Below, in pieces: positions 1 to 45,209 of a stretch of 45,209 nt of DNA. The notes under the pieces were generated by a model. That model was not told where the DNA came from. It saw nothing but the letters and a program-made list of their open reading frames with translations, and did no database searches. The translations under genes and the position numbers were made by a program. The stretch lies in assembly GCA_937143345.1 (NCBI GenBank), contig CAKZRD010000005.1:1-45209 (forward strand), in the 5' to 3' direction. The stretch comes from an uncultured archaeon (GTDB taxonomy: Archaea; Nanobdellota; Nanobdellia; Pacearchaeales; GW2011-AR1). The stretch's first letter is position 1. Each line of letters opens with the position of its first letter.

Positions 1-120
1 GTTTTACAATATAGAAGACTTTCGAAAATACCTAAAATATACAAAAAAGTCGAAAATATAGAGAAAATGCTAGAGAGATTGGAAGCTAAGCTAAATAAAA
101 AAAATAAAAAACAAACCTAA
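1..120 (+). CDS. C-terminal fragment of a truncated upstream CDS (...RRLSKIPKIYKKVENIEKMLERLEAKLNKKNKKQT)
   Basis: Open frame from base 1 to TAA at 118-120; coherent charged helical C-terminus. Confidence 0.5.
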   Translation, partial: VLQYRRLSKIPKIYKKVENIEKMLERLEAKLNKKNKKQT

Positions 121-272
121 TTCTGTCTAACAAGATGAATTCTTCTCAAAATTTCTTCCTCCCACTCATCTAATCCTTCTATTTCATTCCATTCTTCTTC
201 CATTTTTCCTCCTTTTATTTTTTTATTTTCCAGAATTCTATTATTGAATAAGAACCCAAAGATATTCACCAT
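117..272 (-). CDS. Small protein, 51 aa (MVNIFGFLFNNRILENKKIKGGKMEEEWNEIEGLDEWEEEILRRIHLVRQN)
   Basis: Not in ORF track; in-frame ATG at 272 with TTTAGTATA starting 29 nt upstream (301); an internal in-frame ATG at 203 is preceded by GGAGG. Confidence 0.5.
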   Translation of the reverse strand: MVNIFGFLFNNRILENKKIKGGKMEEEWNEIEGLDEWEEEILRRIHLVRQN

Positions 273-463
273 ACGAGTTAAAGAATTAGTGATATACTAA
301 AGGCCCTAAAAATCAATAATAGGCCTCTAGAATTGTCACAAAGCCAACTAAAGGAATACATCCTTTAATAAATTTTTTTATATGCTGGCCTTGCATAAAC
401 AAAATAAACAAAAGAAGTTTTTAAATTTTTCTATATTTTTTATAATATTTTAAAGTAGTAAAA

Positions 464-775
464 TTATTTTTCTAAAGAAATTTCAATAGTAGAAATTGAG
501 AGCTTTCTTCCATCTTTTCTTTCGAGATTCTCTGTCCCGATAGAAACATTTACATTTAAATTTTTATCTTTAAGAAACTTGTTCCTAACTGCTTCTGCCA
601 CATCAACCGCCTTAGAAATAAATTTCCCCCTAGATTTTATTTTAATTCTATCTAGATTTTCTGAATTGAACAGGAGAATAGCAGCACTAACATATCTAAT
701 TGTTGGTTTTTTTCCTACTAGAATAACTCCTTTTTCCATAATAGTTTTTTTATCAGTGTTTTCGTTATTTTCCAT
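464..775 (-). CDS. albA: DNA/RNA-binding protein Alba
   Basis: ILVGKKPTIRYVSAAILLFNS...IKIKSRGKFISKAVDVAEAVRNKFL is a classic Alba pattern. Confidence 0.93.
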   Translation of the reverse strand: MENNENTDKKTIMEKGVILVGKKPTIRYVSAAILLFNSENLDRIKIKSRGKFISKAVDVAEAVRNKFLKDKNLNVNVSIGTENLERKDGRKLSISTIEISLEK

Positions 776-965
776 CTTGACTCAAAAAACTCATTTTTTT
801 AATTCTTGTAATATAGCCCGCAATTTGATTTCTTATTTTTTTACTTGGCATTGAATTTCCTAATACTCTTTTATTTTCCTCAAAACTATTATTAAAAAGT
901 TCTGGTGATTTTTCTAATATCTCAATTGTTGTCTTTTTAACTAATTTTGATTTTATTCTTCCCAT
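765..965 (-). CDS. rps17e: 30S ribosomal protein eS17
   Basis: MGRIKSKLVKKTTIEILEKSPELF...SKKIRNQIAGYITRIKK; overlaps alba start; TTTAAAAAG 29 nt upstream of ATG. Confidence 0.92.
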   Translation of the reverse strand: MGRIKSKLVKKTTIEILEKSPELFNNSFEENKRVLGNSMPSKKIRNQIAGYITRIKKMSFLSQDGK

Positions 966-996
966 AAAAATTTTTTATTTTTTGGCTTTTTAAATT

Positions 997-2019
997 TTAC
1001 GTTAAAGAAAAAATATCCTTAAATTTGAGGTAAAAATTTCTTCTTTCTTCAAATTTTTCTTTTTTGTCTCCTTTAAATAAAACAAAAAATCCTTCAATCT
1101 CTGAATCCAAAAAATGTTTTTTAAAATCCTTAAAAACTTCTTTCTCATTAAGAATCTTTTTATTATAAGATAAAAAAAGAAAATTTTTTCCTTCCTTAGA
1201 AAAAATAGAATGGACATTCTCTTTTGATTCTTTTAAAATTTTTACAAAAACAAAATTTTTTTCCTCTAATATTTTTTTAACATTTTCAAAAAAAGGATTT
1301 GGTTTTTTTTCAGTTTTTCGCTTTTTAAATTTAATCTCTTTAATTACTTCTTTTGGTTTTTCTTTCTGTTCTTCGAGGGCGCTCTTTTCTTTTTTGACAT
1401 CTTTTTTCTCTTCATGAACTTTAAATAACCCTTCTTCTTTTATTTTTTCTACAATTTCATTAACCCTTTTTTTGATAATCTCTTCGATATCTTCCTTAGA
1501 AAAATCTTTCTTTATATCATTCCAAATATTCTGACCTATAACTCTTTCTTCTCCTATAGCAATCTCTTTTTTTTCTGATTCTATTGCCTGCATTGCTTTT
1601 TCGTTGGAAAGGAGATGGTATTTCCAATAAAGCTTTTCTCCAACTTTCATCGGAATCGCAAAATCTTTTATAGAACGAAGAGCAACCCTTATCGCCGGTT
1701 CCTGTTTCTCGTCTTCTAAAATCCTATTTTGTTTTAATCTTAAAAAGGCATCTTTTTCCACTGATTTAATATTATCTAAAAAATTTTCAAGTTTTTCTTC
1801 TTGTCCTTCTAAGTAATAAAGGGGAGAAGAGCCTATCTTTAAATTAGATATTTTTATTTTTCTTTCAGCTAATAGTTCGGATAAAATAGCAGAAGTAAAA
1901 GTTAAATTCATCCCGGTTATCTTAGTTAAATTAATCGGTAAAGATGGTCCTCTTTCATTTAAAAAATCCAAAATTTTTTGTTTTATTGAGAGAAGATTAA
2001 CGCTCATAACTTCCTCCAA
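997..2019 (-). CDS. N-terminal winged-helix protein with charged linker and C-terminal putative alpha/beta domain
   Basis: SIKQKILDFLNERGPSLPINLTKITGMNLTFTSAILSELLAERKIKISNLKIGSSPLYYL resembles wHTH; overlaps endA by 16 nt. Confidence 0.65.
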   Translation of the reverse strand: MEEVMSVNLLSIKQKILDFLNERGPSLPINLTKITGMNLTFTSAILSELLAERKIKISNLKIGSSPLYYLEGQEEKLENFLDNIKSVEKDAFLRLKQNRILEDEKQEPAIRVALRSIKDFAIPMKVGEKLYWKYHLLSNEKAMQAIESEKKEIAIGEERVIGQNIWNDIKKDFSKEDIEEIIKKRVNEIVEKIKEEGLFKVHEEKKDVKKEKSALEEQKEKPKEVIKEIKFKKRKTEKKPNPFFENVKKILEEKNFVFVKILKESKENVHSIFSKEGKNFLFLSYNKKILNEKEVFKDFKKHFLDSEIEGFFVLFKGDKKEKFEERRNFYLKFKDIFSLT

Positions 2020-2525
2020 TAATTTTCGTAATAAGAAACATCGTTCTCTTCATCAACAATAGCAAGCATCAAAATTTTATTTGTTGAATGAGCAACTCTG
2101 TTTTTTGCAAAAAAATCCTTAAAAAAAATCTTATCATTTTCAGAAAAAACTGAAACAAGCCATTTTGAGTGTGATTGCCCCATTTTCCCTCCTTTTTCAT
2201 AAACACGAAAATCTGCACCGAATTTTAAAGCATTCTTAACAACATATCCTTTTTTTCTTAAATCCTTAAAAACAAGATACAAAAGAGAAAAATTTTTATC
2301 TTTTTTTTCATAAAAAGAGATTAATTTATTCTGGGAAATTTCTTTTTCTTTCAAGTCATAAATAATCATTTTTTTTTCATCAGCTAAAAAAACTGCTTCA
2401 AAAGAAGAATAAAATATTTTATCTTTTTCTTTCTCTCCGAAATTCTCTTTTTCCTCTAAACTAAATGCTTCTTTTGCGTTTGAATAAACTTTTCCTCCAG
2501 AAAAAAAAGCTCTTATCTTTTCCAT
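2004..2525 (-). CDS. endA: tRNA-splicing endonuclease EndA
   Basis: KKGYVVKNALKFGADFRVYEKG...HSKWLV...AHSTNKILMLAIVDEENDVSYYE; conserved Y, H, K catalytic region. Confidence 0.93.
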   Translation of the reverse strand: MEKIRAFFSGGKVYSNAKEAFSLEEKENFGEKEKDKIFYSSFEAVFLADEKKMIIYDLKEKEISQNKLISFYEKKDKNFSLLYLVFKDLRKKGYVVKNALKFGADFRVYEKGGKMGQSHSKWLVSVFSENDKIFFKDFFAKNRVAHSTNKILMLAIVDEENDVSYYENYWRKL

Positions 2526-2569
2526 AAGTTTAAATCAAAAAATATATATATATAAGCTTTTTCTAAAGA

Positions 2570-2601
2570 TTTATTAATCCTTTTTTTCTTCTATTTTTAT
2601 G
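2570..2601 (+). promoter_or_regulatory. Pilin-like cluster promoter copy 1 (TTTATTAATCCTTTTTTTCTTCTATTTTTATG)
   Basis: Near-identical to copies at 3514 and 5828; TTTATTAA starts 29 nt before ATG in all three. Confidence 0.7.
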
Positions 2602-2766
2602 AAAAAAAGAGCATTTTCACTCCCGCAGGATTTTATGGGGTGGTTTTTCCTTGGAATAGGTTTTTTGATTTTTATCCTCATAATTATTTTTATTTTGAAA
2701 GAAAAAATGTGGAACGCGATTGACTATTTCAAATCATTTTTAAGATTTAGAGGAAGCACGGGATGA
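2599..2766 (+). CDS. Small single-pass membrane, pilin-like protein, 55 aa (MKKRAFSLPQDFMGWFFLGIGFLIFILIIIFILKEKMWNAIDYFKSFLRFRGSTG)
   Basis: Below the ORF-track length cutoff; ATGA overlap with next gene; promoter at -29. Confidence 0.8.
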   Translation: MKKRAFSLPQDFMGWFFLGIGFLIFILIIIFILKEKMWNAIDYFKSFLRFRGSTG

Positions 2767-3362
2767 AAAAGAAAAAATCTGTATTAGAAAGCGAAACAAT
2801 AATAATTTTCGCAGTTGTTTTTATGGTCGTTCTCTTGGTCTTATTTTTTGTTTTTAGAACAAGAATCGATTTGTGGATAAAAAATCTTCCGGACTATCAA
2901 CAAAAAGAAGGTGGTGATGTAGAAATTTTACCTGATGAAGTAACTATTTCCCTATGCCCCGAAGGGTATGAGATTATTGGTAGATTTGAAACCGGTGTTA
3001 GAACCCCTAATTTTATTATAAAAGATGAAAACAATTTTAAAACTACAAAAATAGAATGGGTTTTAGGAAATAATAAAATTATTATAGACAAATGGGGACC
3101 ATTCATAGAAATAAATCTTGGAGAGATCACTCCATTTAAACCACATAGTAAAAAAATTCATATAGACAAAAAAGTTTTTCAAAGAGGAAATGATAAGTTT
3201 AATGCAGTTTTAAAAAAAGAATTAATCGAAGGAGAAGAATTTTTTAAATATCTAATTTTGCTTGATAACGCAGAAGTTCTCGGTCTTGGAGGAACAAATT
3301 ACATTTGTCAAAAAAAAGAAATTATAGAAAACCTTACTAAAAAATTGAATTTAATATACTGA
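2763..3362 (+). CDS. Pilin-like/single-pass membrane protein with extracytoplasmic domain
   Basis: MKKKKSVLESETIIIFAVVFMVVLLVLFFVF N-terminal helix; translationally coupled (ATGA). Confidence 0.7.
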   Translation: MKKKKSVLESETIIIFAVVFMVVLLVLFFVFRTRIDLWIKNLPDYQQKEGGDVEILPDEVTISLCPEGYEIIGRFETGVRTPNFIIKDENNFKTTKIEWVLGNNKIIIDKWGPFIEINLGEITPFKPHSKKIHIDKKVFQRGNDKFNAVLKKELIEGEEFFKYLILLDNAEVLGLGGTNYICQKKEIIENLTKKLNLIY

Positions 3363-3513
3363 GGTGTTGAAAATCCCGATATAGAACAAGAACTTATTAA
3401 GTTACAAACACTACATTAAAAAGAAACAGAATACCTACAAAGGTTATTTCCTCAATTTTAGAAAAACAAAATTAGCAAAAATCTTTTTTATTTATTTTTC
3501 TATTATACTAAAC

Positions 3514-3545
3514 TTTATTAATCCTTTTTTCTTCTAAATAAAATG
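3514..3545 (+). promoter_or_regulatory. Pilin-like cluster promoter copy 2 (TTTATTAATCCTTTTTTCTTCTAAATAAAATG)
   Basis: Shared block, -29 spacing. Confidence 0.7.
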
Positions 3546-4577
3546 AAGAGTAAAAAGGGGCTTTGGTTCGGTGAAGAAACAGGAAAGATTGTTCTTGCTG
3601 TTATCGGAATTGTTTTAATGATTTTTCTCCTTGTTAAAATTATAGGTATCTTAATTCAAAAAACAAAATACGAACAAGCAAAAGCTGCGATGAGTGAGAT
3701 TGAAATGGTCACAAGCTCATTAAAAGAAAAAGAAATCGGTTATGTTTTTATTGAAGGCCCGAAGAATTGGGTCTTGAAGAGATATTCACCTTATGAAGAT
3801 AAACAAAAAATACCAAGTTCTTGTGGAAATAAAGAATGTCTTTGTTTATGCCCCCCAATTAATTTTTCATGGTGGGATAGAATTACTTTAATAGATTTTA
3901 GAGATTTTAAAGAAATAAATGATGAAATAATAAAAAATTGTCAAAATAAAGGAGTTTGTAAAAATTTAAATTTGCCTTTAATAATCACTACAAAATGTTA
4001 TCTTAATTTACCTCACTGCAGAGAATTAGACAAAATACCTTTAATGTTCACTATGCAAAAAAATAAGGGCGGAATTATCATTTCAAGTCACGAAAGTTTC
4101 GACGCAACAAAGTTCTTTAGTATGATTATAAGCAATAAAACAAAATTTGAAATTTTAAAGAATTGGTCTTTAGGAAGAGAGTTTTTTAATGATAGAAAAA
4201 TAGAGGGGATGTTGGAAGAGACCGTAAAAGAGTATGAAAAAGCTCATAATATAGAATTAGAAAAATGGTACGTTATAATTGGAAAAATAAAAAGCGATGG
4301 AAGTGTTGATTATTCTCGTTGGGGGACTGATTTAACTATAACAGAGTGGGGATGTATAAAAGATATAAGAACAGTTATTGGTATGCATTTTCCTGCTCTT
4401 CTTATGACTGACTTCTTTGTCAAAGTATCTGAAGGAATTGAAGAAAGATTTAAAAGCCCATCAAAAAGATGCCTTGGTGGAGATTGGTTCAGCATGATTT
4501 TTTATTTAGAAGAAGGAAATAATAGACAAGACCTCTTATTTGAAATAAGATTAGATTCAAAAAATGAAAAAAAATAA
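3543..4577 (+). CDS. Pilin-like membrane-anchored protein with Cys cluster (CGNKECLCLCPP)
   Basis: MKSKKGLWFGEETGKIVLAVIGIVLMIFLLVKI class III-like N-terminus followed by large soluble domain. Confidence 0.7.
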   Translation: MKSKKGLWFGEETGKIVLAVIGIVLMIFLLVKIIGILIQKTKYEQAKAAMSEIEMVTSSLKEKEIGYVFIEGPKNWVLKRYSPYEDKQKIPSSCGNKECLCLCPPINFSWWDRITLIDFRDFKEINDEIIKNCQNKGVCKNLNLPLIITTKCYLNLPHCRELDKIPLMFTMQKNKGGIIISSHESFDATKFFSMIISNKTKFEILKNWSLGREFFNDRKIEGMLEETVKEYEKAHNIELEKWYVIIGKIKSDGSVDYSRWGTDLTITEWGCIKDIRTVIGMHFPALLMTDFFVKVSEGIEERFKSPSKRCLGGDWFSMIFYLEEGNNRQDLLFEIRLDSKNEKK

Positions 4578-4692
4578 AAGAGCACAAACAAACTATGAAG
4601 AAGTAGGAAAGTACATACTTTGGTTTATACTAACAATTATTTTAAGTATTGGTTTATACTACCTAATAAATTATTTAACAAGTAAAATATGA
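4564..4692 (+). CDS. Small pilin-like membrane protein, 42 aa (MKKNKRAQTNYEEVGKYILWFILTIILSIGLYYLINYLTSKI)
   Basis: Not in ORF track; start overlaps end of upstream CDS, stop overlaps next ATG (ATGA). Confidence 0.8.
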   Translation: MKKNKRAQTNYEEVGKYILWFILTIILSIGLYYLINYLTSKI

Positions 4693-5720
4693 GAAAAGAA
4701 AAAGGCGAAATAAGTGTAGGAATGATTATAGCGATCATAATCGTAATTGTTTCGTTGGTTATCTTAGCTCTTACATATTATCAAATGGTAAAAGAAAACG
4801 ACCTTGATAGACAAACTTGTCAAACAAGTGCAATGATGAGGGGAACAATACCTGACAGCATTCCAGAATCACAAATAAAAGATTTAGTTCAATTAAAATG
4901 TAAAACGAAAAAAATCTGTGTAACAACAAATGTCATACAAAAAGGCGAATGCCAGGAAGAATTCGGAAGCTTGGAAGGAAAATATTCAACTTATAGGATA
5001 AGTAATAATAAAGAAAAAGCAGAAAAACAAATAAAGACTCTTCTTGCAAGAGAAATGGCTGACTGTTGGGACATGCTTGGAAGAGGAGCTTATCAAATTT
5101 TTAAAAGAGAATTGACAGCAAAAAATGCTTTTGCTTCTTATGGAGTTATATGTTCTCGTATAAAATTTGACAAAACAGTGACTGATGAAAAAAATGGTCC
5201 ACAAATTAAAGAGCTGACTAGATTCAATGAATATCTCTTAAGATACAAACACCCTAATATGAATGTCTCTTATTGGGATTTTTTAAGAAACTCTTATGAC
5301 GGAGAAACAATGAACATTCTTTTTGGTCAGAGCATTTCTGGAAGCCAGACTTCTTCTAATAAAAACCAAAATAATCTTGAAGAATTTTTCAATGTAAAAG
5401 TTAATTTAACAAAAACCCAAGCGATAATGTATGTTGAAGCAAGCCCCACTGCTATCGGTCCGCTTATAGGTGCTTCTGTTGGTGGACTGATTGGTACTAT
5501 CGTCGGAGCTAATGCCGGAAGTCATCTATTTAATGGTTTTTTTATAGGCGGTTCTGTTGGATGGGGGGCAGGAGATTTTGTTCAAATGAAAATGTTAAAT
5601 TGGGATGGGCTATTTCCAGAAGGTTCTTATGCTGCTTCAATTTTTTTGATTGATTACACAATGGAAAGTTTTGAAAAATTCAACCGAAAAGCAAATTTCC
5701 AAATAGCAAGTATTAGTTGA
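4689..5720 (+). CDS. Pilin-like membrane-anchored protein with glycine-rich C-terminal segment
   Basis: MRKEKGEISVGMIIAIIIVIVSLVILALTYY N-terminus; MADCWDMLGRG...YGVICSRIKFD; IGASVGGLIGTIVGANAGSHLFNGFFIGGSVGWGAGD. Confidence 0.7.
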   Translation: MRKEKGEISVGMIIAIIIVIVSLVILALTYYQMVKENDLDRQTCQTSAMMRGTIPDSIPESQIKDLVQLKCKTKKICVTTNVIQKGECQEEFGSLEGKYSTYRISNNKEKAEKQIKTLLAREMADCWDMLGRGAYQIFKRELTAKNAFASYGVICSRIKFDKTVTDEKNGPQIKELTRFNEYLLRYKHPNMNVSYWDFLRNSYDGETMNILFGQSISGSQTSSNKNQNNLEEFFNVKVNLTKTQAIMYVEASPTAIGPLIGASVGGLIGTIVGANAGSHLFNGFFIGGSVGWGAGDFVQMKMLNWDGLFPEGSYAASIFLIDYTMESFEKFNRKANFQIASIS

Positions 5721-5827
5721 TCTTATTTAAATGAAATCTTTTAATTTATGTTTACGAAAAAGGAAAATTAGATAAATAAAAACATATCTAAAAAATACAA
5801 GTATCAAAAAGATATAAATACACTAAA

Positions 5828-5859
5828 TTTATTAATCCTTTTTTCTTCTAAATGAAATG
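5828..5859 (+). promoter_or_regulatory. Pilin-like cluster promoter copy 3 (TTTATTAATCCTTTTTTCTTCTAAATGAAATG)
   Basis: Shared block, -29 spacing. Confidence 0.7.
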
Positions 5860-6297
5860 AAAGATAAAAAAGCCAATATGATCTATCCTATTGTTTTGTT
5901 CATCATACTTAATATAATTTTTATGTCTCTGATGCTTATTTTTATACAAAGATCTTCTTCAGAAGCATTTAGATACGAAGAACTTTATGCAAAAAAAATT
6001 GGTTTAATGTTAAATAGAGTGGAATCTGAATCTTATTTAGAGATAAATGTAACCGATTTAATAAAAAATTCCGAAAAAAATATAAAAAACGAAGATTTTC
6101 TTGAATTTGTTCAAAAAGAAATGATAAAAATAGATACAGAAAGAAGTTTAGTTGAAATAAAAACAAAAAAAGAAGGAGGATTTTCTTATCCTTTTTTCTC
6201 AAAAATAGAAATAGACAGAAATTTAACAAAAATAAATTTAGAATTAAATAAAGAAAACAGAATAATCGGAGGAAAGATTATAATATGGATAAAATAA
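5857..6297 (+). CDS. Pilin-like small membrane protein
   Basis: MKDKKANMIYPIVLFIILNIIFMSLMLIFI; overlaps next CDS. Confidence 0.7.
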   Translation: MKDKKANMIYPIVLFIILNIIFMSLMLIFIQRSSSEAFRYEELYAKKIGLMLNRVESESYLEINVTDLIKNSEKNIKNEDFLEFVQKEMIKIDTERSLVEIKTKKEGGFSYPFFSKIEIDRNLTKINLELNKENRIIGGKIIIWIK

Positions 6298-6815
6298 ACA
6301 AAAGAGCAGACGAAAAACTCTTTTCTATATGGTGGTTTGTTTCTTTAACATTAGTAGGTGTTACTGTAACTGTAGTTGTACTGAATTATTTTAGTTCGTC
6401 TATAGATGTAAGAGCTAAAGAAGTTTCTATGTTAGAACAAAAGATTCTTGATTGTATAATAAAAAAAGGATATTTGAAAAAAGAAGTTCTTTCTTGGAAA
6501 AACGAAGAAATATTCGACAAATGTGGGTTAAATAAAGAAAGTTTTAAAGAAGAAACAAACACAAAAATTTTTTTTAATCTAAAACTAAAAAATGAAAAGG
6601 GGGAAGAAATAAAAGTCTTTAGATTTGGTGAAGTTTCATATGAAGAAGAATGTTTAATAAAACAAAAAGGTTCCTATTTTCCTGCATGTTCAAAAACAAA
6701 AAGTTTCATTAATTTGATCAACGATGAAAACAAAAAAGAAACTATCATCATAGATCTTCTTGTCGCTTCGCAAAATCATGGAACTAAAAAAGGATTCACT
6801 AAACTTAAAACATGA
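6285..6815 (+). CDS. Pilin-like membrane protein
   Basis: MDKINKRADEKLFSIWWFVSLTLVGVTVTVVVLNYF; overlaps both neighbours. Confidence 0.7.
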   Translation: MDKINKRADEKLFSIWWFVSLTLVGVTVTVVVLNYFSSSIDVRAKEVSMLEQKILDCIIKKGYLKKEVLSWKNEEIFDKCGLNKESFKEETNTKIFFNLKLKNEKGEEIKVFRFGEVSYEEECLIKQKGSYFPACSKTKSFINLINDENKKETIIIDLLVASQNHGTKKGFTKLKT

Positions 6816-7351
6816 AAAAAGCACAAATCTCAAATACTCTTTCATGGTTTATAGCGACAATAGTAATCTTTTTTATATTGATTATTTTTGTTTTTTTTGC
6901 TTCATTAAAAAACATTAGCAACAAAGGAAAAAACATAGGAGTGACTGTAGAAATAGTGGGCACAGACATCTTTCTTCAACAAGAACAACAAAGAGCCATT
7001 TACTCTTTTTTTGAAAAAGATGAAGAAAATAAAAAAATTTATTTTTTAGTAAAAGATTTTGTAAATAATGTTGGAAATTCAAAAGAACCTTACTTAAAAG
7101 AAGAACATTTACTAAAAAATATTTGTGGTTCTTTTTTTATTATTGGAAGAGATGTTTTTTGGACAACGGATGGTCTTTCTGGTTATTCTGAAGGAAAGAT
7201 TAATTATTATTTAAAATATCCGCAGGAAAAAACTATTGAAAGAAAAGAAGGCATGTTAGCAACATATGAAGACCCTTATTATGGATATAGCTTTTATTTT
7301 TATAATAAACCTTCTATTTTAATTAAGTATTCTACTGAAATATGTAAATGA
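6812..7351 (+). CDS. Pilin-like membrane protein
   Basis: MKKAQISNTLSWFIATIVIFFILIIFVFFA; ATGA-type overlap. Confidence 0.7.
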   Translation: MKKAQISNTLSWFIATIVIFFILIIFVFFASLKNISNKGKNIGVTVEIVGTDIFLQQEQQRAIYSFFEKDEENKKIYFLVKDFVNNVGNSKEPYLKEEHLLKNICGSFFIIGRDVFWTTDGLSGYSEGKINYYLKYPQEKTIERKEGMLATYEDPYYGYSFYFYNKPSILIKYSTEICK

Positions 7352-7899
7352 TGAAAAAAAAATATATTGCCGAAATTTCGCTAAACAATGGCGGAAAAGT
7401 ACTAATTAGCGAATGGGTTGTTGGAATTGGTAGAATTGCTATTTTTGAAAATATATTGATTACTGAAGATCAAAAATTATTTTTTAAAAAAAAGAGTTTT
7501 TCAAAAGATAACAACTTATACTTATCATATATAGAAAAAGAAAATTTTGTAATGATAAATAAAAAAGACCCACAAACAAACTACTACTCTTTTATGCCTG
7601 TCGTAGCGATATATCCTGATGGCTCTTTATGGATATCTCCGAGAATAAATGCCAACTTAGTAAATGAAAAAGAAGTAATAATTGATGCAGACGGATATAG
7701 TAAAGATAGGCTTCTTTCCCCTTATGAATCTTTTTGGTGGAATAAAAACCAAGAAGAAACAGAAAATATAAAATTTGTAAAATATATTTTACAAAATCCT
7801 AATAGTGGGGAAGTAACTTTTTTCGCAAGAAAACTATACAAAACCTATAAAAAAATAAACTATGAAGAATTAAAAAAATATTTAAAAGATGGAAAATAA
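7348..7899 (+). CDS. Hypothetical soluble protein in pilin-like operon
   Basis: No clear N-terminal hydrophobic helix; overlaps 6812 and 7889 genes. Confidence 0.65.
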   Translation: MMKKKYIAEISLNNGGKVLISEWVVGIGRIAIFENILITEDQKLFFKKKSFSKDNNLYLSYIEKENFVMINKKDPQTNYYSFMPVVAIYPDGSLWISPRINANLVNEKEVIIDADGYSKDRLLSPYESFWWNKNQEETENIKFVKYILQNPNSGEVTFFARKLYKTYKKINYEELKKYLKDGK

Positions 7900-8665
7900 A
7901 AGAGCAAATCTGGACATAACAATCTTTATTATAATGGTTTTTATTATTTGTATTTATGCACTAGCCAACATAACTGCATATAAAAATAAACTAGAATTAA
8001 AATTAACAAGTTATACACAAGTAGAAAAAATTCAATTAGAAAAAAAAGATTTAGAATATTCTTTAAAGAAATATTTGGAAGAATGCTTAATAGAAAGTTA
8101 TTTTGAGATTATAGAAAAAAAAGAATTTTATGAAGGACAAGATATAGGAGGAATATTTTTTTTAAACAAAATAAAAGAAGATGCTAATGAAAATTTAATA
8201 AATAAAACAAAAAAATGCATAAAAGAAAAAGCAAAAAAAGATTATGATATCTATATAACACAAATTATTAGAGAATTACAAAAAGAAAAATTTTTAGAAA
8301 AATTAAAGAAAGAAAAGTTTGAACTAAATAATGAAGAAGAGATTTCGCTAAAAATAGAAGAAATTGATTTCTCAAAAGAAGAAGTAAAATACAGGAAAGA
8401 ATTAAAAACAAAATTTGTTTTTAGAGAAGAAAGACTTTTAAATTGGAATGATATAAACAAAACACTATTTTGTGAAAATGAAGAGTGTATTAAAAATTTA
8501 ACGAAAAACTTATTTTTCTTGGATATCGAAGAAAAAACAGAAAGTAGAAATAATAAAAATATTACATACAAAATTTACAACTTTATTTCTTTAAAAGAAT
8601 TTTATTTAAATGGAGAATTCAAAAAAATCTCTTTTGAAATAAAAAAATTAGAAAAAATTGAATAA
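7889..8665 (+). CDS. Pilin-like membrane-anchored protein with long charged domain
   Basis: MENKRANLDITIFIIMVFIICIYALANITAYKNK. Confidence 0.68.
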   Translation: MENKRANLDITIFIIMVFIICIYALANITAYKNKLELKLTSYTQVEKIQLEKKDLEYSLKKYLEECLIESYFEIIEKKEFYEGQDIGGIFFLNKIKEDANENLINKTKKCIKEKAKKDYDIYITQIIRELQKEKFLEKLKKEKFELNNEEEISLKIEEIDFSKEEVKYRKELKTKFVFREERLLNWNDINKTLFCENEECIKNLTKNLFFLDIEEKTESRNNKNITYKIYNFISLKEFYLNGEFKKISFEIKKLEKIE

Positions 8666-8668
8666 AAA

Positions 8669-9703
8669 CTAATTAAAAAAATCTTTCAAAGAAACTTGTT
8701 TTTTTTCTTCTTCTATTTCTCTTAATTTTTCTAATGCCTTATCTACTCTTTCCTCTGAAAAATCTCTTTCTAATAAGATTTTCTTAACTTTTTCAAAATC
8801 TGGTTTAATTTTGTCAATTTTTTTTATTCCGTTGCCTTTATATTCTTTAAATTCCTTAAAAATTTCTTGCCAGTTGAAATCCATCACGTATTTTCCGCTT
8901 TTGTATATGTAATCAAAGATTATGGTAGGATATCTGAATTTTCTTACTATTTCTAAAGCTCTTTTTTGACCTAATCCTTTAACTCCACCAATATTAAAAT
9001 CTGTCCCTGTGAGTATTCCTAAACTAATTAATTGATCTCTATCGATCTGTAAACTCTCTAAAACTTGCTGTAATTCAATAAACTCTATATTAACATCTAC
9101 TAAAATTCCCGAAGATGTTTTTCTTTTTCTCGCAAGAGTCAGATTTCTTATTAAACGAGGGGTGCCATAAAGAAGAGCATCATAATCTTGAGAAGCAGAT
9201 GCCCAAACTAATCCTGCTCTTGCTAAAAAAGAAGCTTCTGCCTCGCCTTCATTTAAGGATTCAACAAAAGAAATTCCTAACGCTTTTAAGATTTCTTTGC
9301 TTTCGTTGACAATCTCTTCATTTATTTTAACAAATTGTTTAGAATATTTGTTCATGCTTTCTATGTCCCCAGATTTTTTTGCATCAGTGTATTTCTCCAT
9401 AGCAATTCTTTTTCTTTCTGCTCTTTCATTGAGTTCTTTTTCTTTTAGATGAGAGGGTTTTCCATCGAAAACATAAACTAAATTTATTCCTTCACTCAAT
9501 AAAGAGATATTTCTATAAAAAAGACCTGACAAGTGGGAAGTTATTTTTCCCTTAGAATCCATCAAAGGAGTTCCATCTTGTTGCCTAATAGTTGTCAAAA
9601 ATTGATATAAAGTATTCATAGCGTCTACTGCAATTGTTTTTCCTTTTAAAAGAGAAAGATTTATTTCCTTTCTTGGGATTATTTCAGCAATTTGCACTCC
9701 CAT
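8669..9703 (-). CDS. fen: Flap endonuclease 1
   Basis: XPG N and I motifs (AVDAMNTLYQFL...VYVFDGKPSHLK...EGEAEASFLARAG); C-terminal PIP box QVSLKDFF. Confidence 0.97.
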   Translation of the reverse strand: MGVQIAEIIPRKEINLSLLKGKTIAVDAMNTLYQFLTTIRQQDGTPLMDSKGKITSHLSGLFYRNISLLSEGINLVYVFDGKPSHLKEKELNERAERKRIAMEKYTDAKKSGDIESMNKYSKQFVKINEEIVNESKEILKALGISFVESLNEGEAEASFLARAGLVWASASQDYDALLYGTPRLIRNLTLARKRKTSSGILVDVNIEFIELQQVLESLQIDRDQLISLGILTGTDFNIGGVKGLGQKRALEIVRKFRYPTIIFDYIYKSGKYVMDFNWQEIFKEFKEYKGNGIKKIDKIKPDFEKVKKILLERDFSEERVDKALEKLREIEEEKKQVSLKDFFN

Positions 9704-9777
9704 AAAAGTAATAAGAAAAGAGGGTTAATAAGTTTATCTTAGAATAAATTTAAATAAGAAAGAAAATTGATTATTAC

Positions 9778-12111
9778 ATGGATAAAGGGTTTATTGTTTA
9801 TTCAGATTATGAAACAAGAGAAAACAAAACATTTGTTCAAATCTATGGAAGATTAAAAAATGGACAAAGTTTTGCAATAGAAAAACTATTTACTCCTTAT
9901 TTTTTTATAAAAAAAGAAGATGAAAAAAAATTATTTAGAGAATCAAAAGTTAAAATAGAAAAATGCGAAGAAAAAACATTTGATGAAAAAGAAACTTTGA
10001 AATTAATTTTTGAAAATTATGAAGAACAAAAAAATTTCTTAAAGAAAATAGATGAATTGAAAATAGAAACTTTTGAAGCAGACTTAAAACCAAACACAAG
10101 ATTCTTAATAGATAATGATTTTTTTGGAAAAATCGAAATAGAAGGAGATTATAAAACAGAAAATGAAAAAGTTGAAAGATTCTATTTTGAACCTGAAATA
10201 AAAAAAGATTTGTCTGACGAAAAAATTTATCTTAAAATTCTTTCCTTAGATATTGAAACATCTACAAAAGGAGAAATCTATTGTGTTAGTCTATACTCAA
10301 AAAATTATAGAAAAAGTCTTATTCTTTCAAAAGAAGAAATAAAAAATGCGAACAATTTTTCAACAGAAGAAAAACTCTTAGAGGAACTAAAAAAAGAAAT
10401 AATTTCATTTGATCCCGATATAATTGTAGGTTGGAATTTAATTGACTTTGATCTTCTCTATTTAAAAGAAGCATATAAAAGAAATAAAATACTATTTGAT
10501 TTTGGAAGGAAAAAAGGAGAAGTAAAATTAAAAATAGAAAAAAACTTTTTTAGAAACTCTAGTGCAAATATTGTTGGAAGAATTGTTTTAGATGGACTAA
10601 ACTTGATTAAAGATCCTTTTATTCAAGAATCTCCTTCAATAAAATCAATTAAAACAAACTCTTATTCTTTAGAAGATGTCTCTCAAGCTTTTCTTGGAAA
10701 AGGAAAGATAATCTCTAAAAAAGACAGACATAAAGAAATAGAAGAACTTTATAAAATAAATAAAGAAAAACTTGTCGAATATAACCTAAATGATTGCTTA
10801 CTCGTTTATGAAATTTTAGAAAAAACAAAAATGATTGATTTAGCTATAGAAAGAAGCGAACTAACAGGATTGCAATTAAACAAGCTTTTGGGTTCTATTG
10901 CTGCCTTTGATTCTTTATATATAAGAGAAGCAAGAAAAAGAAAACTTGTCTCTCCGACGACAAAAGTTAGAAACAAAGAAAAAAGAATAAAAGGCGGTTA
11001 TGTTATAACTCCAAGACCGGGAGTTTACAAAAATGTTTTGACATTCGATTTTAAATCACTTTATCCTTCAATAATAAAAACCTTTAATATAGACCCTGCA
11101 AGCTTTCTCCATAAAAAAGAAAAAAATGCAATTGTTTCTCCAAATGGTGCTTATTTTAGAAATAATGAAGGAATTCTTCCAGAAATATTGGGAAAGTTAC
11201 ACGAAGCTAGAGAAAAAGCCAAAAGAGAGAAAAGAGAGCTCTCGAACTATGCAATAAAAATAATAATGAACACTTTCTTCGGAGTTTTAGCAAGCCCAAA
11301 CTGCAGATATTTTGATTTACAAATAGCTAACGCAATAACTCATTTTGGACAAGAAATAATAAAGATGACTTCAAAAATTATCGAAGAAAAAAATTTTGAA
11401 GTTATTTATGGAGATACGGATAGTGTTTTTGTAAATACAAAACTAGAAAAAGAAGAAGCAAAAAAACTAACAAACATTCTTTCAAAAGAAATTAATTCTT
11501 TTTATAAAAATTATGTTAAAGAAAGATTTAATCGAAATTCTTATCTAGAACTTGAGTTTGACACTTTCTATGACTTTTTAATAATTCCAAAAATGAGAGC
11601 AGAAGAGGAAAAAAGAGGTGCAAAAAAAAGATATGCTGGTATAGTTACAAAAGAAGGGAAAGAAAAACTTGAAATCGTCGGACTTGAAGCAATACGGGGT
11701 GACTGGACAGAAGCCGCAAAAAACTTTCAAAAAGAACTTTTACTAAAAATTTTTAAAAATGAAGAAGTTATCTCTTTTATAAAAGATTATATAAAAAATC
11801 TTAAAGAAAGAAAACTAGATAAAGAACTTATTTATAAAAAATCTATAAGAAAAGATCTTGAAAATTATACTAAAACAACACCGCCACATGTTAAAGCAGC
11901 CCGCCAACTTGATGATTTAGATAATAACTTAATAGAGTATTATATAACAACAGAAGGCCCAGAACCAATTCAAAAATTAAAGCACAAAATTGATTATGAA
12001 CATTATATAGAAAAACAAATAAAACCTATCGCTAAAACAATTTTAGAAACTGCCGGAATTGATTTTGAAAAAGCATTTAATGAAGAAAAACAGAAGAAAT
12101 TGCTTATTTAA
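9778..12111 (+). CDS. polB: Family B DNA polymerase with intact 3'-5' exonuclease motifs
   Basis: LDIETS, GWNLIDFD, YNLND; DFKSLYPSI, YGDTDS; TATA-like 29 nt upstream. Confidence 0.97.
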   Translation: MDKGFIVYSDYETRENKTFVQIYGRLKNGQSFAIEKLFTPYFFIKKEDEKKLFRESKVKIEKCEEKTFDEKETLKLIFENYEEQKNFLKKIDELKIETFEADLKPNTRFLIDNDFFGKIEIEGDYKTENEKVERFYFEPEIKKDLSDEKIYLKILSLDIETSTKGEIYCVSLYSKNYRKSLILSKEEIKNANNFSTEEKLLEELKKEIISFDPDIIVGWNLIDFDLLYLKEAYKRNKILFDFGRKKGEVKLKIEKNFFRNSSANIVGRIVLDGLNLIKDPFIQESPSIKSIKTNSYSLEDVSQAFLGKGKIISKKDRHKEIEELYKINKEKLVEYNLNDCLLVYEILEKTKMIDLAIERSELTGLQLNKLLGSIAAFDSLYIREARKRKLVSPTTKVRNKEKRIKGGYVITPRPGVYKNVLTFDFKSLYPSIIKTFNIDPASFLHKKEKNAIVSPNGAYFRNNEGILPEILGKLHEAREKAKREKRELSNYAIKIIMNTFFGVLASPNCRYFDLQIANAITHFGQEIIKMTSKIIEEKNFEVIYGDTDSVFVNTKLEKEEAKKLTNILSKEINSFYKNYVKERFNRNSYLELEFDTFYDFLIIPKMRAEEEKRGAKKRYAGIVTKEGKEKLEIVGLEAIRGDWTEAAKNFQKELLLKIFKNEEVISFIKDYIKNLKERKLDKELIYKKSIRKDLENYTKTTPPHVKAARQLDDLDNNLIEYYITTEGPEPIQKLKHKIDYEHYIEKQIKPIAKTILETAGIDFEKAFNEEKQKKLLI

Positions 12112-12113
12112 TA

Positions 12114-13085
12114 ATGGAAAAAACTTACAAATACAATCCAAAAAAAGAGTTTGAAGAAAGAATAAAAAAAATTTTACCTGATGAAAAAGATATGGAAGAG
12201 TTTTGGAAATTTTGCCATACTGAACCGATTAATTCTATAAGGTGTAATACCTTAAAAATTTCTCCTGAAAAATTAAAAGAGAAAATTTCAAAATATTGTT
12301 GGAAATTAAAACAACCTTTCAAAGAATACCCTGAAATTTTTATAATAGAAAAAGAAACTGATTTAAAACCTGGAGAAATTGGAAAAACTATTGAACATAT
12401 TCTTGGTTATTATTATGTACAAGATATTTCTTCTATGATGCCACCAATAGCCCTATCCCCACAAAAAGACGATATTATTTTAGATTTGTGTGCTTCTCCA
12501 GGTTCAAAAACTACTCAAATGGCTGCAATGATGAAAAACAAAGGTACGATTATAGCAAATGATTTAACAGTAAACAGAACGATGATTTTAAACGCAAACT
12601 TAGAAAAATGTGGAGTAACAAACACGATAGTAACGAGAAAAGATGCGGTTAGATTTTGTCAAATATGGAATAAAAAAATAAAGAAAAAATTTGATAAAAT
12701 TCTTTTAGATGTACCATGCTCTGGAGAAGGAACTCTAAGAAAAAGCCCGCATACTATGGAGATCTGGAATTTAAATTTTATAAAATCTTTATCACAACAA
12801 CAAAAAAAGATTTGCTCTGCAGCAATACCTTTATTAAAGAAAGACGGAGTTTTAGTTTATTCGACATGCACTTTGTCAATAGAAGAAAACGAAGAAGTCG
12901 TTGATTTTATGTTAAAAAATTTTAATCTTGAAATAGAAGATTTTTTCCTACCTATCAAGACACGAGAAGGTATTAGTAACTGGGAAGGAAAAAAATTCAA
13001 CGAAAAAATTAAATTTTGCAAAAGAATTTACCCTCACGATAACGACAGCGACGGATTTTTTTTAGCAAAAATGAGAAAAAAATGA
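12114..13085 (+). CDS. NOL1/NOP2/Sun (NSUN) family RNA m5C methyltransferase
   Basis: LDLCASPGSKTTQMA, DVPCSGEGTLRK, STCTLSIEENEEVV. Confidence 0.95.
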   Translation: MEKTYKYNPKKEFEERIKKILPDEKDMEEFWKFCHTEPINSIRCNTLKISPEKLKEKISKYCWKLKQPFKEYPEIFIIEKETDLKPGEIGKTIEHILGYYYVQDISSMMPPIALSPQKDDIILDLCASPGSKTTQMAAMMKNKGTIIANDLTVNRTMILNANLEKCGVTNTIVTRKDAVRFCQIWNKKIKKKFDKILLDVPCSGEGTLRKSPHTMEIWNLNFIKSLSQQQKKICSAAIPLLKKDGVLVYSTCTLSIEENEEVVDFMLKNFNLEIEDFFLPIKTREGISNWEGKKFNEKIKFCKRIYPHDNDSDGFFLAKMRKK

Positions 13086-13564
13086 AAATCGAAATAATTG
13101 AAAAAAAAGAGAAAGAAAAACTTCTAGAAAAACTATCTTATTTAGGAAATTTAAAAACAGAAAATCTTTTTGTAAAAACTGGTGAAAAAATAAGAATGTT
13201 TAGCGGTAATTTAGATAAAGAAGAAATAAAAAAAATATGGCGGAATTTTATGATTGAGGGAATCGGTCTTTACATAATAAAAGATTTTAAAAATAAAAAG
13301 AAAAATTTTGAAGAAACACGACTCTCCTTAGAGGGATTGTATTTTTTTAAAGAACAAATAAAAAGTTCAATTGTTGAAATAGACGAAGAACAAAAAAATA
13401 AATGGTTTAAAGGAGAGACTATAACACTAAAAGAAGAGCAAAAGAAAAATATTCAAAATCAAATTGTTGTGTTGAAATTTGGTGAAGATTTCTTAGGTAC
13501 CGGGAAAATTAAAGAAGAAAAAATTTATAATTATTTACCTAAAGAAAGAAGAATAAAAAACTAA
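13082..13564 (+). CDS. RsmF/NOL1-associated C-terminal-like (PUA-like) protein
   Basis: Coupled to NSUN methyltransferase; C-terminal VVLKFGEDFLGTGKIKEEKIYNYLPKERRI. Confidence 0.6.
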   Translation: MKIEIIEKKEKEKLLEKLSYLGNLKTENLFVKTGEKIRMFSGNLDKEEIKKIWRNFMIEGIGLYIIKDFKNKKKNFEETRLSLEGLYFFKEQIKSSIVEIDEEQKNKWFKGETITLKEEQKKNIQNQIVVLKFGEDFLGTGKIKEEKIYNYLPKERRIKN

Positions 13565-13565
13565 A

Positions 13566-14471
13566 ATGAATAAAGGAGAATTTGAAAACTACTTGAAAGC
13601 GGGAAAAATAGCTTCGAAAGTAAAAAAAGAAACTAAAAATTTTATAAAAAAAGATCTCTCTTTAATAAAAATTGCAGAGTTTATTGAAGAAAAAATTAAA
13701 AAAGAAGATGGCAATCTTGCTTTTCCTGTAAATCTTTCTTTAAACGAAATTGCTGCACATTATACTCCTTCTTTAAATGACGAAACAAAAGCAAGCGGTT
13801 TGTTAAAAATCGATTTCGGTGTTGAAATTGAAGGGTTTATTGCAGATCTTGCTTTTTCGTTAGACTTAACGGAGGAAAAAAAATATCAAAAAATGATAAA
13901 CTTAAATGAAGAAATTTTAAAAAAAACTATAGCCTCATTAGATTACGAAAGCAAAGTTTGCGATATCGGAGAAAAAATTTCCGAGTTTTTAAATGAAAAG
14001 GAATTTAAAATAATAAAAAATTTAACAGGTCATTCTCTTAGTAAATATCAGATTCATTCAGATCCCCCAATCCCAAATACAAAAAATAATTGCAAAATTC
14101 CTTTAAAAGAGAAAGCTATTGCGATAGAACCTTTTTTAACAAAAGGGGTTGGCGAAGTTATCGAAGGAAAAGAATCCGAAATCTTTATGCTTATAGATGA
14201 AAACAAAAAACCGCGAGATATCGAAGCAAGAAAACTTTTAGATTTTATAAAAAAAGAATATAAAACAAAACCTTTTTGTAAAAGATGGCTCGAAAAAAAA
14301 GGATTTAAAAAAATTTATCTGTCCTTTTTAGTCAGAGAAAAAATTATTTACAATTTTCCAATCTTAATTGAAAAAAGCAAATCTCCTGTAAGCCAAGCAG
14401 AAGAAACACTAATTTTTTTTGATGGAAGAAAAATTCTAACTACGAACAAAGACTTTGATTTTCATACTTAA
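13566..14471 (+). CDS. map: Type II methionine aminopeptidase
   Basis: NEIAAHYTPSLNDE, KIDFGVEIEGFIADLAFS, LTGHSLSKYQIH, AIEPFLTKG, SQAEETLIF: metal ligands intact. Confidence 0.95.
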   Translation: MNKGEFENYLKAGKIASKVKKETKNFIKKDLSLIKIAEFIEEKIKKEDGNLAFPVNLSLNEIAAHYTPSLNDETKASGLLKIDFGVEIEGFIADLAFSLDLTEEKKYQKMINLNEEILKKTIASLDYESKVCDIGEKISEFLNEKEFKIIKNLTGHSLSKYQIHSDPPIPNTKNNCKIPLKEKAIAIEPFLTKGVGEVIEGKESEIFMLIDENKKPRDIEARKLLDFIKKEYKTKPFCKRWLEKKGFKKIYLSFLVREKIIYNFPILIEKSKSPVSQAEETLIFFDGRKILTTNKDFDFHT

Positions 14472-14522
14472 TAAAATTTAAAAAATAGAGAAATTTAAAA
14501 ATTCTGATTTATTTTTTTATTT

Positions 14523-15428
14523 ATGCCTGTAAATGCTAGTCCTGATTTTGTAAAAGCAGAGAAAGAGTATATTGAAGCAAAAACTCTTGAGGAAAAAATA
14601 GAAAAAATAAAAAAAATGATTTCTCTTGCTCCATCACACAAAGGAGCTGAAAACTTTCGAGCAGAATTAAAATCTCGTCTAAAAAAGCTAACGGAAAAAT
14701 TAGAAAAACAAAAAACAACGGGAAAAACAACTAAAAAAGGAATAAAAAAGGGAAAAGTTCAAAGTATATTAGTAGGATTTTCTAATGTTGGAAAAACAAC
14801 TTTATTTAAAAATTTAACACAAAAAGAAATAACAATTTCCCATTATCCTTTTTCAACAAGAGAACCTGAACTTGGTACCTTAAACTTTGAAGACATTAAA
14901 ATACAAATAATAGACTTACCTTCATTTCCTTATGGAGATTTAGGATTAATAAATAATACTGACACCATTATTTTAGTCGTTGATTCTTTAGAACAAATTG
15001 AAGAATCAAAAAAATATTTAGAAAAATCAAAAGCAAAAAAAATTTTGATATTTAATAAGAAAGATCTCCTTAAAGAAGAAGAAAAAAGAAAAATCTCTGA
15101 AAAAATAAAATCTGAATACAAAGAATTTTTTTGTTTTTTCCTTTTAGACCAAAACGAAAATTTAGAAGAATTAAAAAAGAAAATTTTTGAAAGCTTTGGC
15201 GTTATAAGAGTTTACACAAAAGAACCTAAAAAAGAAGTTTCAAAAGAACCTTTAATCCTTAAAGAAAACTCAAAAGTTTTTGACGCTATAGAAAAAATTT
15301 CAAAATCTCTTTTGGGTAAAGTTAAATTCGCTAAAATTTGGGGCCAATCATCAAAATTTCAAGGACAATTTGTTGGATTAGATCATATCTTAAAAGATAA
15401 AGATATAATTGAATTAAAAATAGAATGA
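14523..15428 (+). CDS. DRG/OBG-type GTPase with TGS-like C-terminus
   Basis: GFSNVGKTTLFKNLT, DLPSFPYGDLGL, FNKKDLL; C-terminal WGQSSKFQGQFVGLDHILKDKDIIELKI. Confidence 0.88.
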   Translation: MPVNASPDFVKAEKEYIEAKTLEEKIEKIKKMISLAPSHKGAENFRAELKSRLKKLTEKLEKQKTTGKTTKKGIKKGKVQSILVGFSNVGKTTLFKNLTQKEITISHYPFSTREPELGTLNFEDIKIQIIDLPSFPYGDLGLINNTDTIILVVDSLEQIEESKKYLEKSKAKKILIFNKKDLLKEEEKRKISEKIKSEYKEFFCFFLLDQNENLEELKKKIFESFGVIRVYTKEPKKEVSKEPLILKENSKVFDAIEKISKSLLGKVKFAKIWGQSSKFQGQFVGLDHILKDKDIIELKIE

Positions 15429-15697
15429 AAAAGGAAAGATTATTCTTAATTTTAAGTATAATTTCGATTTTGGTATTGCTTCTTTTGACAGAATTTCAAA
15501 AACCTTTAATCGAAGGAAAAATAAAATCTATAAAAAAATCTTTTCCAACAACAATAATTCTTGAGAACAATAATGAAGAAATAATTCTTTTTGAAAAAGA
15601 AACATCTCTAAAAAAAGACAACTTAATAAAAATTTTTGGTTCTAGACAAAATAAAAACCAAATAATAGCTACGAAAATAATATGTTTGAATTGTTAA
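15425..15697 (+). CDS. Small membrane-anchored OB-fold-like hypothetical protein
   Basis: One N-terminal TM helix then beta-rich 60 aa; ATGA overlap with upstream gene. Confidence 0.6.
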   Translation: MKKERLFLILSIISILVLLLLTEFQKPLIEGKIKSIKKSFPTTIILENNNEEIILFEKETSLKKDNLIKIFGSRQNKNQIIATKIICLNC

Positions 15698-16875
15698 TTT
15701 TTTTATTAATAGGAGTTTTTCTTGGAGTTTTGACAGGTTTAACTCCTGGAATCCACACGAACCTTTTAGCAGTTTTTCTTATTTCCTTTTCTCCTTTTCT
15801 CTTAAATTATTTTCAACCTATCTCAATAGTCGTTTTAATCGTAAGCATGGGATTAACAAATACTTTTATCGATGCAATTCCATCAATTTATTTAGGTGCC
15901 CCTGACGAAGAAAACTCTCTTTCAGTTCTACCCGGTCATAAAATGCTAATGGAAGGAAAAGGCCACGAAGCTGTTTTTTCAACCCTTGTTGGTTCAATTA
16001 TCGCGATAATAATTTTTTTAATAATAACACCACTATTGATTTATGTCTTACCAAAAATTGAAAATTTCATAGAAAAAATGATGGCCTTTTTCTTAATTTG
16101 GGCTGCAATTTTTCTTTTAATAAAAGAAGAAGAAAGAAAAAAGTCCTTCATAATATTCGCTCTTTCTGGAGTCTTAGGAATTGCTTCAATGAACCTTTCT
16201 ATAAATCAACCGCTCTTGCCTTTATTGACTGGTCTCTTTGGAACATCTACTTTATTTTATTCAATCTCAAGGAATTCCTCTCCTCCAAAACAAATAATAG
16301 AAAAAAACAAAATAAATTTAAAAGAAATAAAAAAACCTTTTATTATAACAGCAATAATTTCGCCTATTTGTTCCTTTCTTCCTGGGATGGGAGCAAGTCA
16401 ATCTGCAATAATTGGCACAAGTTTTTTAAAGAAAATTTCTCAAAAAGAATTTTTAATTCTCGTCGGTAGTGTAAACACTCTTGTCTTATCTGTTTCTTTT
16501 TTAATTCTTTATTTAACAAATAAAAAACGGAGCGGTTTGGCAAACACAATTTCTCAATTAATGGTTTTGGGGCAAAAAGAAATTTTTTATATAATCTTAA
16601 CAATAATATTGACAACAGTAATTTGTATTTTTCTCACAATAAAAATTTCAAAATTCTTTGCAAAAAACATAACAAAAATAAACTACACGAAACTTTCGAT
16701 AATAATTTTAATTCTTCTTTTTGTAATTGTTTTTTTGATTAGTGGTTTTATGGGTCTCTTAGTTTTAATTTCTTCAACAATTCTAGGATTAACAACTAAT
16801 TTTCTTGGCGTGCGAAAAGGTCTTTTAATGGGTTGTCTAATGATCCCTACCATATTTTGGTATCTACCTTTTTAA
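15682..16875 (+). CDS. TctA/DUF112-like polytopic permease
   Basis: GVLTGLTPGIHTNLLA and PGMGASQSAIIG repeats characteristic of TctA/DUF112 halves; about 10 TM segments. Confidence 0.8.
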   Translation: MFELLIFLLIGVFLGVLTGLTPGIHTNLLAVFLISFSPFLLNYFQPISIVVLIVSMGLTNTFIDAIPSIYLGAPDEENSLSVLPGHKMLMEGKGHEAVFSTLVGSIIAIIIFLIITPLLIYVLPKIENFIEKMMAFFLIWAAIFLLIKEEERKKSFIIFALSGVLGIASMNLSINQPLLPLLTGLFGTSTLFYSISRNSSPPKQIIEKNKINLKEIKKPFIITAIISPICSFLPGMGASQSAIIGTSFLKKISQKEFLILVGSVNTLVLSVSFLILYLTNKKRSGLANTISQLMVLGQKEIFYIILTIILTTVICIFLTIKISKFFAKNITKINYTKLSIIILILLFVIVFLISGFMGLLVLISSTILGLTTNFLGVRKGLLMGCLMIPTIFWYLPF

Positions 16876-16893
16876 AAATTCAATAGAAATAAA

Positions 16894-19800
16894 TTAAAAC
16901 CAGCTTTTTAAATCGACTTGCTTATCTTCTTCTTTTCCAAAGATTTCTTCAATATATTTTTTAGCTAACCCTAAAGATTGTTTTAAATATGAAGGAATAT
17001 CATAATTTTTAGCCAAATTCATAGCAAACTCCAAATATTTTTTAATTGAACCTTCTGAGATAGTAAATATAATTTTTCCACCACACTTTAAACAAATACC
17101 ACCCAAAGGTGGTCTCCTGTATTTTTCATTGCAATTAACACACCTAAATTCTTGCTGAGAAAACTTTCTTAAATTTCCCCTTATGTCTCTAATAAAATGC
17201 CTGTCAATAATTAAACGTGCAACATCGGAAGCATCTACTGCCCTTATTTTTTTAACAACTTCCATTTGTTTTTCAACCTTCTCTTTCATGTTTGGTAAAA
17301 ATTTGTAAGACGAATTAAAAACACCTAAATGAATATTAGAAGTGTCGTGAGTGAAACCAATTTCTTCAAAAGAATTTTTTCCTTCCTTCAAAAAACTTTT
17401 AACATTGTCTATTTTAATTTCAGAAGAGTGTTTTTTTTGTTCAGCTAATTGATAAAGTTCAAGGGGATAACCCCAACATGTTTCAAAATCTAAAATTTGA
17501 TCATCTACCTCGCCCTCTCTTATTCTCGTATTTAAAACTAAAGGTGCGTCTTGTGTTCCCCCCCTATGTGAAGGTAAAAATTTTAAAGAAAAATTAATTA
17601 AAACATCCATTAAAAGCATTACAGTAGCCTCGTCTCCGTCACAATCCCTTCTCATAGCAGCATGCATAAAAGGACTAGCAATTAATCCTTGCATATTTGT
17701 AAAACCAATAATCCTCCCAAGAACACCTGCACAATTATGTGGTGCCATGCACACAACTAACTGCCCAATCAAATCTTCTTTTGATTTCAAATTATAAAAA
17801 GAAGGCAAGAGATAAACTTTTTCTAATAACTCGTCAATAAATTTAGAAATTTTAAAAAAAACATCATCTGCTTTTTCGTCCTTGGAATTTGGACAAGATG
17901 GCAATAAGACATCATGTGGCATTAAAGTAATAATTTGGTCTTCTCTTTCTAAAGGATTCCCAAAAGAGTCATATTTATAACCTAACTCTTTAAGTTTTTT
18001 TAAAGAAGTACCTATTTCAATAGGTTTAAAATGTGTCATCGGAATTTCTGTTGCATCATACCTTATTGTTCCGTCTTTATTTACACAAAGCCCATATTTT
18101 GCCCTTAAAAAACCTTTGACTAATCTTTCTATTTCGTGATTTTCACTTGATGTTCTTCTAACCCCTTTAATCAACTGGGGAATTTCCTCTGTCTTTAATC
18201 CTAAAATAGAAACTGAATTCTCAAAAATTTCTTTCATATTTACTTTTTTATTTCTAAAAAGAAAACAATTTTTATTTTCTATCTTCTTATTTACCAGACC
18301 TTCTTCTTCGCAATAAAATCTTCTTTCTGTTTTTTCCCCACATTTGTGACATATTTGATAGATAACCTCTTCTTCACATTTTTTACAAAAATAAATAGGG
18401 AATTCTGCTTTAACGAAACCTTTCTCATAAACCTCATTAACACTCCTGAATCTTCCACCTTCTTCACCTACTGGAAAAAGAACATTGGGACTACCGGTAA
18501 GCTTTCTCAGTTTTGCCTTTTCAGGTCTGCCCATTCTTGCGCCAATAAACTCGCCTGCTTTATCTTTTATTTTAAAAAAAGAAAAATCGTTAATAAAATC
18601 TAAAATTTCTTTATCAGAAGAAAAAAATTTTTCTAACATCTCTTTTGATTTTTCTTTAAAATTCTCTTTTGTAAAACCTAAATTTAATAAAAACGCATCG
18701 CTTTCTTTTATAATAACATTATCCAAAAAAACATCGTGTTCTACTCCTAAAATTTCTAAAGCTCTTTTTCCAAAAAAGAATCTCTCTCTAATTGAAGAAA
18801 AGAAAGGCAAAATAATTTTTTCATTGAAAAATGATTGAGAAAGCCATTCTAAAAGGTTAGAAAACATTTCTCTATTTATCTGTGTCCAGTAAAAAATGTA
18901 TTTTGGATGAAGAGGAATTTTATATTTTTCGGAAAAACTAATCGCTTCCTCTAAAGAAATTTTAAAAGGATTTATTTTTTCATTATAAAATTGTTTTAAT
19001 TCTAACTCCCACCATTCTTCAACATAGCCTGATTTTAATAATTCAGAATTTCTATTTATTACATCTCCTAACGAAAAAAGAATGTCTCCTAAATAAATAA
19101 TTTCTTCCACAGAATCATAAATTTTTTTAGCTTCCTCAATATCATTAATTTTTTTTACATTGCCATTTTTAATTTTAACAATAGGTCCTTCGATTAAATC
19201 ACAAGAAGTAACAACACAACCTTTAGTTGGTCTTTCTATCTTTAATTGAGTTCCATTAGAAATAAAAGAATTAGTCAAAAACATTGTTGCTGGATGAATT
19301 GAACAAGCAGAAAAACCAGAAATCCTGCTCCTACCATATCTAAATCTAAAAGCACCGCTCCTAGACGGGTGACCAAAAATTGGCCTGCCTGCAACAATGT
19401 CTTTTATATATGTAGGGATTACATCTTTTACACTTTTTTCTCTTTTTTTGTGTATTTTAACATATTCTTCTAAAAATTCCCAATCAGAAAGATTAAAACC
19501 TCTTTTTTTTAAAGATGAAACCATTCTTAATATTTTAGCTGCTTTTTGCGCAAGACCTTCTGCCAAAACTAAACAAACCCCTCCCCGAATCCTATTGGTT
19601 TCTATTCTTGAGAGATTCTTAAAATTCGAAACTTCTAAATCTTCTGTTGGATCTCCAGAAACTTGAATCGGAAGATTTTTAGCTAAAAATAAAATTTCTT
19701 CTTCCGTAGGTAAATATTGCAAATTTGTAATCCTCTCGTGATAATCACTAATTTCAATAAAAATTCTTTTTATTTCTTCTTCTGTAGGGTCATATTTTTC

Positions 19801-20328
19801 GTAACCAAAAATTTCTCTTAAATAATCAATAATTATTAAAGAAAAAGCTGCACCGGTTCCTCCGGCACTTCTTATCGGCCCAGAAAAATAAGGAACAAAA
19901 TATTCTTTGCTGTCTTTTCTTTTTCCAATCTTTATTCCTATAAAACCCTCTATAGGTGAAGAAACAACACCTAGCGTGATATAAGAAAAACCAACCCTAA
20001 TACCTGCATCAATTCCCTCTAACAAACTTTTAAATTTACAAAATTTTTCTTTTGCAATCTCTTCAGCTATTTTTAAAGAAATAGCAGGATCAAGTTTTCC
20101 ATATTCTTTTTCTAATTCGAGAATTCTTTTGGGCAAAGAAGGATTTTTAAGTTGGGGATAAATTGTCGAAATTAATCCAACAGATTTTTCAGCTAAATTA
20201 GATGCTATTTGAATCTCAACTTCATTTGAAGGATCTAAAAATTTTTTTCTAGCTTCTTGTGCTAAAGAATACTCTTTTTTCATTCTTTTATTTAATTCTT
20301 CAAAATAACTTTCTGAACTATTTTTCAT
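16894..20328 (-). CDS. polC: DNA polymerase D large subunit DP2
   Basis: 1144 aa; SGPIRSAGGTGAAFSLII, RRDCDGDEATVMLLMDVLINFS, C-terminal zinc fingers and PIP-like QVDLKSWF. Confidence 0.96.
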   Translation of the reverse strand: MKNSSESYFEELNKRMKKEYSLAQEARKKFLDPSNEVEIQIASNLAEKSVGLISTIYPQLKNPSLPKRILELEKEYGKLDPAISLKIAEEIAKEKFCKFKSLLEGIDAGIRVGFSYITLGVVSSPIEGFIGIKIGKRKDSKEYFVPYFSGPIRSAGGTGAAFSLIIIDYLREIFGYEKYDPTEEEIKRIFIEISDYHERITNLQYLPTEEEILFLAKNLPIQVSGDPTEDLEVSNFKNLSRIETNRIRGGVCLVLAEGLAQKAAKILRMVSSLKKRGFNLSDWEFLEEYVKIHKKREKSVKDVIPTYIKDIVAGRPIFGHPSRSGAFRFRYGRSRISGFSACSIHPATMFLTNSFISNGTQLKIERPTKGCVVTSCDLIEGPIVKIKNGNVKKINDIEEAKKIYDSVEEIIYLGDILFSLGDVINRNSELLKSGYVEEWWELELKQFYNEKINPFKISLEEAISFSEKYKIPLHPKYIFYWTQINREMFSNLLEWLSQSFFNEKIILPFFSSIRERFFFGKRALEILGVEHDVFLDNVIIKESDAFLLNLGFTKENFKEKSKEMLEKFFSSDKEILDFINDFSFFKIKDKAGEFIGARMGRPEKAKLRKLTGSPNVLFPVGEEGGRFRSVNEVYEKGFVKAEFPIYFCKKCEEEVIYQICHKCGEKTERRFYCEEEGLVNKKIENKNCFLFRNKKVNMKEIFENSVSILGLKTEEIPQLIKGVRRTSSENHEIERLVKGFLRAKYGLCVNKDGTIRYDATEIPMTHFKPIEIGTSLKKLKELGYKYDSFGNPLEREDQIITLMPHDVLLPSCPNSKDEKADDVFFKISKFIDELLEKVYLLPSFYNLKSKEDLIGQLVVCMAPHNCAGVLGRIIGFTNMQGLIASPFMHAAMRRDCDGDEATVMLLMDVLINFSLKFLPSHRGGTQDAPLVLNTRIREGEVDDQILDFETCWGYPLELYQLAEQKKHSSEIKIDNVKSFLKEGKNSFEEIGFTHDTSNIHLGVFNSSYKFLPNMKEKVEKQMEVVKKIRAVDASDVARLIIDRHFIRDIRGNLRKFSQQEFRCVNCNEKYRRPPLGGICLKCGGKIIFTISEGSIKKYLEFAMNLAKNYDIPSYLKQSLGLAKKYIEEIFGKEEDKQVDLKSWF

Positions 20329-21829
20329 CTGAAAAATCTAAAATTTTAATTTCGCGAGTTTTTAAATTAAAAATAGGGACTTTGCAAGGGTCTGGTTCAT
20401 GCCCAACTTTTTCTTCAAAAGGTGTTTTTGATTGCCAACAAGAAGAACAAATTATTAAAATATTATTATAATAAGAAACTTCTGGCCTATGCTGATCACC
20501 TGTAAAAACTATATCAGGTATTTCTTCGATTAAATGATAATCTTTATTTGAAAAAGGGATATAATCATAACTTCCGTGTGCAGGACAAAGAAGCCTTCTT
20601 CTTAACATTTCTTTAACAACTCTTGCAGGAGATTTATGACCAAAATTAATTTTTATTTCTTCAATAAAGTCAATAATTCCATGCATTCCAGCACCATGAT
20701 AAATTAAAATCTTAAATTTCCCTCCTATTTCTACTATCGAAGGGTTAGAAACAAAAAAAACGTTATTTTGTTCATAAAGTTTTTCGGCCCATTCTTTAGA
20801 AATTTGTGGCTGTGGTTCACCAACCCAAACTGCATCGTGTTGCCCTGGAGAAATAATAATTTTAATATCTTTTCTTATCTCGGAAATAAGATCTGCTAAA
20901 AAATCATATTGTTTGTACATATCCTTTATCAAAAGAAATCTTTCTTGATCAGGATAAACTCCTATTCCATCTACGCAATCACCATTGATAAATAAATATT
21001 TAATTTTTAAAGCAATATTATCTTTAGAGTTTAACCATTCTAAAAATCTTCTAAAATTTTTCTCTAAGAACATTGTAGAACCAACATGTAAATCAGAAAT
21101 AAAAGCGATTGATTCATCTTCACTTAGTTTTTTTCTTTCATTTAAAAAAGAATCTGGAAAGAAAATATCATTAGCGAAAAGAATTTCTCCGTTGGAAACT
21201 ACTGAAAAAGCTACAATATCATCTAAAATTATTTTTTTCGCTTTTTCAAAAAGTTCTAAATTAGAAGAATTGACAACAACTCTCGCATTTCCAGTCGGAT
21301 CTTCGACATAAAATATCAGATTGTCATTTTTTGTAATTTTTTTATCAAAAATAGAAACAATAATAATCGAACTTGATCTTTCATTCTTTATTCTTTTCAA
21401 AGGTTTGTAATTTCCCAAATTTTTTTTTATTAAAATTTCTTTAAGAAAATTGTATCTATAATTAAACATATTGACAAAATCTGAAACTTCTATTTTTTTA
21501 GGTGATAAATTGAAAGAAGAAATTATTTTAACATTATCTTCAAATTTTTTTTCTTCTTTTTTTTCAGAAGAATCTTCTTTAAAACCTAAAGAAAAGAAAA
21601 AATTTTTAACAAGTTCTTTTTCACTATCTTTAAAATCTAAAATAATTTCATTAAATAAAGTTAAAAAAATTTTTTTTGAAATAAATCCTTTTTTTCCTGT
21701 TTTAATAAAGGAGATAATAATTTTATTTAATAAGACATCGTTTAATTTTTTAAAATGCTCAACTAATTCTTTATCAAAGAGAATACCATTTCTAACACAA
21801 GTTTTATTAATATTTCCATCCATAATCAA
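20318..21829 (-). CDS. polB_small: DNA polymerase D small subunit DP1
   Basis: OB region plus calcineurin-like FISDLHVGS, NGDCVDGIG, SPGQHDAVW, GDQHRP; overlaps DP2. Confidence 0.93.
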   Translation of the reverse strand: MIMDGNINKTCVRNGILFDKELVEHFKKLNDVLLNKIIISFIKTGKKGFISKKIFLTLFNEIILDFKDSEKELVKNFFFSLGFKEDSSEKKEEKKFEDNVKIISSFNLSPKKIEVSDFVNMFNYRYNFLKEILIKKNLGNYKPLKRIKNERSSSIIIVSIFDKKITKNDNLIFYVEDPTGNARVVVNSSNLELFEKAKKIILDDIVAFSVVSNGEILFANDIFFPDSFLNERKKLSEDESIAFISDLHVGSTMFLEKNFRRFLEWLNSKDNIALKIKYLFINGDCVDGIGVYPDQERFLLIKDMYKQYDFLADLISEIRKDIKIIISPGQHDAVWVGEPQPQISKEWAEKLYEQNNVFFVSNPSIVEIGGKFKILIYHGAGMHGIIDFIEEIKINFGHKSPARVVKEMLRRRLLCPAHGSYDYIPFSNKDYHLIEEIPDIVFTGDQHRPEVSYYNNILIICSSCWQSKTPFEEKVGHEPDPCKVPIFNLKTREIKILDFSDEK

Positions 21830-21833
21830 AATA

Positions 21834-23048
21834 TCAAAGTGATAATTGTGTTCTTAAAATTTCTTCTATTTTATCTATTATATTTTTTGGGATTGAAAGT
21901 TTAATCTCTCTTGTCCTTCCGTGCCTCCCTTTCGAAATAACTACTGCGTTGATTAGACCAAACATATCAAAATCTGCGATGATATCTGAAACTCTCCTTT
22001 GTGTTAAAACTTCTAATTTTAGTTTTTTACATAAATTCTGATAAGTATTATATACATCACCTGTAAAAAAAACTTTTGATTTTTCATTTTCTTTTTGTTT
22101 AGTTAAAAGCACTATAGAATAAAGAACTAACTGACACTGGATTGGTTGTGTTTCTACTAAATCTAAAATCTTATCTCTTTCTATTTTTTCATTTGCCATA
22201 TCTAAATGTTCTAAATTTATTAATTTTTTACCTTCTCTTTCAGCTAGCTCACCGGCAATTCTTAACAAGTCTAAAGCCCTTCTCGCATCACCATGTTCTC
22301 TAGCGGCAAGTGCTGCACATTTAGAAATAACTGCTTCGTCTACAACATTTTCTTTGAAAGCTAAATGACATCTTTCTTTTAGAATGTCTTGTAATTGCAA
22401 TGCATTATAAGGAGGAAAAAGAATTTCTTCTTCGCCTAAAGAACTTCTTACTCTCGGATCAATATTATCTAAAAAAGTAACATCATTTGAAATCCCTATA
22501 ATAGAAATTTGTGATTTGCTTAATTCAGAATTTAATCTTAATAAACTATAAAGAAAACTATCTGAAATTTTTTTAACTATCTGGTCTACTTCATCTAAAA
22601 TCAGAATTATTAATTGTTTTTTTGAATCAATCAATTCTATAAATTTATTATATACTTGTTGAGTAGGAAGACCTGTAGCAGGAATACTTCCTCCTAATTG
22701 CTCTATTAAAGAAGCTAAAATTCTATATTCTGTATCAGATACTTTTTTAAGTTTACAATTTAAATATTCTATTAATAAATTAACATTTATTTCCTTAGCT
22801 TTTTTTAATAACTCTTCTTTGACATAAAGAACAGACAAAGTTTTACCTGTCCCTGTTTTACCATATAAAAAAAGATTACTTGTTTTTTCGCCTCTCAAAC
22901 TTGGAGCAAGAATAGAAGCTATAATCTCGATTTGTTTTTCTCTGTGTAATATCGAAGAAGGAGTATAGCTAGCTTGAAGAACATTTTTATTTCTAAAAAG
23001 AGAGTTTGTTAAAACTGAATTAAAAATGTTTGATAATTCTATTACCAT
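21834..23048 (-). CDS. cdc6: Orc1/Cdc6 replication initiator
   Basis: LFLYGKTGTGKTLSVLYV Walker A, ILILDEVDQI Walker B, RVRSSLGEEEILFPPY; wHTH C-terminus. Confidence 0.96.
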   Translation of the reverse strand: MVIELSNIFNSVLTNSLFRNKNVLQASYTPSSILHREKQIEIIASILAPSLRGEKTSNLFLYGKTGTGKTLSVLYVKEELLKKAKEINVNLLIEYLNCKLKKVSDTEYRILASLIEQLGGSIPATGLPTQQVYNKFIELIDSKKQLIILILDEVDQIVKKISDSFLYSLLRLNSELSKSQISIIGISNDVTFLDNIDPRVRSSLGEEEILFPPYNALQLQDILKERCHLAFKENVVDEAVISKCAALAAREHGDARRALDLLRIAGELAEREGKKLINLEHLDMANEKIERDKILDLVETQPIQCQLVLYSIVLLTKQKENEKSKVFFTGDVYNTYQNLCKKLKLEVLTQRRVSDIIADFDMFGLINAVVISKGRHGRTREIKLSIPKNIIDKIEEILRTQLSL

Positions 23049-23400
23049 AAATTAAAATAAAAAAAAGACTATAAAAATATTTATTTACTCGAAATAGTAG
23101 TAAATCAAAAGATTTTTCTCTTAAAGATTAAACGAACTATATAAATTACCACCTACTCCTTCTTTTCTCTTGGAAAACTAAATAAACTTTTTAAATAAGT
23201 TTTTTTTATTCGGATTTTTTATTTAATTTTTAAATTTTTTTATAATAAATAATATATAATTTATTACAATTTTTTTTCTTTTTCTAAAAAAAATAAATTT
23301 CCATTAGAAATGTAACTCTGAGTGTTATTTATTTAATTAATCTTTTTTATTCTATTTTATTATAAAAAGATTTAAAAACTTATTTTTTCTTTCTAAAAAG

Positions 23401-23655
23401 ATGGAAAAAAGACCTTACAGATCTTTATTAGGAAAGATGGTTGTTACAAAAGAAGGAAAAAGGTTAGGTTTTATTAAAGATATAACTTTTGAAACAAAAA
23501 CAGGTGAGCTTATTAATATAATCTTGAAAGATCTAACTTCTTATGCTTTAAGTATTGCAATTGAGAAGACTAAAGAAAAAGAAGCTTTAATTCCATATCA
23601 TTCAGTTATTGCTATAGGAGATTTCGTTGTTATTAGCGAAGAAGATTTATTTTAA
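23401..23655 (+). CDS. PRC-barrel domain protein
   Basis: SLLGKMVVTKEGKRLGFIKDITFETKTGELINIIL. Confidence 0.88.
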   Translation: MEKRPYRSLLGKMVVTKEGKRLGFIKDITFETKTGELINIILKDLTSYALSIAIEKTKEKEALIPYHSVIAIGDFVVISEEDLF

Positions 23656-23726
23656 TCTTTATTAAATAATAACAAATATAATTTTTTAACAGAAATGTTT
23701 ATAAACAATATTTTTTTCTTTTTCTT

Positions 23727-24146
23727 ATGGTTTTAAATATATCTATATTAGGATTTAATTTAACAAAAATTTCAGGTTGGAAAAATCCTGAATTTAAAGG
23801 AAAAATAGAAATTAGTACTTCAATAAATATTTCTTCTATTGATAAGAAAGAATTTCCTTTATTAAATGACGAAGTTTTAAAAGTTGTTTTTTCTTTTAAG
23901 ATAATTTATAAAGAATTAGGAGAAATTTCTTTAGAAGGTGAGTTATTATTAAGAACAGATAAAAAAATATTTAAAGATGTTTTAAAAGAATGGAAAGAAA
24001 AGAAAGTAAATACTGAATTTCAGACACTTGTTTTAAATTTAATAATACAAAGATGTTCGATAAGAGCAATAGAACTTGAAGAAGAGTTAAATCTTCCTAT
24101 CCATATAAACCTTCCAACACTAAAATTAGAAAAAAAAGAAAATTAG
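23727..24146 (+). CDS. Conserved archaeal hypothetical protein (SecB-like beta-sheet + helix pattern)
   Basis: TTTATAAAC 29 nt before ATG; VLKVVFSFKIIYKELGEISLEGELLL...LNLIIQRCSIRAIELEEELNLPIHINLP. Confidence 0.7.
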   Translation: MVLNISILGFNLTKISGWKNPEFKGKIEISTSINISSIDKKEFPLLNDEVLKVVFSFKIIYKELGEISLEGELLLRTDKKIFKDVLKEWKEKKVNTEFQTLVLNLIIQRCSIRAIELEEELNLPIHINLPTLKLEKKEN

Positions 24147-24181
24147 TTAATTTTTTAATTCTTTTTTCTTTATTATTTTAA

Positions 24182-24262
24182 GCTCCCATCGCATAATGGT
24201 AGTGCAGCGGTCTCGAAAACCGCGCCCTTACGGGCTTCCAGGTTCGATTCCTGGTGGGAGCG
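24182..24262 (+). tRNA. tRNA-Ser(CGA)
   Basis: Acceptor GCTCCCA/TGGGAGC, anticodon loop CTCGAAA, long variable arm GCCCTTACGGGC, T arm CCAGGTTCGATTCCTGG; no encoded CCA. Confidence 0.95.
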
Positions 24263-24977
24263 TTTTTTCCAACTTTTTAAGTTTCCCAAAATCATAGATA
24301 TTAAATTCTTCATCAGTAACATAAACTCTAAAATTTTTTACTAATTCATACTCTATTTCTTTATTTTTTCTAATATCGCTTCCTTCAATAAAGGGAAAAA
24401 AACTTGGTAAAAAGAAAAATTCTTTTCCTCGATATTTTCCGATTAAAAAACATTTAAATTTTTCAGTTTTAATATTTTCTTTGATCTCAATAGCAGGATG
24501 AAAATGTCCTAAAAAGATTCTTTTTGATTTTTTTATTTCTTTCTCATAAATTTTTAAAAAATCTTTTTCTCCGTGAATAAATAAATTCTCATTAAAAATA
24601 AAAAAGTTTGATAACTTTATTTGATTATTTAAATTTTTTTTAGTTAAAAACAAATCATGATTTCCTTTAACAGCGAAAATTTTAACTTTTTTTAGTTTAT
24701 TTCTTATCAAACTAATAAATTCATTTAATTCCTCGATCTCTTTTTTTTTATAAATAAAAGAATGCGTTATATCACCAAGAAACACAATTTTTTCCATTCT
24801 TTTTTCTTTTTCTATAATCTTTTCCATTAACTTAAAATTTTCTTTTTTTTGGCCAATATAAATTCCTCCAAAATTTCTCCTTATTTCTTCTTCAAAACCA
24901 CAATGAATATCTCCAACAACTAAAATTTTTTCTTTCTCTAAATAAATACAAGGTCCAATTATATTAAAGTTTTTCAT
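24228..24977 (-). CDS. PdeM/ligase-associated-type metallophosphoesterase
   Basis: VVGDIHCGFEEEIR, FLGDITHSF, GNHD, LGHFHPAIEI...FLPSFFPFIEGSDI; coupled to Lhr gene. Confidence 0.85.
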   Translation of the reverse strand: MKNFNIIGPCIYLEKEKILVVGDIHCGFEEEIRRNFGGIYIGQKKENFKLMEKIIEKEKRMEKIVFLGDITHSFIYKKKEIEELNEFISLIRNKLKKVKIFAVKGNHDLFLTKKNLNNQIKLSNFFIFNENLFIHGEKDFLKIYEKEIKKSKRIFLGHFHPAIEIKENIKTEKFKCFLIGKYRGKEFFFLPSFFPFIEGSDIRKNKEIEYELVKNFRVYVTDEEFNIYDFGKLKKLEKTLPPGIEPGSP

Positions 24978-27513
24978 AAAGAGAATGGATTCTTTTAATA
25001 AAATTTATTTTGTTTTCGACTTTTATATAATCGCTTCTTCCTTGAAAGATTATATTTATTCCGAATGGACTTGGCAAAACAGTTTCTTTTTTTATTATTT
25101 TTATCTCTTCTTTTATAATTTTTTCAATTATTTTTTCTAAATTTTTTATATCCATAACATCTTCAAGAATCTCTCTTCTTGTTTCTTTTAGTATTGGAAA
25201 ATTTTTAGTTAAATTTGAAACAACATTTAACATTATTTTTGAAGACATATTTTGTTTCCCAACACTTTTTCTTTTTCCTTTATAGTTTCTTAATATCATT
25301 AACCCTCTTGTAGCACAGTGTCTAAATCTTCTTTTTAGAATTTCTGTTTTTTCTATCGATTCCTCTAATAAACTTTTTATTTCCTCTTTTTTTAATTTAG
25401 ACAAAACTCTTTCAATTAAATTAAAATTTAATAAGTCACTAGCCAAATAAAATCCATTATCATTAACGCCAATTTCAATGTCTCTTTTCTTTTCTAAAGA
25501 TAAAACATAAGACAATAATCTAGAAAAAGCATCATTTATTCTTCTTCCAAAAACACAATGGAAAATAAAAAAATTTTTTTCTCCTTTATAGTTTTCAATT
25601 AATAATTCCTTCTCATTAGGAATAAAAGAAACTTTTTTCTGGTTTAAAAAATAATTATATATTTCTCTGGCATTTTCTTCTTCTGTATAAAGATAATTTC
25701 TTATAAATTCAATAACTTCTTCTTTTAAAGTATTTTTTTCTATTTTTTCTTTCAATAAGTATCTAAATTTTTGAATGGATTCGGCAGTAGTAAACGATAA
25801 AGGCAAAATTTCAGAATACCAGTTAGGGATGTTTGGTGTTTTTTCAGAAAGAGAGACATAGGCGTTCATTCCTCTGCAGTATAAAAAAGCATAAGACTTT
25901 CCCCCAAGCGAAAAAACATCCCCTTTTTTCAAAGAGTCTAAAAAAATTTCATCTATTTTTCCTATTTCTTTTTTGTCTTTTGTTAAAACTTTAACATAAC
26001 TTTCATCAGGAATCGTTCCTATATTTGTCAGATAAATAACCTTTAATAATTTTCCCCTCTTTCTTATTTCGTTTTTTTCTATATCGTAATAAACTTTTGG
26101 ATAGAAATTTTTCAATTCTAAGGAATAATCTCCAGCCAAATAAGAAATTGTTGAAATAAAGTCTTCTCTTGTTAAGTTTTTATAGCAATAACTTTTTTTT
26201 ATTATCCTATATAACTCTTCAAGGTTATAATCTTTTTCTAAAACCATTCCAACAATAGACTGAGAAAGAACATCTAAACAGTTTTTTGGAATGTGGATTT
26301 CATCTATCTTTTTTTCTATTATATTTTTCTTTATTACAGAACACTCTACTAAATCATCATAGTCACTTAAAATAAATTTTCCATTTGCAATCTCACCTAA
26401 CCTATGTCCTGCTCTTCCTATTCTTTGTAATGCCTTAGAAACAGATTTTGGACTTCCCATAAGTACTACAACATCAATAAATCCTATATCAATTCCAAGT
26501 TCTAAAGAGGTCGAAGAAACAACAATCTTAAGCTCACCATTTCTTAATTTTTCTTCAATGTTTTTTCTATACTCTTTTGACAAAGAAGAATGGTGTGCTC
26601 CTATATTTTCAATATACTTAGAAGGAAAATTTTCTTTTATATTTTTAATTAATCTTTCAGTAGCAGAACGAGTGTTTGTAAATATTAAGACAGTCCTATT
26701 TTCTTCTGCTATTTTATTGATTTTTTCTATAATTTTTAAATTTATTTCTTCTTCATTTAATACATTAATTACTTCTATATTAAATTTTTTAGGAAGATAA
26801 ACTTCTGCTATTTTACAGTCCCTACCTTCCCCAACCAAATATTCTGCAATTTCTTTTATAGGTGAAACACTAGCAGAAAGTCCAATTCTTACAAAACTTT
26901 TTTTCGCAATTTTTTCTAATCTTTCAAGAGTTAAAGATAAAAGAACTCCTCTTTTGTTCTCGGCTAAGGCATGTATTTCATCTATGACAACATATTCAAT
27001 ATTTGAAAGATATTCTTTAAAAGAACTGTTTAATAAAATCGTTAAACTTTCTGGAGTGGTTATTAAAATGTTTGGGACTTCTTCTTTATGTTTTGCTCTT
27101 TCTTTTTGGCTACTATCTCCTGTCCTCAACCCAATTTTTATTTCTTTGCTAAATCCTTTTTTTCTTAATATAGTATTTATTTCTTCTATTGGTTTAAGAA
27201 GATTAAAATAAATGTCATTAGACAATGCTTTTAGAGGAGAGCAATAGACAACATATGTTTTTTCTTCTAATTCTTTTTCTTTAATTAGTTTTATGAGATT
27301 GTCTAAAATTGGTAAAAAAGCACTCATCGTTTTTGTTCCGCCTGTCGGAGCAGAGATTAAAATATTGTTTTTTAGTTTTATTTCGTAAACACTAGCTTTT
27401 TGTGTTAAAGAATAATCCTTAAATTTTGTAAAAAACCATTCTTTCAAATCTTTATCTAAAACTTCGTCTATTTCGTTTTTTTCTCTTATATTACTAAACT
27501 CTATTTTTTCCAT
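24964..27513 (-). CDS. lhr: Lhr-like superfamily 2 helicase
   Basis: SAPTGGTKTMSAFLPIL, VVIDEIHALAENKRG, LSASVSP, GIDIGFIDVVVLMGSPKSVSKALQRIGRAGHR. Confidence 0.92.
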   Translation of the reverse strand: MEKIEFSNIREKNEIDEVLDKDLKEWFFTKFKDYSLTQKASVYEIKLKNNILISAPTGGTKTMSAFLPILDNLIKLIKEKELEEKTYVVYCSPLKALSNDIYFNLLKPIEEINTILRKKGFSKEIKIGLRTGDSSQKERAKHKEEVPNILITTPESLTILLNSSFKEYLSNIEYVVIDEIHALAENKRGVLLSLTLERLEKIAKKSFVRIGLSASVSPIKEIAEYLVGEGRDCKIAEVYLPKKFNIEVINVLNEEEINLKIIEKINKIAEENRTVLIFTNTRSATERLIKNIKENFPSKYIENIGAHHSSLSKEYRKNIEEKLRNGELKIVVSSTSLELGIDIGFIDVVVLMGSPKSVSKALQRIGRAGHRLGEIANGKFILSDYDDLVECSVIKKNIIEKKIDEIHIPKNCLDVLSQSIVGMVLEKDYNLEELYRIIKKSYCYKNLTREDFISTISYLAGDYSLELKNFYPKVYYDIEKNEIRKRGKLLKVIYLTNIGTIPDESYVKVLTKDKKEIGKIDEIFLDSLKKGDVFSLGGKSYAFLYCRGMNAYVSLSEKTPNIPNWYSEILPLSFTTAESIQKFRYLLKEKIEKNTLKEEVIEFIRNYLYTEEENAREIYNYFLNQKKVSFIPNEKELLIENYKGEKNFFIFHCVFGRRINDAFSRLLSYVLSLEKKRDIEIGVNDNGFYLASDLLNFNLIERVLSKLKKEEIKSLLEESIEKTEILKRRFRHCATRGLMILRNYKGKRKSVGKQNMSSKIMLNVVSNLTKNFPILKETRREILEDVMDIKNLEKIIEKIIKEEIKIIKKETVLPSPFGINIIFQGRSDYIKVENKINFIKRIHSLYEKL

Positions 27514-27549
27514 AAAAAAATATAAAAATATTCTTTTTTTTATTTAATT

Positions 27550-27849
27550 ATGCCTTCCATTTCAAAAGAGAAAATAAAAAAGATTAAAGAAAATATAATC
27601 TTCTTTCTTTTTAATTCTTTCCCTAAAGCACTTTTTACATCAGAAATTGCTTCGGAGATTGCTCGTGATGAAGAGTTTACAAAAAAGATTCTTCTTGATT
27701 TAGAAAAAGAGAAAATAATTATAAAAATAACCAATAATTCTCAGGGGAAACATTATATTAAAAGAGTAAGATGGTCTATTCCTAAAAATGTCTATGAAAA
27801 TTATAAGAAAATAACACATAATGTCAAAACTATTTTTGAGAATAAATAA
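27550..27849 (+). CDS. Small winged-helix DNA-binding protein
   Basis: KALFTSEIASEIARDEEFTKKILLDLEKEKIIIKI...KRVRWSIP; TATAAAAAT 29 nt upstream. Confidence 0.65.
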   Translation: MPSISKEKIKKIKENIIFFLFNSFPKALFTSEIASEIARDEEFTKKILLDLEKEKIIIKITNNSQGKHYIKRVRWSIPKNVYENYKKITHNVKTIFENK

Positions 27850-27879
27850 AGTTTTAAATAGCTTTTCTTTATTTTTTTT

Positions 27880-28578
27880 ATGGACCCTATAAAAGAGGCA
27901 TTTTTTAAGGTAAGAGAGGATATCAATTTTTTAAAAGAGCAAATTTCCGAAATAAAAGAAAAACTTTCACTTCTAGAAAAATCTTTCTCGAACAATCAAA
28001 ATATTACAAAAGAAACAACACAAAATACAGCAAACGGATTATTAACAGCAGATAAAACAGCACATTCCACAGCACTTCCATACGAAATAAAAGGGTTATT
28101 AAGCCAAAATTTCATAGTTTCCACAAGAAATCAAGGGGTTCCAACAGACAAACCAACAGACAGACAGATAAACCAACAGACAGACAAAACAGCAAATAAT
28201 TTTTTAAAAAGTGTACAAAATAAAGAGATTTCTTCAATAGATGAGCTAAAAAAGGCGCAAGAACTTTTAGATTCTCTCGATTCTATAAAAAAGGAATTTC
28301 GTTTAAAATTTAAGAACCTTACAAATAGGGAAATGCTTCTTTATACAACTATTTATTCTTTAGAAGAGCAAGGAATAGAAGAAGTGACTTACAGATTACT
28401 CGCTAATCATTTAAATTTAACAGAATCCTCTATAAGAGATTATGCGAACAAATTAATCCTTAAAAAGATCCCTCTCTTTAAGATTAAACAAAAAAATAAA
28501 CAGGTTTTTCTCTCTATTCCAAAAGATTTCAAAAATATGATATCTCTTCCAACACTTCTTAAACTCAGAGAGATTTAG
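27880..28578 (+). CDS. Coiled-coil + repetitive TDRQ-type linker + HTH protein
   Basis: VREDINFLKEQISEIKEKLSLLEKS coiled coil; PTDKPTDRQINQQTDKTAN linker; LTNREMLLYTTIYSLEEQGIEEVTYRLLANHLNLTESSIRDYANKLILKKIP HTH. Confidence 0.75.
   Translation: MDPIKEAFFKVREDINFLKEQISEIKEKLSLLEKSFSNNQNITKETTQNTANGLLTADKTAHSTALPYEIKGLLSQNFIVSTRNQGVPTDKPTDRQINQQTDKTANNFLKSVQNKEISSIDELKKAQELLDSLDSIKKEFRLKFKNLTNREMLLYTTIYSLEEQGIEEVTYRLLANHLNLTESSIRDYANKLILKKIPLFKIKQKNKQVFLSIPKDFKNMISLPTLLKLREI
28141..28182 (+). repeat. CCAACAGACA direct repeats (28141, 28153, 28173) in linker-coding DNA
   Basis: Read directly; two copies extend to AACCAACAGACAGACA at 20-nt spacing. Confidence 0.85.
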
Positions 28579-28580
28579 AA

Positions 28581-28596
28581 ATTCGTTTAAACGAAT
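28581..28596. repeat. Perfect 16-bp palindrome ATTCGTTTAAACGAAT
   Basis: Read directly, just after the stop of the 27880 gene. Confidence 0.95.
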
Positions 28597-28633
28597 AAAT
28601 AAAACTTTCACTTTTTCTTTTTATTTTTTTCTA

Positions 28634-29239
28634 TTAACTTTCTTTTTCCTCTTCTTTTTTATTTTTTCTAACTCTCACTTTTACATTTTTTAATAATATC
28701 TTAGCTACTTCTTCAGGTACAAAAACTCTCTTTTTTCCATTTTCTTCAGTTATTTCTTGTATCAAACTCTCACTTTTTCTTTTTATTGCATTTATTTGAC
28801 CTCTTATTGTACTTTTATCTTTCCCCAACATAAAAGACAAGTCTTCGTAACTTAGTTTCATATCGGAGTAAAGCAATGCTAACAATATAGCTCTTTCGCT
28901 TGGAGTTAATCTATCTAAAATACCTGTTTGAACAGCCGTTTGAACAGCTGTTTGAACATCAACAGCGTTTGTTTGTTTATAAACAGCTGTTTGTTTATGT
29001 TTAAACAAACCACTTCCCCCTATAAGAAAAGCCCCTCCTAATTCCTTTATTCCTTCTTCCAACTCCTGAATCTTACTTTTTATCTCTTCAATATCTTTTT
29101 TTATTGCTTTATTATTTACGTCGAAATGAGTTATCCATTCGCCAACTTTCACGAAATCTTCTTTTACTTTTTCAAAAGAATTTTTTATTTCTTCTTTTAT
29201 TTTATTTATTTCTTTTTTTCTTTTTAAAAACCAAAACAT
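28634..29239 (-). CDS. Coiled-coil + (QTAV)n linker + HTH protein; start revised to ATG 29239
   Basis: MFWFLKRKKEINKIKEEIKNSF... QTNAVDVQTAVQTAVQTG...LTPSERAILLALLYSDMKLSYEDLSFMLGKDKSTIRGQINAIKRK; TTTAAAAAC starts 29 nt upstream of 29239. Confidence 0.75.
   Translation of the reverse strand: MFWFLKRKKEINKIKEEIKNSFEKVKEDFVKVGEWITHFDVNNKAIKKDIEEIKSKIQELEEGIKELGGAFLIGGSGLFKHKQTAVYKQTNAVDVQTAVQTAVQTGILDRLTPSERAILLALLYSDMKLSYEDLSFMLGKDKSTIRGQINAIKRKSESLIQEITEENGKKRVFVPEEVAKILLKNVKVRVRKNKKEEEKES
28926..28961 (-). repeat. 12-bp tandem repeat x3 (GTTTGAACAGCC / GTTTGAACAGCT / GTTTGAACATCA on + strand)
   Basis: Read directly; encodes QTAV repeats. Confidence 0.9.
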
Positions 29240-29434
29240 AATCATTTTTTTATTTTATAGTTTTTAAATATTTCTATTTTTTATTCTAAAATTTCTTTAT
29301 TTTTACAAATTTTTTTATCTTTTTTTTAAATTTAAACACGCTGTTTAAACAGGTTGTTTGTTTTTTTGTCGTCGTTTTTTTTTAAATAAGCTCTTTAAAT
29401 TTCCTGTTTTTCTATTTTTTTGGACTTTTTTTTC

Positions 29435-29454
29435 ATGGTTGTTTAAACAACCAT
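29435..29454. promoter_or_regulatory. Perfect 20-bp palindrome ATGGTTGTTTAAACAACCAT, putative operator
   Basis: In divergent intergenic region between 29239(-) and 29535(+); second TGTTTAAACA at 29342-29351. Confidence 0.7.
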
Positions 29455-29534
29455 CCCAAATGTTTAATTTTTAAAAAAGTTGTTTTTTTCTATAAAAAAG
29501 ATAAATTTATAAACTTCTTTTTTTTACTTTTTAT

Positions 29535-29819
29535 ATGAGATTCGTAAGAAAAATTTTAATTTCTTTAGTTTTTTCAATAATTCTTATTTCTTTTTCGTTT
29601 AATTTTTCTTTTGTTCCATGTAAATTAAAATCAAATATTTTAGGTGTTGGAGAAAAATGGGATTTTTGTTCTTTTAGTTTAACAGGAAAAACAATAGGTG
29701 AAATAAGCTATTTTGGAAAATACGATGATATTCTATTATCTTTAACTGTTCTTTTTTTATTTTCATTTTTATTCTTTTTTATAGTAATCTCTTTTATTTT
29801 CAGAAATAAAAAAAATTGA
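29535..29819 (+). CDS. Small two-TM membrane protein
   Basis: N- and C-terminal hydrophobic helices; TTTATAAAC 29 nt upstream. Confidence 0.6.
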   Translation: MRFVRKILISLVFSIILISFSFNFSFVPCKLKSNILGVGEKWDFCSFSLTGKTIGEISYFGKYDDILLSLTVLFLFSFLFFFIVISFIFRNKKN

Positions 29820-29831
29820 AAGGAGGTTAAA

Positions 29832-30053
29832 ATGCAGGAAAAAAGAAAAAAAGAACAATCAAAAATAAATAAAGTAATTTCATTCATTTCATGGTTTGTA
29901 AGCATTTTGGTTTCACTGTCAGTTGGTGCAGGTATGGCAACAAGGACACTTAATTTAGAAATTCTTTTTATTCCAACAATAATAACAGTTATTACAGGAT
30001 GGATAGTGATAGTAGGTACAATTCTTTCAATAATCTTAAAGTTTTTCGAATAG
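29832..30053 (+). CDS. Small two-TM membrane protein
   Basis: Strong Shine-Dalgarno AAAGGAGGTT before ATG; VISFISWFVSILVSLSVGAGMATRTLNLEILFIPTIITVITGWIVIVGTILSIILKFF. Confidence 0.65.
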   Translation: MQEKRKKEQSKINKVISFISWFVSILVSLSVGAGMATRTLNLEILFIPTIITVITGWIVIVGTILSIILKFFE

Positions 30054-30055
30054 TA

Positions 30056-30072
30056 ACTAAGCTAACCTTAGT
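30056..30072. repeat. ACTAAGCTAACCTTAGT copy 1 (inverted repeat ACTAAG-5nt-CTTAGT)
   Basis: Exact 17-nt match with copy 2. Confidence 0.9.
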
Positions 30073-30315
30073 GCAATAAACTGTCATCGCTTAAAAAATA
30101 AAAACTAAGAGGCGTGAGTTTATCTTTAGTTTTCTAACAAAGGTTTTTAATAAAGTTTATCAGTTAAGTCAACATTAGTGAAAAAATAAACCAAGTTTTT
30201 TAGTAAGAGTTTTTCAATTTCTTTATTTTATTTATTTTGAATAGTCCTTTTTAATTAATAATTTTTTAAATTACAACAAACCAAAATAAAAAAATTTTTG
30301 AAAAGTCTTTTATTT

Positions 30316-30340
30316 TTGCACTAAGCTAACCTTAGTTCAA
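30316..30340. repeat. Copy 2, extended inverted repeat TTGCACTAAG-CTAAC-CTTAGTTCAA
   Basis: 10-bp arms with one mismatch; core 17 nt (30320-30336) identical to copy 1. Confidence 0.9.
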
Positions 30341-30448
30341 ATAATATAAAAAAATATTCTTTTCGAACAATAAAAAAACAAAAAAATTCGCACAAGAAAC
30401 ATTATACGTAATAGTAAAATTTAAAAATAAGTTCGTTTTATCCAATTT

Positions 30449-31267
30449 ATGAAAAAAGAGGAGTTTATTGAAAAGCTTGAAACAGAACTAAAATTAATAA
30501 AAAAATCAGAATTAACTATCCGTAATTATCTTTACATAAATTCTAAATTTTTTGACTTTATCAAAAAAGAACCTTTAGACCTAACAACAGATGATGTAAA
30601 AAAATTTTTAGCTAATATTTCAGATAGAGCACCAAGTTCAATAATTCTTTCAATGGCAGCAATAAAATTTTCAACCTCAAAAATTTTAAACAAAGATTTA
30701 ACCCAAGGAATAGAAAGACCAAAAAAATCTAAAAAACTTCCAGAAGTTTTAACAAAAGAAGAAGTTAAAAGATTAATAGATTCTGCTCCAACAAAGAAAT
30801 CAAAGCTCATAATTCAATTTCTTTATAGCACCGGTTTAAGAGTTTCAGAACTTGTTAATCTAAAAATAAAAGACATTGATTTAAACGAAAAAATAGGTAA
30901 AGTTGTTAAAGGAAAAGGTTCAAAAGATAGGTTTTTTACTCTTCCTGACAAGCTTATTCTAGAGATAGATAGTTATATTTATGAAAATAAGGAAAGAATT
31001 TATCTTTTTTCTTCAAAAGACAAGCCACTAACACCTAGAAATATACAGAAGATGATTAAAAACTGTGCGAGACTAGCTCAAATAAATAAGAAAGTTACAC
31101 CACATACCTTAAGACATAGCTATGCTACCCATCTTCTCGAATCAGGTACAGATATTAGAATAATTCAAACCCTTTTAGGCCACGAGAATTTAAACACGAC
31201 CCAAATTTACACTCACGTAAGCACAGAAGAGCTCAAAAAAGTTAAGAGCCCATTAGATCTTCTTTAA
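30449..31267 (+). CDS. xerA: Xer-type tyrosine recombinase (XerA-like)
   Basis: STGLRVSELVNL, KGKGSKDRFF, HTLRHSYATHLLESGTDIRIIQTLLGHENLNTTQIYTHVS: R, K, HxxR, H, Y all present. Confidence 0.94.
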   Translation: MKKEEFIEKLETELKLIKKSELTIRNYLYINSKFFDFIKKEPLDLTTDDVKKFLANISDRAPSSIILSMAAIKFSTSKILNKDLTQGIERPKKSKKLPEVLTKEEVKRLIDSAPTKKSKLIIQFLYSTGLRVSELVNLKIKDIDLNEKIGKVVKGKGSKDRFFTLPDKLILEIDSYIYENKERIYLFSSKDKPLTPRNIQKMIKNCARLAQINKKVTPHTLRHSYATHLLESGTDIRIIQTLLGHENLNTTQIYTHVSTEELKKVKSPLDLL

Positions 31268-31297
31268 TAAACTAAATTTGTTTAAGGAGATTTGTCT

Positions 31298-32044
31298 TTA
31301 AATTCCCAAATCTTCTACCAATTTATCTGCAGCTACAATTTCAGGCACAATAGCAATTTTTGCTCCTGCTTTTTTCAGTTTAGAAATGTGTTTTGGATTT
31401 TCACATCTTGCATAAACTTCTATTTTAGGATTAATTTCTTTCGCCGTCAATATTGCTAAAAGATTTACATCTGTTTTTGGAACTGTAAGAATTAATTTTT
31501 TAGCTTTTTTTATTCCCGCTTTAACTAAAGTTTCTTCTTGATCAGGACTACCCTCTATCACAATATATCCTTTTTTTCTTAAACTGCTAACAACCTCTTT
31601 ATTAAAATCAGTCATTACAAAATTTTGTTTTTTTTCTTTCAAAATTTTTGCAATTTCTTCTCCGGACCTTCCACCACCTGCAATTATTATATGGTTTTCC
31701 ATTTTTTCTAATTTAAATTCGTAAATTCTTGTTTTTAAATATTTTTTTAAACTCCCATCTAATAACATATCCCCCAAACTCCATAAAACCCACCAAACAA
31801 AGAAAACACCCACTATCGCCAAAAAAATTTCCAAAAACCTTTCGCTTATGGTAGAATTTTCTTCGAACATAAAAGCAAGGGTTTGCAAAGTCCTAAAGAA
31901 AGCATCAAAAAAAGTTTTTTCTCCTAAAAGTTTGAAACCAAAAGTTCCGAAAAGAAATAATAAAAAAATTATCCAAAAAAAAATTTTTATTCTTCGAGGG
32001 AATTCTTCAATCTCCTTTATTGTCCCACTTGATCCTCTCCCCAT
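31298..32044 (-). CDS. K+-channel-like two-TM protein with RCK/TrkA-N domain, lacking TVGYG filter
   Basis: HIIIAGGGRSGEEIAKIL Rossmann fold; pore loop reads FRTLQTLAFMFEENSTISERFLEI. Confidence 0.82.
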   Translation of the reverse strand: MGRGSSGTIKEIEEFPRRIKIFFWIIFLLFLFGTFGFKLLGEKTFFDAFFRTLQTLAFMFEENSTISERFLEIFLAIVGVFFVWWVLWSLGDMLLDGSLKKYLKTRIYEFKLEKMENHIIIAGGGRSGEEIAKILKEKKQNFVMTDFNKEVVSSLRKKGYIVIEGSPDQEETLVKAGIKKAKKLILTVPKTDVNLLAILTAKEINPKIEVYARCENPKHISKLKKAGAKIAIVPEIVAADKLVEDLGI

Positions 32045-32159
32045 AAAATTTATTAAAAAAAAGACTATTAAAATCTATCTTTTAAAAGTTTCAAAATACA
32101 TAAAAAACTTCCCTTTCCATCAAGAAGTTTTTTCAATATAAAAAAGCATATTTAGTAAT

Positions 32160-32589
32160 CTATCTGCTCTGTAAACGACTTCCTGGCAAATAGCTTTTTT
32201 TGACTTTTTTTGAAATGAGGTCTATTTCTCTTTTTAACAAAACTATCTCAACAACCTTTACCATTCCTACGTAGAAGTAATTCCTTTTATTTTTCTTTCT
32301 CCATTTAACTGTCTGCCAAGATATAAACAAACTTTGTCATACCTTTCTCCGATATTTCTCAAATAAGACAAAATAATCAGAGGAGAAACACATAAAGTAT
32401 TATCCTCATGATATCTACTTTTTTTCAGTCAAGACAATAAACCATTCTTTTTTCAGAACTAACCTAAGATAAAGAACCACTTAAATCTCTTCTATTAGGA
32501 AATCTTTTTACAATAATATCCTCATAAACTGTTGAGAGAGTAACCACGATAAATTCTCTATTCGTTTTTCCTGCACGATTTGAATCGCC
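32160..32589 (-). pseudogene. Decayed protein-coding gene, several frame disruptions
   Basis: Protein-like segments in different frames: GDSNRAGKTNREFIVVTLSTVYEDIIVKRFPNRRDLSGSLS*, SRYHEDNTLCVSPLIILSYLRNIGERYDKVCLYLGRQLNGERKIKGITST*, YFYVGMVKVVEIVLLKREIDLISKKVKKSYLPGSRLQSR*. Confidence 0.4.
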
Positions 32590-32685
32590 AGCTCAACAAA
32601 AAAATTTTTTAGTATTTTTTTCTTTTGTTTTTTAATTATTTTTTAAATTAGAAATATATTTAAAAAAGAAAAAAACTATTTAAGA

Positions 32686-33201
32686 ATGGTTTGTGAAAAA
32701 TGCAGCTATATCGACTCAAAAGAAAAAGAAATTTTTGGAAAAAAACTTTGTTCTTTTTGCGCTTTTTTTTCTCCAAAAAAAGAAGAAGATTTTAAAAAAT
32801 ATATTGAAGAAAAAATTGATTGGAAATTTTTAGAAACTTTTAGAAAATATGGACAAGCATTTTGGGAAAATCAAAAAAGAGGGATGGAAAAAAAAGCAGA
32901 AAGAGGAAGTTTAATGTCACGCGCACCATTTGGCTATGATTTAGTCGATGGAAAATTAATTGAAAATGAAAACGCTTCAAAAGTTTTGTCAATTTTCAAA
33001 GATTTTTTAGAAAACGAAATTTCTTTAAATGCACTAGCAAAAAAATATTCTTTTTCTGTTAATGGAATTAAAAAAATTCTTTCGAATAGAACCTATTTAG
33101 GAGAAATAAAATTTAACGGAAGAATCTTTAAGGGAGAGCATAAACAATTGATTTCTCCAGAAATTTTTTATGCCGTGCAGAGAAAGATGAAAAACAATTA
33201 A
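32686..33201 (+). CDS. Zinc-ribbon + Recombinase (serine-recombinase DNA-binding) domain protein, no resolvase catalytic domain
   Basis: CEKC...CSFC; QKRGMEKKAERGSLMSRAPFGYDLVDGKLIENENASKVLSIFKDFLENEISLNALAKKYSFSVNGIKKILSNRTYLGEIKFNG. Confidence 0.85.
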   Translation: MVCEKCSYIDSKEKEIFGKKLCSFCAFFSPKKEEDFKKYIEEKIDWKFLETFRKYGQAFWENQKRGMEKKAERGSLMSRAPFGYDLVDGKLIENENASKVLSIFKDFLENEISLNALAKKYSFSVNGIKKILSNRTYLGEIKFNGRIFKGEHKQLISPEIFYAVQRKMKNN

Positions 33202-33636
33202 AAAACATTTAAAAAAGATAAACTTTCTTTATTAAACAATTTCTTTTTTTTGAAGGAGTGACTAAACAATCAAATTCAGAAATAATTTCTCTTAACTATT
33301 CTTTATTAAACCTAACCAATTTGGCTAAGGTTTTTATATCAGGTAAATCTAAAATCTTAACCTTAACAGAATGTCTAAATCATTTTCTAGCAATCTGGTG
33401 GCTTCTTCTTTTATTTCTTCTGAATCCTAATATTTTTTCATCTGTCAAATGGTATTTTTTGTAAGTAACCAAATAAATCCAAATTTTTCTTAATGCGCTG
33501 GTGCACTTTACTATTTTTGGGAAGTTATGTATTTTAGGTTCGATACCTTATATCTCTTATCTTTTTAAAATTTTTTTATTTTGTAACTCCCAACAAGAAA
33601 CGACAAATTTATAAAGGCAGTTTTATTAATCTTATT

Positions 33637-34038
33637 ATGCCAAATCCAAGATTTATCGGAGATAACGGTGAGCCAACAGTAGAACTGCTTTTGAAATTAG
33701 AAAAAGCAAAAAGAGTTTATTTTCAAAATCTAGAAAGTTTCTGTAATAATAACTCTTTTTCTGTAAATGAGATGAAAGATATAAGGGGTGTTTATCTAAT
33801 AGGATCTCACGCTAAGGCTTGTGATTGGGACAATGAAAACAGCGATGTAAATTTTAAACTTGTTTTACCCTTCGCTCTTCCGATGAATCTTTTTGAATAT
33901 AAGAGGAAAGTTCTTGATCCAATCTTATGCCACAAACACCTAAAAAAAAGTAAATGGATTGATTTGTTTTTTGTAAGAGAAGAATACCAAGTATTTCCCC
34001 CACATATAGACCTAACAGAATATTGGCATAGATTATAA
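33637..34038 (+). CDS. Nucleotidyltransferase-fold protein with altered active site (SDVN)
   Basis: VYLIGSHAKACDWDNENSDVNFKLV...KWIDLFFVREEYQV; TTTATAAAG 29 nt upstream. Confidence 0.7.
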   Translation: MPNPRFIGDNGEPTVELLLKLEKAKRVYFQNLESFCNNNSFSVNEMKDIRGVYLIGSHAKACDWDNENSDVNFKLVLPFALPMNLFEYKRKVLDPILCHKHLKKSKWIDLFFVREEYQVFPPHIDLTEYWHRL

Positions 34039-34446
34039 TTATCTATAACTTTTTTGTCTTTTTGCTCTTGCTTTTGAATCTCTTGGTTTGTATGTTTCTT
34101 TTCTTCTTGTATCAGCAACCAAAAGATTTCTGTCATAAGAAAGGTAAGCTCTTTTCAAAGATTCGTTTTTTGTAAAAGAATATATTGCTTTCGCAATTGC
34201 AAGACGAACTGCTTCTGTTTGTGAAGCAACACCACCTCCTTTTACATTAATATCTATATCATAATCCCTTTTCCCTAAAATTTCGTCGGCAATTAAGAGT
34301 GGTTCTTCGATTTCCATTCTATTAAGAGGGGGAAAATAAAACAATCTTTTCTTGTTTATTTTTATTTTACCAGTGCCTTCTTTTATAGAAGCTTTCGCTA
34401 TTGCTGTTTTTCTTTTTCCAGAAACAACAATACTTTTTTTTATCAT
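34039..34446 (-). CDS. rps9: 30S ribosomal protein uS9
   Basis: SGKRKTAIAKASIKEGTGKIKIN... C-terminal DSKARAKRQKSYR. Confidence 0.97.
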   Translation of the reverse strand: MIKKSIVVSGKRKTAIAKASIKEGTGKIKINKKRLFYFPPLNRMEIEEPLLIADEILGKRDYDIDINVKGGGVASQTEAVRLAIAKAIYSFTKNESLKRAYLSYDRNLLVADTRRKETYKPRDSKARAKRQKSYR

Positions 34447-34841
34447 CCTAAAAGTTTACAAATTTCATTTAATTCAACAAATTTCAAAGGTTTATTTATT
34501 TTTAATTTTATTACTTCTTTTTCAGGAATTATTTGTTCAGACAAAAAGCATTTTATTCTCTTATAGGCTTTTTTTCCTTTTTCTCTGTCCCAAGGAAGCA
34601 TTCCTCGAATCATTCTTTTTAATAAAAAATGCGGATATTTTGAAACTTTTGGCCCCTTTAAACTTTTTCCTCCTTTTTTTCTCCAATTAATAATTTCTTC
34701 TAAAACATTTTTCTTTGTTCCAGAAATTATTGATTTTTCGGAATTTAAAACAAAGACTTCATCACCTTCTAAAGCTTTTTTAGCTACAAAACTTCCTAAT
34801 CTTCCAATTTGAATTCCTTCAGCATCAACATAAATTTTCAT
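34443..34841 (-). CDS. rpl13: 50S ribosomal protein uL13
   Basis: IYVDAEGIQIGRLGSFVAKKALEGDEVFVLNSEKSIISG...FLLKRMIRGMLPWDREKGKKAYKRIK. Confidence 0.97.
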   Translation of the reverse strand: MKIYVDAEGIQIGRLGSFVAKKALEGDEVFVLNSEKSIISGTKKNVLEEIINWRKKGGKSLKGPKVSKYPHFLLKRMIRGMLPWDREKGKKAYKRIKCFLSEQIIPEKEVIKLKINKPLKFVELNEICKLLG

Positions 34842-35215
34842 ATTAACAGCTTAACTCCCTTTAATTCAGGATTTTTTTTCAATTCTTCTTCAATTAAAAC
34901 TGCTTCGCTTTTATAATTTTTTATTTTTTCTAATGCTTTTTCAGAAAACTTCCATGAAACAATTTTTATTTTTTTTGTTAGTTCTCCAGAGCTTAAAACC
35001 TTCCCTGGTACAAAAACAACTTCGTTCTCTTTTGTTTTTTTGTTTATTTCTTCCAAATTTTTTTCTATTCTTTTTCTCTTTGGTAATGCTAAATAATATG
35101 CAAACTCAAGATTAACTTTTTTTATTTTATTTATTAATTTAGCGAAATCTTTATTTGTTTTTCTTAAAGCTTTCTCTTCGATTTTTGTTTTTGATATTTT
35201 TCTTTTCATTTTCAA
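34838..35215 (-). CDS. rpl18e: 50S ribosomal protein eL18
   Basis: VVFVPGKVLSSGELTKKIKIVSWKFSEKALEKI; first gene of eL18-uL13-uS9 operon. Confidence 0.93.
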   Translation of the reverse strand: MKMKRKISKTKIEEKALRKTNKDFAKLINKIKKVNLEFAYYLALPKRKRIEKNLEEINKKTKENEVVFVPGKVLSSGELTKKIKIVSWKFSEKALEKIKNYKSEAVLIEEELKKNPELKGVKLLI

Positions 35216-35304
35216 AACTAACGGAGAAGTAGTCTTACCTACTAAACGCGTTAGCTCGCAGGTTTATATTAATGCGAAAAAGTTTGTTTTTAAACTTTTC
35301 TATA

Positions 35305-35387
35305 TGAGGAGAGGAGGATTCGAACCCCCGTAGGCAAAAGCCACAGGATCTTAAGTCCTGCCCGTTTGGCCACTCCGGCATCTCCTC
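35305..35387 (-). tRNA. tRNA-Leu(TAA)
   Basis: Reverse complement folds: GAGGAGA/TCTCCTC, anticodon loop CTTAAGA, long variable arm, GGGGGTTCGAATCCTCC T arm. Confidence 0.94.
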
Positions 35388-35471
35388 GTAGAAATTATAA
35401 ATTCAAAATATATAAAAACTTATCTGTTTAAATCATTAAGTTTTAAAACCTTTTCAATATATTAATTTTAA

Positions 35472-35542
35472 GCGCGGGTAGTTCAGTGGCAGAATACTAG
35501 CCTTCCAAGCTTGTGACCCGGGTTCGAATCCCGGCCCACGCA
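35472..35542 (+). tRNA. tRNA-Gly(TCC) with two stem mismatches
   Basis: GCGCGGG...CTTCCAA...CCGGGTTCGAATCCCGG CCCACGC A; C4-A69 and T28-T42 mismatches. Confidence 0.9.
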
Positions 35543-35581
35543 TTTCAAAACACTTAAAAATACTTTTGCTTTTCGATTTTA

Positions 35582-36607
35582 ATGGAAAAAATAAAAAATT
35601 TTTATAACAAAAATTACAAAAAGTTAGTAGCTATTCCTGTTTTATTGTTTTTTTTGGCATTAGGTTATCTTTTTTATTTTTATTTCCAAACAGGGGATTT
35701 TTTTTATAAAGATGTTTCTCTAAAAGGGGGAACAACAATTTCTCTTTTTTTCGATTTAAATGAAAAAGCTCTAGAACCTGAATTAAAAAAAATAACTTCT
35801 GATTTAGAAATAAAAACACTTACAGATAACACTGGCAAAAAAATAAGTATTATTTTGGTAATCCCTGAGGAGAAAAAAGAAGAAGTTATAAATTTCTTGG
35901 AAGAAAAAATAGGTCAAAAGTTAACCCAAGAAAATTCATCTATAGAAACAACTTCTTCCTCCTTGAGTAAAAACTTTCAGAAACAACTCATTTATTCTTT
36001 AATCATTGCTTTTTTCTTCATGTCTTTAGTTGTTTTTATTATATTCGCCAAGAATAAAAAAATAAAAATCCTATCGGTTTTTTTAACAATTTTTCTTTTA
36101 ATATTCATAAGATTTTCTCTACATAATACAAATCTTCTACTTAAGTTGGCTATCTTTTTTTTGGCTTTTTTTCTTGCTTATTTTTATTTTAAATTTTCAA
36201 TTTCTTCTTTCGCAGTTCTTTTTGCAGCAGCTTCAGACATTATTTTAACTCTTTCTCTAGTGAATCTTTTAGAGATAAAATTATCGACAGGAGGAATCGT
36301 TGCCTTTTTGATGTTGCTCGGTTATTCTGTTGACACAAATATTCTTTTAACAACAAGAGTTTTTAAAAGAAAGAAAACTTCGGTAAACAGAGAAATATTC
36401 AATGCTTTCAAAACAGGAATTTCAATGACACTAACCTCGATATTTGCCTTAGTTTTTGCATTAATTTTTGTTTATAGATTTCAAAGTGTTCTAAACCAAA
36501 TTTTTTCAATTTTAATTATTGGTTTATGTTTTGATTTAATAAACACATGGATATTTAATGCTTCTTTACTTAAATTCTTCACGGAGAAAAATGAAAATCA
36601 CATTTAA
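35582..36607 (+). CDS. secF: Protein translocase subunit SecF
   Basis: LKGGTTISLFF; VDTNILLTTRVFKRKKT; six-TM SecDF architecture. Confidence 0.9.
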   Translation: MEKIKNFYNKNYKKLVAIPVLLFFLALGYLFYFYFQTGDFFYKDVSLKGGTTISLFFDLNEKALEPELKKITSDLEIKTLTDNTGKKISIILVIPEEKKEEVINFLEEKIGQKLTQENSSIETTSSSLSKNFQKQLIYSLIIAFFFMSLVVFIIFAKNKKIKILSVFLTIFLLIFIRFSLHNTNLLLKLAIFFLAFFLAYFYFKFSISSFAVLFAAASDIILTLSLVNLLEIKLSTGGIVAFLMLLGYSVDTNILLTTRVFKRKKTSVNREIFNAFKTGISMTLTSIFALVFALIFVYRFQSVLNQIFSILIIGLCFDLINTWIFNASLLKFFTEKNENHI

Positions 36608-38129
36608 AGTTTGGATAGTCATCGTTGTAGTTTTGTTTTCATTATTGTCAATTTTTTCTTTTCCCCCCAAATTTTTAGATAAAAAAATTATAGTTTCTTC
36701 AATAGAAAAGAATTCTTCTTTATTTAAGGAAGGTCTCAGAGCAAACATGAGGGTTTTAGAAATAAACGGAGAGGAAATAAACTCTTTAGAAAAAATAAGC
36801 TCAATAATCTCCAATTTGAATAATTCTAAAACAGAGATAAAAACAGATTCTCTTACAATAACAAGTATTTTTTCATCGGAAGATTTTGACAAAGTTATTT
36901 TTTCTGAACCTAAACTAACAAGAATAAGAACGGGTTTAGATATTGAGGGAGGAGCAAGAGCGTTGGTTAAAGCAGATATTTCTCTTTCAGAAAACCAATT
37001 AGATGATTTAATTGCTGTTTCTCAGGAGAGATTTAATGTTTATGGTTTAACAGATATTCAATTGAGAAAGGTTTCTGATTTCGAAGGAAACAAGTTTATG
37101 CTTGTTGAAATTGCGGGCTCATCTCCTTCAGATTTAGAAGAGTTAATTACAAAACAAGGAAAATTTGAAGCAAAAATAGGTAATGAAACAGTTTTTATCG
37201 GAGGGAATGAAGATATTACTTATGTTGGAAGAACAGGGAAAGATTCTGGAATAAGGGAGTGTTTTAGAAGTGAAAATCTCGAAATATGTAATTTTGCTTT
37301 TTCAATTTCTTTAAGCGATAAGGCGGCAAAGAAGTTTGCAGAAATAACAAAAGATTTGGAAATAAATTCTTCTTCTGGTAAAGGTTATCTTTCAAAAACA
37401 ATTGATTTTTATTTAGACGATGAACTTAGAGATTCTTTGTCTATCGCAGCAGATTTGAGGGGGAGAGAAACAACACAAGTTCAGATTTCTGGAAGAGGAT
37501 CAAGTACAACAAGACAAGAAGCTTATGAAGAAGCTGAAAACCAAATGAAAAAACTTCAAACAATATTAATCACAGGGAGTTTACCTTATAAATTAGAAAT
37601 TGTTAAGTTAGATAGAATATCGCCTCATCTAGGAGAAGATTTTGTTAAACAAATTTTTTTAGCAGGCACTTTTGCATTTTTAGGCGTTTTTTTAATTGTT
37701 TTTATTAAATACAGAAGAATAAAGCCTACTTTATTGATGTTAATCTTTTTGTTCGCAGAGATAATTATTATTTTAGGAATTGCAGCGTTAATTAATTGGA
37801 ATTTAGATCTGCCTTCAATTGCAGGAATTTTAGCAACAATTGGAACAGGAATAGACAGCATGATAGTTATATTAGATGAGGCCAAAGTTAAAGAAGAATC
37901 AATTAAAGAAAAAATAAAGAAAGCACTTTTCATAATAGTTTGTTCTTTTTCAACAACAGCAGTCGCACTTATTCCTTTAACTGGAGCTCTTTCTTTTTTA
38001 GGTATAGGCGCAGTTTCAGCAGGTTTATTTAAAGGTTTTGCCGTTACAACTCTTATCGGAATTTCTATCGGAGTTTTAATAACTAGACCTGCATTTTCAG
38101 ATTTAGTTAGTCAAATTAATAACGAATGA
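36591..38129 (+). CDS. secD: Protein translocase subunit SecD with N-terminal PDZ-like insert (start revised to ATG 36591)
   Basis: TGLDIEGGARALVKAD; GTGIDSMIVILDEAKVKEE; PDZ-like IEKNSSLFKEGLRANMRVLEINGEEINSLEKISSII. Confidence 0.9.
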   Translation: MKITFKVWIVIVVVLFSLLSIFSFPPKFLDKKIIVSSIEKNSSLFKEGLRANMRVLEINGEEINSLEKISSIISNLNNSKTEIKTDSLTITSIFSSEDFDKVIFSEPKLTRIRTGLDIEGGARALVKADISLSENQLDDLIAVSQERFNVYGLTDIQLRKVSDFEGNKFMLVEIAGSSPSDLEELITKQGKFEAKIGNETVFIGGNEDITYVGRTGKDSGIRECFRSENLEICNFAFSISLSDKAAKKFAEITKDLEINSSSGKGYLSKTIDFYLDDELRDSLSIAADLRGRETTQVQISGRGSSTTRQEAYEEAENQMKKLQTILITGSLPYKLEIVKLDRISPHLGEDFVKQIFLAGTFAFLGVFLIVFIKYRRIKPTLLMLIFLFAEIIIILGIAALINWNLDLPSIAGILATIGTGIDSMIVILDEAKVKEESIKEKIKKALFIIVCSFSTTAVALIPLTGALSFLGIGAVSAGLFKGFAVTTLIGISIGVLITRPAFSDLVSQINNE

Positions 38130-38578
38130 AACCGACAACGCATTTATTTTTAGGACTTATCTTTTCGCTCTTAAGTTATTTAATATTTGAGATATCTCTT
38201 CTCGAATTTCTTATTCTTTTTCTTTCAACATGGTTTTTTATTGATTTAGATATTGTTTTTATTTTTATAATTAAAAAAAGAAGTTTGAACCCATTTAGAT
38301 TTTATTCATGGGCAAAAAATCAGAAAGATTTTATTATAAAGTCAAAAAAGGAAAGGAAGAAGATTCATTATTATTTTAGATTTTTTCATTCATTTGAATT
38401 AATTTTGCTTTTATTAATTTTTTCTTTTTTTAATAAATTTTTATTTTTTGTAATTATAGGTTTTGTTTTTCATTTGATCCTTGATTGGATAGACCTATAC
38501 AATTTAAACTTGGATATTTTTCATAAGGTTAGTTGGTTTTATTATTTAAAAAAGAATAAAAACACAAAAAAACAATAA
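38126..38578 (+). CDS. Membrane protein resembling YdjM/DUF457-type membrane-bound metal hydrolases
   Basis: THLFLGLI...DLDIV...HYYFRFFHSFE...FHLILDWIDL histidine/aspartate pattern in TM helices; ATGA overlap with secD. Confidence 0.6.
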   Translation: MKPTTHLFLGLIFSLLSYLIFEISLLEFLILFLSTWFFIDLDIVFIFIIKKRSLNPFRFYSWAKNQKDFIIKSKKERKKIHYYFRFFHSFELILLLLIFSFFNKFLFFVIIGFVFHLILDWIDLYNLNLDIFHKVSWFYYLKKNKNTKKQ

Positions 38579-38583
38579 TTTTT

Positions 38584-39915
38584 ATGTTTAAGATATTAAC
38601 AACAAAAGTTTTTGGTCTGACGAAAAGAGTGTTAAGAAGAGATTTTTCTGGGAATACCGGGATTGCAATAAAGAATTCAATTTTTCAATTTTTGACTAAT
38701 GCTATTGGAAAAGTTGGAAGCCTTATTTTTACAGTATTTCTTGCCAGAATTTTACTTCCAGAGATTTTTGGTCTTTACTCTTTAGCGCTTTCAACAATCT
38801 TAATTTTTGCAGCTTTTACTGATTTGGGTACGAACAGCGCATTAATAAAATTTCTTTCTAAGAATGAGAAAAACCAGAGAAAAGCAGGTGCCTTTATCTA
38901 CTTTATAAGAAATTTAAAATTAAAATTAACTGTTTTATCTTCTTTAATCTTGATTTTATCTTCTTATTTTATTGCTAACTTTTATTACAAAAAACCGATT
39001 TTTTTAGCTTTGTTGGCAGGTTCTTTATATATTTTATTTAATAGCATTTTAGGTTTTGTTGTGGGTTTATTTCAAGCGAGAAACAATTTTAAATATCCTT
39101 TCTATAAAGAAATTTTCTATCAAATAACAAGGTTGGTTTTAGTTCCAATAACAATCCTTTTTGTTTTAGATTCTTCGAAGGAAATTCTTCTAGGAGGAAT
39201 TTTTTTATCTCTTTCTCTTTGCTTCTTCTTTTCTATATTTTTTCTTTATCCAAAAATAAAAAAATACCCTTCCGATAAATTATCAGAAAAAGAAAAGAAA
39301 GAAGTAATAAAGTTTATTATTCCATTAAGTGCAACAGCTTTAACAGGACTTTTTTTTGGAACAATAGATATTATAATGCTTGGAAGATTTGTCCATTCTT
39401 CTTATTTGGCTTATTATCAGGCGGCTTTCGCTTTAATCGGTTCAGTCAGTGTTTTAATTCCCTTTGCTGCAGCTTTTTTTCCAGTTTTTTCAAGATTGTC
39501 TGAAGAAAAGCTTAAATTAGTATTAAAAAAATCATTAGCAGTAACATTTATTTTTTCTTTTTTTGCTATTATTTTTACTTTGTTTCTTTCAGATATAGTG
39601 GTTAAGGCAATATACGGAGTTGAGTATTTACCGACTTCAAAAATATTAAGAATTCTTTCAATTCTTCTTCTGGTTGATTCATTCAATGCAGTATTTTCAA
39701 ACTTTTTTATTTCACAATCAAAAAACAAATTTTTGTCAAAAACTTTAATTTTAGCGACATTTTTAAACATTTTATTGAACTTTATTTTAATTAAATATTT
39801 TTTACAATTTTCTATGTTTCATGCAACAATAGGCGCAGCTATTGCGACAATTTTAAGCAGAATTTTTATTTTGGGTATTTTTTTTATAAAAAATTATAAA
39901 GAAAAAAGAAAATAA
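38584..39915 (+). CDS. Oligosaccharide flippase (Wzx/MATE-like polysaccharide exporter)
   Basis: 12+ TM; AIKNSIFQFLTNAIGKVGSLIFTVFLARILLPEIFGLYSLALSTILIFAAFTDLGTNSALIKFLS. Confidence 0.92.
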   Translation: MFKILTTKVFGLTKRVLRRDFSGNTGIAIKNSIFQFLTNAIGKVGSLIFTVFLARILLPEIFGLYSLALSTILIFAAFTDLGTNSALIKFLSKNEKNQRKAGAFIYFIRNLKLKLTVLSSLILILSSYFIANFYYKKPIFLALLAGSLYILFNSILGFVVGLFQARNNFKYPFYKEIFYQITRLVLVPITILFVLDSSKEILLGGIFLSLSLCFFFSIFFLYPKIKKYPSDKLSEKEKKEVIKFIIPLSATALTGLFFGTIDIIMLGRFVHSSYLAYYQAAFALIGSVSVLIPFAAAFFPVFSRLSEEKLKLVLKKSLAVTFIFSFFAIIFTLFLSDIVVKAIYGVEYLPTSKILRILSILLLVDSFNAVFSNFFISQSKNKFLSKTLILATFLNILLNFILIKYFLQFSMFHATIGAAIATILSRIFILGIFFIKNYKEKRK

Positions 39916-40401
39916 AAGAAGAGCAAAAATAAAAAATAAAATTTCATTTTTATTTTCCAAACTTTTTTCTTTTATGTCTTTTATTACATTTTCTGTTAAA
40001 ACGATTATTTCTTCATCGAGTTCAATTTTTCTTACTTCTAATTCAACCCAACTCCCTATTTCTACAATGTTCGCATCAGAATAAAAAAAGATAATCCCAG
40101 AAAAATTTCCACCTTTTTTAGGATTAAAACAAAATTCATATTTTCCTTTTTCTAAATAAGTGTAATTAAAAGATATTTTTATTTTCTCAGAGCTTAATTT
40201 ATATTTTTCTATATCACCCTTGCCGTCGATTGACCATCTCGAGCTTATAGAATAATTTTCTTCTGGTAAAACCCAAATATTTACACATTTTGTTTCATAT
40301 TGGTCCATTTTAATTTTTTGGTAGGTCGGAGAAATTTTTATAGAAGAAGAAAAGTTTATTAAAAACAATAACGATAAAAAAAGAATTAATAATTTTTTCA
40401 T
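39853..40401 (-). CDS. Secreted/C-terminally membrane-anchored beta-domain protein
   Basis: N-terminal signal peptide and C-terminal TM helix; converges on and overlaps flippase 3' end by 63 nt. Confidence 0.7.
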   Translation of the reverse strand: MKKLLILFLSLLFLINFSSSIKISPTYQKIKMDQYETKCVNIWVLPEENYSISSRWSIDGKGDIEKYKLSSEKIKISFNYTYLEKGKYEFCFNPKKGGNFSGIIFFYSDANIVEIGSWVELEVRKIELDEEIIVLTENVIKDIKEKSLENKNEILFFIFALLLFSFFFIIFYKKNTQNKNSA

Positions 40402-40403
40402 TT

Positions 40404-41009
40404 TTAAGGAGAACCAGAATTAACACTAGACCAGTCGGGAACGATAATAAATTTAATACTATTCCTATAATTTTCTATTGTAAAAGGGATTGGGTCTTCA
40501 TATTCGGATAAATCCAACAAAATAGATTGTTCTCCGTTGCTATTAGTAGCATTTTCTAGCCCGGACGAAGTTAAAACACTCCAATATCCTTCATTTTTTG
40601 TAAGATTAAATTTCATTTTATAAAAGCCAATTTTTGTCCATTTGCTTTTCGAACTTTCAAAAATTCTAGCAAAGTATAAATTAGAGAAAATATTATCATT
40701 CGAATTTACTAGCGTTGGAATTATGTCTACATCAACATTTCCTCTTGCTTTTATCTTATATTTTGCCCTATAGCTATTCCAATTTTTTTTAGGTTGAACA
40801 TTTCCAAAATTAATTTCCGAAGTGTTTAATTGAACTTCTGCCCACCATTTTGTTGCAGATATATTTGCGATAACATCAAACTCCGCACTTGTATTTTTTA
40901 TTGTTGTTGTTTCATTACCAATAAAAGTTCCGTTATAGCTAGATGATGAAAAACTTATCCCAAATATGAAAAATCCAAAAAACAAGATGAGCACGAACTT
41001 TTCCCCCAT
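40404..41009 (-). CDS. Secreted beta-rich protein with many N-glycosylation sequons
   Basis: Signal peptide MGEKFVLILFFGFFIFGISFSSSS; numerous NxS/T; TTTAAAAAC 29 nt upstream. Confidence 0.7.
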   Translation of the reverse strand: MGEKFVLILFFGFFIFGISFSSSSYNGTFIGNETTTIKNTSAEFDVIANISATKWWAEVQLNTSEINFGNVQPKKNWNSYRAKYKIKARGNVDVDIIPTLVNSNDNIFSNLYFARIFESSKSKWTKIGFYKMKFNLTKNEGYWSVLTSSGLENATNSNGEQSILLDLSEYEDPIPFTIENYRNSIKFIIVPDWSSVNSGSP

Positions 41010-41150
41010 AATATTTATTTTTTCAAAAAGTTTTTAAATTTTTCTTCAAGTCTTAAAAAACAAACTTTTTAATAATCTTTTTTTATTCTTTTTAGTATAA
41101 CAAAATATGGACAAAGAAAATCTTATAAACTTCTTTTCTTTAAATATTCC

Positions 41151-42140
41151 ATGAAAAAAGCATTAGTTTGTGGTGCTGGTGGATTCATTGGTTCTCATTT
41201 AGTTAGAAGACTTAAAAAAGAAGGATACTGGGTTCGTGGGGCAGATTTGAAATATCCAGAATTTTCCAAAACAGATGCGGATGATTTTTTAAAAATAGAT
41301 TTGAGATATTTAGAAAACTGCCAGAAGGCTTTAGTTTTACCGGGTGGAGAAAAGTTCGACGAAGTTTATCAATTAGCAGCTGACATGGGCGGGGCAGGAT
41401 ATATTTTCACAGGAGAACATGATTTAGCTGTCATGCATAACTCTGCGCAAATAAATCTAAACTTTGCTCATTTATACGAAAAATACAAAAAGCTATTCTA
41501 TTCTTCATCTGCTTGTGTATATCCCCAAGAAGTCCAAATGGATCCTAAAAATCCAGGTTTAAAAGAAGAAATGGCCTATCCCGCACATCCTGATTCAGAG
41601 TATGGTTGGGAAAAGTTATTCAGTGAAAGATTGTACCTTTCTATGATGAGAAATACTGGCGTTCCAGTAAGAATTGCAAGGTTTCATAATATTTTCGGCC
41701 CAGAAGGGACTTGGGAAGGAGGTAAGGAAAAGGCCCCTGCAGCCATATGTAGGAAAGTTGCTTACGCAAAAGATGGAGACACAATTGAAATCTGGGGAGA
41801 CGGGGAGCAAACAAGGTCCTTTCTTTATATAGATGAATGTTTAGAAGGAATTAGGAGACTTGTTGAGTCTGACTTCACTGGTCCAGTAAATATTGGCTCA
41901 GAAGAAGATATAACTATAAATAACCTTGCGCTAATGGTTGCAGAAATCGCAGGAAAAAAGATAAATCTGAAACACATTCCAGGACCAATTGGAGTTCGAG
42001 GAAGAAATTCAGAAAATACTTTAATAAAAGAGAAGTTGGGGTGGGCTCCTAATTATCCTCTCAAAAAAGGAATGGAGAAAACTTATGCTTGGATAGAAGA
42101 ACAAGTAAAGAAGAAAATCCAGGAAAAAGATAACTATTAA
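41151..42140 (+). CDS. GDP-mannose 3,5-epimerase-like extended SDR
   Basis: GAGGFIGSHL; SSACVYP; YGWEKL; ARFHNIFGPEGTWEGGKEKAPAAICRK; WGDGEQTRSFLYIDECLEGI; HIPGPIGVRGRNSENTLIKEKLGWAP. Confidence 0.9.
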   Translation: MKKALVCGAGGFIGSHLVRRLKKEGYWVRGADLKYPEFSKTDADDFLKIDLRYLENCQKALVLPGGEKFDEVYQLAADMGGAGYIFTGEHDLAVMHNSAQINLNFAHLYEKYKKLFYSSSACVYPQEVQMDPKNPGLKEEMAYPAHPDSEYGWEKLFSERLYLSMMRNTGVPVRIARFHNIFGPEGTWEGGKEKAPAAICRKVAYAKDGDTIEIWGDGEQTRSFLYIDECLEGIRRLVESDFTGPVNIGSEEDITINNLALMVAEIAGKKINLKHIPGPIGVRGRNSENTLIKEKLGWAPNYPLKKGMEKTYAWIEEQVKKKIQEKDNY

Positions 42141-42163
42141 AGAAGCCTTTTTGTTTTATTTTC

Positions 42164-42898
42164 ATGACAAATAAATTAATCTTTCAAACAAGAAACAAAA
42201 AAGAGCTTTTTTCTTTTTTAGATAAGAATAAAAAAAGATTAAGTTTAAATTTTCTAAACCAGCACGACGTCTATCAATTCAAGAACATAGAGAAATTCAG
42301 AAAAGCCATAACTGGCAAGAACAATCTGAATATGGTAGACGGTTTTTTTGTTTCTTTGTTTTTATCTCTTAAAAGATTTAAGAAAGTTATTCGAGTAAGA
42401 GGTCCAACATTTACGAAGGATTTTTTATCCAACAAAAAGCTTTCTGGAAACAAAAAACATTTTTTCATAGGTCTCGAGAAAGAAGACCTAATTTCTTTAA
42501 AGAAAAATCTTTTTCATTTGAAGAGATTAGAATGTTACAATCCCCCATACATAAAAGAGATCGAGTTTCCCCCAAGAGAAATAGATAAGATAGCCAAGAA
42601 GATAAACTTGTTTAAACCAGATTTCGTATGGGTGGGAATTGCAAGCCCAAAGCAGAATATAATTTCACAAGCACTCTTTAAGAAGACAAAAGTAAAATAC
42701 TTTGTGAATATAGGCGCAGGATTGGACTTTCTCTTAGGCAAGAAAAAAGAAGCTCCTTTTTTAGTTCAAAAACTTGGAATGGAGTGGCTTTATCGTTTAA
42801 TTACTGATTTTAAATATTCTAAAAAAAAGGTTTGGAGGAGTTTAGTCGGGGTTTGGTACTTGATTAGCGGAAGAGTAGGTTTGGAGGTGGAGGGATGA
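42164..42898 (+). CDS. WecG/TagA/CpsF-family (GT26) glycosyltransferase
   Basis: VDGFFVSLFLSL; DFVWVGIASPKQNIISQ; NIGAGLDFLLGKKKEAPFLVQKLGMEWLYRLITD. Confidence 0.9.
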   Translation: MTNKLIFQTRNKKELFSFLDKNKKRLSLNFLNQHDVYQFKNIEKFRKAITGKNNLNMVDGFFVSLFLSLKRFKKVIRVRGPTFTKDFLSNKKLSGNKKHFFIGLEKEDLISLKKNLFHLKRLECYNPPYIKEIEFPPREIDKIAKKINLFKPDFVWVGIASPKQNIISQALFKKTKVKYFVNIGAGLDFLLGKKKEAPFLVQKLGMEWLYRLITDFKYSKKKVWRSLVGVWYLISGRVGLEVEG

Positions 42899-43989
42899 GA
42901 AAGGTTTTATTTTTGGGGAGATTTCCTCCTCCAGTACACGGAGCAGCATTGATGAACGAGAATTACTTCAAAGCATTAAGCAAAGATAAAAATTTCAAGG
43001 TTAAAAGAATAAAAATAAACTATTCAGATACATTAAGCGAATTGGGAAAAGTAAATCTAAAAAAGTTTTTTGGATTTTTTATTGTTTTTTTTAAATTGTT
43101 CAAAGAACTAGTTTTCTTTAGGCCGAAAATAATTTATTTTGAGCTTGCACACAGAGGATTTGCTTTTTATAGAGATAGTGTTTATGTAATACTTTGCAAA
43201 CTATTTAAAAGAAAGATTATTTTTCATTTTCAAGCAAAGGGAATAAAAGAATCTTCTGAAAAAAATGCTTTCACAAGAAACTATTATCGTTTTATTCTAA
43301 GAAATACAAAAGCAATTCTCTTATCAAACTTACTTCTTTATGATTTAGAAGGGTTTGTGAAAAAGAAAGATATTTTTATTGTACCAAATGCTATTAGAGA
43401 TGAGTTAACAGACAAAGAGTTCAAAAATATAATTGAAAAAAGAAGTAAGAACAAGAAAAAAGTTCTTTTATTTTTGTCAAACATGATCGAGTCAAAAGGT
43501 CCATTAGATGTTTTGAATATTTGCGAAGCCTTGAAGAAAGAAGGAGTAGAGTTCATATGTAATTTTGTTGGTGTTTTCTCGGATGAAAAATTCAAAACAA
43601 GATTTTTTAATGAAATAAAGAAAAAAGGACTTCAAAAAGAATGTTTTTATCTTGGACCAAAATATGGAAAAGACAAATTAAAGATTCTAGAGGGTACAGA
43701 TTATCTAATTTTTCCGACAAACTACGAAAACGAGGTTTTTCCCCTAGTGATTTTAGAGGCTCTAATGTTCGGAATACCTGTTTTTTCTTATAAAAATGCC
43801 GCAATTCCAGAAATAATCTCAAAAGATTATTTGGGCTTTGTAGCAAAACGAAAGGATTGGAAAAGTTTATTTAAAAATCTTTATGATCGTTTAGGGCATA
43901 AAGAAAATGCATTAAAAATAAGGGAAGAATTTAAAAACAAGTATTTGTTATCCATCTCAGTTGATAAACTGAGGCATCTTTTGAAATGA
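42895..43989 (+). CDS. GT4-type glycosyltransferase
   Basis: FLGRFPPPVHGAALMN; FLSNMIESKGPLDVLN; LGPKYGKDKLKILEGTDYLIFPTNYENEVFPLVILEALMFGIPV. Confidence 0.92.
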   Translation: MRKVLFLGRFPPPVHGAALMNENYFKALSKDKNFKVKRIKINYSDTLSELGKVNLKKFFGFFIVFFKLFKELVFFRPKIIYFELAHRGFAFYRDSVYVILCKLFKRKIIFHFQAKGIKESSEKNAFTRNYYRFILRNTKAILLSNLLLYDLEGFVKKKDIFIVPNAIRDELTDKEFKNIIEKRSKNKKKVLLFLSNMIESKGPLDVLNICEALKKEGVEFICNFVGVFSDEKFKTRFFNEIKKKGLQKECFYLGPKYGKDKLKILEGTDYLIFPTNYENEVFPLVILEALMFGIPVFSYKNAAIPEIISKDYLGFVAKRKDWKSLFKNLYDRLGHKENALKIREEFKNKYLLSISVDKLRHLLK

Positions 43990-44705
43990 AAACAAAAAAA
44001 TACAATCAAAAATTTTATGAGACACTTGAACAAAGCACCCTAGAATCTGCAAGAAAAATAGTACAATATTTGATTTCTATCTTTCATCCAAAAAAGGTCT
44101 TGGATGTTGGGTGTGGGCTAGGTATTTGGCTAAAAGAATTTAGCAAAAGAAACATAGATATAACTGGGATTGAAGGAAAATGGATTTTGGATAAGGAAAA
44201 CCTATATATAAAAAAAGATCGTATTCTAGTTAAGGACTTATCGGGAGGAATTTTTAAAATGAATAATCGGTTTGATTTAACAATTTGTTTAGAAGTAGCA
44301 GAACATTTACCAAAAGAATCAGCCACAAGGTTCATAAATTCGCTGACAAATACATCCGATGTAATCGTTTTTTCGGCCGCAATACCATTTCAAGGAGGAA
44401 CAAACCATTTAAACGAACAATATCAAAGCTTTTGGACTAGCCTTTTCAAAAAACGAGGTTTTGTGCCACTCAACTTAATTAGAGAAAAATTTTGGCAAGA
44501 TAAAGAGATTCTTTCTCATTATCTACAAAATACCCTAATTTATGTAAAAAAATCAAAATTAGATAATATTTCTGCTTCAGCAAAATTAAACTTTCAGCTA
44601 GACATTGTTCATCCAAGAGAATATGAGTGGTTTGCTATTCCTTGTAAAAGGATAAAGAGTCTTTTGCCAGGTTTTTTATTAAATCTTATAAGAAGGTTCA
44701 AATGA
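43986..44705 (+). CDS. SAM-dependent class I methyltransferase
   Basis: VLDVGCGLGIWLKEFSKRNIDITGIEG; DLTICLEVAEHLP. Confidence 0.88.
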   Translation: MKTKKYNQKFYETLEQSTLESARKIVQYLISIFHPKKVLDVGCGLGIWLKEFSKRNIDITGIEGKWILDKENLYIKKDRILVKDLSGGIFKMNNRFDLTICLEVAEHLPKESATRFINSLTNTSDVIVFSAAIPFQGGTNHLNEQYQSFWTSLFKKRGFVPLNLIREKFWQDKEILSHYLQNTLIYVKKSKLDNISASAKLNFQLDIVHPREYEWFAIPCKRIKSLLPGFLLNLIRRFK

Positions 44706-45209
44706 GTAAAAAAAACTTAATTTCGGCTGTGGGAAGGATATCAGGCCAAAAAGAGATGGCTGGGTAAATGTAGACATTCAGAAAGGAGAGGGAATCGATT
44801 ACACTTTCGATTTTTTAAAGGACAAATATCCTTTTAGAGATTCAGAATTTGATTATGTCTTGATAGACAATGTTTTGGAGCACTTGCCAAACCCCCAAGA
44901 GGTAATGAAGAAAGTTTGGAGAATTTGCAAAAAGGGAGCAATTATAGAGGCCATCGTTCCATATTATAATTCCTATCATGCATACTCTTGTCCAACCCAC
45001 GTCAATTATTTTAACGAGGATGCTCTAATAAACACATTCAGGTTTAGACCATACGAATTTAATAACGGAAAAAATCTTTTTGAAATAATTGAGTTGAAGT
45101 CAGTTCCACAGAGATTTTTAAGATGGATCCCAGGACCTATTCTTAATATTCTCAAAAGAATTTTCGGCAATGTAATTGTAGAATTAAGAGTTAAGGCCAA
45201 AGTATTGAA
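44702..45209 (+). pseudogene. SAM-dependent methyltransferase with apparent frameshift at A8 tract, truncated by window end
   Basis: ATG at 44702 (ATGA overlap) reads into stop at 44765; body frame LNFGCGKDIRPKRDGWVNVDIQKGEG...DYVLIDNVLEHLPNPQEVMKKVWRICKKGAIIEAIVP is open from 44710 to the end but lacks a start. Confidence 0.7.

What the first reader, a model, noticed from the sequence alone, without database searches (positions are those of the whole stretch)
2599..8665. Ten-gene cluster dominated by pilin-like proteins: candidate undescribed archaeal surface or pseudopilus system
Seen: ten consecutive same-strand genes, mostly overlapping by 4-17 nt. Nine begin with a short basic stretch, then [AGS], then a single hydrophobic helix (KKRA-FSLPQDFMGWFF, KKKS-VLESETIIIFA, SKKG-LWFGEETGKIVLAV, NKRA-QTNYEEVGKYILW, KEKG-EISVGMIIAII, DKKA-NMIYPIVLFII, NKRA-DEKLFSIWWFV, KKA-QISNTLSWFIA, NKRA-NLDITIFIIM), followed by dissimilar ectodomains of 10-310 aa. 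Knowledge: archaeal type IV pilins/archaellins carry class III signal peptides cut by FlaK/PibD/EppA before a hydrophobic helix. Inference: these are subunits of one secreted filament or envelope complex. No PilB/TadC-type ATPase or platform gene is present here, so the motor would have to be encoded elsewhere.
Basis: partly seen in the sequence, partly recalled or inferred. Interest (0 to 1): 0.78.

Follow-up and report, generated by a model that had tools for sequence, protein, structure and literature searches.

The report
Split type IV pilus operon, Pacearchaeota
These ten genes are the minor-subunit set of a type IV pilus machine that nearly all genomes of this group of tiny archaea carry as one cluster; here the set has moved away from its motor genes, and in related species some of its subunits carry enzymes that cut bacterial cell walls.

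Summary
In detail: ten collinear genes (2599-8665), nine starting with a class-III-signal-like N-terminus; a simple detector hits 8 of 10 here and none of the other ~45 window genes. No Pfam/NCBIfam family covers them. Relatives explain them. A p5 profile hits 167/180 genomes of the order (named records: Candidatus Pacearchaeota). In 81 loci the genes form one conserved series: PilB-type ATPase - TadC-like platform - p1-p2-p3-p4-p5-p6-p7-p8-p10 - major pilin - A24 prepilin peptidase (55/58 p5 loci with enough flank have the platform; 61 order inversions in 2597 pairs). In the window's genome the ATPase, platform and peptidase lie together on contig C17, with 274 bp where the pilin block should be; a major-pilin relative is on C12; the block itself is in the window, in three units sharing a promoter-like element unique in the genome. 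So: a dispersed archaeal type IV pilus operon, a new variant of a known kind. p9 is not pilin-like and nearly an orphan. Unexpected: in relatives, p3 and p2 ectodomains carry varied murein hydrolases (SLT, GH73, M15, 3D, phage lysozyme), suggesting a pilus that breaches bacterial walls. The window's own p3/p2 show no such domain.

The parts
2571..2594 (+). Promoter-like element TTTATTAATCCTTTTTTTCTTCTA before the p1 start (leaderless-type spacing); variant with one extra T
2599..2766 (+). p1: 55 aa, KKRA|FSLPQDF..., very short pilin-like protein; 76 proteins assigned to its family
2763..3362 (+). p2: 199 aa pilin-like protein with ectodomain; relatives up to 684 aa, some with SLT or Phage_lysozyme2 domains
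3514..3539 (+). promoter-like element TTTATTAATCCTTTTTTCTTCTAAAT before p3
   Evidence: only two matches (<=3 substitutions) in the 554-kb genome
3543..4577 (+). p3: 344 aa pilin-like protein; conserved N-terminal helix and CLCxC domain, variable C-terminal domain (murein hydrolase in several relatives, unidentified here)
4564..4692 (+). p4: 42 aa mini pilin-like protein (KRA|QTNYEEVGKYILW)
4689..5720 (+). p5: 343 aa, most conserved member (invariant Cys); profile hits 167/180 genomes of the order and 107/146 of the class
5828..5853 (+). promoter-like element TTTATTAATCCTTTTTTCTTCTAAAT before p6
5857..6297 (+). p6: 146 aa minor pilin-like protein
6285..6815 (+). p7: 176 aa minor pilin-like protein, conserved Cys
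6812..7351 (+). p8: 179 aa minor pilin-like protein (KKA|QISNTLSWFIA)
7348..7899 (+). p9: 183 aa, no prepilin-like N-terminus; matches in only 2 of 112 family genomes (one is itself); weak resemblance to the C-terminal part of long p2 proteins
7889..8665 (+). p10: 258 aa pilin-like protein (ENKRA|NLDITIFIIM)

Best explanation
The cluster encodes the minor-pilin set (p1-p8, p10) of the lineage's core type IV pilus machine. Each precursor is inserted with its basic N-terminus inside; the A24 peptidase on contig C17 trims it before the hydrophobic helix; the TadC-like platform and PilB-type ATPase on C17 pull subunits out of the membrane into a filament whose bulk is the major pilin (relative on C12). 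The small conserved members (p1, p4, p6, p7, p8) would prime or cap the filament, while p2, p3 and p5, with large, mostly lineage-variable ectodomains, would sit at the tip as the contact end that binds a partner cell. In this genome the block has been moved away from the motor operon and is probably transcribed from three near-identical promoters. Shown: gene content, order conservation, ATPase and peptidase family membership, separation in this genome, promoter-like repeats. Inferred: cleavage, co-assembly, tip position, cell contact.
For: Nine prepilin-like N-termini. p5 in 167/180 genomes of the order, 20/20 of the better ones. Family HMMs on 81 loci give the canonical series ATPase-TadC-p1-p2-p3-p4-p5-p6-p7-p8-p10-major pilin-PibD; 55 of 58 p5 loci with enough upstream sequence have the platform, 48 of 58 the ATPase, 46 of 55 with enough downstream sequence the peptidase, and 61 of 2597 gene pairs are out of order. 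Own genome: T2SSE ATPase (Pfam 1.2e-13) and Peptidase_A24 (4.9e-07) with the platform orthologue between them on C17; that ATPase family is in 266/279 genomes of the phylum and nearest in the PDB to archaeal GspE, CpaF and FlaI. Major-pilin relative on C12, E 2.8e-7. Promoter element found only twice in the genome, both here, plus a third variant.
Against: No structure match: Foldseek against PDB gives nothing significant for p3 or p5, and p3's C-terminal half is modelled at low confidence. The platform protein is only marginally similar to T2SSF (4 of 19 members, best 0.0017; the own copy does not reach it). No prepilin-cleavage predictor was available. p9 is unexplained. The genome is a 31-contig assembly, 89.7% complete, so contig placement rests on binning.
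Confidence: 0.85

Rival explanations
1. The machine is a wall-breaching contact device rather than an adhesion or motility pilus: p3/p2 carry peptidoglycan hydrolases to the filament tip so that the archaeon can bind and perforate bacterial envelopes. (A special case of the best explanation, rival on function.)
For: In ten p3-position proteins from other families of the order, seven have a murein-hydrolase domain above Pfam's cut-off, of four unrelated kinds: SLT (8e-22, 2e-22, 2e-19), Glucosaminidase GH73 (6e-22, 3e-13), Peptidase_M15 (1.8e-9), 3D (2e-7). p2-position: Phage_lysozyme2 1.2e-26, SLT 1.4e-12. In class-level relatives: Amidase_2 5e-30, SLT 5e-26. A control of 56 flanking proteins shows no murein hydrolase among the 25 most frequent families, one GH3 apart.
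Against: The window's own p2, p3, p5 and p10 have no such domain, nor do most p3 proteins of its own family, many of which are only ~160 aa; no Foldseek match to a lysozyme fold. No enzyme activity shown. Archaeal murein hydrolases are also known free of pili.
Confidence: 0.3
2. A pseudopilus used for protein secretion (type II secretion-like), not a surface filament.
For: Many dissimilar minor pilins around one ATPase and platform resemble a pseudopilus set; the major pilin is not in the block here.
Against: A conserved major-pilin gene, often duplicated, closes the cluster in most relatives (84 proteins assigned) and a relative is found on C12.
Confidence: 0.12
3. Unrelated signal-anchored envelope proteins that merely share N-in signal anchors.
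For: Ectodomains are dissimilar and match no Pfam/NCBIfam family.
Against: Order conservation with a pilus ATPase and a prepilin peptidase across the order.
Confidence: 0.03

Closest known systems
Archaeal type IV pili (VirB11/GspE-family ATPase + TadC/FlaJ + multiple minor pilins + PibD), census of Makarova, Koonin and Albers 2016 (PMC4858521)
   Same: ATPase, platform, A24 peptidase, five or more class-III-signal minor pilins in one locus, occasional stand-alone major pilins; conserved cysteines are reported there for some systems.
   Different: The text of that census does not mention DPANN, Woesearchaeota or Pacearchaeota; the p1-p10 families here match no Pfam/NCBIfam model; the platform is a ~720-aa protein barely recognised by T2SSF; murein hydrolase ectodomains in relatives.
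Epd / Tad pili (Denise et al. 2019, PMC6668835)
   Same: CpaF-like ATPase, short major pilin; Tad is thought to derive from archaeal systems.
   Different: One platform gene instead of a TadB/TadC pair; 8-9 minor pilin-like proteins in a fixed order; TadZ not tested.
Kil Tad-like prey-killing apparatus of Myxococcus xanthus (PMC8460266)
   Same: Works-like comparison only: a type IV filament-like machine at cell contacts used to kill bacteria.
   Different: Bacterial, different components; no homology claimed. Applies only to relatives with hydrolase ectodomains.
Host-binding type IV pili of Saccharibacteria (PMC12206443)
   Same: Ultrasmall, host-dependent organism using type IV pili to bind its host.
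   Different: Bacterial T4P; tested genetically, unlike here.
Large extracellular murein lytic transglycosylases of Pacearchaeota/Woesearchaeota (PMC8204110; PMC9723730) and archaeal peptidoglycan hydrolases (PMC12352652)
   Same: Murein hydrolases in the same lineages, proposed to act on bacteria.
   Different: The passages read do not link them to pili; a search for 'pilin' in the main text of each gave no occurrence. The link to the pilus operon appears new, within the papers searched.

Membership tests
Archaeal type IV pilus | Several proteins with class-III-signal-like N-termini (basic stretch, small residue, hydrophobic helix) | tested here: met
   9 of 10 by eye, 8 of 10 by rule, none elsewhere in the window
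Archaeal type IV pilus | Cleavage of that signal by a PibD/FlaK/EppA-type peptidase | not testable with these tools
   peptidase gene present but no cleavage predictor or experiment
Archaeal type IV pilus | GspE/PilB-family assembly ATPase in the genome, linked to the pilins in relatives | tested here: met
   C17 T2SSE hit; 48/58 linked loci; PDB neighbours GspE, CpaF, FlaI
Archaeal type IV pilus | TadC/FlaJ-type platform protein | tested here: inconclusive
   constant neighbour of the ATPase and pilins, 55/58 loci, but T2SSF only 4/19 members, best E 0.0017; profile comparison with the genome's TadB/C-like pair weak
Archaeal type IV pilus | A24 prepilin peptidase | tested here: met
   C17, Pfam PF01478 4.9e-07, above cut-off; in 46/55 relative loci with enough downstream sequence
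Archaeal type IV pilus | Major pilin | tested here: met
   conserved family in relatives, relative on C12 E 2.8e-7; by homology only
Archaeal type IV pilus | Pilin fold (long N-terminal helix plus beta domain) | tested here: inconclusive
   p3 model: confident helix 8-38 and mixed beta domain to about residue 183, but no significant PDB match; p5 likewise no match
Archaeal type IV pilus | Visible filament on cells | not testable with these tools
   uncultured organism, sequence only
Tad/Epd pilus | Platform as two genes (TadB + TadC) | tested here: not met
   single ~720-aa platform protein next to the ATPase
Pilus-borne murein hydrolase variant (proposed) | Hydrolase domain in p2 or p3 | tested here: not met
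   met in several relatives but not for the window's own proteins

The most novel reading that the evidence does not exclude
Across these ultrasmall archaea the core type IV pilus is an interdomain attack or docking device: its tip subunits p3/p2 are interchangeable cartridges, in many lineages bacterial-wall hydrolases of unrelated folds, and in the window's lineage an unidentified ectodomain with an equivalent role against another kind of partner.
Probability: 0.25. Interest if true: 0.85.

Novelty: new variant of a known kind. Interest (0 to 1): 0.55.

Why it matters
It turns ten 'hypothetical' genes into the minor-pilin set of a machine that almost every genome of this large uncultured group keeps, despite extreme genome reduction; that points to an important role, plausibly in finding or holding a host. 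The hydrolase domains on p3/p2 of relatives suggest that some of the hosts or prey are bacteria, an open question for Pacearchaeota and Woesearchaeota, and give concrete proteins to test.

Tried and rejected
Pfam and NCBIfam on the ten proteins gave only sub-threshold matches. PDB sequence profile of p5: none. Foldseek of p3 and p5 models: none significant, so a lysozyme-like fold for the window's p3 C-terminus is not supported. First run of the family-HMM script timed out; rerun with faster alignment. p9 as a fragment of a long p2: only E 0.04, kept as a lead. The C25 ATPase (500 aa, pilin-like gene next to it) was considered as the motor; rejected because the C17 ATPase is the orthologue of the one adjoining the cluster in relatives. 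A chance run of signal anchors was rejected on synteny.
Full report
OBSERVATION. The ten ORFs are exactly where stated. Seven junctions overlap by 4-14 nt; 180-nt and 136-nt gaps before p3 and p6 divide the series into three units. Nine of ten begin with a basic stretch, [AGS] and one hydrophobic helix. A simple rule for that pattern hits eight of the ten and no other called gene in the window; p10 fails only on net charge, p9 truly lacks it. The flanks are housekeeping genes by sequence (a FEN1-like gene at 8669-9703 and a family-B DNA polymerase at 9778-12111; identification from general knowledge). Pfam and NCBIfam recognise none of the ten.

WHAT IT IS. A search with p3 alone found relatives in 22 of 36 genomes. 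Stretches around these and around p5 hits in more genomes were fetched, genes were called by script, and family profiles were built from the window's proteins. The profiles assign 76 p1, 80 p3, 81 p5, 76 p6, 74 p7, 64 p8, 63 p10, 42 p4, 33 p2 (plus 31 short p2-position proteins), 84 major-pilin-like, 57 ATPase, 68 platform and 58 peptidase proteins in the relative loci and own-genome stretches; p9 is found only in the window. The series ATPase - TadC-like platform - p1-p2-p3-p4-p5-p6-p7-p8-p10 - major pilin - prepilin peptidase recurs throughout, with local rearrangements such as p5 before p3 in some. Where the locus extends far enough, 55 of 58 have the platform, 48 of 58 the ATPase and 46 of 55 the peptidase, and only 61 of 2597 ordered gene pairs are inverted. 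Because the profiles were seeded with window proteins and hand-picked relatives and then widened, very short members (p1, p4) may be partly cross-assigned; p3, p5, p6 and p7 do not depend on this.

TAXONOMIC REACH. A p5 profile matches 167 of 180 genomes of the order, all 20 of the better ones, and 107 of 146 in the class. The ATPase profile matches 266 of 279 genomes in the phylum at E <= 1e-80.

THE MOTOR IN THIS GENOME. T2SSE hits are on C17 and C25. C17 carries, on one strand, the ATPase (L047:8961-11207), the platform (6727-8916) and the peptidase (5637-6452). Between platform and peptidase, where relatives have several kb of pilins, there are only 274 bp without a pilin ORF. A relative of the major pilin is on C12, away from the other parts. 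The parsimonious reading is that the pilin block was moved (or the operon split) in this lineage; the pilin block lacks a nearby platform gene in 3 of 58 relatives too. Assembly or binning error cannot be excluded. The three units in the window share a promoter-like element, TTTATTAATCCTTTTTTCTTCTAAAT, whose only matches in the genome (up to three substitutions) are before p3 and p6; the p1 copy has one extra T, and a looser resemblance precedes the platform gene. This fits co-regulation but is not evidence of it by itself.

MECHANISM. By established knowledge of archaeal type IV pili, the peptidase trims the precursors, and ATPase and platform assemble them. Makarova et al. (PMC4858521) report at least five such minor pilins in most loci of one group and stand-alone major pilin genes, so neither feature is unprecedented. 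Here p5 is the most conserved member (invariant cysteines); p3 has a conserved N-terminal helix and CLCxC domain and a variable C-terminus. Structure prediction gave p3 a confident helix and beta-containing domain to about residue 183 and a poorly modelled C-terminus, and p5 a mean pLDDT of 77; neither matches a solved structure. Placing p2, p3 and p5 at the tip is inference from their size and variability.

THE UNEXPECTED PART. In relatives the variable ends are often murein hydrolases. Of ten p3-position proteins from other families of the order, seven have such a domain above Pfam's cut-off: SLT in L037, L044, L140; GH73 glucosaminidase in L088, L128; peptidase M15 in L126; 3D in L134; L031 and L043 have weak hits and L040 none. 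p2-position proteins: Phage_lysozyme2 in L026 and SLT in L132. A scan of further p2/p10-position and neighbouring proteins also gave Amidase_2 and Peptidase_M23 once each (carriers not identified). A scan of large pilin-like and neighbouring proteins in class-level relatives gave Amidase_2 (5e-30) and SLT (5e-26), once each. The 25 commonest families in 56 flanking proteins contain none of these, apart from one GH3 domain; 34 rarer families were not listed. Archaea lack murein, so bacterial walls are the natural target. Earlier papers reported large extracellular murein transglycosylases in these lineages and proposed bacterial partners (PMC8204110; PMC9723730) and peptidoglycan hydrolases in about 5% of archaeal genomes, prominent in Nanoarchaeota (PMC12352652); a search for 'pilin' in the main text of each found no occurrence. 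Contact killing by a Tad-like machine (PMC8460266) and host binding by T4P in Saccharibacteria (PMC12206443) are working parallels, not homologues. The window's own p2, p3 and p5 have no recognisable hydrolase domain, so this is a property of the system's relatives, not shown for this organism.

VERDICT. A genuine, conserved archaeal type IV pilus minor-pilin cluster, split from its motor in this genome: a new variant of a known kind. The most surprising part lies in the relatives.

Noticed in passing
L037:9228-10268, L044:9004-10080, L140:8118-9227 (SLT); L088:7688-8716, L128:11897-12925 (GH73); L126:9934-10848 (M15); L134:7803-9047 (3D); L026:13200-15251 and L132:7434-8192 (p2 position): Murein-hydrolase domains of several unrelated kinds fused behind pilin-like N-termini in the pilus operon of related archaea.
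   Followed up: partly
G000:C25 (L001/L046: ATPase 500 aa, pilin-like 176 aa) and G000:C19:17658-18735 (L049: TadB/TadC-like pair plus pilin-like genes): A second, apparently separate type IV pilus system in the same small genome.
   Followed up: no
window 3514-3539 and 5828-5853, variant at about 2571: A 26-nt promoter-like element present exactly twice in the genome, both inside this cluster, with a third variant before p1 and a looser one before the platform gene on C17.
   Followed up: partly
window 7348-7899: p9: near-orphan gene inside the cluster; weak IYPDGSxW similarity to the C-terminal part of long p2 proteins.
   Followed up: partly
L034:8362-9654: p10-position protein of 431 aa whose C-terminus looks C39-peptidase-like by eye (CGPRALHQAF...HYAVFD); Pfam gives nothing.
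   Followed up: no
L194:17156-19351: p3 orthologue of 732 aa with a large unrecognised ectodomain.
   Followed up: no
window 40404-41009 and 39853-40401: Two adjacent minus-strand genes for proteins that look by eye like ordinary signal-peptide surface proteins (one with a C-terminal anchor), possibly a surface protein pair.
   Followed up: no
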